Positions 1 to 64,000 of a stretch of 64,000 bases of DNA are shown here, piece after piece. The first letter of the stretch is position 1, and each line of letters opens with the position of its first letter. The notes beneath the pieces were generated by a model that had not been told where the DNA came from, did not search any database, and saw nothing but the letters and a program-made list of their open reading frames with translations. The position numbers were made by a program, and so were the translations under genes. This DNA comes from Ruminococcus sp. (GTDB lineage Bacteria; Bacillota; Clostridia; Lachnospirales; Lachnospiraceae), in NCBI GenBank assembly GCA_013911065.1, contig JACERV010000023.1, forward strand, positions 23,589 through 87,588, read 5' to 3'.

Positions 1-173
1 TATAAAATTTAATATCGTCCGTTGAAAGGAGTTAGCTGATTATGCTGGCTTCTTTTTTGCTGCGGAAAATGGAAAGGAGAAGAACGTTAAAGGCAACAGC
101 TATTTACCTGGTCTACGGAGCGTGGATTATTTTTTTGAGTATTTCAAACTATAATAAATCCGAGGTGAATGAA

Positions 174-518
174 ATGGATATAAAAAGAAAAAAAGAACTT
201 TTGGAACTCTACAAAAACAGGCACCCGGAAATGGGTGTTATTTCTTACTGCTGTAAAGAGACGGGAGACGTATTTTTAGGCATTTCTAAAGATGCAAGAG
301 CGGATTTTAACAGCACAAATGTGAAGCTGGGGGCAAACTGGCATCCCAACAAAGAATTACAGGGGCTTTGGAACAAATATGGCCAGGAAGGCTTTGAGCT
401 GTCAGTTCTGAAGGTGCTGAAGTATGATGACCCAAATGAGGATCATACAGCGAAATTAGAAAGTTTAAGGGAGCAGTGTCTTGCTTCCAATCCAAATGCA
501 AGGAAGATATGGCGATGA
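174..518 (+). CDS. GIY-YIG nuclease family protein (small)
   Basis: A 114-residue protein starting MDIKRKKELLELY. It looks like the small Firmicute GIY-YIG-like proteins that carry a short nuclease-like core (GVISYCCKETGDVFLGIS) and a conserved NPxLxxLW-type stretch, here NKELQGLWNKYG. I chose the ATG at 174 because GAGGTG lies six bases upstream and the family normally starts here. An in-frame ATG at 42 with its own AAAGGAG would add 44 residues including a hydrophobic stretch (YLVYGAWIIFLSI) and cannot be excluded. The stop overlaps the next start, so it heads an operon with the next two genes. The canonical GIY and YIG motifs are degenerate, so nuclease activity is uncertain. Confidence 0.7.
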   Translation: MDIKRKKELLELYKNRHPEMGVISYCCKETGDVFLGISKDARADFNSTNVKLGANWHPNKELQGLWNKYGQEGFELSVLKVLKYDDPNEDHTAKLESLREQCLASNPNARKIWR

Positions 519-979
519 ATGAAAAAATTGTAATTGTATCAAATGATTATGACCGTATAGACGGGAGAAATGCGTATCAATCAAGCATCCAACGTTTGAC
601 GCTGGGGGCGCCTGTGCTGGAAGAAAATAAAAAAATGCAGATTGCCGCGCAGATTTGGAAAAAGGATAAAGATGGTGAGTTTATTTTGGCAGAGGAGCTG
701 CCTATTCACCAAATATTTGACTTGATGATCCTTTTGTCCAAAACATTACTTTATTTCAAGGAAGCTTACCGGTTTCCCCTCCTATATGATCCGGAAAAGC
801 CAACAGTGGAACGAATTGGAGTACAGGGCGGTGTATTGCCGGTAGAAGTTTGTACAGATAATGAGAACATCAATGAGGACATCAAAGCATTTGCACAGAG
901 CCTGAATGATTTAGGGGAATTAATTGGGGACCGCCAGAGGGCGCTTAACCACATTTTAAAAGAATTGGAGCTTTATTAA
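515..979 (+). CDS. Conserved hypothetical protein in GIY-YIG/MoxR-VWA operon
   Basis: A 154-residue soluble protein beginning MNEKIVIVSNDYDR. The ATG at 515 is preferred: AGGAAG sits eight bases upstream and it overlaps the stop of the GIY-YIG gene. An in-frame ATG at 509 is too close to that site. There is no signal peptide, membrane segment or recognisable catalytic motif. The second half contains a hydrophobic helix (FDLMILLSKTLLYF) and a charged C-terminal helix. It ends one base before the MoxR/VWA gene, so the two are translationally coupled and probably work together. I do not recognise the family with certainty and assign no function. Confidence 0.7.
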   Translation: MNEKIVIVSNDYDRIDGRNAYQSSIQRLTLGAPVLEENKKMQIAAQIWKKDKDGEFILAEELPIHQIFDLMILLSKTLLYFKEAYRFPLLYDPEKPTVERIGVQGGVLPVEVCTDNENINEDIKAFAQSLNDLGELIGDRQRALNHILKELELY

Positions 980-980
980 T

Positions 981-3023
981 ATGAAAAAGACTTGTGTTTT
1001 GTCGCCTGCCAGACGGCTGACTAAAGAGGAGCAGTCCCTTGTCTGGCAAAAACCACCTTCACATATTGAAAGTGAAGCAGAGAAACGTATCTATCAAGAA
1101 GTAGCAAGGAATTGGAATCACGGTGAAATGAAAATCAGTACAATTTTACTGGAAGGCGATGCAGGTTCGGGGAAAACCCAGCTTGCCAAAGCTCTCTCTG
1201 CTGATTTTAACCTTCCCTACACAAAAGTGACTTGCTTTGCTGACATGGATAAATCTGATGTGCTGGGTTCTATTCTCCCGGTATTATCTGAAAACGATAA
1301 ATCAGGCAGAGTTGAATACCGGTATTATCCCTCAGAAATTGTCCGTGCCTATGAAAATGGATGGCTCTTGGAAATTCAGGAGCCTACAGTGATTCGTGAT
1401 GCTGCTGTCTTAATGGCTCTGAATTCAGCACTGGAGCCGGACGGCAGTCTGAACTTACCAACCCGCATTGTACACAGGCATCCTGATTTTATGGCTGTTA
1501 TTACAACAAACCGAGGCTACAACGGATTCCGCCCTTTGAATGAGGCTTTGCGGGACAGGGTTCAGCATGCTGAAAAGCTGGACTTGCCACCCAGGGAGAT
1601 TATGATGGAACGGGCCCGGGCTAAAACCGGATATCGGGCGGAAAATGTCCTTTCTTTTTTGGCCGATGCAATCATCCTGCTGGATGAAACAGCCCGGGCG
1701 AATGCAATTAAAGGCGTGGCCGGGATGCGGTCCTATATCTTTTGGGCGGATGCTGTTGCAAGTGGCGCATCGGTACAAAGTACGCTGTATCATAAGGTGC
1801 TTTACAAAATGACTACTGACTCTCAGGAGCTTGCTATTTTAGAGCAGGCACTGGAGAGTCATGACCTGACAGATAAGCTTGAAGAATTGGATCGTATTTG
1901 TCATTCTCATCCGGACGAAGATAATCCGGAAGTCATGGAACTTCAAATTTCCGAAAATGGAGAATCCCTTGCAGAAGCAGATAAAGCCGATAAAACAGAC
2001 AAAAATGCAGTCCGCTTGAGAAAATCAGCGGACAGTGAAGGGCATTCAGATACAAGCAGTGATAAAAATACGGATATTCCAAGCAAGGATAATGGAGAAA
2101 ATGGCACCCCATTTTACCATGAGCTTGATAAACCGCCAACAAATGAGCAAAAAAAGGAATTCCGCAAACAATTAAATAAAGAAGCGCGGCAAAGTGTGAA
2201 AGCCAGCTGTCATGAAGCAATTAAGCTTATTGTACACCGCCCGGAAGCTGCTGCGAAAGACAGGGAAGAATATAATAACATGGCTGCTGGTCTGCTGCCG
2301 GTCATTCGGGAACTAATTCAAAAAACAAACCCCCTTTTAGAACATGAAGTTTCTGCTGAATTTTCTAAATCCCAGCTTTACGGCACAAAATTTTGCGCGG
2401 ATCAAGCTGCTTCTCTGGATTTCCGTGTATTTGCCCGCAAGCGTCCGCCTGAGGAAGAACCCTCTCTTGCGGTTGCTCTCAGGATTGACGAATCAGCCTC
2501 TATGTCAGCTTTCGGCCGGCTGGATGCGGCAAAACAGGCAGCCGTCGCTTTATATGAATTTTGTACTGGATGCGGGGTTCCGATTATGGTTTATGGGGAT
2601 ACAGCAGACCGCTCCAGGCAGGAACAAATGTCTATTTATGCATACGTAGACTTTGAAAGTAGAGATGCAGACGAAAAATATGCTCTTATGAACATTCAGG
2701 CCCGCAGCAATAACCGGGATGGTATGGCATTACGTATCATTTCTGACAGATTGATTCATGCGCCGCAAAGAAACAAATTAATCATCAGCATCAGTGACGG
2801 GCAGCCTAAGGCTATGCCTGATTACACAGGTGAGAAAGCAACCCGTGATATGAAAGAAACTTTACAGGAATACGGGCGTAAAGGCATCCGGTTTCTTGCT
2901 GCAGCTATTGGGCAGGATAAAGAGGCCATCCGTGAACTTTATGGAGCTGAAAACACATTGGATATAACCGATTTAAAACAGCTTCCGGCAAGATTGGTAC
3001 AAATAATCGCAAGGTTTCTGTAA
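981..3023 (+). CDS. Fused MoxR-type AAA+ ATPase / VWA domain protein
   Basis: 680 residues with two recognisable modules. Residues about 30-290 are an AAA+ ATPase: Walker A GDAGSGKT near 59-66, a Walker-B-like strand WLLEIQE near 128-134, sensor-1 TTN near 175-177 and a likely arginine finger in ALRDR near 189-193. A low-complexity, highly charged linker rich in K, D, E and S spans about 310-370. The C-terminal third is a VWA domain with a MIDAS-like DESAS beginning at about D503 and a second acidic site in ISISDGQP. MoxR and VWA are usually separate partner proteins that act as chaperone-like remodelling machines, so the fusion is notable. The close coupling to two upstream genes suggests a three-component system. 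A role in defence or stress is inferred only from the architecture. Confidence 0.85.
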   Translation: MKKTCVLSPARRLTKEEQSLVWQKPPSHIESEAEKRIYQEVARNWNHGEMKISTILLEGDAGSGKTQLAKALSADFNLPYTKVTCFADMDKSDVLGSILPVLSENDKSGRVEYRYYPSEIVRAYENGWLLEIQEPTVIRDAAVLMALNSALEPDGSLNLPTRIVHRHPDFMAVITTNRGYNGFRPLNEALRDRVQHAEKLDLPPREIMMERARAKTGYRAENVLSFLADAIILLDETARANAIKGVAGMRSYIFWADAVASGASVQSTLYHKVLYKMTTDSQELAILEQALESHDLTDKLEELDRICHSHPDEDNPEVMELQISENGESLAEADKADKTDKNAVRLRKSADSEGHSDTSSDKNTDIPSKDNGENGTPFYHELDKPPTNEQKKEFRKQLNKEARQSVKASCHEAIKLIVHRPEAAAKDREEYNNMAAGLLPVIRELIQKTNPLLEHEVSAEFSKSQLYGTKFCADQAASLDFRVFARKRPPEEEPSLAVALRIDESASMSAFGRLDAAKQAAVALYEFCTGCGVPIMVYGDTADRSRQEQMSIYAYVDFESRDADEKYALMNIQARSNNRDGMALRIISDRLIHAPQRNKLIISISDGQPKAMPDYTGEKATRDMKETLQEYGRKGIRFLAAAIGQDKEAIRELYGAENTLDITDLKQLPARLVQIIARFL

Positions 3024-3075
3024 GTATGTTATACTAAGTGAAAATAAAAGTGAAACCGGAGGTGAAGATGGATAC

Positions 3076-3687
3076 ATGGATTGCGCGAAAATAGGAAAAT
3101 TAATTGCGAAACTGCGAAAAGAAAAAAACCTTACTCAAAAAAATATTGCAGATGCGTTAGGCATTCAAAATAAAACAGTTTCAAAATGGGAATGTGGTTT
3201 AGGATGTCCTGACCTGTCGCTATGGCCTGACCTATCTGCTATTTTGGGTGTTGATACGAAACAGATGATGGAGGGTGAAATTACATCAAACAAACCGGAC
3301 AGCGGCAACATTGACAAAGTACGTTTTTATGTCTGCCCTTCCTGTGGAAATATTCTGGTTAGTACCGGGAGCGCATCTATCTTTTGCTGCGGAAGAAAAT
3401 TAGAATATATTTTACCCGCAGCCACATCCATTGTACCGGAAATCACAGTAGAAGAAATAGATACTGAGTATTTTATCACCTTTGACCATCCGATGACAAA
3501 AGACCATTATATATCCTTTGTTGCCTGTGTTAAAAGCGACAGGGTATTTTTGAACCGTTTGTATCCGGAGCAAAGTCCAACTTGCAGGATTCCAATAACC
3601 ACTGGCGGTAAACTATATGTTTATTGCATGAGGCATGGTTTGTCGGTATATCCGGACAACCTTTTGTATACAAAAGCAAATGTCTGA
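3076..3687 (+). CDS. XRE regulator fused to a desulfoferrodoxin-like domain
   Basis: 203 residues. Residues 1-66 form a Cro/C1 helix-turn-helix (LTQKNIADALGIQNKTVSKWE). Next comes a cysteine cluster CPSCGN and FCCGRK near 91-110, resembling the desulforedoxin-type metal-binding N-domain. The last part contains FDHPMTKDHYISF, the His-rich signature of neelaredoxin/superoxide reductase. The natural reading is an O2-, superoxide- or metal-sensing transcription factor whose sensory half comes from superoxide reductase. The start has a GGAGG site. It follows the MoxR/VWA gene by about 50 bases and precedes the DinB gene. Whether the SOR-like part is catalytic is unknown. Confidence 0.85.
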   Translation: MDCAKIGKLIAKLRKEKNLTQKNIADALGIQNKTVSKWECGLGCPDLSLWPDLSAILGVDTKQMMEGEITSNKPDSGNIDKVRFYVCPSCGNILVSTGSASIFCCGRKLEYILPAATSIVPEITVEEIDTEYFITFDHPMTKDHYISFVACVKSDRVFLNRLYPEQSPTCRIPITTGGKLYVYCMRHGLSVYPDNLLYTKANV

Positions 3688-3749
3688 AGAAGGATAGTTA
3701 TGAGAGCAGCAGAGAAACACTATAGACGTATTAGGAGGGGGGGCAGCCA

Positions 3750-4325
3750 ATGAAAAACTTTGAAGTAAAAGAGAATATACTTTTTCAGCTGGATATGTGC
3801 TGGCAGCTTTATCTTTATCATATAGACAATCTTGAAGAGACAGAGGCACTTTGGGCATTCTGTCCCGATGGCCTGCAGGTGCGCAGACAAGATGATGGAT
3901 GGCGCACAGACTGGCCTGAAAGTGAAAGTTATGACATTGGACCGTCCAGCATTGCCTGGATTATGTGGCATATGATATATTGGTGGACGACCGCATTAGA
4001 TTACAATTTTGGAAATGGTACCTTGGAAAAAGAAGACATCTTCTGGCCGGGAAGTATTGAAGAAGCAAAAGCAAAAATAACGTTACTGCACGATGAATGG
4101 ATCTCAAAATTAAATGAGTTGTCAGACGCAGATTATCAGTCAAAGCAGCATTCAAAATGGCCGTTTACAGACAGAGCCTTTGTTGATATTGCACTCTGGT
4201 TAAACGGAGAATTAATGAAGAATGCATCAGAGATAGGGTACGGCCGGTTTTTATATGCCGCCTGCCCACAAAATCCAATGCCTATTAAGGCAGAGCAGAG
4301 AGGTAATTATGGGGAATACAGATAA
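3750..4325 (+). CDS. DinB superfamily protein
   Basis: 191 residues, a four-helix bundle of the DinB/YfiT type. The supporting features are the spaced histidines in the helices around YLYHIDNL and WIMWHMIYWWTTALDY and the many aromatic residues. Relatives are metal-binding thiol-S-transferase-like proteins of mostly unknown substrate. The start is preceded by a long GGAGGGGGGGC ribosome site. The C-terminus (NPMPIKAEQRGNYGEYR) overlaps the next gene by 17 bases and looks like an extension beyond the usual family end, possibly after loss of an earlier stop. The function is not known. Confidence 0.8.
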   Translation: MKNFEVKENILFQLDMCWQLYLYHIDNLEETEALWAFCPDGLQVRRQDDGWRTDWPESESYDIGPSSIAWIMWHMIYWWTTALDYNFGNGTLEKEDIFWPGSIEEAKAKITLLHDEWISKLNELSDADYQSKQHSKWPFTDRAFVDIALWLNGELMKNASEIGYGRFLYAACPQNPMPIKAEQRGNYGEYR

Positions 4326-4911
4326 GTTTGAAATGATGGCGGATGTATATGACACTCCTGAAAGAGTCCAAATTGCAAAGGTATCAGCAAATGCCATTCG
4401 TGAATATTTAAATGATACATCAAATAAGGATGGGATTGATTTTGGGTGCGGGACCGGCCTTGTTGGAATGGCCTTATTAAATAATTTTAATTCTGTACTT
4501 TTTCTGGATGCATCTCAAAACATGATTAAGCAAATAGAGCAAAAGATTTCAAGTTCTAACATACAGAATGCATCTACATTATGCTTTGATTTTGAAAAGG
4601 ATAGTCATTCAGGCTTACATGCAGACTATATTTTTATGGCACAGGTTTTACTTCATGTGAAGGATATTGAGCTGGTTTTATCAAGATTATATGATGTCCT
4701 GAATGAGAATGGACATTTATTGATCGTAGATTTTAATAAAAATGAAAAAATCGTATCTGATCTGGTTCATAATGGATTTGATCAAATAGAGTTAGCTGAC
4801 AGCATGAGAAAAATAGGGTACAGGAATATTCAATCTAAAACCTTTTATGCTGGAAGTAAAATATTTATGGGACAGGATGCATCTTTATTTATCCTGGATT
4901 CTCAGAAGTAG
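4309..4911 (+). CDS. Class I SAM-dependent methyltransferase
   Basis: 200 residues from ATG 4309 (MGNTDKFEMMADVYDT), chosen because AGAGAGG lies just upstream. Motif I is DFGCGTGLVG, followed by an acidic residue after strand 2 (LFLDAS) and a motif IV-like DYIFMAQVLLH. This is the Methyltransf_11/25 fold that transfers methyl from S-adenosylmethionine to an unidentified small molecule. It overlaps the DinB gene in another frame, so the two are probably co-translated. Confidence 0.85.
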   Translation: MGNTDKFEMMADVYDTPERVQIAKVSANAIREYLNDTSNKDGIDFGCGTGLVGMALLNNFNSVLFLDASQNMIKQIEQKISSSNIQNASTLCFDFEKDSHSGLHADYIFMAQVLLHVKDIELVLSRLYDVLNENGHLLIVDFNKNEKIVSDLVHNGFDQIELADSMRKIGYRNIQSKTFYAGSKIFMGQDASLFILDSQK

Positions 4912-4938
4912 GGTTGGAAATGTTTAAACTCAACACTT

Positions 4939-4985
4939 GAAGCTGCTGCATCGGTAGAATATCTATCTACATTTGCAGCAGCTTC
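4939..4985. terminator. Hairpin between convergent genes
   Basis: A perfect 12-base inverted repeat (GAAGCTGCTGCA at 4939-4950 against 4974-4985) with an inner GTAGA/TCTAC stem. It lies between the converging methyltransferase and TetR genes and could end transcription from both sides. There is no good U-tract. Confidence 0.5.
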
Positions 4986-5019
4986 ATCATATTTATTGAA
5001 AAATATCAGTCTTTCAAAT

Positions 5020-5616
5020 TTATTTACTTGGTGCAAGACCTTTAATCAGCAATTCTGTCCATTGAGAGGTATAGGGGAGGATATTCCGGTAGACATGTGG
5101 GGCAGAGATACCTTCAACAAGGGCCTGAAAGTAAACTAAAAGAAATTCGTCCGAATACTTCAAATCAACCTTGCCTTCTTTGCGCCCGCGATGGAATAAA
5201 TCCAGCATAAGACGGAAACTTTCCTTGTTGTACTGCTGCATCATCAAAGATAGGCCGTCATTTTCTTTCTTAGTAAAAAAATCCATCAAATCCAGGTAAA
5301 ACCGTTTGTTTATTTTATCCAGATAGTGGATTTTGTTCTGGGCTATGGCAATGATGGTTTCCTCAAAGGGTTTATTTTCTGCCATGATTTCCAGGGCGCT
5401 TTTTTCTATTTTACTTAGAAAATGCTTAAAAACTTCATAAATAAGGTTTTCCTTACTTCCAAAATATTTAAAAATCGAGGTTTTTCCAACATTGGAGTTT
5501 TTAGCAACTTCATCCATTGTTAAGGTTTCTACACCGGTGTCTGTATTCATCAACTCAAAAGCTGCTTTTAAAACTTGATTCTTTTTCTCCTGTGTCCGCT
5601 TTTCATAACCATTCAT
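5020..5616 (-). CDS. TetR/AcrR family transcriptional regulator
   Basis: 198 residues. The N-terminal helix-turn-helix reads LTMDEVAKNSNVGKTSIFKYFGSKENLIYEVF, the standard TetR DNA-binding motif ending in the YFGSKENL helix. The remaining all-helical part is the ligand and dimer domain. It is divergent from the ABC exporter operon that starts at 5951 with 334 bases between, so it probably represses that operon and responds to an exported compound. The start is an ATG with upstream AGGAATG. Confidence 0.9.
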   Translation of the reverse strand: MNGYEKRTQEKKNQVLKAAFELMNTDTGVETLTMDEVAKNSNVGKTSIFKYFGSKENLIYEVFKHFLSKIEKSALEIMAENKPFEETIIAIAQNKIHYLDKINKRFYLDLMDFFTKKENDGLSLMMQQYNKESFRLMLDLFHRGRKEGKVDLKYSDEFLLVYFQALVEGISAPHVYRNILPYTSQWTELLIKGLAPSK

Positions 5617-5950
5617 TCATCATTCCTGCTTTCTATCTATCATAACTAAAAGAATTTCTTGAGTGGATTTATTCAGAGTTTCTTTCTACTTTATTATATA
5701 GTAATAGTTTTGGATTATCAAGCGGATAATAGTTTTAAATACTGGGTTTTTTATTGACTATCCTATTTAAATGATATATAATTGAATTTGTAAATGAACT
5801 TTGGTTTAAAACAAGCTAAAATAATCAGAAATATGAACTTTTATGCATAAGCGAGTTCAATATATTTCTCTGAAATTTAAACTTTGCTTTAAACTGGAAA
5901 GCACGTTATAAACTATTTCAAACTATTATTTAAGAAGGAGTTTAAGTGTT
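5617..5950. promoter_or_regulatory. Divergent promoter region for tetR and ABC exporter
   Basis: A 334-base AT-rich intergenic region. On the plus strand TTGACT at 5754-5759 and TATAAT at 5777-5782 are separated by exactly 17 bases, a good sigma-A promoter for the exporter, leaving a leader of about 160 bases. Several TTTAAAC-like blocks (around 5876-5895) could be TetR contacts, but I see no clean palindromic operator. Confidence 0.6.
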
Positions 5951-6832
5951 ATGTCAGAAATTGTTAAAGTACAGGGGCTGCAGAAGAAATTTGGTAAATT
6001 TAAAGCATTGCATGATGTGTCGTTCACAGTAAATGCCGGAGAAGTTGTAGGATTTATCGGGCCGAACGGCGCAGGTAAGTCAACTACAATCCGTACACTG
6101 CTGGGGATTATCAACCGCGATGCCGGGGATGTAAAAATCTTTGGCAAGGATGTATGGAAGGACAGTCTCGAGATTCATAAGAGAGTTTCTTATGTTCCAG
6201 GGGATGTTACTCTTTGGGGCAGTTTGACGGGTGGAGAAATTATTGATTTATTTATTAAGTTACATGGGGGAGGAGACAAGGCGAAACGTGACTATCTGAT
6301 TGAACGTTTTGAACTGGACCCTAAGAAAAAATCAAAAGGTTATTCAAAAGGAAACCGCCAAAAGGTTGGTTTGATTGCGGCGCTGTCTGTTGACTCCGAT
6401 TTGTATATTTTCGATGAGCCGACTTCCGGCCTTGATCCTTTGATGGAAGCTGTTTTTCAAGAAGAAGTTGAAAAAATCAAGCATGCAGGGAAAGCAATCT
6501 TGTTATCTTCTCATATTTTAAGCGAGGTTGAACGTTTGGCGGATAAGGTGGTAATCATTCGTCAGGGAAAAATTGTTGAAACTGGGACGCTGGATGAATT
6601 ACGTCATTTAACCCGTTCCACAGTAACTGTGGTAACAGATGGTGATGTATCCAGGATGGCATCTGTGAATGGCATCTACGATTTCAAACAAAAAGGCAGT
6701 CAGGCTACATTCTCTGTAGATAATGAGCATATCAATAATATTTTGTCGGAAGCGTCAAAATTAGGTGTTAAGAAATTCGAATCTGTGCCGCCAACGCTTG
6801 AAGACTTATTCATGCGCCATTATGAAGTCTAA
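5951..6832 (+). CDS. ABC exporter ATP-binding subunit
   Basis: 293 residues. Walker A is GPNGAGKST near residue 37, Walker B IFDEPTSGLDP near 150, and the switch histidine is in LLSSHILSEVE. The signature is YSKGNRQKV rather than LSGGQ, a form common in drug and antibiotic exporters of this subfamily. The C-terminal 70 residues form the usual accessory domain. An AAGGAG site precedes the ATG. The permease follows 23 bases later. The pair resembles tetronasin/polyketide-type resistance exporters controlled by an adjacent TetR; the substrate is unknown. Confidence 0.92.
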   Translation: MSEIVKVQGLQKKFGKFKALHDVSFTVNAGEVVGFIGPNGAGKSTTIRTLLGIINRDAGDVKIFGKDVWKDSLEIHKRVSYVPGDVTLWGSLTGGEIIDLFIKLHGGGDKAKRDYLIERFELDPKKKSKGYSKGNRQKVGLIAALSVDSDLYIFDEPTSGLDPLMEAVFQEEVEKIKHAGKAILLSSHILSEVERLADKVVIIRQGKIVETGTLDELRHLTRSTVTVVTDGDVSRMASVNGIYDFKQKGSQATFSVDNEHINNILSEASKLGVKKFESVPPTLEDLFMRHYEV

Positions 6833-6855
6833 GAGTCGGAACGGAGGAAAATATC

Positions 6856-8469
6856 ATGAGGGAAAAATTTGCACGTTGGAATGTACTGTTCGTGCAGTAT
6901 CTGAAGCGTGACTGGAAAAAAATTATAATCTGGATTTTAGGACTGGGCTTGTTTTCAGCCGGCTTTGTTCCGGCTTTTGAAGAAATGAGCAAAGGGCAGG
7001 GGCTGCTGGGGATGTTTGAAACCATGCAGAATCCTGCAATGATTTCAATGGTTGGCCCGACTCCGGTAAATACGGCAGCCGACTATACTCTGGGCGCCAT
7101 GTATGCAAACGAAATGCTGCTGTTCTGCGGTTTGTTCGCGATGATTATGTCGGCTTTGCATGTTGTGAGCCATACCCGCAAGGAGGAAGATCATGGGCTG
7201 ACTGAATTAGTGCGTTCCTATCAGGTAGGACGTCAGGCTAATTCTCTTGCAGTACTTACTGAGACAGTGATTATCAATATACTGCTGGCACTTATTATTG
7301 GCGGGATTATGATTGGTTTTGGTGCAGATACGATTTCTGCAGAAGGAGCATTTTTATTTGGGGCATCCATTGGGATGGCCGGCATACTGGGGGCTGTAAT
7401 TGCATTGGTTATGGCACAAATTATGTCAACTTCATCCGGTGCAACCGGATCGTCTCTTGGGATTGTAGGCTTGCTCTATATTGTCCGCGCCGGTACAGAT
7501 GTGTCAAATGTTGATTTTTCAATGTATAATCCTATGGGCTGGGTTTATTTGACCTATCCGTTTACTGAAAATAACTGGGTACCTTTGATATTTGCCGCAA
7601 TCTTTGGCATTATAGCAGTGATTATTGCCTTTGCTCTTGAAGGCGGCCGTGATATGGGGGCTGGTTACTTACCTGAAAGAGAAGGGCGGGCGGCAGCAAA
7701 AAAATCATTGTTGTCTGTACACGGCTTGCTTATCAAGATTAACAAAGGCGTGAGCATCAGCTGGCTGATTGCTTTCGCAATTCTGGGAGCAGCCTATGGT
7801 TCGATTTATGGGGATATGCAGACCTTTCTTGAAAGCAACGAATTGATGAGTCAAATGTTTACGCTGTCAGGTGTTTCAATTGAAGAATCATTTACTGGAA
7901 CTATTCTGATGGTATCGATGTGTTTGGCTTCAATTTTGCCTATTGTCATTATTAATAAACTTTTTTCGGAAGAAACGCGGCTGCATTTGAGCCAGCTTTA
8001 TTCTACAAAGGTAACTCGTGCCCAGCTCTATTGGATAAATATTATTTTAGCAGTTGTGGCCGGATTATTGGGAACCTTGCTGTCTGCAGGAAGTCTTGGA
8101 GGTACGGCAATTTATGTAATGGATGGCAGCTCCTCTATGAATATGGGGGATTTTATCCTTGCAGGTTATAACTTCCTTCCTTCTGTATTGTTCTTTACAG
8201 GACTTGCAGCGTTGGCTTTAGGATGGGCACCAAAATTAGGTAAAGCTGTTTACGGATATCTTGGCTATTCTTTTGCCTTAAATTACTTTGGAGGAATTTT
8301 AGATCTTCCGGAATGGTTTTCAAAGACAGCCGTACAAAGCTGGATTCCTCAGATGCCGGTGGATGAGTTTGATGGGACGATCTTTCTTGTAATGAAAGCA
8401 ATCAGCATCATTTTCATGGTGCTCGGCTATATTGGGTATCGCAGACGGGATATGGTTGAAGGGGCCTAA
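6856..8469 (+). CDS. ABC exporter permease (polyketide/tetronasin-resistance type)
   Basis: 537 residues with about twelve hydrophobic segments arranged as two related halves, starting with a cytoplasmic N-terminus (LKRDWKKIIIWILGLGLF). The length and double-half plan fit the large permeases paired with a single ATPase in Firmicute drug exporters. An extracytoplasmic loop after the first segment carries the substrate-facing region. GGAGG precedes the ATG, and it is co-transcribed with the ATPase at 5951. Export of an antibiotic or toxic lipid is inferred from the family only. Confidence 0.88.
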   Translation: MREKFARWNVLFVQYLKRDWKKIIIWILGLGLFSAGFVPAFEEMSKGQGLLGMFETMQNPAMISMVGPTPVNTAADYTLGAMYANEMLLFCGLFAMIMSALHVVSHTRKEEDHGLTELVRSYQVGRQANSLAVLTETVIINILLALIIGGIMIGFGADTISAEGAFLFGASIGMAGILGAVIALVMAQIMSTSSGATGSSLGIVGLLYIVRAGTDVSNVDFSMYNPMGWVYLTYPFTENNWVPLIFAAIFGIIAVIIAFALEGGRDMGAGYLPEREGRAAAKKSLLSVHGLLIKINKGVSISWLIAFAILGAAYGSIYGDMQTFLESNELMSQMFTLSGVSIEESFTGTILMVSMCLASILPIVIINKLFSEETRLHLSQLYSTKVTRAQLYWINIILAVVAGLLGTLLSAGSLGGTAIYVMDGSSSMNMGDFILAGYNFLPSVLFFTGLAALALGWAPKLGKAVYGYLGYSFALNYFGGILDLPEWFSKTAVQSWIPQMPVDEFDGTIFLVMKAISIIFMVLGYIGYRRRDMVEGA

Positions 8470-8470
8470 C

Positions 8471-8599
8471 AATCGAATATACTTAAAAAAGGCCTACCTT
8501 GACATTGATCCGCGCGCTGACCAAATTCTCATGCGGGAGAAATCCATTGGCTGGAAGCTAGGTGGTCGTTCGGCTTGAAGCCGGGGTGCAATCCCACCT
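8471..8599 (+). other. Coding remnant followed by a folded RNA-like segment
   Basis: One frame from about 8471 stays open to a TGA at 8576-8578 and would end in REKSIGWKLGGRSA, with no start codon of its own, so it looks like the 3' end of a lost gene. Overlapping its end is a compact fold: AGGTGG (8560-8565) pairs with CCACCT (8594-8599) around a CGGC-TTGAA-GCCG hairpin (8571-8583) and a small G/C hairpin. A coding tail that overlaps a folded RNA is the arrangement of TnpB genes and their omega RNAs, so a decayed IS605/IS607-type element is one option. I could not recognise the protein. Confidence 0.35.
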
Positions 8600-8631
8600 C
8601 TCAGACTGTAGATAAAGTCAATTTTATAAAG

Positions 8632-8674
8632 CGGTATTGAATATTAACTCATAAATATTCAATACTGTTTTTTA
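8632..8674 (+). terminator. Rho-independent terminator
   Basis: A 14-base stem (CGGTATTGAATATT against AATATTCAATACTG, one wobble) with an 8-base loop, followed by seven T residues. It ends the exporter/remnant transcript about 70 bases before the EFR1 gene. Confidence 0.8.
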
Positions 8675-8743
8675 TTTGTTCATGTGATATAATTTATTAA
8701 ATTTAAATTTGTATCAGGCGCAATTTAAGAAGGAGGGTATTTC

Positions 8744-9502
8744 GTGACAATACTTTATTTTTCAGCAACAGGCAATAATTTATATCTTGCAAAAGAAATT
8801 GGGGGTGAGCTTGTTTCTATTCCTCAAGCTATGAAGAATGGAACAACCTCTTTTTCTGATGATAAAATCGGTTTGGTCTTTCCGGTATATCATCTATCTG
8901 TGCCGTCAATAGTTGCCGCTTTTATTAAAACCTCTCATTTTCAATGTGACTATCTATTTGCCGTCTTATCATACGGCATGTTCGGGGGTGCGGCTCCAAA
9001 CGAGTTGAAGAAAATCGTAAGTGAGGCCGGTACATCATTTTCTTATATAAACACTATCCAAATGGTTGATAACTGGGTTCCGGGATTTGATATGGCGAAG
9101 CAAAAAGAAATTGATCCTAAAAAGAAAGTTGACGCACATTTAGCAAACATCGTAGCTGATATAAACGCTTCAAAAAAGTGGATTTGCCGAAATGGTCTGT
9201 TTGCAAAACTGGCAACAAAAATTATGCTCAAAAGAAAAGACGGTAGCGAAGCAGCCTTTGCTCAATCCTTTACTGTCGAAGATAATTGTACAAAGTGTGG
9301 GACTTGTGCAAAAGTCTGTCCTGTTGGTAACATTGTGGTCGAAAATGCGAAGCCGGTTTTTGATAACCATTGTATTCGCTGCCTTGCCTGTACACAAAAT
9401 TGTCCGCCAAACGCAATACGACTTCCGAGAGAAAAAAGCAGACATCGTTATAGAAATCCACATATTAGTCTGCAAGAAATCATACAAGCAAATAAGCAAT
9501 AA
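8744..9502 (+). CDS. EFR1-family flavodoxin/ferredoxin protein
   Basis: 252 residues. The N-terminal part is flavodoxin-like (ILYFSATGNNLYLAKEI, the FMN phosphate-binding loop). The C-terminal part carries two 4Fe-4S motifs, CTKCGTCAKVCP and CIRCLACTQNCP, near residues 183-215. This architecture belongs to the EFR1 (extracellular-electron/flavodoxin-ferredoxin) family of anaerobic Firmicutes, which moves electrons between flavin and iron-sulfur partners. The start is GTG with AAGGAGGG eight bases upstream. It stands alone between two terminators. Confidence 0.88.
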   Translation: MTILYFSATGNNLYLAKEIGGELVSIPQAMKNGTTSFSDDKIGLVFPVYHLSVPSIVAAFIKTSHFQCDYLFAVLSYGMFGGAAPNELKKIVSEAGTSFSYINTIQMVDNWVPGFDMAKQKEIDPKKKVDAHLANIVADINASKKWICRNGLFAKLATKIMLKRKDGSEAAFAQSFTVEDNCTKCGTCAKVCPVGNIVVENAKPVFDNHCIRCLACTQNCPPNAIRLPREKSRHRYRNPHISLQEIIQANKQ

Positions 9503-9654
9503 TCAGTCTAAAAAAATTCTGTTTTTGAGTGAGTTAAATATCAATTTGATAGTGCGATCAAAATCCGCCCATTCAAACTGTCACAGCTTTTATCTGAATA
9601 AAAATTCAAGTTACGTATAAAGTGAAATTAAAAATTAGTTTATCTACAGTCTGA

Positions 9655-9685
9655 GGGGGGGATTCCAAATAATCCCACCCCTTTT
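9655..9685 (+). terminator. Rho-independent terminator after EFR1 gene
   Basis: GGGGGGGATT against ATCCCACCCC with a seven-base loop, followed by TTTT. It lies 150 bases after the EFR1 stop; the sequence between holds nothing I recognise. Confidence 0.75.
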
Positions 9686-9767
9686 GCATATTTAAAAATC
9701 GCATTTGTGGGTGAACAGTTAAATTTGCCGTAGGACACAAAAATTTTCAGCATATTTCCCATACCTC

Positions 9768-9826
9768 TTGACAAGAAGTCTACTGCTTGCTAAAATGATA
9801 ATCAAGTTATCGATAATAGAGTTATC
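9768..9826 (+). promoter_or_regulatory. Strong promoter with tandem GATAA-N5-TTATC operators
   Basis: TTGACA at 9768-9773 and TAAAAT at 9791-9796 are 17 bases apart. Directly downstream, two adjacent 15-base units (9797-9811 and 9812-9826) each have the form GATAA-N5-TTATC and cover the start site. This placement fits a repressor. The half-sites resemble Fur-box hexamers (GATAAT) but the spacing is not the classical one. The transcript would lead into the ABC exporter operon at 10103 after about 300 bases. Confidence 0.65.
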
Positions 9827-9945
9827 AATCTTTTGACGACGGTCTGCGAGCCTTTTATCCACGGCTGCACTTGGAGCAAATCGATTCCCATTGTGAGCTG
9901 ATATGCAGGCTGTTCAATTGGTATCATGTTTTGAGATTCGATGCG

Positions 9946-9986
9946 GCAAAATAAAATTCCCTTGTCATAAAGGGAGTTTTATTTGC
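9946..9986 (+). terminator. Leader hairpin, possible attenuator
   Basis: A long stem: GCAAAATAAAATTCCCTT at 9946-9963 pairs with 9970-9986 across a short loop. It lies in the leader between the 9768 promoter and the ABC genes. It could stop or stabilise the leader RNA. A second hairpin, AATCCCTTT/AAAGGGATT, is at 10021-10040. Confidence 0.5.
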
Positions 9987-9992
9987 TCTATA

Positions 9993-10010
9993 AGTTAGTT
10001 GAAACTAATC
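9993..10010 (+). promoter_or_regulatory. DtxR-type operator candidate 1
   Basis: AGTTAG-N6-CTAATC. It shares the AGTTAG-N6-CTAA architecture with the site at 10055 and resembles the TTAG...CTAA boxes of DtxR/IdeR/MntR-type repressors. A DtxR-family gene ends the downstream cluster (15045), so autoregulation by iron or manganese is a reasonable inference. Confidence 0.55.
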
Positions 10011-10054
10011 AGGAGAAGCCAATCCCTTTTCAAAGGGATTTTCAACTGCCGTAA

Positions 10055-10072
10055 AGTTAGTAGTATCTAACT
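10055..10072 (+). promoter_or_regulatory. DtxR-type operator candidate 2
   Basis: AGTTAG-TAGTAT-CTAACT, a perfect 6-base inverted repeat with a 6-base spacer, 16 bases before the AAGGAGGG ribosome site of the ABC operon. It is the second copy of the box at 9993. Confidence 0.6.
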
Positions 10073-10102
10073 GGTATTTATTTACATAAGGAGGGTTTCG
10101 TT

Positions 10103-11854
10103 TTGTTCAAAAAAATTCTTGGATATGCCGGTGAGCATCGAAGAACTACCTATAAGGCCGTCGCCGTAATGCTGATTGGCATGGTTATGCAGGTGCTGCC
10201 ATTCTGGTTTATCTACCAAATTATCCGGCCGTTGCTCCTGCAGGAGCCGATTACTGCGGAATATGTCATCTGGCGGGTGGCCGCCATTGCGCTTTGTACC
10301 GTGCTGTATGCGGTATTTTACATCAGGGGGCTTGCCCTCTCCCACAACGCGGCCTACAATACGCTTCAAAATCTTCGCATCTCCTTGCAAGGCAAGCTGG
10401 AAAAGCTGCCCCTTGGCGCAATTCAGGAAAAAGGGGTGGGAGTCATTAAAAAGACCTTCATCGATGACATCGAGACCATCGAACTGCCTCTGGCCCATGC
10501 CATTCCGGAGGGTATCGCCAATATGGCCATTCCCGTGCTGGTCTTCCTCGGTATGTTTGCCGCCGATTGGAGGATGGCCCTGCTGGCCCTTGCCGCCCTG
10601 CCCCTGGGAGCCATCGCTATGGCAATTATGTATCGGTGCGGCATGAGCTCGATGAACGACTACTATTCTTCAGCCCAGAAAATGAACGGCACCATTGTGG
10701 AGTACATCAATGGCATGGAGGTGGTAAAGGTGTTCAACCGGGACGGAGAATCCTACCACCGCTATGAGAACAGCATCAAGAGCTACCGGGACTTCACCCT
10801 GAAATGGTATAAGGTTTGTTGGCCGTGGATGGCGATTTATGGATGCCTTGTCCCCTGTGTGGCGCTGTTTGTCCTGCCGGTGGGATCGTATTTTGTCCTG
10901 CAAGGGTATTCGACTCTTCCAAATCTGGCTCTGGCGCTGTGTATGTCCTTCAGCATCGGCGCACCGCTGCTGCGGCTCATGGGCTTTTTCCCCAGCATGG
11001 CGCGGATTAACTATGTGGTGTCCAATCTGGAAGAGATGATGAGCGAAGCGCCTCTTATCCAGTCTGCTGCTCCGTTTTCTGGCAAGGGGCATGGCGTGTG
11101 TTTTGAGGACGTGCGCTTTGCCTACAAAGATACCGAGGTGCTTCATGGTGTGACGCTGGATATCCCCGAAGGGAGCCTGACGGCTCTTGTTGGGGAATCG
11201 GGCAGCGGAAAATCTACGCTGGCCAAGCTTTTGGTGCATTTCTATGACGTCACTGCAGGTGCAATCAAGGTCGGCGGGCAGGATATCCGGGAGATGAGTC
11301 TTGAGGCTCTCAACGACCAAATCTCTTATGTGGCCCAGGAACAGTTCCTCTTTAACATGAGCCTCTTGGAAAATATCCGGCTTGGACGCCCGGGCGCCAC
11401 CGATGCTGAGGTGCTGGCCGCTGCCGAAAAGGCCCAGTGCGGCGAGTTCCTCGCCAGGCTGGAACAAGGCGCCCACACCATGGCGGGAGACGGAGGCAAG
11501 CAGCTTTCGGGAGGAGAACGCCAGCGCATTTCCATCGCCCGGGCAATCCTCAAAAATGCTCCTATCGTGGTGCTGGACGAGGCCACCGCCTTTATGGACC
11601 CGGAGAACGAAGAAAAGATGAATGAGGCCATTGCCGAGGTAATCCGGGGCAAGACGGTCATTGTTATCGCCCACCGGCTCCAGTCGATTATCAATGCAGA
11701 TCAGATCTGCGTGTTAGATGCCGGAAATCTGGCTGCCGCGGGAACCCATGAGGAATTACTAAAAACTTGCTCTGCCTATCAAAAGCTCTGGAAGGCGGCC
11801 CAGGGCAGCGCCGGATGGAAGGTCAGCACTGCAAAGGAGGTAGAATCCGTATGA
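10103..11854 (+). CDS. ABC exporter half-transporter A (TMD-NBD)
   Basis: 583 residues: a six-helix membrane domain (about 1-300) and an ATPase domain (about 330-570) with Walker A GESGSGKST near 363, signature LSGGERQR near 467 and Walker B VVLDEAT near 488. The start is TTG with AAGGAGGG eight bases upstream. It overlaps the next half-transporter by four bases, so the two form a heterodimer. Pairs of this kind next to a DtxR-type regulator resemble the IrtAB/YbtPQ group that handles metal chelates, but direction and substrate are not shown by the sequence. The gene is clearly GC-richer than the flanking genome. Confidence 0.92.
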   Translation: MFKKILGYAGEHRRTTYKAVAVMLIGMVMQVLPFWFIYQIIRPLLLQEPITAEYVIWRVAAIALCTVLYAVFYIRGLALSHNAAYNTLQNLRISLQGKLEKLPLGAIQEKGVGVIKKTFIDDIETIELPLAHAIPEGIANMAIPVLVFLGMFAADWRMALLALAALPLGAIAMAIMYRCGMSSMNDYYSSAQKMNGTIVEYINGMEVVKVFNRDGESYHRYENSIKSYRDFTLKWYKVCWPWMAIYGCLVPCVALFVLPVGSYFVLQGYSTLPNLALALCMSFSIGAPLLRLMGFFPSMARINYVVSNLEEMMSEAPLIQSAAPFSGKGHGVCFEDVRFAYKDTEVLHGVTLDIPEGSLTALVGESGSGKSTLAKLLVHFYDVTAGAIKVGGQDIREMSLEALNDQISYVAQEQFLFNMSLLENIRLGRPGATDAEVLAAAEKAQCGEFLARLEQGAHTMAGDGGKQLSGGERQRISIARAILKNAPIVVLDEATAFMDPENEEKMNEAIAEVIRGKTVIVIAHRLQSIINADQICVLDAGNLAAAGTHEELLKTCSAYQKLWKAAQGSAGWKVSTAKEVESV

Positions 11855-13599
11855 TCAGCTTAATCAGACGTATCGTAAACGCTTCGGGGAAATATAAGCA
11901 CAGGATTTTGTGGGCTTTTGTATTCTCTTTTTTGAAGGGCATCCTGCACAACGTACCCATCGGGCTTGGATTTTTCGCCCTTGCTGCTTTTTATCATGAC
12001 ACCGCCACCCCTGTGTTCTGCCTGCAGATTGGCCTTGCTATGGTGGCTGCGCTGCTGCTGCAAATGCTGTTCCACCATATTGCTGACCGGCTGCAAGCGG
12101 CGGCGGGGTTCCTCCTCTACGCCGACAAGCGGATGGAGCTGGGGGCGCATCTGCGCAAAATGCCTATGGGCTATTTCACCGAGGGCAATATTGGCAAGAT
12201 TAGCTCAGTGCTCTCCACCGACATGGTGTTCATTGAGGAAAACGGTATGAACGTGCTGGCTGACCTCATGAGCTATCTCTTCTCCCAGGGGATTCTGGTG
12301 GTATTTCTCTTTTTCTTCAATGTGTGGATTGGCCTTGCGGGGCTATGCATACTTCTTGCCATTACCCTATTGGGGCGGGGACTTAAAAAAGAGGCTATGA
12401 AGGACTCCGACGTCCGGCAGGCCCAACTTGAAAACCTCACCGAATCGGTTCTGGATTTCACCGAGGGCATTGGCATCATCAAGACCTATAACCTGCTGGG
12501 GGAAAAGTCCAAGGTCCTCACCGACAGCTTTAAGGAAACCTGCCGAACGAGCTTGGAGTTTGAAGAAAACCATACGCCTTGGCAGCGGGGGCTGAATTTA
12601 ATCTATGGCCTTGGCACCACCCTTGTGATCGGACTGACTGCATTCCTGTATTTTAAGGGGATGCTGGATGTGACCTATCTGGTGGGCATCATGCTCTTTG
12701 TGTTCGATCTGTTCGGGCCAATCAAGGCACTGTATGGCCAAAGCGCGCGGCTTACTGTTATGAACAGCTGTATGGACCGCATCGAGGAGGTGTTTTCTGA
12801 GCGGGAGCTGCCTGACACAGGGAGGCATACCATCCCCGCCCACAGTGACGCTCCTGAGGTACGGTTTGAGAATGTCAGCTTTGCCTATGGGGAAAAGGAT
12901 GTGTTGCGGAATATCTCTTTTGAACTTCACAAAAACCAGATGCTGGCTCTGATTGGCCCTTCGGGTGGGGGGAAATCCACCATTGCCAGCCTTCTCGCCC
13001 GTTTTTGGGATGTGAAGTCGGGGCGGATTCTGGTGCGGGGGCAGGATATCCGAAATGTTCCCCTCAGTGAGCTGATGGATCAAATCAGCATGGTATTTCA
13101 GCGGGTTTATCTGTTCCGGGATACCATCTACAACAACATCAGCATGGGCAGGCCCGATGCCAGCCGTGAGGAAGTGATGGAGGCGGCGAAAAAGGCTCGC
13201 TGCTATGACTTTATTATGGCCCTGCCCGATGGCTTTGACACCGTGGTGGGAGAGGGCGGCGCCAGTCTCTCCGGTGGGGAGCAGCAGCGTATTTCCATTG
13301 CCCGCTGCATTTTGAAGGATGCACCCGTTGTCATTCTGGATGAAGCCACTGCCAGCGTAGATGCGGACAATGAAATCTACATCCAGCAGGCCATCAGCGA
13401 GCTGTGCAAAGGGAAAACACTGCTGGTCATCGCCCACCGGCTGAACACCATACGGCATGCAGATAAGATTCTGGTTATTGCGGACGGCGGTATTGCCCAG
13501 CAAGGCTCCCATGAAACGCTGATGGAGCAGGGCGGCATCTACAAAAGTTTTGTCAGCGCCCGGGAAAACAGCCGGGGCTGGAGCCGCAAGGGCGCATGA
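11851..13599 (+). CDS. ABC exporter half-transporter B (TMD-NBD)
   Basis: 582 residues from ATG 11851 (MISLIRRIVNASGKYK), overlapping the upstream stop as ATGA with a GGAGG site. The membrane domain occupies the first 320 residues. The ATPase domain has Walker A GPSGGGKST near 369, signature LSGGEQQR near 472 and Walker B VILDEAT near 493. It is the partner of the 10103 product. Same high GC content. Metal-chelate or siderophore-like transport is suggested by the downstream DtxR-type regulator and the upstream operators. Confidence 0.92.
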   Translation: MISLIRRIVNASGKYKHRILWAFVFSFLKGILHNVPIGLGFFALAAFYHDTATPVFCLQIGLAMVAALLLQMLFHHIADRLQAAAGFLLYADKRMELGAHLRKMPMGYFTEGNIGKISSVLSTDMVFIEENGMNVLADLMSYLFSQGILVVFLFFFNVWIGLAGLCILLAITLLGRGLKKEAMKDSDVRQAQLENLTESVLDFTEGIGIIKTYNLLGEKSKVLTDSFKETCRTSLEFEENHTPWQRGLNLIYGLGTTLVIGLTAFLYFKGMLDVTYLVGIMLFVFDLFGPIKALYGQSARLTVMNSCMDRIEEVFSERELPDTGRHTIPAHSDAPEVRFENVSFAYGEKDVLRNISFELHKNQMLALIGPSGGGKSTIASLLARFWDVKSGRILVRGQDIRNVPLSELMDQISMVFQRVYLFRDTIYNNISMGRPDASREEVMEAAKKARCYDFIMALPDGFDTVVGEGGASLSGGEQQRISIARCILKDAPVVILDEATASVDADNEIYIQQAISELCKGKTLLVIAHRLNTIRHADKILVIADGGIAQQGSHETLMEQGGIYKSFVSARENSRGWSRKGA

Positions 13600-13681
13600 A
13601 AGTGAGAGCAAGGCTGCCCTGCCGACTGCGGTTAGCGGAGGCCTTGCTTCCTTATATATGGAAGAAAGTTGAGGAGAGACG

Positions 13682-14329
13682 ATGAAACAAGCTACCATTC
13701 CTTACGATTTTACAGCAAGATTTCTCTGGCACTTCTTTTCGCGGATATTTTTTCCTTCTTTGAAGAAGCATTGTTCTGGTATGGATATTCCTGCGTTAAA
13801 GAAAGCGAGCAAAAAGCGTTACAGGGAAATTCTTGCCCGCACGCCTTCCATTGGCAGCACCAAGGAAAATCCCCTGGCTATGGCTTTAACATGGGGCGCC
13901 TTGGTGATTGCCGTTTACCAGTCCGGCAACGGTAAGATTGCGGAAGAAACACTGGGTAAAATGATTGCTTCCATGGGGGAAAACCCTCTCATGCGGCGCA
14001 TGAACAAAAAAGATCCGTTTACCAAAGCCTTTCAGGATAAAAAGGCGCTTCAGGCAAAAGCATCCCAGGAAAAAGATAATCTGTATGACTGGAAAAGCGA
14101 ATTTATCCCCGGTGATACGCTTGAGGAATATGGCATAAATTATACCCAGTGCGGGCTTTGCAGTCTGGCGAAGCAGGAAGGCTGCACAAACATCGTGCCC
14201 CAAATGTGCCAATTTGATTTTATCTCAGCAAACTTTATGGGAGCGGAGCTGATCCGCACGAAAACCTTGGCAGAGGGAGATGAGTGCTGTAACTTCCATT
14301 ATCGCAAAAAGAGAGGAGGAAATACATGA
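13682..14329 (+). CDS. L-2-amino-thiazoline-4-carboxylate hydrolase-like protein
   Basis: 215 residues of the ATC-hydrolase-like family: an N-terminal helical part and a conserved C-terminal region with YTQCGLCSLAKQEGC, MCQFDF and a final GDECCNFHY. Family members are annotated after the enzyme that opens the ATC ring to N-carbamoyl-cysteine, but most have no tested substrate. GAGGAG precedes the ATG. The stop overlaps the VOC gene by four bases. It lies inside the metal-regulated GC-rich block, so its true substrate may be related to the exported compound. A distant relative is at 18373. Confidence 0.75.
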   Translation: MKQATIPYDFTARFLWHFFSRIFFPSLKKHCSGMDIPALKKASKKRYREILARTPSIGSTKENPLAMALTWGALVIAVYQSGNGKIAEETLGKMIASMGENPLMRRMNKKDPFTKAFQDKKALQAKASQEKDNLYDWKSEFIPGDTLEEYGINYTQCGLCSLAKQEGCTNIVPQMCQFDFISANFMGAELIRTKTLAEGDECCNFHYRKKRGGNT

Positions 14330-14967
14330 AGGTAAGCCATATCATATACAAGGTAGAGGATTTGCATAAGGCGGTAGAGGAGTTCCGTGAACAGGGCTTT
14401 GCGGTGGAATATGGAAAGGCCAAAAATCCGTATAATGCGGTCATTTACTTTTCCCAAGGCCCCTATCTGGAGCTTTTGTGGTCAACAGGGATGCCGGACA
14501 TTGCCAAAAGGATGCTTCGGTTGTTTGGCAACCGCAAGATGGCTGATCGAATGGATTTCTGGGACCATTATCCCTCCGGATGCTGCGGAATGCACTTGGA
14601 AAACTATGCTTCCGATCTGGAACAGGAAAAGGCAGTACTGAAAAAGCATCATCAAAAGTTTTTTGAGCTCAGCTCTGTCCGCAAGGATACGAAGGGCAGG
14701 GCACTGCGCTGCCGATGCCTGTTCCCCGATGAACTGGGTATCCCCTCTATGATGACCTATTTCAGTACCGACCCAAAGCCTAAAAACTTTGTGCATCCTA
14801 ATGGAGTGGTTAGAATTGGAGCCGTTTACTTTGGGACCAAGTCCGACTATATTCCTTTGATTCAGGAGTTGTGTGACGATGAATTCCTGCACCTGTTTGT
14901 AAGTGAGAAACCCGGTGATGACATTCGCTTCGAATTTCAATTTCTGTCCAATACAATCGAACAATAG
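14326..14967 (+). CDS. VOC (glyoxalase-like) family protein
   Basis: 213 residues starting MKVSHIIYKVEDLHKAVEEF, the typical first beta-alpha-beta unit of the vicinal oxygen chelate fold, with a second repeat after residue 85. These proteins bind a divalent metal and act in isomerisation, ring opening or drug binding. The start is coupled to the upstream stop. It is the fourth gene of the operon; its substrate is unknown. Confidence 0.75.
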   Translation: MKVSHIIYKVEDLHKAVEEFREQGFAVEYGKAKNPYNAVIYFSQGPYLELLWSTGMPDIAKRMLRLFGNRKMADRMDFWDHYPSGCCGMHLENYASDLEQEKAVLKKHHQKFFELSSVRKDTKGRALRCRCLFPDELGIPSMMTYFSTDPKPKNFVHPNGVVRIGAVYFGTKSDYIPLIQELCDDEFLHLFVSEKPGDDIRFEFQFLSNTIEQ

Positions 14968-15044
14968 CCGGGGCTGAAGATGGCCAGGCCGTTTATAGCA
15001 ATATGAAACTTGAAACTACCGCAGGAGGACGGGAGGGATATCAT

Positions 15045-15488
15045 ATGTCTGATCTTACAATATCAATGCAGCACTATATAAAAGCCGTTTACGAACTCTC
15101 CTGCGCCGGCAGCGACTATGTACGTATCATAGATGTTGCAGACGAACTGGGCGTATCCAAAGCCAGCGCCAGCTTCGCTATGAGCCGGCTGAATGAAATG
15201 GGATTGGTGTGCCGAAATGAGTTCCGGCAGGTGATGCTTACACCAGAAGGAGAAACCTTTGCCGTTCGGATGCTGGATAAGTTTGCGGTCATATATCGGT
15301 TTTTGCATAATGTGCTGGGATTAGGCGAAGAAACTGCGGCTGCCGATGCCTGTGCAATGGAACATGTCATCAGCGTTGAAACCCTATGCGCTCTGTGCCG
15401 GTTCAACAGCCGTAAGGAAAAGGAACATCGATGCGAAGGAAAATGCTCTGTAAGAGCACAAAAGTTTTCGGATCATTCGAAACGCTAG
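15045..15488 (+). CDS. DtxR/MntR-family metal-dependent regulator
   Basis: 147 residues from ATG 15045 (MSDLTISMQHYIKAVYEL), eight bases after GGGAGG; an upstream in-frame ATG at 15003 lacks a good site. The winged helix reads VRIIDVADELGVSKASASFAMSRLNEMGLV, followed by the dimerisation helix with HNVLGLGEETAAADACAMEHV, where the family places its metal ligands. The C-terminus is short and cysteine-rich (CALCRF, CEGKC) and lacks the SH3 domain. It probably binds the AGTTAG-N6-CTAA boxes at 9993 and 10055 and controls the cluster in response to Fe or Mn. Confidence 0.88.
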   Translation: MSDLTISMQHYIKAVYELSCAGSDYVRIIDVADELGVSKASASFAMSRLNEMGLVCRNEFRQVMLTPEGETFAVRMLDKFAVIYRFLHNVLGLGEETAAADACAMEHVISVETLCALCRFNSRKEKEHRCEGKCSVRAQKFSDHSKR

Positions 15489-15584
15489 CCCTGTCTTCCT
15501 AAGAATTGGCAGCTGATACGATTGGACAGCAGGAAGTCACAAGGATAAGCTGTGGCCCTGCCCCATAAGGCCAACTGAATACGG

Positions 15585-15626
15585 AAAACACCTCATTTCC
15601 AAAGCCACTTGTGAATGAGGTGTTTT
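15585..15626. terminator. Bidirectional terminator
   Basis: AAAACACCTCATT at 15585-15597 pairs with AATGAGGTGTTTT at 15614-15626. The A-run on one side and T-run on the other make it work in both directions, between the converging DtxR and chemoreceptor genes. Confidence 0.8.
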
Positions 15627-15706
15627 AATATGTATTTTATTTAATGCCTTATACCAAAGAATATGGTGCATAACTCCAGTATGGAAATCATACCATCAAA
15701 GTCTTA

Positions 15707-17821
15707 TTACATATATTTGTTGCTGTCTTGTGTAAAGTCTTCTGATTTTTCCTTAGGGAGATCATCATCGTACTTCTGATGTACCGTAGCCAGGGTAAAC
15801 TTGTTCACAAGGCTGTTAAGCATGCTGGCCTGACTGGAGAGTTCCTCGCTGGCAGCAGCGGACTGCTCTGACGTGGCAGCGGTAGTCTGTACTACGGAGG
15901 AAATCTGGCCGGTTCCTTCTGCAATCTGCTGCATTGAGTCAGACTGAACAACAGAAGCCTCTGAAATCCGGTCAAGTAAGTCGGCTACATCCTGAACATT
16001 TCCCACAATGCCTGACAGTGAATCGGCAGTTTTCTCTACGATATCTGCTCCGCGCTTTACGGAACGGATAGAGTCTTCAATCAAGTTTGCTGTATTAGAT
16101 GTAGCCTCTGCTGTTTTTTGAGCAAGGTTACGGACCTCATCCGCTACAACCGCAAACCCTTTTCCTGCATTTCCGGCCCGGGCAGCCTCTATTGATGCAT
16201 TTAATGCCAGGATATTGGTCTGGAATGCAATGTCATCAATGGTCCTGATAATACCGTTAATTTCACGGGTCTTGTCACTGATTTCGTTCATTGCGGCAAT
16301 CATCGTGTTCATTTGCTCATTCCCGGATAATACGTCAGTAACTGCCACTTTGGAAAGGTCGTTGGCTTTACGTGCCATCTCCGCATTGGAAGTGACCTGA
16401 TCGGTGACTTCATCAATGGTGGCAGAAATCTCTTGAATTGATGCAGCCTGCTCGGTAGCTCCCTGGCTGAGTGATTGTGCTCCGGCAGCCACCTGGTCGG
16501 AACCGGAAGCAATCTGATTGGAAGAGATTTTTATCTGTTCCAGTGTTTCGGTCAGTGTGTAGGAGATATTGAGTAAAGCGGTCTTAACTGCGCTGAATTC
16601 ACCGATATAATCGGACTGCAGTTCAAAGGCCATATTTCCATGTGCAATCTGGTTTAGGACGGAAGAAATTTCTTCTATGTAATTTTTATACAGGTTTAAG
16701 GTAACACCAATCTTCTGGAATGCATCTACCAGTAATCCAATCTCTCCCGTGGCTTTGATTTGAAGATTTACATTGAAGTTTCCGTTCGAAACCTCCTGGG
16801 CAGACTTGGTAACGGCTTTTATCGGTTTTGCTATGGAGTTACTTACAATAATTCCTGCAATAAGAACAATGACTAATACCACTGCGAGCACTGTATAGAT
16901 AAGCGCCTTAAGCTCACGGACACTTTGGAACAGGTCCGATTCTGAAATAACAGCAACATAGCGCCAATTGGTTGATTCAGATAAAAAGCTCTTGATAAAA
17001 TATGGCTTGCCGTCAAGTTTTATCTGCAGGAAGTCTGCATCACTGCTGACTGCGTTCAGGAATTTTTCACCGTATGCCTCGGAAAGGTTGAGGAAGTTAT
17101 TTTCCGGATTACTTGGATCGGCAAGGATAGTTCCGTCTCCGGTGATTATCATATAGTATCCCTTGGCATTCTCCGTTGCTTTTTCCATAAGGGCGGTAAG
17201 GGAATTCAAGCTCATGTCCATTGCCATAACGCCGATAACCTTGCCGTTAGAATCTTTGATTGCCTGGGAAGCTCCCACGATGGTCACATCATCAGTGGCG
17301 AAATAATATGGTTCCCCCAAAACGGGTCCGTCCGGGTGGTCCTTGGCATTCGGATACCAGGGACGGGTCCGGGGATCGAAACCGGCGGAAATATTTGAGT
17401 CAGGATATTGTATGTAGCCTCCGTCTTCAGTTCCCATGTACACGTATTGGTAGTCGGGATGGGAGCTGCCGAATTCGGAAAAACTTTCGAATATGGCCTG
17501 TTCAACCGGTCCGTTCTGCCCAGGTGTCATTTTAGTGTCAGAAGTGGTTGAAGCATAGGAAGTAATTGTATTGTCAGATGTTTTAAGCAGTGCACCTTCG
17601 GAGTAGTATCTTACATTGCTGAGCATACTGTCAAATATGGAATCCACGTTGTCATTCACAAGAGACAATTGTGTATTCACCGAATGCTTTTGTTCTGTCA
17701 GCAGGGTGTTTTCCATTTGGTTTAAAAACAATATGCCGACCCCCATCAAAGGTAAGATTGCAAAAAATGCGAGTAAAAAACTTAGTTTGAACCTCATGGA
17801 TTGAAAACGTTTCATTTTCAT
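15707..17821 (-). CDS. Methyl-accepting chemotaxis protein with dCache sensor
   Basis: 704 residues. It has an N-terminal membrane helix ([20 protein letters not shown]), an extracellular double-Cache sensor domain to about residue 280 (with DPRTRPWY, the usual ligand-pocket motif), a second membrane helix ([16 protein letters not shown]), a HAMP linker and a long coiled-coil signalling domain with the hairpin tip [22 protein letters not shown]. dCache receptors of this type usually sense amino acids or organic acids. No other chemotaxis genes are nearby, so it is an orphan receptor. Confidence 0.95.
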
Positions 17822-18043
17822 ATAGATTTACCATCCTTCTTGTCATAGATACTATTTTTAGGATATTGTAGCAAATAATGGAAGGATATTCAATAACATT
17901 TTGGTAAAATTCGACAAAAACCGACAAATAAATAATTACATATAATAGGCATAAAGTTAGGCAAAGGTCTAATATCTTATTGCACCGGGAGTTTTCCGAG
18001 GGTATAATTAGGTAATAACAATTGCAGTAACATCACAGGGAGG

Positions 18044-18340
18044 ATGGATATGAATTTTGAGGGATTGATAATAGGGATAGCTGCTTTTGTAATTATCGGA
18101 GTATTTCATCCGATTGTCATAAAGGCAGAGTATTATATTGGGAAAAAGATATGGCCGGCTTTCCTGCTGGCTGGATTATTGCTGATAGCGTTATCCATAT
18201 ACATTAACCATATTACAGTTTCTGCCATTATTGGTATTACTGGATTTGCTTCCCTGTGGAGCATACATGAGCTTTTTGAGCAAGAGGAACGTGTAAAAAA
18301 AGGATGGTTTCCCAAAAACCCCAATAAAAGAGACCAATAG
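18044..18340 (+). CDS. Small membrane protein, DUF4491-like
   Basis: 98 residues with three hydrophobic segments (GLIIGIAAFVIIGVFHPIVI, WPAFLLAGLLLIALSIYI and the ISAIIGITGFASLW region) and a charged end KKGWFPKNP. The family is a small conserved membrane protein of Firmicutes with no known function. GGGAGG lies just upstream of the ATG. It precedes the ATC-hydrolase-like gene by 32 bases. Confidence 0.75.
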   Translation: MDMNFEGLIIGIAAFVIIGVFHPIVIKAEYYIGKKIWPAFLLAGLLLIALSIYINHITVSAIIGITGFASLWSIHELFEQEERVKKGWFPKNPNKRDQ

Positions 18341-18372
18341 AATTTTTTCTAAATTTAAGGAGGAAATACAAC

Positions 18373-19068
18373 ATGCCTAATAATGAAGCTGTTTGTAAAA
18401 TTGAGCACCATGCCGTAATGTTTGCATTACTGTCAAAAAATATAATGGAACAATTTAACGGGGACGGCAAAGAGGCCATTTTAAAGGCCGTGACAAAATA
18501 TGGAAATGAACGAGGTGCCAGAATGGCACAGAATGCTTTGGACCATGGGGATGAACTTACCGTTATGGCAAACCAGGCATATGGAGAATGGAAACCGGAC
18601 TATGATGGGCAGATGGTGTTTGGAAGAATTAGAACAGAACCGACACTTCAAACCTTTATCAGTAAATGTGCATGGTGTGAAGCATGGAAAGATCATGACC
18701 TTTTGGAATATGGAAAGTATTATTGTGTGGATATTGATAATGCTGTGTTCCAGGGATTCCGTTCTGATTTTGTCTGTACGCCGCTGACGGAAAGTCTGAG
18801 TTTTGGAGGAGACAGATGTGACTTTGACTGGGGAGAACCCCTTACGGAGGAGGAAGTGGTAAAGCTGGATGAAAAGAAAAAAGAGCTGGGTACTACTTGC
18901 ATGAAAGACTTCAACTATCATACGGCACATCTGTTACATAGTATTTCCAATACATTGCTGGAGGAATTAGGAGAGAACGCCCAGGATGCTATTGAGAAAG
19001 CAAAACGGGAATTTGCAGACAAGTTTGGGAATGAATATTTAGAAGTATTAGAAAAATCATACATATAA
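18373..19068 (+). CDS. L-2-amino-thiazoline-4-carboxylate hydrolase-like protein
   Basis: 231 residues. It fits the ATC-hydrolase-like family: KIEHHAVMFALLSKNI, a KYGNERGARMAQNAL helix, a central KCAWCEAW motif and a YYCVDIDNAVFQGF region with the FGGDRCDF end. No membrane or signal segment. The AAGGAGG start site is good, and ProC follows 12 bases later, so cysteine/proline-related amino-acid metabolism is possible. It is only distantly similar to the family member at 13682 and has ordinary host base composition. Confidence 0.75.
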   Translation: MPNNEAVCKIEHHAVMFALLSKNIMEQFNGDGKEAILKAVTKYGNERGARMAQNALDHGDELTVMANQAYGEWKPDYDGQMVFGRIRTEPTLQTFISKCAWCEAWKDHDLLEYGKYYCVDIDNAVFQGFRSDFVCTPLTESLSFGGDRCDFDWGEPLTEEEVVKLDEKKKELGTTCMKDFNYHTAHLLHSISNTLLEELGENAQDAIEKAKREFADKFGNEYLEVLEKSYI

Positions 19069-19080
19069 AAGGAGGAAGTT

Positions 19081-19878
19081 GTGTTGGGAAAAAAGATTGG
19101 TGTTATCGGATATGGGAACATGGGAAGTGCAATTCTTCGGGGAGCAGTGGAAACAGATGCATTTGAGAAAGCGGACTTCTGTGTCTATGACATTAGTGGG
19201 GAGGCTATGAAGAGGGCGGAGGAATTGAACATCCCTACAGTGGACAGCTGTGCTCATCTGTGCGATGAATGTGACATTATGATTTTAGCGGTAAAGCCCC
19301 AGAATGCAGCAGAAGCTTTGGCAAGCTGTAAAGGCCATTTGGAAAATAAAGCACTGGTTTCTATTGTGGCAGGTCTTAGTACGGAACGCATCATGGCTAT
19401 GGTTGATGAAGGTGTGCGTGTATTAAGGGTGATGCCGAATACACCGGCGCTGGTTTCAGAAGGTGCATTTGTTCTTTGCTCAGATAACAATTTAAATGAA
19501 GAAGAAGCTGCTCTTACGGATAAGTTATTTGTATCGATTGGAATTGTGGAATGGGTCCCGGAAAAATTAATGGATGTTGCATGTGGTTTAAGCGGGGGCG
19601 GTCCGGCTTATGCGGCGATGTTCATTGAAGCACTGGCTGACGGAGCGGTTAAGCAGGGGCTGCCAAGGGATACTGCATATAAGTTAGCTGCTCAGACGTG
19701 TCTGGGAACTTCAAAAATGATTCTGGACACAAAAATCCATCCGGGAGCTTTGAAGGATATGGTTACTTCACCTGGCGGCACTACGATAGAAGGTGTGGAG
19801 GCCTTAGAGCAGGGCGGATTCCGATATTCCGTTATGAATTGTATAAAAGCAGCCACTGAGAAATCAAAAAAGCTATAA
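19081..19878 (+). CDS. proC: Pyrroline-5-carboxylate reductase
   Basis: 265 residues. The N-terminal Rossmann fold has IGVIGYGNMGSAILRG and the C-terminal dimer domain carries the family signature around MVTSPGGTTIEGVEALEQGGFR. It reduces pyrroline-5-carboxylate to proline with NAD(P)H. The start is GTG at 19081 five bases after GGAGG, or the TTG at 19084 at a better distance; the two differ by one residue. It is likely co-transcribed with 18373. Confidence 0.95.
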   Translation: MLGKKIGVIGYGNMGSAILRGAVETDAFEKADFCVYDISGEAMKRAEELNIPTVDSCAHLCDECDIMILAVKPQNAAEALASCKGHLENKALVSIVAGLSTERIMAMVDEGVRVLRVMPNTPALVSEGAFVLCSDNNLNEEEAALTDKLFVSIGIVEWVPEKLMDVACGLSGGGPAYAAMFIEALADGAVKQGLPRDTAYKLAAQTCLGTSKMILDTKIHPGALKDMVTSPGGTTIEGVEALEQGGFRYSVMNCIKAATEKSKKL

Positions 19879-20029
19879 GGGAATTGTTAAAAAGTAGAAT
19901 CCTTGCAGACCATATGTTTTGTATTTCTTGAAACATACGAAACTGCATGTTAGAATAAAGCAATAAGGATAAATATGGTAACTATTTATTTGCTTTAAGA
20001 AAAATTCCAGATGGAGGGGCTTTTAGAAA

Positions 20030-20563
20030 ATGGAAAATACATTGAAACAGGGGACAAGCCATAATATTTTTACATGGGAGAATCTTGGTGATATTAAAAA
20101 AGGCCGCGCATACCTGGGGGAAGATATGCCAGTGCTTGTATACCGGTTGATGCAGTATACGATGCTGGATGTATTAAGCAAAGAACATGGAGATGAAAAG
20201 GCTAACGAATATTTCCGGCAGGCAGGATATCTGGCGGGTATAGAGTTTGCAAAGAACGTACTGGATTTACAGGTCGGGTTCAATACCTTTGTGGCAAACC
20301 TGCAGAAAAAATTGAAAGAATTAAAAATCGGTATTTTGCGTATGGAGAGCTTTGATGATTTAAACGGAGATATAATCCTGACTGTGGGAGAAGATTTAGA
20401 CTGCAGCGGAATTCCTACTACAGATGAAACGGTCTGTTATTATGATGAAGGTTTTATTTCCGGCATACTTGAGGCCTACACCGGAAGGGTGTACAGTGTG
20501 CGGGAAATTGACTGCTGGGCAAACGGAGACAGAGTATGCCGGTTCCAGGGAGCGGCAGAATAA
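20030..20563 (+). CDS. V4R-domain small-molecule sensor protein
   Basis: 177 residues. The C-terminal half is a V4R (4-vinyl reductase) domain, recognised by YYDEGFISGILEAYTGRVY followed by VREIDCWANGDRVCRF with its conserved cysteines. V4R domains bind hydrocarbons or other small ligands and often regulate a partner. The diguanylate cyclase starts 42 bases downstream, so this protein is probably its sensor partner. GGAGGGG precedes the ATG. Confidence 0.85.
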   Translation: MENTLKQGTSHNIFTWENLGDIKKGRAYLGEDMPVLVYRLMQYTMLDVLSKEHGDEKANEYFRQAGYLAGIEFAKNVLDLQVGFNTFVANLQKKLKELKIGILRMESFDDLNGDIILTVGEDLDCSGIPTTDETVCYYDEGFISGILEAYTGRVYSVREIDCWANGDRVCRFQGAAE

Positions 20564-20604
20564 AGAAAGCCTGAATCATATAAGGGAAAGCGAGGTAAAA
20601 CATT

Positions 20605-21843
20605 ATGGACTCTGTTGCAGGACTTTTGCAGGACTATCTGAAAAACGTAATACATGAGCCGGAGCATGCAGTTTTGGATTTACATAAACTGCCGGCAGAA
20701 TTTCAGAACTTTGGGAAAGAGCTTATATACTTTTCGGAATGTGTTATGGAAAGCTCCGGACTGGCGAAAGCCTTGGCAAAAGGGAACCTGAATGTGAAGC
20801 TGCCGCCGCCGGGCAATGAAGTGGCTGCCCCCCTTAAGGAACTTCATGCCTCGTTAAAGCATTTAACATGGCAGACCCAGCAGATTGCAAAGGGAGATTA
20901 CCAGCAGCGTGTGGATTTTATGGGAGAATACTCCGAGGCTTTTAATAACATGATAGAGCGGCTTAATCAACGGCGTCTGGCTCTGTTAGATGAGATACAT
21001 ACACTTGTACAGAACAAAAGTCTGTATGAGACCCTTGCAGGACAGATTGAGCAGTGGATTATCGTGACGGATACTGATACATCTGAAAGATTGTTTGTCA
21101 GCCGTGAGATGGAGGCTGTGCTGGAAGAGAAGGATAGCGGGAATGTACTGTGCCGGTGGCTGCAAACCCAGACGGAAATGATGCAGGGAAAAGATGAAAT
21201 TTATATGACAGAGCTTGAGATGGAAAATAGTGGAATCATCCGGTATTATTCTGTATCCATTCATCCTCTGAATTGGAATGGGCGTAATGCACTTGCGTTT
21301 GTCCTCACAGATGTGAGCAGTGAAAGAGAACGTCTGAATAAGCTTCAGAACATGGCTGATTTAGACCCATTGACCCAGCTATACAACCGCCGCTATGGTA
21401 TGGAAGTGCTGGAGGATTGGATTGCCCAGTGCAAGAGTTTCATTTTGAGCTTCGTTGATATTGATAATTTAAAATATGTGAATGACAGACTTGGACATGC
21501 AGAAGGGGATCAGTATATTCTTTGTGTATCCGTCATAATGCGGGAATTCTCTCCTAATGCAGTGGTATGCCGCATAGGAGGAGATGAATTCATGCTGCTG
21601 GCAGAAAACTGGAATGTAGATGAAGCCAGGGAGCGTCTAGAAGTATTACGGAGGGCTTTGATTGGCTGGAACGGCAGCCCTGGAATCTCATATGAGCGCA
21701 GCATAAGCTACGGAGTTATTCCGGTAGGCCCCTTGGCGTCCGGCCCTGTACTACAGGCGAGCGAACTGTTAAGCGCCGCAGATGAAAAGATGTACGAATA
21801 TAAACGAGCATATAAACTAAGGCAGAAGAAGAGGGCAAGGTGA
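20605..21843 (+). CDS. Diguanylate cyclase with HAMP/PAS-like N-terminus
   Basis: 412 residues, no membrane segment. The N-terminal 130 residues include a HAMP-like region (LAKGNLNVKLPPPGNEVAAPLKELHASL), then a PAS-like part to about 245, then a GGDEF domain with an intact RIGGDEF near 322-328 that makes cyclic-di-GMP. The RxxD inhibitory site is absent (the equivalent positions read SPNA). A soluble HAMP-like segment next to a separate V4R protein suggests control by protein contact. Confidence 0.88.
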   Translation: MDSVAGLLQDYLKNVIHEPEHAVLDLHKLPAEFQNFGKELIYFSECVMESSGLAKALAKGNLNVKLPPPGNEVAAPLKELHASLKHLTWQTQQIAKGDYQQRVDFMGEYSEAFNNMIERLNQRRLALLDEIHTLVQNKSLYETLAGQIEQWIIVTDTDTSERLFVSREMEAVLEEKDSGNVLCRWLQTQTEMMQGKDEIYMTELEMENSGIIRYYSVSIHPLNWNGRNALAFVLTDVSSERERLNKLQNMADLDPLTQLYNRRYGMEVLEDWIAQCKSFILSFVDIDNLKYVNDRLGHAEGDQYILCVSVIMREFSPNAVVCRIGGDEFMLLAENWNVDEARERLEVLRRALIGWNGSPGISYERSISYGVIPVGPLASGPVLQASELLSAADEKMYEYKRAYKLRQKKRAR

Positions 21844-21867
21844 TTTTCCACAGTTTTTGGATATACT

Positions 21868-21948
21868 GTTCAATAAGAGGTGCTTATTGAATTGCTAATG
21901 TTCAACAAGATATGCTTATTGAACTGCCAATGTTCGATAAGATATTAA
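21868..21948. repeat. Tandem 32-base palindromic repeats
   Basis: Two complete units (21868-21899 and 21900-21931) and a partial third. The hairpins are CTTATTGAAT-TGCTAAT-GTTCAACAAG and CTTATTGAAC-TGCCAAT-GTTCGATAAG. The same element occurs inverted at 60066-60124 and in degenerate form near 23350 and 33125. The rest of the 332-base gap holds a terminator (22001-22032) and the leader of the livK gene. Confidence 0.7.
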
Positions 21949-22000
21949 ATTTAGTATTGATTTTGATAGATTCGTGTAGTATTATTAAACACATGAATAA

Positions 22001-22032
22001 GGGCGTTCTGAATAGATAAAGAACGTCTTTTT
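22001..22032 (+). terminator. Rho-independent terminator
   Basis: GGGCGTTCT with AGAACGTC and a ten-base loop, followed by TTTTTT. It ends the V4R/diguanylate cyclase transcript ahead of the branched-chain amino-acid importer. Confidence 0.75.
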
Positions 22033-22175
22033 TCATTACCCTCGAGAATTGCTTCACCGAATTAACGTAAAAAAACGGTGTTCTTCATAAAACAATACAG
22101 AGAAATTAGTCTCTTATGACGGCTCCGTCAAAGTGAAATTCCGCGGGATTATTTAAGAATGAGGAGGAAAATATT

Positions 22176-23330
22176 ATGAAAAAAGCAGTCAGTATGTTAT
22201 TAATAGCGGCTATGGTAGTTTCTGGTCTGACGGCATGTGGATCATCTTCAAAGAAAGCAGATGATAAGTTCTATATTGGAGGAATCGGGCCTACTACAGG
22301 CGGCGCAGCTATTTATGGAACTGCGGTAAAAAATGCAGCACAGATTGCTGTGGATGAAATCAACGAGGCCGGAGGAATTGACGGACATCAGATTGAATAT
22401 AAATTTGAGGATGACCAGCATGACCCTGAGAAATCCGTCAATGCTTACAACACGCTGAAAGACTGGGGCATGCAGATCCTTATGGGGACAGTAACTTCAG
22501 GTCCATGTGTGGCGGTTGTTGATAAGACAGGACAGGATAATATGTTCCAGGTTACACCTTCTGCATCTTCTACAGATGTAATTGTAAATGGAAATGTATT
22601 CCAGATATGCTTTACAGACCCGAACCAGGGAACTGCATCTGCACAGTATATCGGTGACAATAAGCTTGCATCAAAGGTTGCTGTTATTTACAACAGTTCT
22701 GACGTATATTCATCAGGAATAACAGATAAGTTTTTAGAAGAAGCAAAAGGCCAGGACTTTGAAGTTGTTGCGACAGAAGCGTTTACGGAAGATTCTAAAA
22801 CAGATTTTTCCACACAGTTAAAGAAGGCTCAGGATGCAGGAGCAGAGATGGTTTTCCTGCCAATTTATTATACCGAAGCATCTGTCATTTTGAAACAGGC
22901 AGATACAATGGGATATGCACCGAAATTCTTTGGATGTGACGGATTAGACGGAATTCTTGACGTTGAAAACTTTGATACTTCATTGGCAGAGGGTGTTATG
23001 CTTCTGACTCCGTTTGCAGCAGACGCAGAAGATGAAGCAACACAGGATTTTGTAAAAAAATATAAAGACGCCTATGGTGATACACCGAATCAGTTTGCGG
23101 CAGATGCATATGATGCAATTTATACCATTAAAGCAGCAATCGAAGAAGCAGGGGCCACTCCGGATATGAACGTATCTGATTTGTGTGATGCTTTGAAGGA
23201 AGCAATGCCGAATATCAGCATCCAGGGACTGACCGGCGGAGAAGAAGGTCTGAACTGGGAGGCAACGGGTGAGGTAATAAAGCAGCCGAAAGCTGTTATC
23301 ATTGAAAAGGGAGCATATGTAGGAATGTAA
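22176..23330 (+). CDS. livK: Branched-chain amino-acid ABC transporter, substrate-binding lipoprotein
   Basis: 384 residues. It begins with a lipoprotein signal peptide (lipobox LTAC at residues 18-21) and continues as a type I periplasmic-binding fold (GPTTGGAAIYGTAVKNAAQIA, then INEAGGIDG). It captures leucine/isoleucine/valine or a related amino acid outside the membrane and delivers it to the LivHM permease. GAGGAGG precedes the ATG. A 427-base gap with a terminator-like hairpin and a dispersed repeat separates it from livH, which would allow more binding protein than permease. Confidence 0.93.
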   Translation: MKKAVSMLLIAAMVVSGLTACGSSSKKADDKFYIGGIGPTTGGAAIYGTAVKNAAQIAVDEINEAGGIDGHQIEYKFEDDQHDPEKSVNAYNTLKDWGMQILMGTVTSGPCVAVVDKTGQDNMFQVTPSASSTDVIVNGNVFQICFTDPNQGTASAQYIGDNKLASKVAVIYNSSDVYSSGITDKFLEEAKGQDFEVVATEAFTEDSKTDFSTQLKKAQDAGAEMVFLPIYYTEASVILKQADTMGYAPKFFGCDGLDGILDVENFDTSLAEGVMLLTPFAADAEDEATQDFVKKYKDAYGDTPNQFAADAYDAIYTIKAAIEEAGATPDMNVSDLCDALKEAMPNISIQGLTGGEEGLNWEATGEVIKQPKAVIIEKGAYVGM

Positions 23331-23426
23331 ATTCCAGTATGTTTTAATAGCAAGTATATTTTGCTGAACATTTGTAGTTCAAGAAGGATATACGAAGGAC
23401 ATGGGGCTGTCGGAAGGCGGCCCCAT

Positions 23427-23552
23427 TTTCAGTATAATAGAAAACATAGTTTTCTATTATACTGAAACCCTCTGGGGGATCACACTGCGGCAGCAAAGAA
23501 AGTGTTGCTATCGCAACCCGCCGCAGGCGGAGAATCTTGCGGACAAGATTCT
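23427..23552. repeat. Dispersed hairpin repeat, copy A
   Basis: It opens with a perfect 19-base inverted repeat (23427-23445 against 23449-23467), continues with GTTGC-TATC-GCAAC, CCGCC-GCA-GGCGG and closes with AGAATCTTG-CGGA-CAAGATTCT (23531-23552). Copy B lies at 31305-31427. It sits between livK and livH, after a GGGGC/GCCCC hairpin at 23403-23424. The rest of this 427-base gap, to 23757, contains a TTTAAA-flanked hairpin near 23662-23708 and no gene. Confidence 0.75.
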
Positions 23553-23757
23553 CTATTGTATTAGAACGGTTTTTGGATACCAGGCATTTCCGGTGTCAAG
23601 AATCGCTTTTTAGTTGTAGAGTGCATTTTTTTGTGATAAAATATTTGTCGAAAGCACAGGCATTTAAAAGTATGTATGTAGTGCCGGACATGCATGTTTT
23701 TAAATGCTTGGAGCGGATGATAAGGGAAAATAAGAAAAGAAAGCAAGAGGTATTGAT

Positions 23758-24639
23758 ATGAGTTTCATAGCTTATTTGATTAATGGAATCAGCCTCGGGA
23801 GCGTTTATGCGATTATCGCTCTTGGATATACTATGGTATATGGAATTGCAAAAATGTTGAATTTTGCACATGGTGATGTTATCATGATTGGCTGTTATGT
23901 AGTATTTACGACAATGAGCGGATTGCAGTTCAACCCGCTGCTCAGTGTCCTTATATCAGTTGTAGTTTGTACCGTCCTCGGTATTACAATTGAGAAGGTG
24001 GCATATAAACCTTTGCGGAAGGCATCTCCCCTTGCGGTATTAATTACTGCTATTGGGGTGAGTTATCTGCTTCAAAATGCTGCACTTTTGGTGTTTGGAG
24101 CAGACACGAAATCATTTTCTTCCATCATTACTCTGCCTGCATTGAAGCTTGCAGATGGGAAGCTTGTGATTTCCAGTGTTGCTGTTGTTACAGTTGTGAC
24201 CTGCCTGATAATTATGACAGGACTGATGCTGTTTATTAAAAAGACAAAAGCAGGGCGTGCTATGCTTGCTGTGTCAGAAGATAAAGATGCGGCGCAGCTT
24301 ATGGGTATTAATGTAAATGGCACCATTTCGCTGACCTTTGCAATTGGTTCAGGTCTTGCGGCAATTGCCGGTGTGCTGCTTTGCTCCGCCTATCCGACTT
24401 TGACTCCGTATATCGGATCGATGCCTGGTATCAAGGCATTTACAGCGGCTGTATTCGGCGGTATCGGTTCCGTTCCGGGAGCATTTATTGGTGGTATTCT
24501 GCTTGGTATTATTGAGGTTTTGGGAAGAGCTTATATTTCTTCTCAGTTATCTGATGCAATCGTTTTCGCTGTTTTGATTATTGTATTGCTGGTGAAACCT
24601 ACCGGAATTCTCGGTAAGCCGATTCATGAGAAAGTGTAG
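23758..24639 (+). CDS. livH: Branched-chain amino-acid ABC transporter permease
   Basis: 293 residues, about eight membrane helices. It shows the LivH signature GISLGSVYAIIALGYTMVYG at the N-terminus, FAHGD after the second helix and the conserved AVFGGIGSVPGAFIGG near the C-terminus. It pairs with LivM to form the channel. AAGCAAGAGG lies before the ATG. It is directly followed by livM. Confidence 0.94.
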   Translation: MSFIAYLINGISLGSVYAIIALGYTMVYGIAKMLNFAHGDVIMIGCYVVFTTMSGLQFNPLLSVLISVVVCTVLGITIEKVAYKPLRKASPLAVLITAIGVSYLLQNAALLVFGADTKSFSSIITLPALKLADGKLVISSVAVVTVVTCLIIMTGLMLFIKKTKAGRAMLAVSEDKDAAQLMGINVNGTISLTFAIGSGLAAIAGVLLCSAYPTLTPYIGSMPGIKAFTAAVFGGIGSVPGAFIGGILLGIIEVLGRAYISSQLSDAIVFAVLIIVLLVKPTGILGKPIHEKV

Positions 24640-24648
24640 GTGATTGTA

Positions 24649-25731
24649 ATGAAAAAATTGTTTGGTACAAAAAATATGAAAAAAACAACAAAGGATTCTT
24701 TTATCACATATGCAATGGTTATACTTGTTTTTCTTATTGTGCAGATTATGGTTGGGACAGGGAGTATGTCCAGCCTGCTTCAGGGACTGCTTGTTCCTCT
24801 CTGCATCTATTCCATTGCAGCTATTGGACTGAACCTTTGCGTAGGATATCTTGGGGAATTGAGTCTTGGGCATGCAGGTTTTATGTGTGTGGGAGCCTTT
24901 TCCAGTGCTTTCTTTACAAAATATATGATGGATACGGGAATGAATGAGATTCTTCGTTTCATCATAGCCCTTATAATTGGTACTCTGACGGCAGCCTTTT
25001 TTGGCTTTTTAATCGGGATTCCTGTATTGCGCCTGCGGGGGGATTACTTAGCTATTGTAACACTGGCATTCGGTGAAATCATTAAGAATGTAATGAATGT
25101 ACTATATATTGTAAAGGATAAAGATGGTTTACACTTTTCCATGTCAGATGCGGCTTCTTTGAACATGGCAGAAGAGGGAACGTTTCTTATCAATGGTCCC
25201 AAGGGAATTATAGGAACGCCTCATCAGTCCACCTTTACAATTGGCGTGATTTTAATTTTGGTCAGCCTGTTTGTGGTGTACAATCTTGTAAATTCCAGAA
25301 GCGGCAGGGCGATTATGGCAATCAGAGACAACCGTATTGCAGCGGAATCTGTGGGGATTCCTATCACAAAATTTAAATTGATGGCATTTACTCTTTCAGC
25401 AGCAATTGCAGGAATGGGTGGGGTTCTTTACGCACATAATCTTTCTACATTGACTGCGTTGCCTGCGAACTTCGGATATAATATGTCAATTATGCTCCTC
25501 GTATTTGTAGTGCTTGGAGGCATGGGAAGTTTCCGCGGTTCCATAATTGCTGCCGTGCTGCTGACTATGCTGCCGGAAGTACTGCGGGGATTATCCGATT
25601 ACCGTATGCTGATTTATGCAGTGGTACTGATTGCAATGATGCTCTTTAACTGGGCGCCAAAGGCAATTGAATGGCGGCAGAGACATTCTTTGAAGGATAT
25701 GTTTACCAAAAAAACAAAGGGGGTACAGTGA
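24649..25731 (+). CDS. livM: Branched-chain amino-acid ABC transporter permease
   Basis: 360 residues from ATG 24649 (MKKLFGTKNMKK), seven bases after TAGGTG; a GTG at 24640 would add three residues. About ten membrane helices, with LSLGHAGFMCVGAF and the cytoplasmic coupling region RAIMAIRDNRIAAESVGIP, and the C-terminal VLGGMGSFRGSI. It is the second permease subunit. Confidence 0.94.
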   Translation: MKKLFGTKNMKKTTKDSFITYAMVILVFLIVQIMVGTGSMSSLLQGLLVPLCIYSIAAIGLNLCVGYLGELSLGHAGFMCVGAFSSAFFTKYMMDTGMNEILRFIIALIIGTLTAAFFGFLIGIPVLRLRGDYLAIVTLAFGEIIKNVMNVLYIVKDKDGLHFSMSDAASLNMAEEGTFLINGPKGIIGTPHQSTFTIGVILILVSLFVVYNLVNSRSGRAIMAIRDNRIAAESVGIPITKFKLMAFTLSAAIAGMGGVLYAHNLSTLTALPANFGYNMSIMLLVFVVLGGMGSFRGSIIAAVLLTMLPEVLRGLSDYRMLIYAVVLIAMMLFNWAPKAIEWRQRHSLKDMFTKKTKGVQ

Positions 25732-25732
25732 T

Positions 25733-26491
25733 ATGGCATTACTGGAAGTGAAGAACCTGGGTATCTCTTTTGGCGGACTTCGTGCCGTAGATGATTTTCA
25801 GATTTCTATTCAGAAAGGGCAGTTATATGGTCTCATCGGTCCCAACGGCGCTGGTAAGACGACAGTATTTAATATGCTCACTGGTGTTTATAAGCCGGAT
25901 AACGGAGTAATTGAACTAGATGGAAAAGGTATTACAGGACAGAGGACAATTGATATTAATAAAGCGGGAATTGCAAGAACCTTCCAGAATATCCGCCTAT
26001 TTAAAAACCAGTCCGTGTTGGATAATGTAAAAGTAGGGCTGCACAATAACCATCCATATTCTGCCCTTACTGCTGTTTTGCGCCTGCCTAAATACCGCAG
26101 GGTAGAAGCGGAGATGAATGAGAGAGCAAGGGAGCTGTTAAAAGTATTTGGACTTGAGGAAAAGAGAGATTACCTGGCTTCCAACCTGCCCTATGGGGAC
26201 CAGAGGAAGCTGGAGATCGCGCGTGCACTTGCGACAAATCCTAAGTTACTGCTTCTGGATGAGCCGGCGGCGGGCATGAATCCCAATGAAACCAAGGAAT
26301 TGATGGAAACAATCCGTTTTGTCCGGGATGAGTTTGACATGACAGTACTTTTGATTGAACATGATATGAAGCTGGTATCCGGTATCTGTGAGGAACTTAC
26401 GGTGCTGAACTTTGGACAGGTATTGGCCAAAGGGAAGACGGGCGATGTTTTAAATGACCCTAAAGTCATCACTGCATATCTGGGAGAGTAG
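25733..26491 (+). CDS. livG: Branched-chain amino-acid ABC transporter ATPase
   Basis: 252 residues. Walker A is GPNGAGKT near residue 38, and the LivG-specific stretch GIARTFQNIRLFK follows it. Signature-region LPYGDQRKLEIARAL, Walker B LLLDEPAAGMNP and the H-loop IEHDM are all present. It starts two bases after the livM stop. It energises import with LivF. Confidence 0.95.
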   Translation: MALLEVKNLGISFGGLRAVDDFQISIQKGQLYGLIGPNGAGKTTVFNMLTGVYKPDNGVIELDGKGITGQRTIDINKAGIARTFQNIRLFKNQSVLDNVKVGLHNNHPYSALTAVLRLPKYRRVEAEMNERARELLKVFGLEEKRDYLASNLPYGDQRKLEIARALATNPKLLLLDEPAAGMNPNETKELMETIRFVRDEFDMTVLLIEHDMKLVSGICEELTVLNFGQVLAKGKTGDVLNDPKVITAYLGE

Positions 26492-26504
26492 GAGGAAATA
26501 ACTT

Positions 26505-27215
26505 ATGGCAATGCTTGAAATTAAAGACCTGGAGGTATATTATGGCATAATCCAGGCAATCAAGGGTATTTCCTTTGAAGTAAAGGAAGGTGAGGTTATT
26601 GCGCTGATTGGTGCCAATGGTGCAGGAAAGACAACGACCTTGCAGACAATCACCGGCATGCTTCCGGCGAAAGCGGGAAATATTCTTTTTGAGGGACAAG
26701 ATATTACCAAGATTCCCGGGCATAAAATTGTATCAATGGGTATGGCACATGTTCCGGAAGGAAGGCGGGTATTTGCACAGCTTTCTGTATACGAGAATTT
26801 AAAGCTGGGGGCATACACAAGAAAAGATAAAGAAGAAATAGCAGAATCGCTTCAGCGTGTTTACCAAAGTTTTCCACGTCTGGAAGAGCGGAAAAAGCAG
26901 GCTGCGGGAACATTAAGCGGTGGAGAACAGCAGATGCTTGCTATGGGCAGGGCTTTGATGAGCAAGCCGAGAATTATTTTGATGGATGAGCCTTCTATGG
27001 GGTTATCGCCCATTTTTGTAGAAGAAATTTTCAACATTATCAAAGAAATCTCTGCTTCCGGAACTACGGTACTTCTAGTTGAGCAAAATGCGAAAAAGGC
27101 ACTTTCTATTGCAGACCGGGCATATGTATTAGAGACCGGGAATATTGTGCTGAGCGGGGATGCAAAAGAACTTATGAATAATGAGTCTATTAAAAAGGCA
27201 TATTTGGGGGAATAA
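26505..27215 (+). CDS. livF: Branched-chain amino-acid ABC transporter ATPase
   Basis: 236 residues. Walker A GANGAGKT, the LivF feature MAHVPEGRRVFAQLSVYENL, signature LSGGEQQMLAMGRAL and Walker B ILMDEPSMGLSP. GGAGG lies before the ATG, 13 bases after livG. It completes the importer. The next gene, a kinase-like protein, follows four bases after the stop and seems to share the transcript. Confidence 0.95.
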   Translation: MAMLEIKDLEVYYGIIQAIKGISFEVKEGEVIALIGANGAGKTTTLQTITGMLPAKAGNILFEGQDITKIPGHKIVSMGMAHVPEGRRVFAQLSVYENLKLGAYTRKDKEEIAESLQRVYQSFPRLEERKKQAAGTLSGGEQQMLAMGRALMSKPRIILMDEPSMGLSPIFVEEIFNIIKEISASGTTVLLVEQNAKKALSIADRAYVLETGNIVLSGDAKELMNNESIKKAYLGE

Positions 27216-27219
27216 AGTT

Positions 27220-27837
27220 ATGAAGCATACTGTAATTACAATTGCAAGAGGTTATGGCAGCGGCGGCAGGACTTTAGGGAAGCTGCTGGCAAAAGAGCTT
27301 GGGATTAACTGCTATGACAGAGAGCTGCTTAGGATGGCTTCTGACGAGAGCGGGATTAATGAAGCACTGTTCGGAAAAGTGGATGAGACGCTAAAGAGCA
27401 TGCCGCTGTTTAAAATAGCGCGCAGAGAATATAAGGGTGAAATACTCCCCCCGGACAGCGATGAATTTGTATCCGATGATAACCTTTTCAATTATCAGGC
27501 AAAGGTAATCCGCGAGCTTGCAGATACAGAGTCCTGTGTTATTATCGGACGCTGTGCAGATTATTTACTAAAAGATCATGACTCTGCAATCCGCCTGTTC
27601 TTCTATGCACCAAAGGAAGATTGTATTGCCCGTGTAATGAAGCAAAACGGCGGGACAGAGAAAGAAATCATCAAAAAAATTGAAAAGACAGATAAGGGCC
27701 GGTCTGAATATTACAAATATTATACGGGCCGGGACTGGAATGATGCCAGGAACTATGATCTTTGCCTGAACACATCATCTATGAGCTATGAAAAACTGAT
27801 AGAGGCAGTAAAGTCTTATATAAATATTTGTATATAA
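27220..27837 (+). CDS. Cytidylate-kinase-like protein
   Basis: 205 residues from ATG 27220 (MKHTVITIARGYGSGGRTLG). The GYGSGGR loop is the P-loop variant of the cytidylate-kinase-like family common in anaerobic Firmicutes. CVIIGRCADYLL and RLFFYAP are typical of the core beta strands. The true housekeeping Cmk is usually elsewhere, so this is probably a paralog with an unknown phosphoryl acceptor. It lies four bases after livF with a GGGGG site, so it is likely expressed with the importer. Confidence 0.85.
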   Translation: MKHTVITIARGYGSGGRTLGKLLAKELGINCYDRELLRMASDESGINEALFGKVDETLKSMPLFKIARREYKGEILPPDSDEFVSDDNLFNYQAKVIRELADTESCVIIGRCADYLLKDHDSAIRLFFYAPKEDCIARVMKQNGGTEKEIIKKIEKTDKGRSEYYKYYTGRDWNDARNYDLCLNTSSMSYEKLIEAVKSYINICI

Positions 27838-27903
27838 CTGTTCATGGTCCTGAACAGATACATTTGTAGAAAATAAGGAAACAGAGGAAATGAAAGAATT
27901 TTT

Positions 27904-29052
27904 ATGAAATCAATTACAGTAGAAGAACTGGAACTAATAGAGAAGGATAAAGCAGTAATTCTTGATATTCGTGAGCCGGAAGAGTTCAGCAGAGGCACTA
28001 TTGAGACCGCTGTCAATGTACCATTGCCGGAAGTCCGGGATTACATGAAATGTCTTGAAAAGGATATTACTGTGTATGTCCTGTGCCATACTGGGGATAA
28101 GAGCATAGATGTAGTGGATACATTAGAAGAAGAGGGATTCTGTGCAGTGAATGTGAAGGATGGCTACAGAGCTTATTTAAGATATAAGCTCAGCCAGGCT
28201 TTAGCAGAGGAGGACCTTGCAAAACAGAAGACCTTGGATATTGAGAGGAGCATCATTAAGAAGTTCCGAAAGAGTATCTGGAGGAAGTTTACAAAATCAG
28301 TGCAGGAATATGAGTTAATAAAAGAAGGAGATAAAATTGCAGTCTGTATCTCCGGAGGAAAAGATTCCATGCTGCTTGCAAAGCTCATGCAGGAGCTGAA
28401 GAAACATGGGAAAGTGCCATTTGAAGTGATATTCCTGATTATGAACCCGGGCTATAATGAAGATAACTGGAAAATCATAACAGACAATGCAAAGCTTCTT
28501 GGAATTCCGCTGACTGTATTTGAATCTGATATTTTTGACATTGTAGCAGGAGTAGACAAAAGTCCCTGTTACCTTTGTGCCAGAATGCGCAGGGGGTATT
28601 TATATTCCCGGGCAAAAGAACTGGGATGTAATAAAATAGCATTGGGCCATCATTTTGACGATGTAATAGAAACGGTTCTTATGGGAATGTTCTATAGCGG
28701 GAAGTTTGAAACAATGATGCCTAAACTCCACAGTAAAAACTTTGAGGGAATGGAACTGATCCGCCCTCTGTATATGGTAAAAGAAAGTGATATAAAAGCA
28801 TGGAGAGACTACAATCAACTCCATTTCATACAATGTGCCTGCCGTTTTACAGAAAACTGTTCTATCTGCGGAGGAGAGCAGGGCTCAAAGCGGGATGAAA
28901 TGAAAGAACTGATTGCAGAGCTTAGAAAGACCAGTAATTTAATCGAAATGAACATTTTCAGAAGTATGCATAATGTAAATCTAAATACAATCATAGGATA
29001 TCACAAGGATAAAATAGAACATAGTTTTCTGGATGATTATGATGAGAGATAG
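27904..29052 (+). CDS. Rhodanese domain fused to TtcA-like PP-loop sulfurtransferase
   Basis: 382 residues. Residues 1-95 form a rhodanese fold (VILDIREPEEFSRG) with an active-site-like cysteine in VYVLCHTGDKS. The rest is a PP-loop ATPase with CISGGKDSMLL, a CYLCARMRRG pair and CSICGG near the C-terminus, the layout that binds a 4Fe-4S cluster in TtcA tRNA 2-thiocytidine synthetases. The fusion could carry persulfide to the adenylated target in one polypeptide. GAGG lies about ten bases before the ATG. Its neighbours (cysteine desulfidase, amino-acid importer) fit sulfur handling. Confidence 0.88.
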   Translation: MKSITVEELELIEKDKAVILDIREPEEFSRGTIETAVNVPLPEVRDYMKCLEKDITVYVLCHTGDKSIDVVDTLEEEGFCAVNVKDGYRAYLRYKLSQALAEEDLAKQKTLDIERSIIKKFRKSIWRKFTKSVQEYELIKEGDKIAVCISGGKDSMLLAKLMQELKKHGKVPFEVIFLIMNPGYNEDNWKIITDNAKLLGIPLTVFESDIFDIVAGVDKSPCYLCARMRRGYLYSRAKELGCNKIALGHHFDDVIETVLMGMFYSGKFETMMPKLHSKNFEGMELIRPLYMVKESDIKAWRDYNQLHFIQCACRFTENCSICGGEQGSKRDEMKELIAELRKTSNLIEMNIFRSMHNVNLNTIIGYHKDKIEHSFLDDYDER

Positions 29053-29087
29053 GTCAGATATAGAATGATGCGGAGAAGAGGGATACT

Positions 29088-30398
29088 GTGCATGTATTAT
29101 CAGAGATAATCAAAGAGGATATGAAGCCGGCCTTAGGAGTAACAGAACCAGGGGCCGTTGCTTTTATTACTGCAAAAGCCCGCTCCTATACGTCAGGCGA
29201 TATTAAAAGTGTTGACGTATCTATGAACAGCGGAATGTACAAAAATGCATTCACCTGTGGAATCCCAGGAAGCTGTGAGGTGGGAAATGTTTTTGCTGCT
29301 GCCCTTGGAGTCGTTGCGGGTAATGCCCAAAAGGGTCTGGAGTCGCTGGCAGACGTGACACCTCAGGATAATGAAATGGCAAAAGACCTGGTGGATAAAG
29401 GGAAGGTAACAGTCCGCCTCAGTGGAATAGACAGCCGTATTTTCATGGAAGCAACAGTAAAAACAGAATCTGATGAAGCGGTTGTGACAATCAGGGATTC
29501 GCATACAAATATAACCAGGATTGCAGTGAATGGGAATGTGATTCATGAATCTCCGGTTTACATAGCAGATGTTGACGAGAGAGAAGAAGAGGACGCGGAC
29601 GTGCAGCCTTTGATTCATCATTATACACTTCAGCAATTGTATGATTACATCACAACAGTAGATATTCAGGAGCTGGAATTTATCAGAGCGGCATATGAAG
29701 TAAATTATGAGTTGTTTGAGGAGGGGTTACACCATCCACGAACAACCTTTTCGCGTTTTCTGCTGAAAATGAATGATGGGAAAATCATTTCAGATAATGA
29801 GCAGGCAACCGCATCATTACTGTGTAATGCTGCAATTGAGGCCCGTGTAATAGGGCTGGATAAACCTGCAATGAGTATTACCGGTTCAGGAGCACATGGC
29901 ATTATTTCTACAATGCCTTTGTATGCTGCCTGCAGAGTAAACGGTTACAGTGAAGAGAACTTACTACGCGCCACCGCGCTGAGCTATCTGATTTGTATGT
30001 ATATCAAAGAGTATTCTGGAAAATTGTCCGCATTTTGTGGCTGTGCCATTGCCGCCGGAACCGGAATGGCATGTGCTCTTGTATATTTGCGGGGCGGAGA
30101 TGCAGAAGTGATGGGCCACACCATAAACAATATGGCCAGCAGTATTACAGGCATGATTTGTGACGGAGGAAATCAGGGATGTACCATGAAGGGCATTGCG
30201 GCAGTTGACGCGGCCTATAAATCAGTTGAATTTGCCATGAATGGTATTTATATTGACAATGTCCACGGCATCAATGGGAAAACCCCGGAGATGACAATGA
30301 AAAATATGGGACTGATAGCTTCCCCCGGTATGGTTGGCACTGAGAAAACAATCGTGGATATTTTTGAAGCTAAATTAAAAAATGAAAAATTGATATAA
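29088..30398 (+). CDS. cyuA: UPF0597 / L-cysteine desulfidase family protein
   Basis: 436 residues, matching the CyuA/YhaM family, related to the iron-sulfur L-serine dehydratases: GVTEPGAVAFITAKA near the N-terminus, GIPGSCEVGN, SITGSGAHGIIST and ICDGGNQGCTMKG with cysteines positioned for a 4Fe-4S cluster. Such enzymes release sulfide, ammonia and pyruvate from cysteine. The start is GTG at 29088 with an AGAGGG site. It lies 35 bases after the rhodanese-TtcA gene, so a shared transcript is likely. Specific substrate is inferred. Confidence 0.82.
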   Translation: MHVLSEIIKEDMKPALGVTEPGAVAFITAKARSYTSGDIKSVDVSMNSGMYKNAFTCGIPGSCEVGNVFAAALGVVAGNAQKGLESLADVTPQDNEMAKDLVDKGKVTVRLSGIDSRIFMEATVKTESDEAVVTIRDSHTNITRIAVNGNVIHESPVYIADVDEREEEDADVQPLIHHYTLQQLYDYITTVDIQELEFIRAAYEVNYELFEEGLHHPRTTFSRFLLKMNDGKIISDNEQATASLLCNAAIEARVIGLDKPAMSITGSGAHGIISTMPLYAACRVNGYSEENLLRATALSYLICMYIKEYSGKLSAFCGCAIAAGTGMACALVYLRGGDAEVMGHTINNMASSITGMICDGGNQGCTMKGIAAVDAAYKSVEFAMNGIYIDNVHGINGKTPEMTMKNMGLIASPGMVGTEKTIVDIFEAKLKNEKLI

Positions 30399-30449
30399 TG
30401 AATATAGATGCAAAATCATTCTCAAAATAACGTATAGGAGAATATAAGG

Positions 30450-31205
30450 ATGAGAGCGCCTGTTATGATATCAGATGTAATTGACTATGGGGATCAGATA
30501 TGTTCAGATAACTGGATATCAGTGGATGATGGAGGTTTATTCCATAAGCTGTATTATGTAAGAGGAGGGGAAGCATTTTATTCTGACGATGAATGTGAAC
30601 TGACTCTGAGACCTGGTAATCTTTATTTATTGCCAATGTACCGCCGCTTCCAGGTGCGGCACCAGCCGCAGAATCCGTTTACAGTCACATGGATGCATTT
30701 GGAATCTTCCCAGGCGCTTTGCTACCATCCGGTATTAATTGAACTGGAAAAAGCATCTGTCATGGAGGAGCTGCTGCTTCTGCTGAGACGTACTATTCAG
30801 GAAAGGCAGTCGAAACTTCTTTTACCATTAGCAGAGGCGGTAATCAGTTTGATGAGTGAGAGTTGTAATCTTATGCCGGCCCTTCCGGCACAATTGGAGG
30901 ATATCCTCAAGTTACTGCAAGAAAATCAAGACCGGATACTAAACAACGAAGAGCTTGCAATACAGGCTGGATATAGTAAAAGCCATTTGGTACGTTTGTT
31001 TAAGGAATATTTGGGCGTGTCTCCCAGGCAATACCAACTACAGGCCAGGTTCAATCAGGCGAAAAAACTGCTGCGTCAGGGAGTTCCATCCAATGAAGTA
31101 GCAGAAGTGCTGGGGTTTTCCAGCGCGGCATCCTTTGGGCGTGATTTCAAAGGAGCATTCAACATAAGTCCGGGGCAGTATCAAAAAACCGATGGGGTAC
31201 CATAA
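30450..31205 (+). CDS. AraC-family transcriptional regulator
   Basis: 251 residues. An N-terminal cupin-like sensing domain (GGEAFYSDDECELTLRPGNLYLLP) is followed by two helix-turn-helices, the first NNEELAIQAGYSKSHLVRLFKEYLG and the second SNEVAEVLGFSSAASFGRDFKGAFNISPGQY, the classic AraC signature. It ends the sulfur/amino-acid stretch and may control it; the ligand is unknown. The ATG follows a GGAGAAT site. Confidence 0.92.
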   Translation: MRAPVMISDVIDYGDQICSDNWISVDDGGLFHKLYYVRGGEAFYSDDECELTLRPGNLYLLPMYRRFQVRHQPQNPFTVTWMHLESSQALCYHPVLIELEKASVMEELLLLLRRTIQERQSKLLLPLAEAVISLMSESCNLMPALPAQLEDILKLLQENQDRILNNEELAIQAGYSKSHLVRLFKEYLGVSPRQYQLQARFNQAKKLLRQGVPSNEVAEVLGFSSAASFGRDFKGAFNISPGQYQKTDGVP

Positions 31206-31270
31206 ATTATTATGCTTAGATATACAAGTTTGATAAATTACAGTGCTAGTTTCATATTGATAGTTATAAA

Positions 31271-31302
31271 GTGTGCCCCCATGACCTGGGGGCACACTTT
31301 TT
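31271..31302 (+). terminator. Rho-independent terminator
   Basis: GTGTGCCCCC pairs perfectly with GGGGGCACAC across the loop ATGACCT, followed by TTTTT. It ends the AraC transcript. Confidence 0.85.
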
Positions 31303-31304
31303 CC

Positions 31305-31427
31305 ATATAATAGGAAACTGCGCGTTTCCTATTATATAAAAACCCTCCGGGGGATCGCACTGTGGCGTCAAGGAAGGTGTTGCTATCGCAACTCGCCGCA
31401 GGCGGAGAATCTCGCAAGCGAGATTCT
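31305..31427. repeat. Dispersed hairpin repeat, copy B
   Basis: It aligns with copy A (23427-23552) over its whole length: a first inverted repeat (ATATAATAGGAAAC at 31305-31318 against 31324-31337), the GTTGC-TATC-GCAAC hairpin, the CGCC-GCA-GGCG hairpin and the closing AGAATCTCGC-AA-GCGAGATTCT at 31406-31427. Base changes relative to copy A are compensated on the other side of the stems. Confidence 0.75.
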
Positions 31428-31456
31428 TTCTTGTAATTGTTGATAGCAATTGCAAG

Positions 31457-33016
31457 TTATCCCAGTATTCTTTGGATATCTTCTTCCACAGTACTAATTT
31501 TTGCAAGATTATAATTTTCCGCAAGCACATCCATTACAGCCGGAGATATAAACGCCGGGAGAGTCGGTCCCAGCAGCATATTCTGGATGCCCAGAGAGAG
31601 AAGTGTGAGGAGAATACATACTGCTTTCTGCTCATACCAGGATAAGACTAATGACAGCGGCAATTCATTTACACTGCATTCAAAGGCATCAGCCAGGGCG
31701 AGGGCAACCTGGATTGCACTGTATGCATCATTACACTGCCCCATGTCCAGTATTCTTGGTATTCCTTCTATAGATCCCAAATCCAGGTCATTAATACGGT
31801 ATTTACCGCAGGCCAGCGTAAGAATAATAGTGTCCATAGGGAGGGCTTTGGCAAATTCGGTATAATAGCTTCTGCCGGGAGCTGCGCCGTCACATCCGCC
31901 GATTAAGAAGAAATGACGTATTTTACCGTTTTTAACAAGGTCGATAATCTTTCCTGCCTGAGACAGTACAGTCCCGTGGGCAAATCCTGTGGTAACCGTA
32001 GAACCTCCATTGATACCGGTCATAGGGTGGTCTTCCGGATATCCACCGCATTCAATTGCTTTTTCAATGACAGGTGTGAAATCTTTATCTTCACCAATAT
32101 GCACAAGTTCAGGATAGGATACGATAGAGGTGGTGAATACTCTGTCGCAATAGCTTTCTCTGACCGGCATTAAGCAGTTTGTAGTGAATAAAATAGGCCC
32201 GGGAATATTGTGGAATTCAGACTGCTGGCTCTGCCATCCGGTTCCAAAGTTTCCTTTTAAGTGGGGGTATTTTTTTAACCCCGGATATCCGTGGGCAGGA
32301 AGCATTTCACTGTGGGTATAGATATTAATACCTTTATCTTTTGTTTGCTCCAGAAGAAGCTCCATATCATGCAGATCATGCCCGCTGACTACGATAAATG
32401 GTCCTTTTTCAATGGTAAGAGGTACTGTTGTCGGCTCCGGAGTACCGTAGCTTTCGGTGTTGGCCTCATCTAAAAGCCCCATGCATGTAAGGTTTACTTC
32501 ACCTGTTTTGAGAACCAGGGGAAGCAGCTCGTCCATGCCGTAATCTTCACCGATTGCACATAATCCTTCATAGAAGAAGTCAAACACTTCATCATTGGTA
32601 AAGCCCAGCACAAATGCATGATAAGCATATGCGGCCATGCCTCTGAGCCCGAATAAAATCAAAGATTTCAGGGAACGGATATCCTCGTTGGCCGACCATA
32701 TTTCTTGGACATCATAAGCCTCAGCGTCGGAATCAATTTTATCCTTCTCTGCATATACATCCTCCATAAGACTGATAATTGTATCGTTATAAAAGTTCAC
32801 GTTTGTAATAGTCGTGAATAATCCTTTTAATACCAGCTCATTTGAGGCGTCTGTTGCTCCGGCTGATTTAACAGCCCTTGCAAGCCCAATAAGTGCATTG
32901 GTCAGCTCATCCTGAAAATTTGCTGTATCAGCTTTTTTCCCGCAGACACCAGCCCGACCTTCACAGCCCGTATTGTGGGCGGTTTGCTGGCACTGGAAAC
33001 AAAACATATCTCCCAT
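31457..33016 (-). CDS. hcp: Hydroxylamine reductase (hybrid cluster protein)
   Basis: 519 residues from ATG 33016 (MGDMFCFQCQQT), chosen because GGAGAG precedes it. The N-terminal CFQCQQT and CEGRAGVCG cysteines bind the cubane cluster; the hybrid 4Fe-2O-2S cluster ligands lie in VVSGHDLHDME, TNCLMP and ACGKYRIND. Hcp reduces hydroxylamine or nitric oxide and protects against nitrosative stress. It stands alone and reads toward the AraC terminator. The length fits the strictly anaerobic class. Confidence 0.96.
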   Translation of the reverse strand: MGDMFCFQCQQTAHNTGCEGRAGVCGKKADTANFQDELTNALIGLARAVKSAGATDASNELVLKGLFTTITNVNFYNDTIISLMEDVYAEKDKIDSDAEAYDVQEIWSANEDIRSLKSLILFGLRGMAAYAYHAFVLGFTNDEVFDFFYEGLCAIGEDYGMDELLPLVLKTGEVNLTCMGLLDEANTESYGTPEPTTVPLTIEKGPFIVVSGHDLHDMELLLEQTKDKGINIYTHSEMLPAHGYPGLKKYPHLKGNFGTGWQSQQSEFHNIPGPILFTTNCLMPVRESYCDRVFTTSIVSYPELVHIGEDKDFTPVIEKAIECGGYPEDHPMTGINGGSTVTTGFAHGTVLSQAGKIIDLVKNGKIRHFFLIGGCDGAAPGRSYYTEFAKALPMDTIILTLACGKYRINDLDLGSIEGIPRILDMGQCNDAYSAIQVALALADAFECSVNELPLSLVLSWYEQKAVCILLTLLSLGIQNMLLGPTLPAFISPAVMDVLAENYNLAKISTVEEDIQRILG

Positions 33017-33317
33017 AAATAACTCTCCTTTACACATTTTTTGTTATTATATCCAAATTACTTTTTACTATTCGGGCAAAAACTTATGCTTATTGACCGA
33101 TTAAGAGCCGATAAACGTGCCTATGCTTGTTGTACTACTGATGTTCAAGATGTACACGAATACAGGATTGACTTATCTAAGATATCGTAATATAATTAGT
33201 TTGCAAACGTAAATCATATTTGTTTCGTTCGTAATATTTTGCGGTAATATAACTATTTTAAGACTGCATAAACAAAGTAGGGCGGATTAAGATATCCGTC
33301 ATGACTGGAGTGCTTTT
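33017..33317. promoter_or_regulatory. Divergent promoter region between hcp and the DeoR gene
   Basis: About 300 bases, AT-rich, between diverging genes. It contains a perfect palindrome GTTTGCAAAC at 33199-33208, a possible regulator site, and a degenerate copy of the CTTATTGAAC hairpin repeat near 33125-33151. I found no complete -35/-10 pair with ideal spacing for either direction. Confidence 0.4.
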
Positions 33318-34073
33318 ATGGGAAGAGTTGAGGAGAGACAGTCCAGAATTCTGGAGATATTAAGTGCCGGCGGAAAGAGTGAGGTTACAGAGCTTGCAGG
33401 ACTGTGTGGTGTATCTCTTGTAACAGTCAGAAAGGACCTGACTGAGCTGGAGACCCGGGGATTGCTCCGCCGGGAACAAGGGTATGCGATTTTAAATGAA
33501 GAAAATGATATGAGACGCCGTCTCGCTGCCAATCATTCTACGAAGGTCCGGCTTGCAAAAGAAGCTGCATCCCTCATAGAAGATGGGGATACGGTTATGA
33601 TTGAATCCGGCTCCTGCTGTATCCTGCTGGCGGATGAAATCAGCCGTACAAAACGAAATGTGACGATTGTTACCAACTCTGTTTTTATGGCTGATTATGT
33701 TGGAAGGGCTTCTAATATCCACCTGGTTCTGCTGGGAGGGGATTACCAGCCGGATTCTCAGGCTGTTGTGGGACCTATTACCCGCCTGGGAGCGCAGTCC
33801 TTTCATGTAAAGCGCTTTTTTGCGGGTACAGACGGGTATCATCCACAGATAGGTTTTACGGGAGATAATCATCTGCGAGTGGAGACTTTGAGAAATCTGG
33901 CCCAAAATGCAGAAGAAGTGGTAATTCTTACGGAATCCTGCAAGTTTACAAGGCAGGGCGTCGTTCCTGAGTTTTCCCTGGATGAGGTTCAATATCTGAT
34001 TACCGATTCCGGGCTTCCGGAGGGGATTGAAAAGGAACTGGCGGGATATGGCATTCATGTGACAAAAGTTTAA
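33318..34073 (+). CDS. DeoR-family sugar-operon regulator
   Basis: 251 residues. The helix-turn-helix is SEVTELAGLCGVSLVTVRKDLTELETRGLL, the DeoR signature, and the C-terminal sensor domain contains VMIESGSCC and RFFAGTDGY, typical of sugar-phosphate binding. It heads an operon with the aldolase and the kinase and probably responds to their phosphorylated substrate. Confidence 0.92.
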   Translation: MGRVEERQSRILEILSAGGKSEVTELAGLCGVSLVTVRKDLTELETRGLLRREQGYAILNEENDMRRRLAANHSTKVRLAKEAASLIEDGDTVMIESGSCCILLADEISRTKRNVTIVTNSVFMADYVGRASNIHLVLLGGDYQPDSQAVVGPITRLGAQSFHVKRFFAGTDGYHPQIGFTGDNHLRVETLRNLAQNAEEVVILTESCKFTRQGVVPEFSLDEVQYLITDSGLPEGIEKELAGYGIHVTKV

Positions 34074-34101
34074 TATTTAAAAGGAAAAGGAGAAAACTAT
34101 T

Positions 34102-34773
34102 ATGGAAATCTTATTAGACACTGCGAATTTAGAGGACATACGCAAGTACAACGAAATTTATGATATTACAGGTGTAACATCAAACCCAACAATTCTATCC
34201 AGGGAAAAGGCGGAGTTTTTCCCCCTTCTGCTTGAGATCCGCAATATCATTGGCGACAAACAACTTCATGTACAGGTGACAGGAAGTACTTGTGAAGAGA
34301 TGCTGAAAGAGGCTGAGGTCATTACCGGTAAGCTGGGAAAAGATACTTATATTAAGGTTCCGGTGAATGAAGAAGGAATTAAGACTATGAAGGCGTTGAA
34401 GGCCCAGGGATATAAAATTACAGGGACAGCAATCTATATGCCTCAGCAGGCTATGCTTGCCTCCACTGTCGGTGCAGATTATGTAGCGCCTTATTTCAAC
34501 CGTATGAATAACATGAATGTGGACAGTATGAAAGCAATTGAAGACATCGCATGGCTGTTTGAGCATTATCAAAGGGACACAAAGATACTTGCTGCCAGCT
34601 TCAAAAATACAAACCAGATTATGGATGCTCTTCTTGCAGGTGCACATGCGGTAACGGCTTCTGTAGATCTTTATACACAGATGGTAGAGAGTCCGATAAT
34701 TGACGCAGCAATTTCAGGCTTTGCAAATGACTGGAAGGCAATGTACGGGGACAAGAGGATTTACGAATTCTAG
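34102..34773 (+). CDS. Transaldolase-like fructose-6-phosphate aldolase
   Basis: 223 residues, the short TalC/FSA-type transaldolase fold. It opens with LLDTANLEDIRKYNEIYDITGVTSNPTI and has the Schiff-base lysine region TYIKVPVNEEGIKTM. These small enzymes cleave or form fructose-6-phosphate-like sugars. AAAGGAG lies before the ATG, 28 bases after the DeoR gene. With the downstream kinase it suggests catabolism of a pentulose or hexulose; the exact sugar cannot be told. Confidence 0.88.
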   Translation: MEILLDTANLEDIRKYNEIYDITGVTSNPTILSREKAEFFPLLLEIRNIIGDKQLHVQVTGSTCEEMLKEAEVITGKLGKDTYIKVPVNEEGIKTMKALKAQGYKITGTAIYMPQQAMLASTVGADYVAPYFNRMNNMNVDSMKAIEDIAWLFEHYQRDTKILAASFKNTNQIMDALLAGAHAVTASVDLYTQMVESPIIDAAISGFANDWKAMYGDKRIYEF

Positions 34774-34791
34774 AAAACAGGAGATTTTTTC

Positions 34792-36270
34792 ATGGCTCAA
34801 TATATTATCGCCCATGATTTGGGGACATCAGGAAACAAAGCTACATTATTTACAGTCGGCGGCCAAATGGTCAAAAGCTGTACTATTCCATATGACGTAC
34901 ACTTTTTTGGGAAAAATTATGCTCAGCAGAACCCGTCAGATTGGTGGGTTGCAGTATGCCGGGCAACAAAAAATATACTGGAGGGTGTTGACAAGGCAGA
35001 TATTATAGCACTTTCCTTCTCTGCACAGATGCAGGGCTGTCTTTTGGTAGACAGAGAGGGAAATCCTCTTCGTCCTTCGATTATCTGGGCGGATCAGCGT
35101 GCCTTGAAAGAAGCGGAACACCTGGAGAGTGAAATTGGTTTTGACAAAATGTATGAGATTACAGGCCACCGCCTGAGTCCCAGCTATACTCTGGAAAAAA
35201 TTATGTGGCTGAAAGAACATGAACCGGAAGTCTATAAAAAGGCCTACAAATCGCTCCAGGCGAAGGATTATATTCTTTATCGGCTGACCGGGGAATTTGT
35301 GACGGACTACTCTGATGCATCGGGCACTCATGCACTGGATCTGGAACACCTGTGCTGGGCGGATGAAATATTGGAGGCTTCCGGCATTAACCGGGATTTA
35401 CTGCCCCGGCTGTGTAATTCTACGGATATTGTAGGAAAGGTTACAAAGGAAGCCGCAGAAGCTACCGGACTTTGTCAGGGAACTCCGGTTGTCTGCGGAG
35501 GCGGGGACGGTCCGTGTGCCGCGGTGGGCGCCGGTTGCATTCACGATGATGAATTATTTGTAACCTTTGGAACATCTGCATGGGTGGGAGGAACAACAAA
35601 GAAGAAATTTTTGGATGATGAGAAGATTTTCTTCTGCTTTGCCAACGTGATTCCGGGCAGATATATGCCCTGCGGAGCAATGCAGGCAGCAGGCAGTTCC
35701 TATTCTTATATCCGCAGCATTCTGGCACCCGGCGAACCATACAGTGAGTTAAATACTTTGATAGAAAATTCACCGGCAGGTGCAAAAGAGCTGCTGTTCC
35801 TTCCCTATATGCTGGGAGAGCGCAGTCCCCGCTGGAATGAGGAGACAAGCGGAGCCTACCTTGGGATTAAGATGCATCACAGGAAAGAAGATTATATCAG
35901 GGCGGTTATTGAAGGCGTTGCATATAACCTGGAGTTAATTCTTGCCTCCTATAGAAAATATCTGTCTGTAGAGAACTTGATACTCACCGGAGGCGGTGCA
36001 AAAGGAGATGTTGTGTGCCAGATACTTTCTGATGTATTCCGTGCCAGGCTTTCCACACCGGACCATGTGGAAGAAGCGACTTCTATAGCAGCAGCCATGA
36101 TTGCAGGTGTAGGCGTTGGGGCTTATGACAGTTTTGAAGATGTCACCAGATTCTTGAAGTTTCAAAAAGAGTATACTCCAAACCAGGAAAATCAGGCTGT
36201 TTATGAGAAAATGAAACGAATTTTTGATGCCAGTTATTATGCACTGGAAAATATCTACAAAATGTTTTAA
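34792..36270 (+). CDS. FGGY-family sugar kinase (xylulokinase-like)
   Basis: 492 residues. The FGGY kinase core begins IIAHDLGTSGNKATLFTV (phosphate loop). The central GDGPCAAVGAGCIHDDELFVTFGTSAW and the C-terminal ILTGGGAKGDVVCQILSDVF are conserved ATP-binding parts. Length and pattern fit xylulokinase; the substrate could also be another ketose. Its last codons, together with the following bases, form the left 37-base direct repeat (36247-36283) of the nitrogenase-like island, so the island appears to have inserted at this gene's 3' end without disrupting it. Confidence 0.88.
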   Translation: MAQYIIAHDLGTSGNKATLFTVGGQMVKSCTIPYDVHFFGKNYAQQNPSDWWVAVCRATKNILEGVDKADIIALSFSAQMQGCLLVDREGNPLRPSIIWADQRALKEAEHLESEIGFDKMYEITGHRLSPSYTLEKIMWLKEHEPEVYKKAYKSLQAKDYILYRLTGEFVTDYSDASGTHALDLEHLCWADEILEASGINRDLLPRLCNSTDIVGKVTKEAAEATGLCQGTPVVCGGGDGPCAAVGAGCIHDDELFVTFGTSAWVGGTTKKKFLDDEKIFFCFANVIPGRYMPCGAMQAAGSSYSYIRSILAPGEPYSELNTLIENSPAGAKELLFLPYMLGERSPRWNEETSGAYLGIKMHHRKEDYIRAVIEGVAYNLELILASYRKYLSVENLILTGGGAKGDVVCQILSDVFRARLSTPDHVEEATSIAAAMIAGVGVGAYDSFEDVTRFLKFQKEYTPNQENQAVYEKMKRIFDASYYALENIYKMF

Positions 36271-36283
36271 AGAAGTGATATAC
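36247..36283 (+). repeat. Left 37-bp direct repeat (island attachment-like site)
   Basis: The last 24 bases of the sugar kinase gene, including its TAA stop, plus 13 bases downstream. It matches 45969-46005 at 36 of 37 positions, the only difference being G at 36275 against A at 45997. The two copies are in the same orientation and 9,722 bases apart. Confidence 0.85.
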
Positions 36284-36319
36284 GATGTTCTGACTCTTGC
36301 ATCAAAACAGAGTAAAAAT

Positions 36320-36354
36320 GCCCTCAATCCCAATATATATAATGGATTGGGGGC
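36320..36354 (+). terminator. Terminator-like hairpin after the sugar kinase
   Basis: GCCCTCAATCC with GGATTGGGGGC (one wobble), then TTGCTGTTT. A very similar hairpin with the same right flank (TTGGGGGCTTGCTG) lies at 45869-45903 inside the other end of the island. Confidence 0.65.
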
Positions 36355-36488
36355 TTGCTGTTTCGTAAGAAAGCCACAGTGCTTTTTTGCTTCTTTGGTA
36401 TGTGCTAAAAACTTTTTTATTTCACCAAGGGACAGGATTCTATTTAACTTGTCTTATTATTTTTATAATAAAAAACCTATAATACCTA

Positions 36489-36517
36489 TTGACAAAATAT
36501 GTTTAAACATTTATACT
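36489..36517 (+). promoter_or_regulatory. Promoter of the yezD-nif-like cluster with embedded palindrome
   Basis: TTGACA at 36489-36494 and TATACT at 36512-36517 with a 17-base spacer, an excellent sigma-A promoter. The spacer holds a perfect 12-base palindrome, ATGTTTAAACAT, at 36498-36509, placed where a repressor would block polymerase. It directs transcription into yezD at 36575. The remainder of the 304-base gap after the sugar kinase shows only the terminator above. Confidence 0.75.
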
Positions 36518-36574
36518 ATAAAAAATCTATATAAAACATATCAGAATAGTAGGAAATAATCGAGGGATAGAGAT

Positions 36575-36742
36575 ATGGAGGATAGCAATAAAAGGCATGG
36601 TAAAAAAAATGTAATAACAGAAAAGGACATTCAGAAGGTAATTGAATTTATCGAAGCAGTTCAATACGGTTCCATCACTCTCGTTATTCAGGATGGAAGA
36701 ATAGTACAGATAGAAAAAAATGAAAAAGTAAGGATGAAATAA
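36575..36742 (+). CDS. yezD: YezD-family small protein (DUF2292)
   Basis: 55 residues. The core ITEKDIQKVIEFIEAVQYGS followed by ITLVIQDGRIVQIEKNEK is the DUF2292/YezD signature. In Bacillus, YezD is encoded next to sulfur-metabolism genes and is induced with them; its molecular role is unknown. GAGGGATAG lies upstream of the ATG. The gene directly follows the cluster promoter and is separated from nifB by a terminator, which would let it be made even when the rest is shut off. It supports a sulfur, not nitrogen, role for the cluster. Confidence 0.82.
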   Translation: MEDSNKRHGKKNVITEKDIQKVIEFIEAVQYGSITLVIQDGRIVQIEKNEKVRMK

Positions 36743-36765
36743 AAATGGTGATCAGACAACTGAAG

Positions 36766-36812
36766 CCGAACAGACTGGGACATAGTTCATGTCAAAGTCA
36801 GTTCGGTTTTTT
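36766..36812 (+). terminator. Attenuator-like terminator between yezD and nifB
   Basis: A long interrupted stem: CCGAAC, GACT and GACAT (36766-36783) pair with ATGTC, AGTC and GTTCGG (36789-36806) around the loop AGTTC, followed by TTTTTT. It is an intrinsic terminator located inside the operon, 38 bases before the nifB start. Regulated read-through would control the nitrogenase-like genes. I could not identify a matching riboswitch class. Confidence 0.8.
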
Positions 36813-36849
36813 ATTTTACCCAAATGGAAATAAAGGAGGTTTGGATTCT

Positions 36850-37743
36850 ATGAATTTAACATTAGAACAAAATAAAGAGAAACTTGCCTATGTTTCTAAC
36901 AGGCATCCATGTTTTGGTCAAGGTCCTAATGTAAACAAGGGAAGAGTACATTTGCCGGTCAGTCCTACCTGCAACATCCAATGTGCTTTTTGTAAAAGGA
37001 GTATTAATAAATTAGAGCAAAGACCAGGAGTCACGGGCAAGCTCTTAAAGCCACAGGAGGCAGCAGACATTGTAAAAAAAGCATTGGAACTTTGTCCGGA
37101 AATTACTGTAGCTGGAATTGCAGGACCGGGAGACACATTGGATACCTGTTTCGCCATAGATACATTTGAGCTTATAAGCAAAACACATCCTGATCTTATC
37201 AATTGTCTTAGTACCAATGGACTTTTACTGGAAGATTATGCAGAAAAACTTGTTGAAGTAGGTGTCAGAACCATAACAGTTACAGTAAATGCAGTAAATG
37301 CCTGTATCCTAAAGGATATTTGTCTTTTTATCATATACGGAGGTAAAAAGTATGAGGGACTTGAGGGAGCAGAAATTTTAATTGAAGCTCAGAAAAAAGG
37401 TATTAAAAGAGCTGTTGAGTTAGGTGCGATAATAAAAATTAATGTTGTTTTAATACCTGGAGTAAATGACGGACATATTGAAGAAATAGCGAAAACTGCA
37501 GCAGAGCTGGGCGCTTCCTTTATAAACATTATACCTCTGATTCCCCAGCATATGTTTGCAGACAAAGCAGAACCCACTTGTAATGACTTACATAAGGCCA
37601 GGCAGACAGCGGAAAAGTATCTGCCGGTTTTCAGGCATTGTCAAAGGTGCAGGGCAGATGCCTGTGGAATTCCCGGCAGGAAAGAGGTGGCAGATTTACT
37701 TTATGATTATAGAGGAATAGAACAGACTTTTTCCCATGGCTAA
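36850..37743 (+). CDS. nifB: NifB-like radical SAM cofactor maturase
   Basis: 297 residues from ATG 36850 (MNLTLEQNKEKLAYVSNRHPC) with AAAGGAGG upstream. The radical SAM cluster motif is CNIQCAFC (C41, C45, C48) inside HLPVSPTCNIQCAFC. AGIAGPGD, NGLLLEDY and the C-terminal RCRADACGIPG are NifB hallmarks, as is the HPC near the N-terminus. NifB builds the carbide-containing 8Fe-9S precursor of nitrogenase cofactors. This copy lacks a C-terminal NifX domain, which is encoded separately by the next gene. It implies that the downstream NifDK-like protein carries a complex Fe-S cofactor. Confidence 0.93.
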   Translation: MNLTLEQNKEKLAYVSNRHPCFGQGPNVNKGRVHLPVSPTCNIQCAFCKRSINKLEQRPGVTGKLLKPQEAADIVKKALELCPEITVAGIAGPGDTLDTCFAIDTFELISKTHPDLINCLSTNGLLLEDYAEKLVEVGVRTITVTVNAVNACILKDICLFIIYGGKKYEGLEGAEILIEAQKKGIKRAVELGAIIKINVVLIPGVNDGHIEEIAKTAAELGASFINIIPLIPQHMFADKAEPTCNDLHKARQTAEKYLPVFRHCQRCRADACGIPGRKEVADLLYDYRGIEQTFSHG

Positions 37744-37774
37744 TGTCTGAAAGATAAATAAGGTGGTGACAAAT

Positions 37775-38116
37775 ATGGAATATAAGATTGGAATTGCATC
37801 CACGGATGGCAAAGTAGTGAACCAGCATTTTGGCCATACAAAAGAATTTCTAATAGTGAAAGTGGATGAGAAAGGAGAAAATCATTTCCTTGAAAAAAGG
37901 AAAGTAACACCTCCATGTAATGGCGGAGAACATAGTGAAGAGAGATTGTCCAAAGTTGGGGAAGTTATTTCTGACTGCAAATATATACTTTGTTCGCAAA
38001 TTGGCCCTGGTGCAGAATTATATTTGAAAGGAATAGGGATTACACCCTATGCAATCCCTCATTTTGTAGATTATGCGGTTCAAAAAATAATTCAATATGA
38101 TAGAAGGCTGAGATAA
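37775..38116 (+). CDS. NifX/NifB C-terminal-domain family protein
   Basis: 113 residues from ATG 37775 (MEYKIGIASTDGKVVNQHFGHTKEF), eight bases after AGGTGG. The GVVNQHFG-like motif and the following EFLIVKV strand identify the dinitrogenase iron-molybdenum cofactor biosynthesis domain, which binds cluster precursors. In many diazotrophs this domain is fused to NifB; here it is free. It carries PPCNGGEHSEERL and CSQIGPGAELYL, both typical of the fold. It probably accepts the NifB product and hands it to the DK-like enzyme, since no NifEN scaffold is present. Confidence 0.88.
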   Translation: MEYKIGIASTDGKVVNQHFGHTKEFLIVKVDEKGENHFLEKRKVTPPCNGGEHSEERLSKVGEVISDCKYILCSQIGPGAELYLKGIGITPYAIPHFVDYAVQKIIQYDRRLR

Positions 38117-38130
38117 CCAAAAAGCTATAA

Positions 38131-39012
<882 letters not shown>

Positions 39013-39024
39013 AGGAGAGAGATT

Positions 39025-39963
39025 ATGGCAAAAATAGCAAAAAAACTTACAGAACTAATAGGAAACACTCCATTATTACAGTTAACAGATTATAGCAACG
39101 AAAAAGAAATCAGAAGTAATCTAATTGCTAAACTGGAATATTTTAATCCATTGGGTTCTGTAAAGGACAGAATTGCCCTGGCGATGATTGAAGATGCAGA
39201 AGAAAAAGGCCTGATTAATAAAAACACAGTTATTATTGAACCTACTAGCGGAAATACAGGTGTAGGATTGGCTTTTGTGGCAGCTTCTAAGGGGTATAAA
39301 ATTATCCTGACCATGCCGGATACCATGTCTGTAGAGAGAAGAAAGCTTTTATCTGCTTTAAGAGCAGAATTGGTATTAACTCCCGGTAAGGATGGAATGA
39401 AGGGGGCTATAAGAAAAGCAGAAGAGCTTTCGGCAGTATTCCCCCATTCGTTTATTCCACAGCAGTTTAATAATCCTGCGAATGCCCAGGTACATAAAGA
39501 GACCACCGCTCAGGAAATATGGAGAGACCTGGAGGGAAAGATAGATATCTTTGTTGCCGGGGTAGGAACAGGAGGTACGATTACAGGTGTAGGAAGGGCT
39601 CTAAAGGAAAAGAACCCTGATATTAAAATAATTGCTGTAGAACCGTACCCTTCTCCCGTATTATCAGGAGGTGCACCGGGTCCTCATAAGATTCAGGGGA
39701 TTGGAGCCGGGTTTATTCCTAAGGTGCTGGATACAGATGTGATAGATGAGATATTTAAAGTGCAAAACGAAGAAGCCATTGAAACATCACAGGATTTATC
39801 AAGAACAGAAGGATTATTAGTAGGAATATCTTCAGGAGCAGCAGCTTTTGCAGCAGCCCAGGTTGCAAAAAGGAAAGAGAATGAAGGAAAAAATATTGTG
39901 GTAATTTTGCCGGATACAGGAGAAAGGTACCTGTCAACTCCATTATATGATTGGATTAATTAG
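39025..39963 (+). CDS. cysK: Cysteine synthase (O-acetylserine sulfhydrylase)
   Basis: 312 residues. The PLP lysine lies in [11 protein letters not shown], the phosphate-binding loop is TSGNTGVG, and [13 protein letters not shown] and GISSGAA are present. The length fits CysK (type A). It makes cysteine from O-acetylserine and sulfide. It starts 12 bases after the nifH stop with an AGGAGAG site, between nifH and the nifK-like gene, which strongly suggests that the nitrogenase-like enzyme releases sulfide that this enzyme captures. Confidence 0.95.
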
Positions 39964-40030
39964 AGAAAGAGATGTGGTTACAGCATGGGAAAAGTGGTTT
40001 TTAAAATGAAGAAATTAAGGAGGGAAAATG

Positions 40031-41371
40031 ATGGGGAAGTATGTTGACAGACCCAGGTACGGGTGTGCATTGGGAGGGGCTTTATCCTTATTACGGGCTA
40101 TTCCAAGAGCAATTCCAATTATTCACTCTTCTACCGGATGCGGCTACAATGTTTACAATGGAATCAATGCAGGGGCAGCCTACCTTGGCGGAGGATATTG
40201 TGGAGGAGCTGCATTGCCCAGCAGCAATATTATCGAGAGAAATGTAGTATTTGGGGGAGAAGACAGGCTTGCGGAGCAGGTTGAGAAAACAATAGAGATT
40301 ATGGATGGTGACATTTATGTTATTGTAACCGGATGTATGGTGGAGATGATTGGTGATGACATCTATTCTGTAGCCAGAGAATTCGAAGAAAATGATAAAC
40401 CTGTAATTCCGGTATCTACACCAAGCTTTCAGGGCAACTCCTATACTGGTTATGATATGGTATTTTCTGCATTGGTTAAAGAATACGTAGAGGCGGAAGA
40501 AGAAAAAAAAGTCTGTAAAGTGAATGTAATCGGCATTGTTCCGGGAGAAGACGTATTTTATAAAGGAAATTTAAAGGAAATTAAAAGGATATTGGGGCTT
40601 ATTGGAATAGATTCCAATACTTTTGTAGGAGAAGGAGAAACCCTGGATAATTTTAAAGGGGCCGGAAATGCAAGTCTTACTATCGTTTTATCAGATGTAT
40701 ATGGAGTGGAAACAGCCAAAGTTTTTGAGGAGATACATAAGATTCCCTATTTGCTAACAGGTCTTCCTATCGGTTATTTGCAGGTTGAAAATTTTTTATA
40801 TGAGGTTGGAGAAGCTTTAAATATAGATAATGAGGTAATTGAAAAAGCTCTTGAAGCAGAGAAAGAGACTTATTTTGATTATTTTGAAAGAATTACGGAT
40901 ATTTATAACGATATTGATCTACAAAGATACGGAATTGTTGTAGCAGATGCCAATTATGCACCGTCAGTCAGCCGATTTATATCAGATGAATTAGGATGGC
41001 TTCCCCAGTTGGCAATGATAACAGATTTTTTAACAGAAGATCAAAAAAGCAGGCTGGAGTCCAGATTTGAGAATTATGATTCCGAATTAAAGCCTTTAGT
41101 AAAATTTGATACGGATGCTTCGGCAGTAAAAAAGTATATTAGAGAGCTGTGGCCGGCAGATCAAAATGAGAGATATTATGATGCCCTGGGACCAGGATTT
41201 ATATTAGGCAGTGTGATTGAAAGGGATTTTGCAGATGAATTTAATTATCCACTATTATCCATTGCCTTTCCTGTAACTAACCGTGTTATATTCAATCGTT
41301 CCTATGCAGGCATAAACGGTGCGCTTACATTGACCGAGGATATATTTTCATTATTAGTAGCAGGCAGATAA
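40031..41371 (+). CDS. NifK-like (beta) subunit of a nitrogenase-like reductase
   Basis: 446 residues from ATG 40031; the adjacent ATG at 40028 is closer to AAGGAGGG than usual. Counting from the 40028 ATG, C13 (RYGC), C38 (STGCG) and C103 (TGCMVEMIGDD) match the P-cluster cysteines of NifK, and TPSFQGNSYTGYD matches the NifK TPSF loop. C58 is an extra cysteine. It is shorter than classical NifK and lacks its C-terminal extension. It forms the alpha2beta2 core with the next gene product. A NifN/BchB-like scaffold role is less likely because no other beta subunit is present. Confidence 0.85.
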   Translation: MGKYVDRPRYGCALGGALSLLRAIPRAIPIIHSSTGCGYNVYNGINAGAAYLGGGYCGGAALPSSNIIERNVVFGGEDRLAEQVEKTIEIMDGDIYVIVTGCMVEMIGDDIYSVAREFEENDKPVIPVSTPSFQGNSYTGYDMVFSALVKEYVEAEEEKKVCKVNVIGIVPGEDVFYKGNLKEIKRILGLIGIDSNTFVGEGETLDNFKGAGNASLTIVLSDVYGVETAKVFEEIHKIPYLLTGLPIGYLQVENFLYEVGEALNIDNEVIEKALEAEKETYFDYFERITDIYNDIDLQRYGIVVADANYAPSVSRFISDELGWLPQLAMITDFLTEDQKSRLESRFENYDSELKPLVKFDTDASAVKKYIRELWPADQNERYYDALGPGFILGSVIERDFADEFNYPLLSIAFPVTNRVIFNRSYAGINGALTLTEDIFSLLVAGR

Positions 41372-41383
41372 GGGAGGAGAAGA

Positions 41384-42886
41384 ATGAGTTATCAGGTAGA
41401 AAGTTCAGCACCCGCTAGAGAAGAGCGCTTAAAGGCAGGAATTGCTTTTGGAGGAACGTGCAGAGAATTAAAATGCAGCATGAATAAGGGAGGCTGTTTA
41501 AATGCAGCTAACAGAAGCTTTTCCCAGACTTATGGCTGCCAGTTTACATTAAGTCTTGGAATACTTAATACCATACGTAATGCAGTAGTTATTATGCATG
41601 GCCCCATAGGATGTGGATTTTGTTCTACGGCAACCATTGGAACAGGAAAGTTTTATAAACGGTTAAGAGATCCTCAGGCAAACGGAACCATTTGGCTAAG
41701 TACAAATCTGGATGAGTCTGCAGTTATTGGAGGAGGGGAAGAGAGTCTCAGAAAAACGGTGCTTTTTGCAGATAAAGAATACAGGCCGGAAACAATTATA
41801 GTAGTAAGTTCCTGTGTACCGGCTCTGATTGGTGATGATGTTGATGGAATTGTACAGTCCCTTCAAAGTGATGTGGCTGCAAAACTGGTACCCGTAAACT
41901 GTGAAGGATTTAAAACAAAGGTTATGGCTACTGCCTATGATGCTGCTTATAATGGAATTATGAAGAAACTGGTAAATCCTTATGGAGAATGGAGAAAACT
42001 CACAGAGTCAGATAAGGATAATATTGACAGAGATTACAGAATCAGCAGAAAAGTTAATATTTTTAATGTGGGTTCCATGAGCCGGCAGGATGAAGTTGAG
42101 CTTGAAAGATTACTAAAGGCTTTAGGCTTAGAGGTTACATTTCTGCCCTGTTATTCTGAACCTGATGATTTTTCTATTTCTTTAGAAGCAGCGTTGAATG
42201 TAAGTATATGTGGTACCCATGATGATTATTATTTACAGTTTTTAAAAGAAAACTTTGGGATCCCTTATATCATTGATACCATACCCATCGGACGTAAAAA
42301 TACAGACAGATGGATATTAAAAATTGCTGAATTCTTCCACTTGGAGGATGAAGCAAAGTCTCTAATTGAAAAAGAAAATGAAATTCTAAATAAAAGCCTT
42401 GATACATTCCGGGAAATATTAAAAGGGAAAAAGGTTTTTATAGGCGGCGGAGAGGTTAGAATATTATCTACTGCAGAGGTGCTTCAGGACTTTAATATGG
42501 AAATTGTCGGACTAAAAGGGCATCATATTGACAAGTTTGTAGAGCCTATCTTTGAATCCTTAGAAAATATTGATGATGTATCTATCAATATAGCAACTCA
42601 GCATCCTTTTGAGCAAGCGAATATAGTCAGGAAGATTAAGCCGGACGTAATTGTGATTCATACAGGAGGCAATAACATTAGTGCAAAACATGGCCTGCCA
42701 ATTCTTCCCCTTTATGGGCCCAGCTATAATTATATGGGATATACAGGAGTATTTGAGATTGGAAGGCGTTTAGCAAGAGTTGTAAAGAATTATCAGTTTA
42801 ATAAAAATATAAAAAAATACAGGCCATTGCCATTTAAAGAATCCTGGTATGAAAAAAATCCATACACCTATATTAAAGAAAATTAG
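41384..42886 (+). CDS. NifD-like (alpha) catalytic subunit of a nitrogenase-like reductase
   Basis: 500 residues. C52 (YGCQF), C77 (GPIGCGF) and C144 (SSCVPALIGDD) match the three NifD P-cluster ligands. C276 in NVSICGTHDD matches the NifD cysteine that holds the end iron of FeMo-co. The region where NifD has its second cofactor ligand (His442) reads ILPLYGPSYNYMGYTG and has no histidine at that position, although His436 is near. Extra cysteines C26, C31 and C38 occur near the N-terminus. The protein therefore appears to bind a large Fe-S cofactor with a different ligand set and to act on a substrate other than N2. GGAGGAG precedes the ATG. Confidence 0.85.
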   Translation: MSYQVESSAPAREERLKAGIAFGGTCRELKCSMNKGGCLNAANRSFSQTYGCQFTLSLGILNTIRNAVVIMHGPIGCGFCSTATIGTGKFYKRLRDPQANGTIWLSTNLDESAVIGGGEESLRKTVLFADKEYRPETIIVVSSCVPALIGDDVDGIVQSLQSDVAAKLVPVNCEGFKTKVMATAYDAAYNGIMKKLVNPYGEWRKLTESDKDNIDRDYRISRKVNIFNVGSMSRQDEVELERLLKALGLEVTFLPCYSEPDDFSISLEAALNVSICGTHDDYYLQFLKENFGIPYIIDTIPIGRKNTDRWILKIAEFFHLEDEAKSLIEKENEILNKSLDTFREILKGKKVFIGGGEVRILSTAEVLQDFNMEIVGLKGHHIDKFVEPIFESLENIDDVSINIATQHPFEQANIVRKIKPDVIVIHTGGNNISAKHGLPILPLYGPSYNYMGYTGVFEIGRRLARVVKNYQFNKNIKKYRPLPFKESWYEKNPYTYIKEN

Positions 42887-42904
42887 AAGGTTGACCAAAA
42901 AAAT

Positions 42905-42946
42905 TGGAGACTTGAATTAACTAACTATTAATTCGGGTCCCTTTTT
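42905..42946 (+). terminator. Intrinsic terminator between nifD-like and importer genes
   Basis: GAATTAA/TTAATTC core stem extended by imperfect GGAGAC/GGGTCC pairing, followed by TTTTTT. It would reduce, not abolish, expression of the importer relative to the enzyme. Confidence 0.65.
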
Positions 42947-42961
42947 TAAAAGGAGAAAAAG

Positions 42962-43933
42962 ATGGAAAAAAAGAAATATCCGGCAGGATTGGATATTAGA
43001 GTGCTGGTGCCGATTATAAGCTTAAGTCTGTCTCTGATACTACATATATTACTGCCGGCTAATAAGAATTACACACAAAAGGAATTTACTTACTATACCG
43101 GTTTTTTAATTCTTATGCTGGTAATTTACACTGTTGTTATGATTATTACTATATTTCATAAAAAATTTCGTAAAAAAATGGCCCATAAAAGCTGGTTTAT
43201 AGGAGTTGCATTTTTACTGCTAAATTTATACAATCTTGCAACCATTAAATTTATGTTAATTCCAAGCATTTATTTTCCCAGCCCCGAAATAATTTTCAAG
43301 GTATTTATAAAGGACGGGGCATTCTTGCTAAAATGTCTGGGATACTCGGGAAAGCTTTTAGTAACAGGTTATCTATCAGGCTGTATATTAGGAATTTTGA
43401 CAGGAATCCTGGTAGGATGGAGTACTTCATGGAATTACTGGATTAACCCTGTAATCAAGGTAATCGGACCAATACCTTCTACTGCCTGGGTACCCATTGC
43501 TTTAGTTGCATTTCCTACTTCTTTTACAGCAAGTGTTTTTTTAATAGGGCTTGCGGTATGGTTTCCAACGACAGTGCTTACAAGTTCCGGTATCTCAGGT
43601 GTGAAGCAGGCATATTTCGAAGTGTCCAGTACCCTGGGAGCATCTACTATTCAAAATATATTTAAAATTGCAGTGCCTTCTGCCATGCCCAGTATATTTA
43701 TTGGAATATTTAATGGGACCTGTGCTTCGTTTTTAACTTTAATGACAGCAGAGATGCTGGGTGTTAAATATGGGCTTGGCTGGTACATTAACTGGCAGAA
43801 GGATATGCTTTCTTATCCGAATGTCTATGCAGGATTGATAACTATAGCAGTTACATTTTCATTGTTAATTACCTTGTTGTTCAGAGCAAGAGACAAAATT
43901 TTAGTATGGCAGAAGGGAGTAATTAAATGGTAA
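42962..43933 (+). CDS. SsuC/TauC-type ABC importer permease
   Basis: 323 residues. The C-terminal 220 residues form the usual permease with the EAA-type loop EVSSTLGASTIQNIFKIAVPSAMPS. About 100 N-terminal residues with two extra hydrophobic helices (VPIISLSLSLILHILLP and ILMLVIYTVVMIITIF) are additional to the typical length. Family members import sulfonates, taurine, nitrate or thiamine precursors. The stop overlaps the ATPase gene by seven bases. Its location suggests import of an organosulfur compound. Confidence 0.88.
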   Translation: MEKKKYPAGLDIRVLVPIISLSLSLILHILLPANKNYTQKEFTYYTGFLILMLVIYTVVMIITIFHKKFRKKMAHKSWFIGVAFLLLNLYNLATIKFMLIPSIYFPSPEIIFKVFIKDGAFLLKCLGYSGKLLVTGYLSGCILGILTGILVGWSTSWNYWINPVIKVIGPIPSTAWVPIALVAFPTSFTASVFLIGLAVWFPTTVLTSSGISGVKQAYFEVSSTLGASTIQNIFKIAVPSAMPSIFIGIFNGTCASFLTLMTAEMLGVKYGLGWYINWQKDMLSYPNVYAGLITIAVTFSLLITLLFRARDKILVWQKGVIKW

Positions 43934-44718
43934 AAGATATTAATGGCAAAATAGAAGCTCTTCATGTCCATAAATATTTTATAAAGCCGGAAGGAGAGAA
44001 GGTATACGCCCTTAACGATGTAAATGTAGCCATAAAGCCAGGAGAATTTATTTCTTTAATTGGTCCTTCAGGATGTGGGAAAACAACATTTCTAAGACTG
44101 GTTGCAGGTCTTGATAAGGCGAATTCAGGGGAAGTAACCCTGGACGGAGAAAAAATTGTAAATGCGGGTTATGAGAGAGGTTTGGTATTTCAGGATCCGA
44201 CCTTATTCCCCTGGCTTAATATTAAGGAAAATGTAGCTTATGGGCTGAAAACAAGAAAAGTCTATAAAGATAAAAAGAATGAAGTGAATGAATTTATTCA
44301 TCTGGTGGGCTTAGACGGTTTTGAAAAGTCATACCCTCATCAATTGTCTGGAGGTATGGCACAAAGAGCTGCCCTGGCAAGGGCATTGGTAAACCATCCC
44401 AAGGTACTTCTTCTGGATGAACCTTTTGGGGCATTGGATGCATTTACCAGGATGAATATGCAGGATGAATTGCTTAAAATATGGAAAGACAGAAAGACTA
44501 CAATGATAATGGTGACTCATGATGTAGATGAAGCAATTTATCTAAGTGACAGAATTGTGGTAATGTCAGCCAGGCCAGCAAAAATTGAAGATATAATAGA
44601 TGTTGATATGGGACGTCCAAGGGGGAGGGATATGCCGGAATTTTTGAACATGAGAACTAAAATATTACAGATTCTGGATTTTGCCGGTAAGCGGGAGGAA
44701 CCTGAATACATGATATAA
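43927..44718 (+). CDS. SsuB/TauB-type ABC importer ATPase
   Basis: 263 residues. Walker A GPSGCGKTT, Q-loop LVFQDPTLFPWL, signature LSGGMAQRAALARAL, Walker B LLLDEPFGALD and switch VTHDVDEA. The PWL after the Q-loop is characteristic of the nitrate/sulfonate/taurine subgroup. It overlaps the permease gene and is followed 59 bases later by the binding protein. Confidence 0.92.
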   Translation: MVKDINGKIEALHVHKYFIKPEGEKVYALNDVNVAIKPGEFISLIGPSGCGKTTFLRLVAGLDKANSGEVTLDGEKIVNAGYERGLVFQDPTLFPWLNIKENVAYGLKTRKVYKDKKNEVNEFIHLVGLDGFEKSYPHQLSGGMAQRAALARALVNHPKVLLLDEPFGALDAFTRMNMQDELLKIWKDRKTTMIMVTHDVDEAIYLSDRIVVMSARPAKIEDIIDVDMGRPRGRDMPEFLNMRTKILQILDFAGKREEPEYMI

Positions 44719-44777
44719 GGGGAATGGATTCGTAATAAATGATAAACATGGTGAAATTTTATATTAGGAGGTTATTT

Positions 44778-45827
44778 ATGAAAGTAAAGAAATTAGCAGC
44801 AGTACTTGTAAGCGCAATATTTATGTTATTAGTAATAGGATGTGATAAAAAAGAAGCTCAAAGCGACAGTAAAGAGGTAAGCCAGACTTCAACAGAGGAA
44901 ACTGCCGTTAAGGATGATTATGTTATTAAAGTTGGGTATGGAGGAAGTTTGTGCGAAGCTCCAGTTCATATTGCATATGAAAAAGGATATTTTGAAGAAC
45001 AGGGAATTAATGTTGAGCTTATTAAACTGAATCCGGGTACGGGATTTGATGCAATTACTACAGGAAAAGTAGATGTAAATTTTGCTCTTTTGGCAAGTCT
45101 GGTAGATCCATTAGCGAATGGACTTCCTGCAAAAATTACAACAGGAGTACATACCGGATGTGATAAAGTATTGGTAAAAAGCGATTCGGGAATTGAATCA
45201 GCTAAAGATTTTGTGGGTAAGAAGGTTGGAGTTGCAAGTTATACGGCAAGCCCTTATATATATTTAAGAAGGGTATTGGCAGATAATGGCGTAGGAGTTA
45301 ATGTTGATAATGCAGAAGTAGAATTTGTAGTATATGGAGCAGCGGATCTTCCATTGGCTTTGGAGAACGGAGCAGTGGATGCGGTTGCAATGAATGACCC
45401 GACTGCTTATATTGCAGCAGATGAATATGGATTTACCACTTTATTTGACTCAGCTATAGATGAACCTTACAATGAACAGTATTGCTGCTCAATTTATATT
45501 AGAAATGAATTTTTGGAAGAACATCCTCAGCTTGCAGAAAAGTATACCATAGCAATTCAAAAAGCAAGTGCCTGGGTTCAAGAAAACCCTGATGAAACAA
45601 CTCAGATACAGGTGGATAATGAATGGGTAGCAGGTGATGCAAAAGCCAATGCAGAAGTATTAAAAACATTTAATTATATTCCGTCTGCCAGCGGAGCATA
45701 TGAAGCATTTGGCATAGTAGCAAAAGAGATGCAGGAAATGGGAATGATTAGTGAAGATGTAAATGTTGAAAAATTAATAGAAAATAGCTTTGAACTCTTT
45801 GATGGACTGCCTGAGGAATATAAATAG
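44778..45827 (+). CDS. SsuA/TauA-type substrate-binding lipoprotein
   Basis: 349 residues from ATG 44778 (MKVKKLAAVLVSAIFMLLVIGC) with TAGGAGG upstream. The lipobox is LVIGC, followed by a Ser/Thr/Glu-rich linker, then an NMT1/SsuA-like fold: GGSLCEAPVHIAYEKGYFEEQGINVEL and AVDAVAMNDP. The binding site of sulfonate- or taurine-like ligands is the usual role of the family; the real ligand is unknown. Two extra cysteines occur in GCDKV and QYCCSIY. Confidence 0.88.
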   Translation: MKVKKLAAVLVSAIFMLLVIGCDKKEAQSDSKEVSQTSTEETAVKDDYVIKVGYGGSLCEAPVHIAYEKGYFEEQGINVELIKLNPGTGFDAITTGKVDVNFALLASLVDPLANGLPAKITTGVHTGCDKVLVKSDSGIESAKDFVGKKVGVASYTASPYIYLRRVLADNGVGVNVDNAEVEFVVYGAADLPLALENGAVDAVAMNDPTAYIAADEYGFTTLFDSAIDEPYNEQYCCSIYIRNEFLEEHPQLAEKYTIAIQKASAWVQENPDETTQIQVDNEWVAGDAKANAEVLKTFNYIPSASGAYEAFGIVAKEMQEMGMISEDVNVEKLIENSFELFDGLPEEYK

Positions 45828-45868
45828 ACCGGATATTTTGAGTTTTGCAGTAAAATAAAGTAAGAGAT

Positions 45869-45903
45869 GCCCCCAATTCCAGTATTTACAAGGAATTGGG
45901 GGC
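45869..45903 (+). terminator. Rho-independent terminator at the right end of the island
   Basis: GCCCCCAATTCC pairs perfectly with GGAATTGGGGGC, followed by TTGCTGCTTTG. It closes the importer transcript and resembles the hairpin at 36320-36354. Confidence 0.8.
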
Positions 45904-45968
45904 TTGCTGCTTTGTCATAGCAGACAGGCCCAGTCTAAATGAAGCAATGTGTAACTGCAAAACAATAA

Positions 45969-46005
45969 GAAAATATCTACAAAATGTTTTAAAGAAATGA
46001 TATAC
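45969..46005 (+). repeat. Right 37-bp direct repeat (island attachment-like site)
   Basis: 36 of 37 bases identical to 36247-36283, the 3' end of the sugar kinase. It lies 48 bases before the EamA transporter start, with no kinase coding sequence around it, so it is a duplicated fragment, not a gene. Confidence 0.85.
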
Positions 46006-46053
46006 TGTATGAGGCAAAAGGGGAACATGCAAAAGTAAAGGACGACATAGGAT

Positions 46054-46998
46054 ATGAAACAGAAAATAAAAAACAACAGTATGCTGATGCTGACAGCTTT
46101 AATTTGGGGAAGTGCTTTTGTGGCGCAGAGTGTAGGGATGGATTATATAGGTCCATTTACCTTTAACTCAATCAGATGCCTGATGGGAGCTCTGGTGCTC
46201 CTTCCGGTGATTTGGGTTTTGGGGCGGAAGAGCAGGCTGAAAAGTGCCGGTGTACAGGACTCTCATACTCAGGCTGGGAAAGAGGATAAGAAAACACTGT
46301 GGATTGGGGGAATCCTTTGCGGGATTGCTCTGGCAGCAGGAAGTTCCTTTCAGCAGGTAGGACTTCTCTATTCCAGTGCCGGAAAAGCTGGGTTTATAAC
46401 AGCACTGTACATTTTGATTGTACCGATACTTGGGATTTTCGTTGGAAAAAGAGTAGGGATTAAAATCTGGGCAGGCGTGGGAATTGCAACTGTGGGAATT
46501 TATTTTTTGTGTATAAAGGAAGGGTTCTATATTGTTTTCGGAGATTTGCTGATGATGGCAGGCGCCCTTATGTTTGCCATACATATTCTGATTATAGATT
46601 ATTTTGCCCCCAGGGCGGATGGCGTGAAGCTGTCCTGTATTCAGTTTTTTGTATCTGGTATTCTCTGTGCCGCTCCTATGCTGATATGGGAAAAACCGAC
46701 AACGGGTGAAATACTTGCGGCACATTTACCGCTGCTTTACGCAGGCGTTCTGTCATGCGGAGTTGCTTATACCTTGCAGGTGATTGCACAGAAAAATGCA
46801 GACCCTACTGTGGCTTCCCTGATATTGAGCCTGGAGTCTGTGTTCGCGGCATTGACGAGCTGGGTAATTATGAATGAAACACGGACACCAAAAGAATTAT
46901 TTGGCTGTGTTTTAGTCTTTATTGCCATTATTCTTGCCCAGCTTCCTGAAAAAGCGCCCCAGGAAGATAAAAAACAACAACAGCTGGAATCTTCCTAA
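46054..46998 (+). CDS. EamA/DMT-family transporter
   Basis: 314 residues with ten membrane helices in two EamA repeats. The first repeat starts LMLTALIWGSAFVAQ and contains PFTFNSIRCLMGALVLLPV; the second ends LSLESVFAALTSWVIMNE. These carriers export amino acids or metabolites. It is the first resident gene after the island and may originally have followed the sugar kinase directly. Confidence 0.9.
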   Translation: MKQKIKNNSMLMLTALIWGSAFVAQSVGMDYIGPFTFNSIRCLMGALVLLPVIWVLGRKSRLKSAGVQDSHTQAGKEDKKTLWIGGILCGIALAAGSSFQQVGLLYSSAGKAGFITALYILIVPILGIFVGKRVGIKIWAGVGIATVGIYFLCIKEGFYIVFGDLLMMAGALMFAIHILIIDYFAPRADGVKLSCIQFFVSGILCAAPMLIWEKPTTGEILAAHLPLLYAGVLSCGVAYTLQVIAQKNADPTVASLILSLESVFAALTSWVIMNETRTPKELFGCVLVFIAIILAQLPEKAPQEDKKQQQLESS

Positions 46999-47025
46999 AA
47001 ACAGGAGGTTCTGGCTGTTATCATT

Positions 47026-47379
47026 TTATTCTAACAGAGTCCGGATTTTATGATACTCAGCATCTACTTTGCTGTATTTTTTATTCAAGGCTTTTTCATC
47101 GAGAGTATCCAGGGGCGTCTGCCTGAGAAATTCCGTCAGCTCGGAAGCTGCTTCCGCCAGGGGCGTCAGTTCCAGGTTCAGGCACAGGCCTTTGAGAGTA
47201 TGTATGGCCCGGAATGCATTCACGTAATCCTTTTTCTCGATAGTCTCTTTTACCTGAAGAAAGCTGGTATCTTTCAGGAACATATGCAGGTATTTTGAAA
47301 TACGTTCATCATTTGACAAACGGCGCAGCGCATTGGGATAAGAAGCGCCGATTGCCTCGTAAAAATCATGTGGATTCAC
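47026..47379 (-). CDS. Stand-alone Hpt (histidine phosphotransfer) protein
   Basis: 117 residues, all helical. The phosphorylated histidine is H60 in FRAIHTLKGLCLNL, the canonical HxxKG motif. Such proteins pass phosphoryl groups between a hybrid kinase and a response regulator. No kinase or regulator is adjacent, so its partner is elsewhere. It is next to the HAD phosphatase and probably co-transcribed with the genes upstream of it. Confidence 0.88.
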   Translation of the reverse strand: MNPHDFYEAIGASYPNALRRLSNDERISKYLHMFLKDTSFLQVKETIEKKDYVNAFRAIHTLKGLCLNLELTPLAEAASELTEFLRQTPLDTLDEKALNKKYSKVDAEYHKIRTLLE

Positions 47380-47396
47380 AACAATACCCTCTCTTT

Positions 47397-48206
47397 CTAT
47401 CTCATAAATTTTTCAATAACATATAGGATTCCGTCTTCATCATTGGAACGTGTGATAAAATCAGCAGTATCTTTCACAATATCCTGGGCATTTTCCATGG
47501 CAACTCCCAGTCCTGCATATTCAATCATAGACACATCATTATATCCGTCACCGCAGCATATCATCTGATCGGCAGTCATCCCAAGACTGTTAAGCAGCTT
47601 TTGAAGAGAATAGGCTTTGTCAATGCTCTTAGGCATGACTTCCAGAAAAAATGGTTCTGAGAGATAAACATTAAGAAATGTATGAAAACGCTTTTTCATG
47701 GCATCCATTGCCTCTTTTACAATGGATGGATCTCCTGTGACCAGCAGCTTGTTTATCGGGAATTGCAGGTAGTCAACAAAGTCGGGAATCTCCAGCACCG
47801 GCATTTTATTAATGAAAGCTTCCCGGTGCGTATACTCGTTGGGGGTAATACCAGACAGGATATTCTCTCCCTCATATGTCAGGACATCCAGACCGGGAAA
47901 AGAAGCGGTAATTGCACACACCTCAGGGATAACCTCAGGCGGCAGCGTCCTGCTGTAAAGTACTTCCCCGTCATAGCAGCGGGTAATGCATGCTCCGTTA
48001 AAGGAAAGAATGTAGCCCCCATATTGAGCCAGCTTTAATTCTTCTGCAAGAGGCAGTATACCGTTAATAGGGCGGCCGCTTGCAAGTACCACTTTTTTGC
48101 CTTCCTGCTGTAATTCAATAAGAGCGTTTCTTGTAGGTTCCGTAATTTCTTTTTTAGAATTGGTCAATGTACCATCCAAATCAAGTGCCAGCATTTGATA
48201 ATCCAT
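47397..48206 (-). CDS. Cof-type HAD hydrolase
   Basis: 269 residues. HAD motif I is ALDLDGTLTNS, motif II VVLASGRP, motif III with the K in SIDKAYSLQKLL, and motif IV ICCGDGYNDVSMI, with a C2-type cap between. It hydrolyses sugar phosphates or cofactor phosphates such as FMN or pyridoxal phosphate; the exact substrate is not shown. It follows MurF by two bases. Confidence 0.92.
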   Translation of the reverse strand: MDYQMLALDLDGTLTNSKKEITEPTRNALIELQQEGKKVVLASGRPINGILPLAEELKLAQYGGYILSFNGACITRCYDGEVLYSRTLPPEVIPEVCAITASFPGLDVLTYEGENILSGITPNEYTHREAFINKMPVLEIPDFVDYLQFPINKLLVTGDPSIVKEAMDAMKKRFHTFLNVYLSEPFFLEVMPKSIDKAYSLQKLLNSLGMTADQMICCGDGYNDVSMIEYAGLGVAMENAQDIVKDTADFITRSNDEDGILYVIEKFMR

Positions 48207-48208
48207 AA

Positions 48209-49579
48209 TTACCTCGTCTTCAGAGCTTCTACGATTTCGGGAAATTCCATTCCATGGGAAGCTTTTACTAATATTGTATCGCGGGCTGTTATCAGAGAGT
48301 CTATATGCTCCAGGAATTCAGCTTTTGTTTCATAATGGTAGATGTCTATATCTGGGTTTTCCCCTGCAGCACCCCGGGCAATCTCTTCAGAGAGAGTACC
48401 AATACAGATGAGCTGGCTGATACCGGCTTTCGCAGCATATTGCCCTACCTCGTAGTGCATTTCCTGTTCTGTCGGTCCCAGTTCAAACATATCTCCTAAA
48501 ATAGCGACAGTACGTCCATCTGCCTGGCTGAGAACATCTAAGGATGCTTTCATGGAGTCGGGGTTGGCATTGTAACAGTCATCGATGATGGTCAAGAGTG
48601 GGGTTTCAATCAGATTGTTACGGCCTGCAAGGGGCACCAGTGCCTCAATTCCCTGTTTGATTTCTTCATCGCTCATGTCAAGGGCACGTCCTACTGAAAC
48701 TGCAGCCAGGGCATTGTAAACCATATGTTCTCCAGGAACAGAAATATGTGCCGTAAATTCTGAGTCAGGAGTGCAGAATGTTGCAGATGTCCCTTTCAGC
48801 CCCAGGTTCTCTACATTTTTAACGGAATATTCACATTGGGGGCCAAACCCAAAGAATATAGGCTGAATCCGGTTGGCAGGGGTGACTGTCTGAAGCATAT
48901 CATCATCTCCGTTGAGGATAATGCTTCCCTGGGGATTCATAAATAAAAACATTTCTGTTTTTGCTTTCAGGATGCCTTCTCTGGACTTCAGCTGCTCCAG
49001 ATGAGCGCAGCCGATGTTTGTGAGAACGCAGATATCGGGCCGGGATATTCTGGCCAGCCGCTCCATTTCACCGAAATCACTGATTCCCATCTCCAGTATG
49101 GCAACTTCATGCTCTTCCTTAATATTAAAAATGGTGAGGGGAAGTCCGATTTCGTTATTGAAATTACCTTCTGTTTTTAACATATTATATTTCTGACTGA
49201 CAACGGAGGCAATCATTTCTTTTGTACTTGTTTTGCCCACACTTCCTGATATTCCCACCACTTTCAGGCGAAGGGAGCGGCGGTAGTGCTCTGCAATATC
49301 TCTGAGCGCCTGGGCACAGGAATTTACCATAATATAAGGATATGCAGCATTTTCTATACGCTTTTCAGATACGGCACACAATGCACCGTCATGAATAGAC
49401 TGGGGGATAAACATATGCCCGTCTACACGTGCGCCCCGAATTGCAATAAAAAGACAATCCTTCTGAATCTTACGGCTGTCTATGGTAACGCTGCTGACTT
49501 CCTTATAATAACTTTCTTCATCCCCATAATAAATGCCGCCGCATGCGACGGAAATTTCTTTTAATGTCATATTTCTCAT
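48209..49579 (-). CDS. murF: UDP-N-acetylmuramoyl-tripeptide D-Ala-D-Ala ligase
   Basis: 456 residues from ATG 49579 (MRNMTLKEISVACGG); the ATG at 49591 is almost touching AAAGGA. GISGSVGKTSTKEM is the ATP loop, IIDDCYNANPDSM the substrate-binding motif and VAILGDMFELG the C-terminal domain marker. It attaches D-Ala-D-Ala to the peptidoglycan precursor in the cytoplasm. The D-Ala-D-Ala ligase gene lies directly upstream, so the two act consecutively. Confidence 0.95.
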   Translation of the reverse strand: MRNMTLKEISVACGGIYYGDEESYYKEVSSVTIDSRKIQKDCLFIAIRGARVDGHMFIPQSIHDGALCAVSEKRIENAAYPYIMVNSCAQALRDIAEHYRRSLRLKVVGISGSVGKTSTKEMIASVVSQKYNMLKTEGNFNNEIGLPLTIFNIKEEHEVAILEMGISDFGEMERLARISRPDICVLTNIGCAHLEQLKSREGILKAKTEMFLFMNPQGSIILNGDDDMLQTVTPANRIQPIFFGFGPQCEYSVKNVENLGLKGTSATFCTPDSEFTAHISVPGEHMVYNALAAVSVGRALDMSDEEIKQGIEALVPLAGRNNLIETPLLTIIDDCYNANPDSMKASLDVLSQADGRTVAILGDMFELGPTEQEMHYEVGQYAAKAGISQLICIGTLSEEIARGAAGENPDIDIYHYETKAEFLEHIDSLITARDTILVKASHGMEFPEIVEALKTR

Positions 49580-49602
49580 GGTACATACCATCCTTTACTA
49601 CA

Positions 49603-50655
49603 TCAATATCTTGCTTTCAGGGATTTTTGGATAATCAATTCACATAAATCACCATACTCTATGCCCGCAGCTTTGGCTTCCTTTGGAAGAAGGCTGGCGA
49701 CTGTCATGCCGGGAAGAGTGTTCATCTCCAGACAATATAAATTTCCCTCCGCATCCAGTAGAAAATCAGCCCTGCTGTATACGTTCAGTTTCAATGCATG
49801 ATAAGCTTTTACTGTAAGAGTCTGCATTTTTTCAGAGACTTCCCGGCTGATGTCGGCAGGGCATACCTCGCGAGTGGCTCCATCCTGATATTTGTTGGCA
49901 TAATCAAAAAAACCTGTTTTCGGAATGATTTCAATGGGAGGAAGTGCCTCGCCGTCTATAATACCACAGGAAAATTCGCGCCCTTTTATATAAGATTCAA
50001 CAACAACCTCGTCTTCATACCGGAAGGATTTGGACAGGGCATGTGTGTATTCGTTCTGAGTGTTTACAATATAAACACCGATGCTGCTGCCGCCGGAACA
50101 TGGCTTTACAACTACCGGAAATTGCAGCCCCAGTGATTCTAGAGACTTGTCAGAGACATTTTTATGAAGGCTTATCCCCTGGGGAGTATCAATGCCTGAC
50201 TGCAGAAATACCTGCTTGGTAAAGCCTTTATCCATAGCAATGGCACAGCCCAGTGAATCCGGGCCGGTATATTTAATTCCAAGTAAATCGAAAGTGGCCT
50301 GCAATTTACCATTTTCGCCTTCTCCGCCGTGGAGGCCCAAAAATGTAATATCAGCCATACGGCAGAGTTCAATCACATTTGGTCCGAGGAAGCAATTGGA
50401 TTCGCCGGGGCGTGAAGCTTTAATTGCCTCAATATCAGGCTCGTCGGTACTGATACCTTTTGCAATCTCAAGTCCATGTCCGGGAAGCGTGAAAACTTCC
50501 TCTAAACGGTCCGGATCATAGTCCAGACCAAGAAAAACATCCAGCAAAAACACATCATGTCCCTTTTCCAATAATGTTTTACAGATACCTGCACTGGAGG
50601 AAAGTGACACGTCGCGTTCTGAGCTGAGCCCTCCGGCTAATACAATAATTTTCAT
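49603..50655 (-). CDS. ddl: D-alanine-D-alanine ligase
   Basis: 350 residues with ATP-grasp domains: VLAGGLSSERDVSL at the N-terminus, FLGLHGGEGENGKLQ, PVVVKPCSGGSSIGV and the metal-binding LEMNTLPGMT near the end. It makes the dipeptide used by MurF downstream. Length and motifs are standard. Confidence 0.95.
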   Translation of the reverse strand: MKIIVLAGGLSSERDVSLSSSAGICKTLLEKGHDVFLLDVFLGLDYDPDRLEEVFTLPGHGLEIAKGISTDEPDIEAIKASRPGESNCFLGPNVIELCRMADITFLGLHGGEGENGKLQATFDLLGIKYTGPDSLGCAIAMDKGFTKQVFLQSGIDTPQGISLHKNVSDKSLESLGLQFPVVVKPCSGGSSIGVYIVNTQNEYTHALSKSFRYEDEVVVESYIKGREFSCGIIDGEALPPIEIIPKTGFFDYANKYQDGATREVCPADISREVSEKMQTLTVKAYHALKLNVYSRADFLLDAEGNLYCLEMNTLPGMTVASLLPKEAKAAGIEYGDLCELIIQKSLKARY

Positions 50656-50673
50656 GACAATAAAATCTCCTTT

Positions 50674-52128
50674 TTAATACTCCTTGTTCATATCGTTCAA
50701 AAGCTTTGTCTTCGTATCATAAAGCTTCTGGGATAAGTCTACGTAAACCCTGTGAGGATAGAACAGACGCTTTGTTTCGTCCCAAAGCGTATCCTTTTCC
50801 TGCTTGCAATATTCTGCAATCTCCATGACAGATGGAGATTTGTATACACATTCTCCGTGAATAAATATGGGCTTTAACATCTCGCGCATAGTGTAACTGC
50901 CGCCGGGAAGCCGGGTTTTCTTCCAGGTTGCATTGGGGTCGAACAGTAAAAGCTCCTGATCGGTATCATAAATTTCATCAACAAAACAAACCAGATCCGC
51001 CCGGATTTTACCGGTCTTTTTATCATATACACGATAGATTGTCTTGTTGCCCGGATTTGTAATCTTTTCAACATTTTCTGAAATCTTAATTTTAGGAATA
51101 AATTCTCCCGCCTCGTTTTGTATAGCCGCCATTTTATACACACCGCCGAAAGAAGGGCAGTCTTTGGAGGTAATCAGATTTGTGCCTACTCCCCATGAGG
51201 TGATGGCAGCACCCTGCATCTTCAAATCGTGGATTAACAGCTCGTCCAAATCATTGGATGCGGCAATAAAGGCATCTGTAAAACCGGCCTGATCCAGCAT
51301 GGCGCGTGCCTTTTTGGACAGATATGCCAAATCACCGCTGTCGAGACGGATACCGTAGGATTTTGGGGTTATGCCTTCGTCACGCATCTCCTGGAAGACA
51401 CGGATTGCATTGGGGACACCGGATTTCAGAGTGTCATAAGTATCTACAAGAAGTGTGCATGAATTAGGATATAGCTTTGCGTATTCTTTAAAAGCAGTAT
51501 ATTCATCCTTAAAAGTCATAATCCAGCTATGGGCATGTGTTCCCATAATCGGGACGTCAAAAAGCTTGCCTGCCAGTACATTAGAGGTACCTACGCAGCC
51601 TCCGATCATAGCTGCTCTTGCACCATACAGACCGGCGTCAGGCCCCTGGGCACGGCGCAGGCCAAACTCCATAATACCGTCACCCTGGGCGGCAAAAACA
51701 ACACGGGAGGTCTTTGTCGCAATCAAACACTGATGATTGATAATATTCAAAATTGCAGTTTCAACAAGCTGTGCTTCCATGATAGGAGCAACCACTTTCA
51801 GGATTGGTTCTTTTGGGAAAATGACACTCCCCTCAGGAATTGCATAGATGCTTCCGCTGAAATGGAAGCCGCTCAGATAATGGAGGAAATTCTCGCTGAA
51901 CATACCGAGTCCCCGCAGATAATCCACATCTTCATAGCAAAAATGCAGGGTTTTGATGTATTCAATGACCTGTTCCAGCCCTGCCATAATGGAGTACCCG
52001 CTTCTGTTTGGGTTACTTCGGAAGAATACATCGAATACAACGGTTTCATTTTCCTGAGTTTCAAAATAGCCCTGCATCATAGTCAGCTCGTACAGGTCTG
52101 TCAACAGTGTAAGATTTTGCGCACCCAT
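50674..52128 (-). CDS. pncB: Nicotinate phosphoribosyltransferase
   Basis: 484 residues. It begins NLTLLTDLYELTMMQGYF, the family signature, and contains GLRRAQGPDAGLYGARAA and the phosphate loop region IRLDSGDLAYLSKKAR. It salvages nicotinate to nicotinate mononucleotide with PRPP and ATP for NAD synthesis. It is separated by only 18 bases from ddl and may share the transcript. Confidence 0.95.
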   Translation of the reverse strand: MGAQNLTLLTDLYELTMMQGYFETQENETVVFDVFFRSNPNRSGYSIMAGLEQVIEYIKTLHFCYEDVDYLRGLGMFSENFLHYLSGFHFSGSIYAIPEGSVIFPKEPILKVVAPIMEAQLVETAILNIINHQCLIATKTSRVVFAAQGDGIMEFGLRRAQGPDAGLYGARAAMIGGCVGTSNVLAGKLFDVPIMGTHAHSWIMTFKDEYTAFKEYAKLYPNSCTLLVDTYDTLKSGVPNAIRVFQEMRDEGITPKSYGIRLDSGDLAYLSKKARAMLDQAGFTDAFIAASNDLDELLIHDLKMQGAAITSWGVGTNLITSKDCPSFGGVYKMAAIQNEAGEFIPKIKISENVEKITNPGNKTIYRVYDKKTGKIRADLVCFVDEIYDTDQELLLFDPNATWKKTRLPGGSYTMREMLKPIFIHGECVYKSPSVMEIAEYCKQEKDTLWDETKRLFYPHRVYVDLSQKLYDTKTKLLNDMNKEY

Positions 52129-52284
52129 AAATAATCTCCTTTTGAGTCATCAATATTCATTCTGAACTTTTTGGGTAGTGACATGTAAATTTAAGTGCAG
52201 TGAAAAGTTTGTTTTTCACTTTCATTTTCTATGGAATCAAGTATAACATATGTAAAAAGAAAGTAAAAGGAAAAGAGTTTGTAT

Positions 52285-53424
52285 TCAGGTATGACAGTTT
52301 TCCAGTTCACCACCACTAGCCTGGTAGATGGTGATACTGCCCTTATTCTTTTTGGATTCATACAGTGCATGGTCAGCATATTCAAGCAGTTCCAGGGTAG
52401 TGATGCCGTGCTCGTAACGGGCAATCCCGAAACTGGCGGTGACTCCCCGGAAGTCCTCAAAATGCTTAATCTCCATGAGCTCCCGCTGGATGCCATGACA
52501 TGTTTCTAAAACATTTTCTATAGGCTCATTTTTAAATAAAATACAGAACTCGTCCCCTGCGAAGCGGAATGCCGGATGGGGCTCACTGTACTGTTTTAAT
52601 ATGGCGGCAAATTCTTTCAAAAAATCATCGCCTCTTATATGTCCCAGCGTATCATTTATTTTCTTGAAATCATCCACATCAATCATTGCAAATACAAAAT
52701 TGTCAGGGCTGTTTTCTATAGCATCTAAATGTTCCTGCAAGGCTGTACGGTTGTAAAGAGAAGTCAGGGTGTCACTTAGCAGCTTTGTCTTTAGCTGGAA
52801 CCGTTCTATCTCTCTTTTGACACTGGCTTCATTTTTTAGCCGCTCATAATAAAGGACGACTAATGAAATAGCATAAATAAAAATCAGTATCGCCAGAGTA
52901 ATCCCGAAATTAATGACTCCCTCACTGTCCTTAAAAATACTGACTTTATCCGGATCCCAGAAAATCAGTAATTCCCCCACTATTTCCGTAATCAGGCCAA
53001 GAACTGCCGTTGTAGTCGTAAGACGGTAGTCCCCATATACTGTGGTCAGTATAATTGGAATTCCAAACAGCATATGGAGAGCCGGAAAGATATTATGGAC
53101 AATAAGCAGGATGAAACAAATCACAACCAGGCAAAGAGATACCGCATATTTTTTCAGGGTTCTGCTTTTGCTGTTTCGAAGCACTAAATATAAAATGCCG
53201 ACTGCTATTAAATTCAGTACTGCGGGAGACACAATATATTTGAATATATAAACTGGTATCGTTGACGTTGGAATATCCAAACGGTATAAGACCCAAAACA
53301 TTAATAGTTCTACTCCAAAAGCAGTAAGTACAGACCAAAGATTGATTCTTTTGTGTAATTCCATCCAGCGGTCTTCGATTCTTGCATCTTCCTCTTGAAT
53401 TTGGATAATAGGTGGATTCTGCAT
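52285..53424 (-). CDS. Membrane diguanylate cyclase (AGDEF)
   Basis: 379 residues. About six membrane helices in the first 200 residues (WSVLTAFGVELLMFWVLY and further) are followed by a coiled coil and a GGDEF domain (TLTSLYNRTALQEHL, IDVDDFKKINDTLGH). The signature is RFAGDEF, an active alternative to GGDEF. The RxxD inhibitory site is not present. It makes cyclic-di-GMP in response to an unknown membrane signal. Confidence 0.9.
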   Translation of the reverse strand: MQNPPIIQIQEEDARIEDRWMELHKRINLWSVLTAFGVELLMFWVLYRLDIPTSTIPVYIFKYIVSPAVLNLIAVGILYLVLRNSKSRTLKKYAVSLCLVVICFILLIVHNIFPALHMLFGIPIILTTVYGDYRLTTTTAVLGLITEIVGELLIFWDPDKVSIFKDSEGVINFGITLAILIFIYAISLVVLYYERLKNEASVKREIERFQLKTKLLSDTLTSLYNRTALQEHLDAIENSPDNFVFAMIDVDDFKKINDTLGHIRGDDFLKEFAAILKQYSEPHPAFRFAGDEFCILFKNEPIENVLETCHGIQRELMEIKHFEDFRGVTASFGIARYEHGITTLELLEYADHALYESKKNKGSITIYQASGGELENCHT

Positions 53425-53474
53425 CCGGCTTTCACCTCTTTCTTATCACTGTATCCTCAGCGTGGCCGGGCGGG

Positions 53475-54209
53475 TTATACCAGGTCTGCATTTTTGTGAA
53501 TTGTCTCCCGGATTATATTCTGTACATAATGACCGATATGTTTTTTCTCTTCCTTGTCCAGATCATTTGGATAGATAGGCTTTCCATATTCAATTATTAC
53601 ATGAGTTTTCTTAATACGCGGAAACTGCTTCTCAAATATAGCGCAGGTATTATTCAGAGATATCGGCACAATAGCACAGTTTGTTTTAACCGCAATTTTA
53701 AAAGCCCCGTCTTTAAACGGCAGCATACTCAGTTCTTCTCCTTTATTTCTCGTACCTTCCGGAAAGATACAGATGGAGATTCCTTGTTTAACATAATCAA
53801 TAGCCTGCAAGATGGTTTTCAACCCCTCTTTTGGATTCTCGCGGTCCAAAAACAGACAGTACAGATAGCGCATCCAGGTGGAGAGCAGCGGAATATGCTC
53901 CATTTCCTTCTTGGCCACGTATCCGGTCAAGCGTTCGCACCGGCTGTAGGTAAGCAGAATATCAAAAAAGCTGCGGTGGTTGCCGATATAAAGTACCGGT
54001 TCATCGGGGATATTTTCCGCACCGATAATGGTTGTCCGGACACCGGTCATTTTCAGCATCACACGAAATGCCCATTGTACGGCGCGCAAGGAACTGTAGT
54101 CTCGCTTACTGCGGCTGAATTTGCCGATGATCCATTCCACAAAAAACACAGGAATAGAAAAAATTAAATATAAAACCAAAAAAATTGAAATACATATAAA
54201 CCGGAACAT
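53475..54209 (-). CDS. plsC: 1-acyl-sn-glycerol-3-phosphate acyltransferase
   Basis: 244 residues. An N-terminal membrane helix (FICISIFLVLYLIFSIPVFF) is followed by the acyltransferase core: NHRSFFD (H-x4-D catalytic motif) and the FPEGTR motif of the glycerophosphate-binding site. It acylates lysophosphatidic acid at the membrane for phospholipid synthesis. Confidence 0.93.
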   Translation of the reverse strand: MFRFICISIFLVLYLIFSIPVFFVEWIIGKFSRSKRDYSSLRAVQWAFRVMLKMTGVRTTIIGAENIPDEPVLYIGNHRSFFDILLTYSRCERLTGYVAKKEMEHIPLLSTWMRYLYCLFLDRENPKEGLKTILQAIDYVKQGISICIFPEGTRNKGEELSMLPFKDGAFKIAVKTNCAIVPISLNNTCAIFEKQFPRIKKTHVIIEYGKPIYPNDLDKEEKKHIGHYVQNIIRETIHKNADLV

Positions 54210-54435
54210 CAGAGGAACCTCTTTTCTTTCAAAATGTCATGCATTTGTAATTATACAAAAGCAGGCATCAAAAAACAAGTAATGTAAGGAATATTCAATA
54301 GAAAACCCAAGTTTTTATAGCGGAAACGGATAAAAAAGGTTCTGCTTCAGACTAGTTATGTGCAGTACCGAAAAAAGAATAATCGGGACATTTACATAAT
54401 AAGATAATAATGAGAATATACCGCGGGGATTGGAT

Positions 54436-54843
54436 ATGAAGAAGAAAATATTGTATCTGGCGGGGTTTTTGCTTGTGCTGATGCTGACGGGGTGTATTTC
54501 GCGGCCACAGAAAACCGAAAAGCTGCGGGATTTGGAGTTTACTGTTATAGATAAGGAGAGGGTACCGAATGAACTAAAGCAGGCAATTCTGGAAAGCAGA
54601 GAACTGCCATTTAAGCTCACATATGCGGATCAGGGGTATCTGTTTATTGCAGAAGGATATGGCCCCCAGCCGAAAAGTGGGTACAGTGTGGAAGTGACAG
54701 GACTTTATGAAACAGAAAATGCTGTTTATATACATACGAATCTGCTGGGCCCTGAAAAGGGAGAAAAGACGAAAGATGTGACGACTTACCCTTATGTAGT
54801 GGTAAGAATGGAATATATAGCAAAAAATGTTGTTTTTGATTAG
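54436..54843 (+). CDS. PrcB-like lipoprotein
   Basis: 135 residues from ATG 54436 (MKKKILYLAGFLLVLMLTGC), with GGGGA upstream. The lipobox is LTGC. The C-terminal 90 residues match the PrcB_C domain (SGYSVEVTGLYETENAVYIHTNLLGP and TYPYVVVRMEY). Relatives stabilise or inhibit surface proteases. It lies seven bases before the SipL-like gene, so it could take part in the sporulation envelope. Confidence 0.78.
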   Translation: MKKKILYLAGFLLVLMLTGCISRPQKTEKLRDLEFTVIDKERVPNELKQAILESRELPFKLTYADQGYLFIAEGYGPQPKSGYSVEVTGLYETENAVYIHTNLLGPEKGEKTKDVTTYPYVVVRMEYIAKNVVFD

Positions 54844-54855
54844 AGGAGGATGCAT

Positions 54856-56415
54856 ATGGAATTAATCAAGAAGCCGATTCATTACACACAGGAGGGGAAA
54901 CGGACCTTTGACCAGTTTTACCTGGATGAGGATTACAACGTTCCAGACGCAAAGGATGATGTACAGCAGATTATCAGAGGAACCGGAACGATAAAAATTG
55001 AAGATATTAAATTGGTTGAGAATTACATACGCATTTCTGGGAAATTATATTTTCAGATTCTTTATTTGACAGCAACAGGTGATCCGCAGCCGGCAGTTCT
55101 GGAAGGAAAGATTCCTTTTGAAGAGATGGTGTATACAGACGGCGGGGAAATGGAAAACTATTTCATACAGAACATCCGTATAGAATTTGCCGCAACATTA
55201 GTACATTCCAGAAAATTGAGCATCCGGGCTATGATAGAGATGGAAATCGGAAGAGAAAAACTGGAGGATGAGGAGACCACCGTAGATGTGGACTGTTCGG
55301 TTCCGATTCACAAGAAAATGAAAAATGTAAATCTTCTGGAACTGCACACAACGAAGAAAGATACATACCGGATTAAAGAAGAAGTTACCCTCCCTGGCAC
55401 AAAGGAGAGTATCGGACAGCTTCTTTTGACGGATGTGGGCAGCAGAAAATTAGAAATCAGGCTGGGGCAGGATGAAATGCAGATAAAGGGCGAACTGCTT
55501 ATATTCTGCATGTATAAGTCAGAGGACGGAAAGACGGACTGGCTGGAACAAAGCGTTCCCTATGAGGGCAGGATTGAGTGCGCCGGTGCGGAGGAAGGGA
55601 TGTATTATTATGTCCACAACAACCTGGAAGACACTCTTGTGGATGTCCGGATGGATGAAGACGGGGAAATGCGTGTTCTGGGGATAGAGGGAACACTAAG
55701 CCTGCGGATGAATATTTATCTGGAAGAAGAGGTTGAACTGCTGGAAGACATGTACTCTTTGGAGCAGAACTGCAATTTTGATACAAGAGATGCAGTCTAT
55801 GAAGAACTGCTTGTTCAAAATTATTCGAAATGCAAAGTGTCAGAACGCTTGTCCCTTCCGGAGCTAAAGGATGATGTACTGCAGATCTGCCACAGCGACG
55901 GCAGTGTGCAGATAGAGCATATGGAGCTGACAGATGACGGAATCCAAATAGAAGGAATTCTGCATATTTCTTTCTTATATCTGAAAGCGGATGACGCTGC
56001 GCCATTCGGAAGCTGGCAGGGGATTATGCCGTTTTCTTACTTGCTGGAGTGTCCGGGAATGACCGCTGACGCACGCTACAATATTTCTTATCACGTAGAA
56101 CAATTATCTGTAAACCTGGCCGGCAGTGAGGCTGTAGAAGTAAAAGCTGTCCTGGCATTTGACACATTTATGAGGAAACCGGTCCATATGCAGGTGATTA
56201 CCGATGTGGAACTCACTCCTATCTCTATGGAAGAAATGGAAAGACGCCCGGGAATTGTGGGATATATTGTGAAAGAGGGAGATGAGCTTTGGAATCTTGC
56301 AAAAGATTACATGACTACAATAGAAGGAATAAAGGAAATAAACGGATTGGAATCAGATTGTGTAAAGCCTGGTGATAAGCTGTTGATTTTTAAAGAAAAC
56401 ATGAGTATAATATAG
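54856..56415 (+). CDS. SipL-like spore protein (DUF3794 repeats plus LysM)
   Basis: 519 residues from ATG 54856, six bases after GGAGG. The body is two to three DUF3794 (SPOCS) beta-rich domains with the repeated pattern DVPDAKDDVQQIIRGTGTIKIE and LPELKDDVLQICHSDGSVQIE (near residues 30 and 335). The last 50 residues form a LysM motif (GYIVKEGDELWNLAKDY). This architecture matches SipL, the SpoIVA-interacting coat protein of Clostridia. It supports a spore-forming host. Confidence 0.85.
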   Translation: MELIKKPIHYTQEGKRTFDQFYLDEDYNVPDAKDDVQQIIRGTGTIKIEDIKLVENYIRISGKLYFQILYLTATGDPQPAVLEGKIPFEEMVYTDGGEMENYFIQNIRIEFAATLVHSRKLSIRAMIEMEIGREKLEDEETTVDVDCSVPIHKKMKNVNLLELHTTKKDTYRIKEEVTLPGTKESIGQLLLTDVGSRKLEIRLGQDEMQIKGELLIFCMYKSEDGKTDWLEQSVPYEGRIECAGAEEGMYYYVHNNLEDTLVDVRMDEDGEMRVLGIEGTLSLRMNIYLEEEVELLEDMYSLEQNCNFDTRDAVYEELLVQNYSKCKVSERLSLPELKDDVLQICHSDGSVQIEHMELTDDGIQIEGILHISFLYLKADDAAPFGSWQGIMPFSYLLECPGMTADARYNISYHVEQLSVNLAGSEAVEVKAVLAFDTFMRKPVHMQVITDVELTPISMEEMERRPGIVGYIVKEGDELWNLAKDYMTTIEGIKEINGLESDCVKPGDKLLIFKENMSII

Positions 56416-56463
56416 GTATAATGTATACAAGATACACCGTATATATCTTTTGGAGGACACAGG

Positions 56464-57351
56464 ATGAAACAGATAGAGTTAAAGGCACTTGCCAAAATTA
56501 ATCTGGGGCTGGATGTACTGGGGAGAAAAGAGAACGGATACCATGATGTACGGATGGTAATGCAGTCTATTTATTTATACGATGATGTGAAAATTGAGCG
56601 GATGAAAAGACCGGGAATTGAAATAAGGACGAATTTATATTTCCTTCCCTTGGATGAAAACAACATCGCATACAAAGCGGCTGCTATGCTGATAGAGGAG
56701 TTTCAGATAAAAGAAGGCGTCATTATTACCTTGAATAAGCACATTCCGGTGGCAGCAGGCATGGCGGGCGGCAGTTCGAATGCCGCTGCTGTCCTGTTTG
56801 GAATGAACCGTATGTTCGGGCTTGGGCTGTCGCAGCAGGAATTGATGGACAAGGGGGTAAAGCTGGGAGCAGATGTACCCTACTGCATTATGCGGGGGAC
56901 GGTGCTGGCGGAAGGAATCGGGGAAAAACTAACGGAACTGCCGGCTATGCCTAAATGCGTTGTCCTGGTAGCAAAGCCGCCCATCAGCGTATCTACAAAA
57001 ACCATATATAGTGCTTTGGATGCCCAGGAGATTATAAAACACCCGGACATTGATGGTTTGATAGCAGGATTGAAGAGAGGGAGTCTTCCTGAGATTGCTT
57101 CGGCAATGGGAAACGTTTTGGAGGATGTGACCATACCCATGCATCCTGTTATACAGGATATCAAAAATGAGATGAAAGCTGAAGGCGCTTTGAATGCAAT
57201 GATGAGCGGAAGCGGTCCTACGGTTTTCGGTCTTTTTAACAGCAAGGCACAGGCAAGGAAGGCACAGGATAAAATTAGAGAAAAGGCACTGGCAAAGCAG
57301 GTGTATGTGACGAACATACACAGTGCGGGGAGGACAGAATATGGAACCTAA
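56464..57351 (+). CDS. ispE: 4-diphosphocytidyl-2-C-methyl-D-erythritol kinase
   Basis: 295 residues, a GHMP kinase. LKALAKINLGLDVLGRKENGYH is the N-terminal signature, HIPVAAGMAGGSSNAAAVL is the ATP loop and MMSGSGPTVFGLF the C-terminal motif. It phosphorylates the fourth intermediate of the MEP isoprenoid pathway. It overlaps the GntR gene by 11 bases. Confidence 0.95.
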   Translation: MKQIELKALAKINLGLDVLGRKENGYHDVRMVMQSIYLYDDVKIERMKRPGIEIRTNLYFLPLDENNIAYKAAAMLIEEFQIKEGVIITLNKHIPVAAGMAGGSSNAAAVLFGMNRMFGLGLSQQELMDKGVKLGADVPYCIMRGTVLAEGIGEKLTELPAMPKCVVLVAKPPISVSTKTIYSALDAQEIIKHPDIDGLIAGLKRGSLPEIASAMGNVLEDVTIPMHPVIQDIKNEMKAEGALNAMMSGSGPTVFGLFNSKAQARKAQDKIREKALAKQVYVTNIHSAGRTEYGT

Positions 57352-58018
57352 ATTTGAAGTAACAATGAATGAGTATCTGCCCCTACGGGATGTAGTATTC
57401 AATACATTAAGACAAGCTATTTTGCGGGGGGAGCTGAAACCGGGAGAAAGACTGATGGAAATTCAGCTTGCCAACAAGTTGGGGGTGAGCCGCACACCCA
57501 TTCGTGAAGCAATCCGAAAGCTGGAGCTGGAGGGTCTCGTACTGATGATTCCGAGAAGAGGCGCTGAGGTTGCAGAAATTACAGAGAAAAACCTGCGGGA
57601 TGTGCTGGAGGTCAGGGCAGCCCTGGAGGAACTTGCAGTACAGCTCGCCTGCACCAGGATAAGCTATGAAGGAATAGAAAGCCTGAAAAAGGCAGCAAAA
57701 GACTTTGAAGCCACGTTAGACAGTGAGGACATTACAAAAATCGCCGAAGCAGATGTGGCATTTCATGATATCATATATCTTGCCACAGAAAACCGGAGGC
57801 TGATACAGCTCCTGAATAACCTGAGAGAGCAGATGTACCGGTACCGGGTGGAGCATCTGAAACAAAAAGAATGCCATCCCCAGCTTCTGGAAGAGCACCA
57901 GGAAATCATCCATGCCATAGAAAAACGGGAAAAAGATATTGCGGCAAAATTAACGAACCAGCATATCAATAACCAGGTAACAGCAGTCACCGGTAAACTG
58001 CGCAGTAGAGAAGAGTAA
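57341..58018 (+). CDS. GntR-family (FCD) transcriptional regulator
   Basis: 225 residues from ATG 57341 (MEPKFEVTMNEYLPLRD), seven bases after GGGGAGG. The N-terminal winged helix has LANKLGVSRTPIREAIRKLELEGLV, and the C-terminal FCD domain contains EVRAALEELA and the histidine DVAFHDIIY typical of metal or carboxylate-binding FadR relatives. It is translationally coupled to ispE; its ligand is unknown. Confidence 0.92.
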   Translation: MEPKFEVTMNEYLPLRDVVFNTLRQAILRGELKPGERLMEIQLANKLGVSRTPIREAIRKLELEGLVLMIPRRGAEVAEITEKNLRDVLEVRAALEELAVQLACTRISYEGIESLKKAAKDFEATLDSEDITKIAEADVAFHDIIYLATENRRLIQLLNNLREQMYRYRVEHLKQKECHPQLLEEHQEIIHAIEKREKDIAAKLTNQHINNQVTAVTGKLRSREE

Positions 58019-58037
58019 GAATATTCTGACAATGGAA

Positions 58038-58082
58038 AGCAAAGGGGACAGTCCCTTTTGTAAAGGGACTGTCCCCTTTGCT
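58038..58082. terminator. Perfect 21-bp inverted repeat after GntR gene
   Basis: Positions 58038-58058 pair perfectly with 58062-58082 around the loop TGT; the arms have the composition AGCAAAGGGG-ACAGTCCCTTT. No long U-tract follows, so it may be a transcript-end hairpin or a dispersed palindromic repeat of the host. Confidence 0.65.
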
Positions 58083-58156
58083 CACTATTGTTGTATAATT
58101 CTGGTAATTGTGTCAATACTCCCTATATCAATTAAGAAAGATAGAGGGAGTTACAT

Positions 58157-58825
58157 ATGAATGGAACATATATTATAAACAAATTTGAAAATAGGATTAT
58201 TTTAATTCTTGCGATGATTATTGCGGTTTTAATTACTGGGATGATTGGCTGGCGCGTGAATCTGACTGCCCAGGCGAAGCTGCAGGAGCATTTGGCTGAG
58301 GAGGTGCTGCGGTTCCATATCCTGGCAAACAGTGACAGTGATGAGGACCAGGAGCTTAAGATGGACGTGAAGGCGCAGGTGCTGGCATTTTTGAAAGACT
58401 CCATGCCGGAGGGACTGAGTGTAGAGGAAACTGGAGAATGGATGCGCAGGAATACGGACAAGCTGGAGGAAGTAAGCCGGGATACGGTTCTTTCAGAGGG
58501 AAAAGATTATCCGGTGAGTGCAGCAGTGACAACCTGTTATTTTCCCGAGAAGACGTATGGTGACGTGACATTTCCGGCAGGAAACTATAAGGCATTGAGA
58601 ATTGAAATCGGCGCTGCAAAGGGACATAACTGGTGGTGCGTTCTGTATCCTAATTTATGTTTTACAGATGCAACAAACGCAGTGGTACCGGAAGAAGGAA
58701 AAGAGGAGTTGAAAAATGTGCTGACAGAGGAAGAATATTCTCAGGTGACGGCACAGTCGGACTTTAAGATAAAGTGGTATTTCCTGGAGCAGTTTAAGGA
58801 GAAAGATTCGAAAGAAATTGAGTAA
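58157..58825 (+). CDS. spoIIR: Stage II sporulation protein R
   Basis: 222 residues. A single N-terminal membrane helix (IILILAMIIAVLITGMIGW) is followed by the SpoIIR signature LRFHILANSDSDEDQELKMDVK. SpoIIR is made in the forespore and secreted to activate SpoIIGA and so sigma-E in the mother cell. GAGGGAG lies just before the ATG. It confirms that the host sporulates. Confidence 0.95.
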   Translation: MNGTYIINKFENRIILILAMIIAVLITGMIGWRVNLTAQAKLQEHLAEEVLRFHILANSDSDEDQELKMDVKAQVLAFLKDSMPEGLSVEETGEWMRRNTDKLEEVSRDTVLSEGKDYPVSAAVTTCYFPEKTYGDVTFPAGNYKALRIEIGAAKGHNWWCVLYPNLCFTDATNAVVPEEGKEELKNVLTEEEYSQVTAQSDFKIKWYFLEQFKEKDSKEIE

Positions 58826-58854
58826 ATGAATCCGGGAATCCGAACGGAGGAAGA

Positions 58855-60039
58855 ATGACGGAATTTTTGGTAAAACATTTCGTAAAAGATTATGAGCAGG
58901 TGGAAAAGGTGTCCGTGCGTACAGCTTATGGTGTATTAGCCAGTATCGTGGGCATCTTTTGTAATGTGCTTTTATTTGTTGTAAAAATCATTGTGGGCCT
59001 GAGCCTGCGAAGCGTATCTGTAACGGCGGATGCGTTTAATAACCTGTCCGATGCAGGTTCTTCCATTATTAGTTTCATTGGGGTAAAAATGGCAGGTAAA
59101 CCCGCAGACGCGGACCATCCCTTTGGTCATGGAAGAATGGAATACATAGCGGCTCTGATTGTATCTTTTTTGGTGCTGGAGGTGGGATTTACTTTTTTGA
59201 AAGACTCTCTGGCCAAAATAAGGACACCCCAGGAATTGCATTTTCATCTGGTATCAGTTCTTATCCTGCTGTTGTCTATTGGAGTAAAGCTGTGGCTGGG
59301 CATCTTTAACCGGAAGCTGGGACGAAAGATTGATTCTAAAGTTATGATGGCAGTATTTACAGACTCTATGGGCGATGTGATTACCACAGGCGCTACGGTC
59401 CTTTCTTTGATCTTCTTTGCGGTGACCGGAATAAACATTGACGGATTTGTGGGAGCCGGCGTAGCTCTTGTTGTAATGTGGGCCGGTGTGGAGATAGCAA
59501 AAGATACTTTGGAACCTTTGATAGGGGAAGGGGTAGACCCGGAATTGTATGTCAAAATAAAAGATTTCGTAGAAAAATATGACGGCATTGAGGGTACTCA
59601 CGATTTAATTGTCCATAATTACGGACCGAACAGGAGCATGGCGTCTATCCATGCGGAAGTTCCCAATAATGTAGATATAGAAGTATCTCACGAAGTAATT
59701 GATAAAATTGAGCGGGATGCACTGGAACAGCTGGGCATATTTCTTGTGGTACATATGGACCCAATTGAAACGAAGGACGAAGAAGTTCTGAAAATCCGCG
59801 GCCGGGTTACAAAGATACTTGCAGATTTGGATGAAAACTGCAGTATTCATGATTTTCGGGTGGTAGAAGGAGAGAAACGGATTAATCTGATATTTGACGT
59901 AGTTGTCCCAATCCTATATGATGAGAAAAAGAGAATAGAGCTGCAGGAGGAATTGGAAACAAGAATCTGCAGGAATGATACCCGTTACCAGTGTGTCATC
60001 ACTGTAGAACACAGCTTTATGTCCAGCAAAGGTGAGTAA
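58855..60039 (+). CDS. Cation diffusion facilitator (CDF) metal exporter
   Basis: 394 residues. Six membrane helices (from YGVLASIVGIFCNVLLFVVKI) with the metal-site motif SVTADAFNNLSDAGSS (DxxxD in helix 2) and HPFGHGRMEY, a second DxxxD-like site TDSMGDV, and a long C-terminal metal-sensing domain with several histidines (HVEVPNN, VVHMDPIE). It exchanges Zn, Mn or Fe for protons. It starts 30 bases after spoIIR. Confidence 0.92.
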   Translation: MTEFLVKHFVKDYEQVEKVSVRTAYGVLASIVGIFCNVLLFVVKIIVGLSLRSVSVTADAFNNLSDAGSSIISFIGVKMAGKPADADHPFGHGRMEYIAALIVSFLVLEVGFTFLKDSLAKIRTPQELHFHLVSVLILLLSIGVKLWLGIFNRKLGRKIDSKVMMAVFTDSMGDVITTGATVLSLIFFAVTGINIDGFVGAGVALVVMWAGVEIAKDTLEPLIGEGVDPELYVKIKDFVEKYDGIEGTHDLIVHNYGPNRSMASIHAEVPNNVDIEVSHEVIDKIERDALEQLGIFLVVHMDPIETKDEEVLKIRGRVTKILADLDENCSIHDFRVVEGEKRINLIFDVVVPILYDEKKRIELQEELETRICRNDTRYQCVITVEHSFMSSKGE

Positions 60040-60065
60040 GAGCAGCATAAAGAAATGAAAGATAT

Positions 60066-60124
60066 CTTATTGAACGTTAGTAGTTCAATAAGCATACCTT
60101 CTTGAATATTAGTAGTTTAAGAAG
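60066..60124. repeat. Palindromic hairpin repeat, inverted copies
   Basis: CTTATTGAAC-GTTAGTA-GTTCAATAAG (60066-60092) and CTTCTTGAAT-ATTAGTA-GTTTAAGAAG (60098-60124). They are the reverse complement family of the units at 21868-21948. The stem changes A:T to C:G on both sides. Confidence 0.7.
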
Positions 60125-60172
60125 TATAAGTTTCTCACTGCACTGAAAGACAAGAGAGAAAGAAGGTAAGAT

Positions 60173-60874
60173 ATGTATTCATTTGGCAGCAGAGTAAGAT
60201 ATAGTGAAATTGGACATCATGGAACTATGACACTGCCCGGTCTGATAAATTATTTTCAGGACTGCAGTACCTTCCAGTCCGAGGATATCGGACTGGGTGT
60301 GAAGGAATTGAAAAAGCGGAAAAAGGCATGGATTTTGTCTTATTGGCAGGTTATAATTGAAAGGTTTCCCAAGATGGGAGAGCAGGTGACGGTAGGGACA
60401 TTTGCGACCGGATTTAAAGGGCTGTATGGAGACCGGAACTTTTTCATGAATGATGAACAGGGAAACCGGATCGCTTGTGCCAATTCTATATGGGTCTTTA
60501 TGGATATGGAAAAAGGGAGACCGGCAAAACCGGGGGATGAGGATATCCTGCCTTACGGTATGGAGCCGCCTTTGGAGATGGAGTATGAGGGCAGAAAAAT
60601 AAAACTTCCCGAGTCCAGCGAAGACTTCCCTTCTTTTCCGGTACGGAAATACCATATAGATACAAATGAGCATGTAAATAACTGCCAGTATGTTCAAATG
60701 GCACTGGAAGTATTGCCGGATGAAATAAATGTCCGCCAGCTTCGTGTGGAATATAAAAAGTCTGCCGTGTACGGGGATATCATCCGCCCTAAGGTGGCTT
60801 TTGAAACTGAGAGGACAGTCGTGGAGCTGTGTGACAAGAATGGGACCCCATATGCAGTGATAGAATTCAAATAG
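60173..60874 (+). CDS. Acyl-ACP thioesterase
   Basis: 233 residues of the FatA-like double hot-dog family. The N-terminal YFQDCSTFQSEDIG and the C-terminal YHIDTNEHVNNCQYV match the catalytic helix and the N-x-H-x-C active-site region. It releases fatty acids from acyl carrier protein. AGAAGG lies before the ATG. It precedes the RNA-binding gene by 13 bases. Confidence 0.92.
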   Translation: MYSFGSRVRYSEIGHHGTMTLPGLINYFQDCSTFQSEDIGLGVKELKKRKKAWILSYWQVIIERFPKMGEQVTVGTFATGFKGLYGDRNFFMNDEQGNRIACANSIWVFMDMEKGRPAKPGDEDILPYGMEPPLEMEYEGRKIKLPESSEDFPSFPVRKYHIDTNEHVNNCQYVQMALEVLPDEINVRQLRVEYKKSAVYGDIIRPKVAFETERTVVELCDKNGTPYAVIEFK

Positions 60875-60887
60875 AGGAGATGTGGCA

Positions 60888-61715
60888 ATGAAATTAGGAG
60901 AAAAACAGGTTTTAACCGTTGTAAAGAAAGTAGATTTTGGAGTATACCTGGGCAGTGAGGAAGAGCGTGTACTGCTCCCCAAAAAACAGATACCCGGAGA
61001 GATTGAATTAGGTGACCCGGTGGAGGTTTTCCTATACAGAGACTCTGATGACAGGCTGATTGCGACTACAAATGAGCCAAAGATTACATTAGGAAAATTA
61101 GCGGTGCTGGAGGTCGCAGATGTAGGCCGTTTGGGCGCATTTCTTGACTGGGGATTGGAAAAAGACTTATTCCTGCCCTTTAAAGAACAGACAGAAAAGG
61201 TGCAAAAAGGAGACAAGTGTCTGGTTTCTCTTTACATTGATAAGAGCAGCCGTCTGTGCGCTACAATGAAAGTTTATCATTTACTGCAGACAGATTCCCC
61301 TTATAAAAAGGATGACAAGGTGAGCGGAATCATTTATGATACCAGTCCGGAATTCGGGGTGTTCGTGGCGGTGGACAACCAGTACTCAGCGCTGATTCCT
61401 CAAAAAGAGGTCTTCGGGAACCTTAAAGTTGGGAATATTGTAGAGGCCAGGGTTACGGCTGTGAAAGAGGACGGCAAGCTGGATTTAAGTGTGAGGGACA
61501 AGATTCCGGAGCAGATGGATAAGGATGCACAGTATATCATGAAGGTGATTGAAAGCCATAATGGGGTACTTCCCTTTACCGATAAAGCGGACCCTGAAAC
61601 AATTAAGCGGGAGTTCGGCATGAGCAAGGCAGCTTTTAAAAGAGCTGTGGGGCGTCTGCTGAAGGCGGGTAAGATTGAAATTACAGGAAAGGATATTAGA
61701 AGCACTGGCCGGTAA
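60888..61715 (+). CDS. S1-domain RNA-binding protein (CvfB/YitL-like)
   Basis: 275 residues from ATG 60888; the GTG at 60882 is too close to GAGGAG. It has three S1-like OB domains (FGVYLGSEEERVLLPKKQI; GRLGAFLDWGLEKDLFLPF; FGVFVAVDNQYSALIP) and a C-terminal winged helix (KREFGMSKAAFKRAVGRLLKAG). Family members (CvfB in Staphylococcus) bind RNA and influence virulence gene expression. Confidence 0.9.
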   Translation: MKLGEKQVLTVVKKVDFGVYLGSEEERVLLPKKQIPGEIELGDPVEVFLYRDSDDRLIATTNEPKITLGKLAVLEVADVGRLGAFLDWGLEKDLFLPFKEQTEKVQKGDKCLVSLYIDKSSRLCATMKVYHLLQTDSPYKKDDKVSGIIYDTSPEFGVFVAVDNQYSALIPQKEVFGNLKVGNIVEARVTAVKEDGKLDLSVRDKIPEQMDKDAQYIMKVIESHNGVLPFTDKADPETIKREFGMSKAAFKRAVGRLLKAGKIEITGKDIRSTGR

Positions 61716-61745
61716 GGCGTTTATCAGCATAAAGAAGGGGCTATT

Positions 61746-62465
61746 ATGAGAATCGGCATATGTGACGATGAAAAACTTCAGAGAGAGTACCTTAGTAAAC
61801 TATGCCTGGAATGTGCAGACAAGCTAAAGATTGACTGTGACATTGTAGAATTTTCCGCAGGACAGGATGTATTAAACTATCAAGGAGAAATGCTCACGTT
61901 ACTTTTGTTGGATATTGAAATGGAGGGTATCAACGGTATTGAGGTGAAAGAGCATATAGAACACAGTAACATGATATGGAGAATCATATTTGTTTCCAAT
62001 CATGAAGATTGTGTTTGGTCTGCTTTTGGAATAAATACGCTGGCCTTTGAGAGAAAACCAATCAGTCGTAATCGTATGGAGAGATGGATTCGAGCAGCAG
62101 TCAAAGAATTTGATAGCAAAATCATAATAAAATTTGAAAAAGATAACACAGCCACCTGGTCTAAGGTTGAAAACCTGTTATATTTGCGTGCAGAGGGAAA
62201 TTATACTATTGTACATACAAAATATGCGGAATTCATCATTAGTAAAAGTCTCAAATATTGGCAGGAGCAGTTGCCAAAGGATAGGATGATAAGAGTCCAC
62301 AGGTCTTATCTTGTTAATTTAGATTATGTGGAAAACGTGGCGAAAGATGAAATCAGAATGAAACATGTCAAAAAGAGTATTCCGATTGGGAGGACAAACA
62401 AAAAGAATTTTATAATTCGATATCAGGCTTTCATACAAGAGAGGATAAGGAGTAGATTGCGATGA
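61746..62465 (+). CDS. LytTR-family response regulator
   Basis: 239 residues. The receiver domain begins RIGICDDEKLQREYL, with the phosphorylated aspartate D56 in LLLLDIEMEGINGIEV. The LytTR DNA-binding domain occupies about 135-235 (LLYLRAEGNYTIVHT, RVHRSYLVN). It is coupled to the histidine kinase by a four-base ATGA overlap. The pair is of the AgrCA/ComDE type that usually senses a peptide or a change of the envelope. Confidence 0.92.
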   Translation: MRIGICDDEKLQREYLSKLCLECADKLKIDCDIVEFSAGQDVLNYQGEMLTLLLLDIEMEGINGIEVKEHIEHSNMIWRIIFVSNHEDCVWSAFGINTLAFERKPISRNRMERWIRAAVKEFDSKIIIKFEKDNTATWSKVENLLYLRAEGNYTIVHTKYAEFIISKSLKYWQEQLPKDRMIRVHRSYLVNLDYVENVAKDEIRMKHVKKSIPIGRTNKKNFIIRYQAFIQERIRSRLR

Positions 62466-63769
62466 TGGTATATGCATACATAGAAGCCATAATACTTATG
62501 GTTATGGAATTTACCAAGTATTTCATGGCATACGAAGTTATCTTAGGGAGGAAAAGAAACAAAAGCCTCATTCATGTAGTGGGATTTTATGTATTAGCTG
62601 CACTGCTGCAGTTCGTAATAATAACCGCTGCAGATGAAACGTGGGTAGGCATATTTGTGCTATGTTTTGGACTTTTGATTCCAATTTACTTTATAGAAGG
62701 TTCCATGAAAAAGATAATCGAGTATGTCTTGATTGTTGCAGCAGTATCAATTATGGACATTTGGGGAGATATCATCATAGATCATCTATACATTGGCGGC
62801 GGATATCTTATAGAAGTGGATGTGCTGAAGACTATTTTGGGCAATCTTCTAAGTTTAATTGTCCTGGGAACTATTGCTGCAGTCAGAATCATTAGAAATA
62901 AGAAATATAAGAATGAGCCTGTTTTCCTGTCTATGACGCAGTATTTCATTATCGGAATAGGGCTTGTAAGCAGCTTGTTGATATTGGCGGGAATGCAGTA
63001 CATATTCGCAGGAGATGAGATATCTGCCCAGGAGAAAACAGCTTGGTATTTTATAAGTGCTTCTGCCGGCTGCATGTATGTGGCACTAAGTATTTACCAG
63101 ACATTAACGGCTAATCGTGCGGAACAATACCGGAAGCAAACAAAAGAGTATGAAGAATTTATGCGGCTTCAGGCCGAGTATACAAAAAGTATAATGGAGA
63201 GGGACCAGGTACTAAGGCGCTTTAAGCATGATATGCACTCACATTTTACTGTGATTTCGGAATATTGCAAAAAAGAGAGGTATCATGAGCTGCAGGATTA
63301 TCTGGCCGCAATACATGTATATTCGGGCTTATATGAGTCAAAAAGGCTTGTAGGAAATACCGTAGTGGATGCGGTAATATATGATTTATGTAAAATCGCA
63401 GAAAAAGAAGGGGTTGCCATACAGGTTACCGGTACGATCCCTGCAGAATGTACCATAGAACCATATGACTTATGTATTTTATTTTCTAATTTGTTAAGCA
63501 ATGCAGTAGAGGCAAGTGCAAGATTACAAGAGAAAGAGAAAGTGATTTATTTAGATGTATATTACTATAACAATCAGTTCTATTTATCTGTCAAAAACAA
63601 TGTGGAATGGGAAGTTTCCATTGAAGGCGATAAGATGACAACAAGTAAAGATGACAAGAGTTTGCACGGCTTTGGAGTTTATAATGCGAAACAGGTCGTA
63701 GAAAAATATGGCGGAAAGATAACGTTTACCTGCCAGGATGATATTTTTAAAGTAGAAATATTAATGTGA
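62462..63769 (+). CDS. GHKL-type sensor histidine kinase (AgrC-like)
   Basis: 435 residues. Six or seven membrane helices fill the first 215 residues, followed by the phosphoacceptor H256 in RRFKHDMHSHF, and the ATP-binding domain with LFSNLLSNAVEAS and a HGFGVYNAK G-box. It phosphorylates the LytTR regulator. No AgrB or AgrD gene is found on either side inside the window, so its signal may be encoded elsewhere. Confidence 0.92.
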   Translation: MMVYAYIEAIILMVMEFTKYFMAYEVILGRKRNKSLIHVVGFYVLAALLQFVIITAADETWVGIFVLCFGLLIPIYFIEGSMKKIIEYVLIVAAVSIMDIWGDIIIDHLYIGGGYLIEVDVLKTILGNLLSLIVLGTIAAVRIIRNKKYKNEPVFLSMTQYFIIGIGLVSSLLILAGMQYIFAGDEISAQEKTAWYFISASAGCMYVALSIYQTLTANRAEQYRKQTKEYEEFMRLQAEYTKSIMERDQVLRRFKHDMHSHFTVISEYCKKERYHELQDYLAAIHVYSGLYESKRLVGNTVVDAVIYDLCKIAEKEGVAIQVTGTIPAECTIEPYDLCILFSNLLSNAVEASARLQEKEKVIYLDVYYYNNQFYLSVKNNVEWEVSIEGDKMTTSKDDKSLHGFGVYNAKQVVEKYGGKITFTCQDDIFKVEILM

Positions 63770-63783
63770 AGCGGGTATATACA

Positions 63784-63822
63784 ATCCCCCACTTAGCGCA
63801 TTGTGTGCTTGAAGTGGGGGAT
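63784..63822 (+). terminator. Rho-independent terminator
   Basis: ATCCCCCACTT pairs perfectly with AAGTGGGGGAT across a 17-base loop, followed by GTTTGTT. It ends the two-component operon. Confidence 0.75.
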
Positions 63823-63900
63823 GTTTGTTATGTATTCAAATAAAGGGTATAAATAGGCGTTTATATAAAAAAGGGGGCTGTAAAATAAGTTCTTAATTAA

Positions 63901-63949
63901 GAATCGCCAGTTCCGGCAAATGCCGGTTCTGGTGATTCTTCGTTTTTTT
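63901..63949 (+). terminator. Terminator in unannotated end of window
   Basis: GAATCgCCAG..CCGGCA pairs with TGCCGG..CTGGtGATTC around AA, followed by TTCGTTTTTTT. It sits after GGGGGCTGTAAAATAAG (63871-63887), which resembles the ends of some insertion sequences. Nothing else is visible between 63823 and the window end. Confidence 0.6.
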
Positions 63950-64000
63950 ATCTACTTTTTATGATAATGATTGATTTTTCCATAAAAAAGCGTACACTTA

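What the first reader, a model, noticed from the sequence alone, without database searches (positions are those of the whole stretch)
36489..45903. A compact nitrogenase-like system wired to sulfur metabolism
Ten genes on one strand encode YezD, NifB, a free NifX-like domain, NifH, CysK, NifK-like, NifD-like and a full SsuABC/TauABC-type importer. nifE, nifN, nifU, nifS, nifV and nifA are missing, so N2 fixation is improbable. The gene content predicts uptake of an organosulfur compound, ATP-driven reductive C-S cleavage, and trapping of sulfide as cysteine. It recalls the methylthio-alkane reductase MarBHDK of purple bacteria, but its setting (cysK inside, sulfonate-type importer, YezD, gut-type Firmicute) points to a different substrate and product.
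Basis: partly seen in the sequence, partly recalled or inferred. Interest (0 to 1): 0.93.

Follow-up and report, generated by a model that had tools for sequence, protein, structure and literature searches.

The report
Mobile nitrogenase-like sulfur-scavenging gene islet
A bacterium of the Faecalicatena kind carries an inserted block of ten genes for a nitrogenase-like enzyme of an uncharacterised family, predicted to strip sulfur from an imported organic compound so that a neighbouring enzyme would likely fix it as cysteine, which would let anaerobes gain sulfur without a sulfite reductase.

Summary
In detail: ten co-directional genes (YezD, NifB, free NifX domain, NifH, CysK, NifK-like, NifD-like, three-part ABC importer). 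They form an islet: two congeners show the empty site, a 37-nt repeat flanks the block, and GC is 37% against 43%. The nearest solved protein is methylthio-alkane reductase (MAR), but the D subunit belongs to a separate clade; grouping it with MAR alone is rejected (AU p 1.6e-5; not rejected for K, p 0.08). P-cluster cysteines and both MAR-type ligands of the [Fe8S9C] cluster are kept; MAR's Arg428, Trp195 and His194 are not. It fails the published isethionate-reductase residue criteria. The clade (six phyla by record title) has K before D and a close CysK within 6 kb in 33 of 36 testable loci, against 3 of 33 in sister clades, where more distant CysK-like genes are common. Of 47 carrier genomes searched, 29 show no sulfite-reductase domain, so sulfide is the likelier product. 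The importer's binding protein has conserved cysteines, so a sulfonate ligand is not established. Substrate and product are untested. 'nifE/N missing' is true of this locus only; the genome has a nif operon elsewhere. Verdict: a variant of the known carbon-sulfur-cleaving nitrogenase-like enzymes.

The parts
36247..36283 (.). left copy of 37-nt direct repeat (3' end of the kinase gene and stop)
   Evidence: 97% identical to 45969-46005
36318..36366 (+). hairpin-forming repeat, left copy
   Evidence: 82% identical to 45867-45915
36489..36517 (+). promoter-like site TTGACA-17-TATACT with a 12-bp palindrome in the spacer
   Evidence: best of 27 sites, 11 of 12 matches; the total of 27 is no more than shuffles give; palindrome also in F. 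contorta L039, not in L040
36575..36742 (+). YezD, 55 aa, DUF2292
   Evidence: PF10055 63.4 bits
36850..37743 (+). NifB, 297 aa, without the NifX domain; makes the carbide-containing Fe-S cluster precursor (inferred)
   Evidence: TIGR01290 253.9 bits, below its full-length cut-off 343.65; solved NifB 7jma 284 bits, E 1e-83
37775..38116 (+). free NifX/NifB-C-terminal domain
   Evidence: PF02579 65.9 bits
38155..39012 (+). NifH-like Fe protein, 285 aa, P-loop, C99 and C134
   Evidence: TIGR01287 462.7 bits, over cut-off 394; 75% identical to the genome's nif-operon NifH
39025..39963 (+). CysK, cysteine synthase A
   Evidence: TIGR01139 464.7 bits, over cut-off 351; a second CysK, 61% identical, on contig C25
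40028..41371 (+). NflK, beta-type catalytic subunit; C13, C38, C103 P-cluster ligands (inferred), C58 clade-specific
   Evidence: MAR K subunit 245.9 bits vs 81.6 for the next; residues
41384..42886 (+). NflD, alpha-type catalytic subunit; C52, C77, C144 (P cluster), C276 and H426 (active-site cluster), all inferred from MAR
42909..42939 (+). terminator-like hairpin between nflD and the importer genes
   Evidence: -15.8 kcal/mol, z -4.94 for 42900-42950, followed by CCTTTTTT
42962..43933 (+). ABC importer permease
   Evidence: PF00528 66.5 bits
43927..44718 (+). ABC importer ATPase
   Evidence: PF00005 119.9 bits; SaoA 277.9 bits, below cut-off 360
44778..45827 (+). binding lipoprotein with conserved C72, H138, C141, C249, C250 (numbered from ATG 44739)
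   Evidence: PF09084 94.1 bits; conservation; fold
45867..45915 (+). hairpin-forming repeat, right copy; possible terminator
   Evidence: z -3.86 for 45828-45903; repeat; not listed by the terminator scan
45969..46005 (.). right copy of the 37-nt direct repeat

Best explanation
The ten genes are an inserted islet whose nitrogenase-like enzyme is predicted to use ATP-driven electrons and a NifB-made iron-sulfur-carbon cluster to cut carbon-sulfur bonds of a likely imported organosulfur compound, releasing sulfide that the neighbouring CysK would turn into cysteine. Shown: gene content, insertion at an otherwise empty site, membership of a separate clade, conservation of the P-cluster and [Fe8S9C]-cluster ligands as in MAR, loss of MAR's own pocket residues, and the tight link to CysK. 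Inferred: that the clusters are present, that the Fe protein feeds the K-D component, that the substrate comes through the ABC importer, and that sulfide is the product. Steps: (1) the Cys-bearing lipoprotein and its permease and ATPase take up the ligand; (2) NifB and the free NifX domain make and carry the [Fe8S9C] cluster; without nifE/N/V in the block no Mo or homocitrate is added, as in MAR; (3) the NifH-like dimer passes electrons through the P cluster to the active-site cluster; (4) the C-S bond is reduced; (5) CysK joins sulfide to O-acetylserine.
For: MAR is the nearest solved relative of both subunits by sequence and of D by fold. Ligand residues: MarD C66, C91, C158, C270 and H429 are kept in 38 of 38 core representatives; K C13 and C38 in 44 of 45 (one gap) and C103 in 45 of 45. 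The Mo ligand His442 of NifD is F or Y in 38 of 38. NifB match in 44 of 47 carrier genomes. CysK at least 60% identical within 6 kb in 33 of 36 clade loci with 6 kb on both sides, vs 3 of 33 in MAR and two sister clades, Fisher p 7.8e-13 on related, so not independent, loci. No NIR_SIR domain in 29 of 47 carrier genomes; of these 29, 27 have a strong CysE match (E <= 1e-40), 27 a NifB match and 29 a CysK in the stretch, so simple incompleteness is an unlikely cause. The islet brings its own CysK although the host has another. Insertion.
Against: No substrate, product or expression evidence. This genome itself has a NIR_SIR protein (NirA-like, below all cut-offs), so sulfite could be used here. 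With CysK-like genes of any identity the contrast shrinks: before de-duplication 35 of 38 clade loci against 15 of 35 sister-clade loci. MetY does not separate this clade from MAR: 2 of 36 here, 1 of 9 for MAR. The binding protein looks built for a soft metal or thiol ligand; an SsuB homologue is within 6 kb in only 28 of 36 full loci, and binding proteins near clade-A loci L067, L077, L106 (two) and L202 lack the Cys set. A terminator-like hairpin stands between nflD and the importer genes. Most carriers are MAGs of unstated completeness. CysK can use other nucleophiles (recalled).
Confidence: 0.47

Rival explanations
1. It is a sulfonate reductase that releases sulfite, as Isr does, and the sulfite is reduced by another enzyme before CysK acts.
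For: Importer of the SsuABC/TauABC superfamily in the same block; Isr also works with an SsuCAB importer (PMC11423573, sections read); this genome has a NIR_SIR protein, as do 18 of 47 carriers.
Against: 29 of 47 carrier genomes show no NIR_SIR domain. IsrD is reported to lack two P-cluster cysteines and Cys275, which are all present here, and IsrB is reported not to be NifB-like, while this NifB is.
Confidence: 0.16
2. It cuts a thioether or methylated sulfur compound to a small thiol such as methanethiol, as MAR does, and CysK is only a general sulfur gene or makes an S-alkyl-cysteine.
For: Nearest solved enzyme is MAR. Four Treponema loci (L068, L076, L083, L087) have URO-D-type methyltransferase and RACo genes within six called ORFs of nflD, and PMC10418091 (passages) links such clusters to group IV-A nitrogenase-like genes. 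MetY, the thiol-trapping enzyme expected for methionine salvage (recalled), is rare near MAR too (1 of 9), so its rarity here (2 of 36) does not speak against this rival.
Against: MAR's W195, H194 and R428 are absent; the close CysK link is much stronger than near MAR (33 of 36 vs 1 of 9).
Confidence: 0.16
3. The importer brings a metal or organometallic compound and the enzyme reduces that, as guessed for the SAO systems.
For: C/H/C/CC set in the binding protein; the ATPase's best NCBIfam score is to SaoA and the binding protein hits SaoX; SAO described as Sec-assisted organometallic (PMC13188914, passages).
Against: Scores are far below the Sao cut-offs, and the binding protein scores higher with SsuA_fam; it does not explain the CysK link.
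Confidence: 0.08
4. It is a true but minimal nitrogenase.
For: NifB, NifX and a NifH over the nifH cut-off; nitrogen fixation by group IV enzymes without NifEN has been proposed for Endomicrobium and Heliophilum (PMC9147875, passages).
Against: NifD His442, Gln191 and His195 are replaced by F/Y, M and Y in 38 of 38; the genome has another nif operon; MAR with the same cluster does not reduce N2 (PMC12552129).
Confidence: 0.03

Closest known systems
Methylthio-alkane reductase MarBHDK (Rhodospirillum rubrum; PDB 9FMG, 9D9U)
   Same: NifB-type maturase, Fe protein, P-cluster cysteines, Cys270 and His429 ligands of the [Fe8S9C] cluster
   Different: About 29% identical in D; separate clade for D; K before D; CysK and an importer in the block; Arg428, Trp195 and His194 absent
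Isethionate reductase IsrBHDK with SsuCAB (Rhodobacter capsulatus)
   Same: Group IV nitrogenase-like enzyme with a sulfonate-superfamily ABC importer and proposed C-S cleavage
   Different: As published: IsrD has one P-cluster cysteine and no Cys275; IsrB is BciD-like rather than NifB; product is sulfite
Group IV sequences with Cys275 beside cysteine synthase or OAH sulfhydrylase (Dos Santos 2012, PMC3464626)
   Same: The sulfur link was noted there in general terms
   Different: In the passages seen: no separation of this clade, no function
Pillotina corrugata nifK-nifD plus cysteine synthase (PMC13067680)
   Same: Probably a member of this clade by its described gene content (its sequence was not tested here)
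SAO (Sec-assisted organometallic) importer
   Same: Best NCBIfam score for the ATPase; binding-protein kinship
   Different: Below cut-offs; no nitrogenase-like genes mentioned in the passages read

Membership tests
Methylthio-alkane reductase | Six P-cluster cysteines | tested here: met
   D C52, C77, C144; K C13, C38, C103
Methylthio-alkane reductase | Cys270 and His429 ligands of the [Fe8S9C] cluster | tested here: met
   C276 and H426, 38 of 38 core representatives
Methylthio-alkane reductase | Arg428 next to His429 (hallmark proposed in PMC12552129) | tested here: not met
   gap in 38 of 38; R in 13 of 13 MAR rows and in 37 of 37 rows of two sister clades
Methylthio-alkane reductase | Trp195 and His194 beside the cluster | tested here: not met
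   M in 38 of 38; V/L/A/I in 38 of 38
Methylthio-alkane reductase | D subunit in one clade with MarD | tested here: not met
   union with MAR alone rejected, AU p 1.6e-5
Methylthio-alkane reductase | K subunit in one clade with MarK | tested here: inconclusive
   not in the best tree, but a union is not rejected, AU p 0.079
Methylthio-alkane reductase | Reduction of methylthio-alkanes | not testable with these tools
   needs purified enzyme
Isethionate reductase | IsrD keeps only one of three P-cluster cysteines and lacks Cys275 | tested here: not met
   all four present; criterion from PMC11423573
Isethionate reductase | Radical SAM partner not NifB-like | tested here: not met
   true NifB, 284 bits to solved NifB
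Isethionate reductase | Clade with IsrD | not tested
   no IsrD sequence was obtained
Mo-nitrogenase | FeMoco ligand His442 and pocket Gln191, His195 of NifD | tested here: not met
   F/Y, M, Y in 38 of 38
Mo-nitrogenase | NifE and NifN in the same operon | tested here: not met
   only two Oxidored_nitro genes in the block; four more on contig C31
Tetrapyrrole reductases (Bch/Chl, Cfb) | Groups with BchNB, BchYZ or CfbD | tested here: inconclusive
   lower profile and fold scores than nitrogenase or MAR for D; not placed in a tree
SsuA/TauA sulfonate-binding proteins | Score over the family cut-off | tested here: not met
   SsuA_fam 107.2 vs 163.5; taurine 27.2 vs 304

The most novel reading that the evidence does not exclude
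A self-contained mobile module encodes a nitrogenase-type enzyme that takes an imported organosulfur compound, perhaps a sulfonate in one many-electron reduction, all the way to sulfide on an [Fe8S9C] cluster, bypassing sulfite and sulfite reductase and feeding CysK directly.
Probability: 0.15. Interest if true: 0.85.

Novelty: new variant of a known kind. Interest (0 to 1): 0.62.

Why it matters
Only two sulfur reactions of group IV nitrogenase-like enzymes appear in the papers read here (MAR and Isr). This clade keeps the ligands of the nitrogenase clusters but has a rebuilt pocket and a close CysK partner, so it would test the claim that the protein, not the cluster, sets the reaction. By record title it occurs in six phyla, mostly Treponema-type MAGs and Clostridia, and 29 of 47 carriers searched show no sulfite-reductase domain. 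It therefore bears on how anaerobes get sulfur, and on where small hydrocarbons and sulfide come from in anoxic places. The islet is compact enough to move into a laboratory host and test as a unit.

Tried and rejected
Rejected: nitrogenase (residues); MAR membership; Isr membership (against PMC11423573). A leader motif shared with L040 (36533-36557) was checked as a regulon site: one exact match in the genome, at this locus, and one 3-mismatch match, against 4 in the backward control; none near the other cysK; 13 of 100 shuffles of the window hold a match to its shorter form at 3 mismatches. Dropped as a regulon. The 12-bp palindrome is not shared with L040. No Rfam hit at gathering scores and no tRNA in the window. 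The fold of the binding protein does not decide its ligand: nitrate, bicarbonate and sulfonate binders are tied. SaoX could not be compared residue by residue; the SAO paper is not held. BchN/BchB/CfbD and IsrD were not put in a tree. The K tree does not reject a clade with MAR (p 0.079). Positions of the binding protein's cysteines in space were not measured.

Rows chosen or dropped: D alignment A1 used 26 of the 120 listed homologues; the fold alignment A2 used 66 rows, 20 of them MarD, which may pull the model towards MAR. Binding-protein alignment A3 used the window plus 22 of 32 listed matches; the ten left out include the divergent L067, L077 and L106 copies. L203 and L208 (same contigs as L048 and L039) were dropped before the counts; two E-clade loci that share a stretch with a clade-A locus (both with CysK) before the 3 of 33; long rows L199, L200 and two NifE before the AU test. 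Residue counts use representatives at 82% identity (205 of 330 sequences). Genome searches used 49 of the 79 loci, 47 of them held; L074 and L115 were not searched.
Full report
WHAT IS THERE. Ten genes run on the + strand from 36575 to 45827: YezD (DUF2292), NifB without its NifX domain, a free NifX-type domain, a NifH-like Fe protein, CysK, NflK, NflD, and an ABC permease, ATPase and binding lipoprotein. A promoter-like site (TTGACA-17-TATACT, 36489-36517) precedes them. A strong hairpin (within 45867-45915) follows, though the terminator scan did not list it. A second hairpin before a T run lies between nflD and the importer genes (42909-42939; z -4.94), so importer expression may differ from that of the enzyme genes (inference).

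WHOSE GENOME. The genome is a congener of Faecalicatena contorta: the same ten genes are 98-100% identical in L039, whose title names F. contorta, and that contig's length (372706) equals the one of G001, given as same genus. Among 98 relatives searched, only three, the own genome, G001 (100%) and G027 (48%), hold a D at least 45% identical. The genome also has a nif operon on contig C31 (nifH, a PII-like gene, nifD, nifK, nifE, a nifN-nifB fusion) and a third nitrogenase-like set on C4 beside a siderophore/cobalamin-type importer and SufS/SufU-like genes (labels by my reading).

AN INSERTED ISLET. Two congeners without the block (G002, G003) have the kinase gene (xylulokinase model over cut-off; 83-86% identical protein) followed after about 40-50 bp by the gene that I call EamA (72-75%; label by my reading, transporter model 2A78 below cut-off): the empty site. 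In the window a 37-nt copy of the kinase 3' end stands on either side (36247-36283 and 45969-46005, 97% identical), and a 49-nt hairpin repeat lies inside these (82%). Block GC is 37.4%; the flanks have 43.5 and 43.3%, and 70 windows of equal length outside the block range from 40.5 to 47.7%. Third-position GC is 0.23-0.33 in the ten genes against 0.43-0.45 in three neighbours. The block was thus acquired as a unit (inference from these facts). No integrase is among its ten genes.

ACTIVE SITE. Residue numbers of MarD come from PMC12552129 (sections read) and fit P0121 exactly. In 38 core representatives: C66, C91, C158 (P cluster), C270 and H429 (active-site cluster) and H375 are kept 38 of 38; R428 is a gap 38 of 38; W195 is M 38 of 38; H194 is V/L/A/I; F199 is Y 38 of 38. 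R428 and W195 are kept in 13 of 13 MAR rows and in all 24 and 13 rows of groups C and E. The NifD positions His442, Gln191 and His195 read F/Y, M and Y. In the six outlying members, position 195 is V (3), M (2) or F (1), H375 is N in 3, and C66 is missing in one cut-off row. K has a cysteine (C58) kept in 44 of 45 core rows (one gap) and 4 of 4 outliers, where six MAR rows have G, S or T. The enzyme is therefore predicted to hold the same two clusters as MAR in a different pocket.

COFACTOR SUPPLY. The NifB is a true NifB (E 1e-83 to solved NifB), and a NifB match (E <= 1e-30) exists in 44 of 47 carrier genomes searched; some of these may belong to nif operons. Without nifE, nifN and nifV in the block, an [Fe8S9C] cluster as in MAR is the simplest cofactor (inference). 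This genome does have nifE/N elsewhere, so cross-talk is not excluded.

GENE ORDER AND PARTNER. In the core clade K lies directly before D in 75 of 78 distinct loci, 3 unresolved; in MAR and groups C and E, D lies before K in 58 of 62, 1 reversed, 3 unresolved. A CysK at least 60% identical to the window's lies within 6 kb in 33 of 36 clade loci with 6 kb on both sides (exceptions L063, L098, L107). In the sister groups it is 3 of 33, or 5 of 35 before two E loci were set aside because they share a stretch with a clade-A locus. The Fisher p value (7.8e-13) ignores relatedness. The contrast depends on the identity threshold: counting CysK-like genes of any identity, and before de-duplication, it is 35 of 38 against 15 of 35 (MAR 1 of 9, C 9 of 16, E 5 of 10); several of the distant ones stand next to an MccB-like gene. 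MetY lies within 6 kb in 2 of 36 clade loci, 1 of 9 MAR, 7 of 16 C and 1 of 10 E loci, so it does not separate this clade from MAR. By strict position, 51 of 63 evaluable loci have CysK on the same strand within two genes upstream of K, 4 have it elsewhere in the stretch and 8 have none called by that script (which treats other long ORFs as genes).

SULFIDE OR SULFITE. Of 47 carrier genomes, 18 have a NIR_SIR domain and 29 do not. The 47 have a CysE match in 46 at E <= 1e-3, 44 at E <= 1e-40, and only 13 over the curated cut-off. Of the 29 without NIR_SIR, 27 have a CysE match at E <= 1e-40, 27 a NifB match, 26 both, and 29 a CysK in the stretch. Most are MAGs of unstated completeness. A sulfite-releasing reaction would be of little use to those 29 unless they reduce sulfite in another way. 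The window's own genome does have a NIR_SIR protein, closest to NirA but under every cut-off.

THE IMPORTER. It is of the nitrate/sulfonate/taurine superfamily, with SsuA_fam 107.2 bits (cut-off 163.5) and SaoX 97.8 (300) for the binding protein, ntrB 90.1 (209) for the permease and SaoA 277.9 (360) for the ATPase. The binding protein has C72, H138, G140-C141, D220-P221 and C249-C250 in 23 of 23 chosen rows. In a wider set of 49 rows (window listed twice, two contigs twice) 39 carry the whole C-H-GC-CC set, 2 lack the first C at a cut-off end, and 8 do not carry it whole. The eight include copies near clade-A loci L067, L077, L106 (two) and L202, so the set is not universal in the clade. Carriers include proteins beside other group IV sets at 28-36% identity (L177, L179, L181, L182, L183, L187, L198, L207), so this may be a shared importer type of these reductases. 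By secondary structure the residues fall at strand ends and hinges where such proteins bind ligand (my reading, distances not measured). The CC aligns with the cysteine stretch of THI5. A thiol, a metal-bound thiol or an organometallic compound is therefore as plausible as a sulfonate.

PRIOR PRINT. Dos Santos 2012 (PMC3464626, passages) noted that nitrogenase-like proteins with Cys275 often sit by cysteine synthase or OAH sulfhydrylase. PMC13067680 (2026, passages) noted nifK-nifD with a cysteine synthase in Pillotina. PMC10418091 (passages) tied group IV-A genes to methyltransferase clusters. MAR: PMC12552129 (abstract, main, most of results, one methods section). Isr: PMC11423573 (abstract, introduction, first part of results, discussion, one methods section). 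Faecalicatena and sulfoquinovose: PMC11659671 (passages; its one 'nitrogenase' occurrence is a reference title). PMC12330013, PMC9147875 and PMC13188914 were seen in passages. Full-text searches of the held open library listed no paper whose title or passages seen name or test this clade as such; the lists were capped (40 of 84 and 20 of 35), and subscription journals are mostly not held.

VERDICT. New elements are the clade, its altered pocket, the K-D order, the CysK link counted against sister groups, the missing sulfite reductases, the Cys-bearing binding protein and the evidence of insertion.

Noticed in passing
genome contig C4, L038:10525-13773: A third nitrogenase-like H-D-K set beside a siderophore/cobalamin-type importer and SufS/SufU-like genes; very divergent (long branches), function unknown.
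   Followed up: partly
window 44778-45827 and binding proteins in L177, L179, L181, L182, L183, L187, L198, L207: A C-H-GC-CC residue set shared by binding proteins beside several group IV nitrogenase-like sets; ligand unknown.
   Followed up: partly
window 47000-48220: A stretch with a small HPt-like and a HAD-like gene (labels by my reading) is present here but absent from the same place in G002 and G003: a second insertion or loss nearby.
   Followed up: no
window 36489-36560: A perfect 12-bp palindrome in the promoter spacer and a leader motif shared with Mobilisporobacter (L040); the motif has no other exact match in the genome.
   Followed up: partly
L068, L076, L083, L087: URO-D-type methyltransferase and RACo genes within six called ORFs of nflD in four Treponema loci, hinting at methylated sulfur compounds in that branch (Pfam run on one copy of each).
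   Followed up: partly
L041-L044, L092, L110: An aminotransferase-fold gene that looks like a MalY/PatB C-S lyase near nflD (Pfam PF00155 for the L092 copy; sub-name by my reading).
   Followed up: partly
NflH of clade loci: Two Fe-protein lineages, about 80% and about 50% identical to the window's, serve the same K-D clade: the Fe protein seems to have been exchanged.
   Followed up: no
NflK C58 (window 40028-41371): A cysteine conserved in the clade and absent from six MAR rows, 20 residues after a P-cluster cysteine; role unknown.
   Followed up: no
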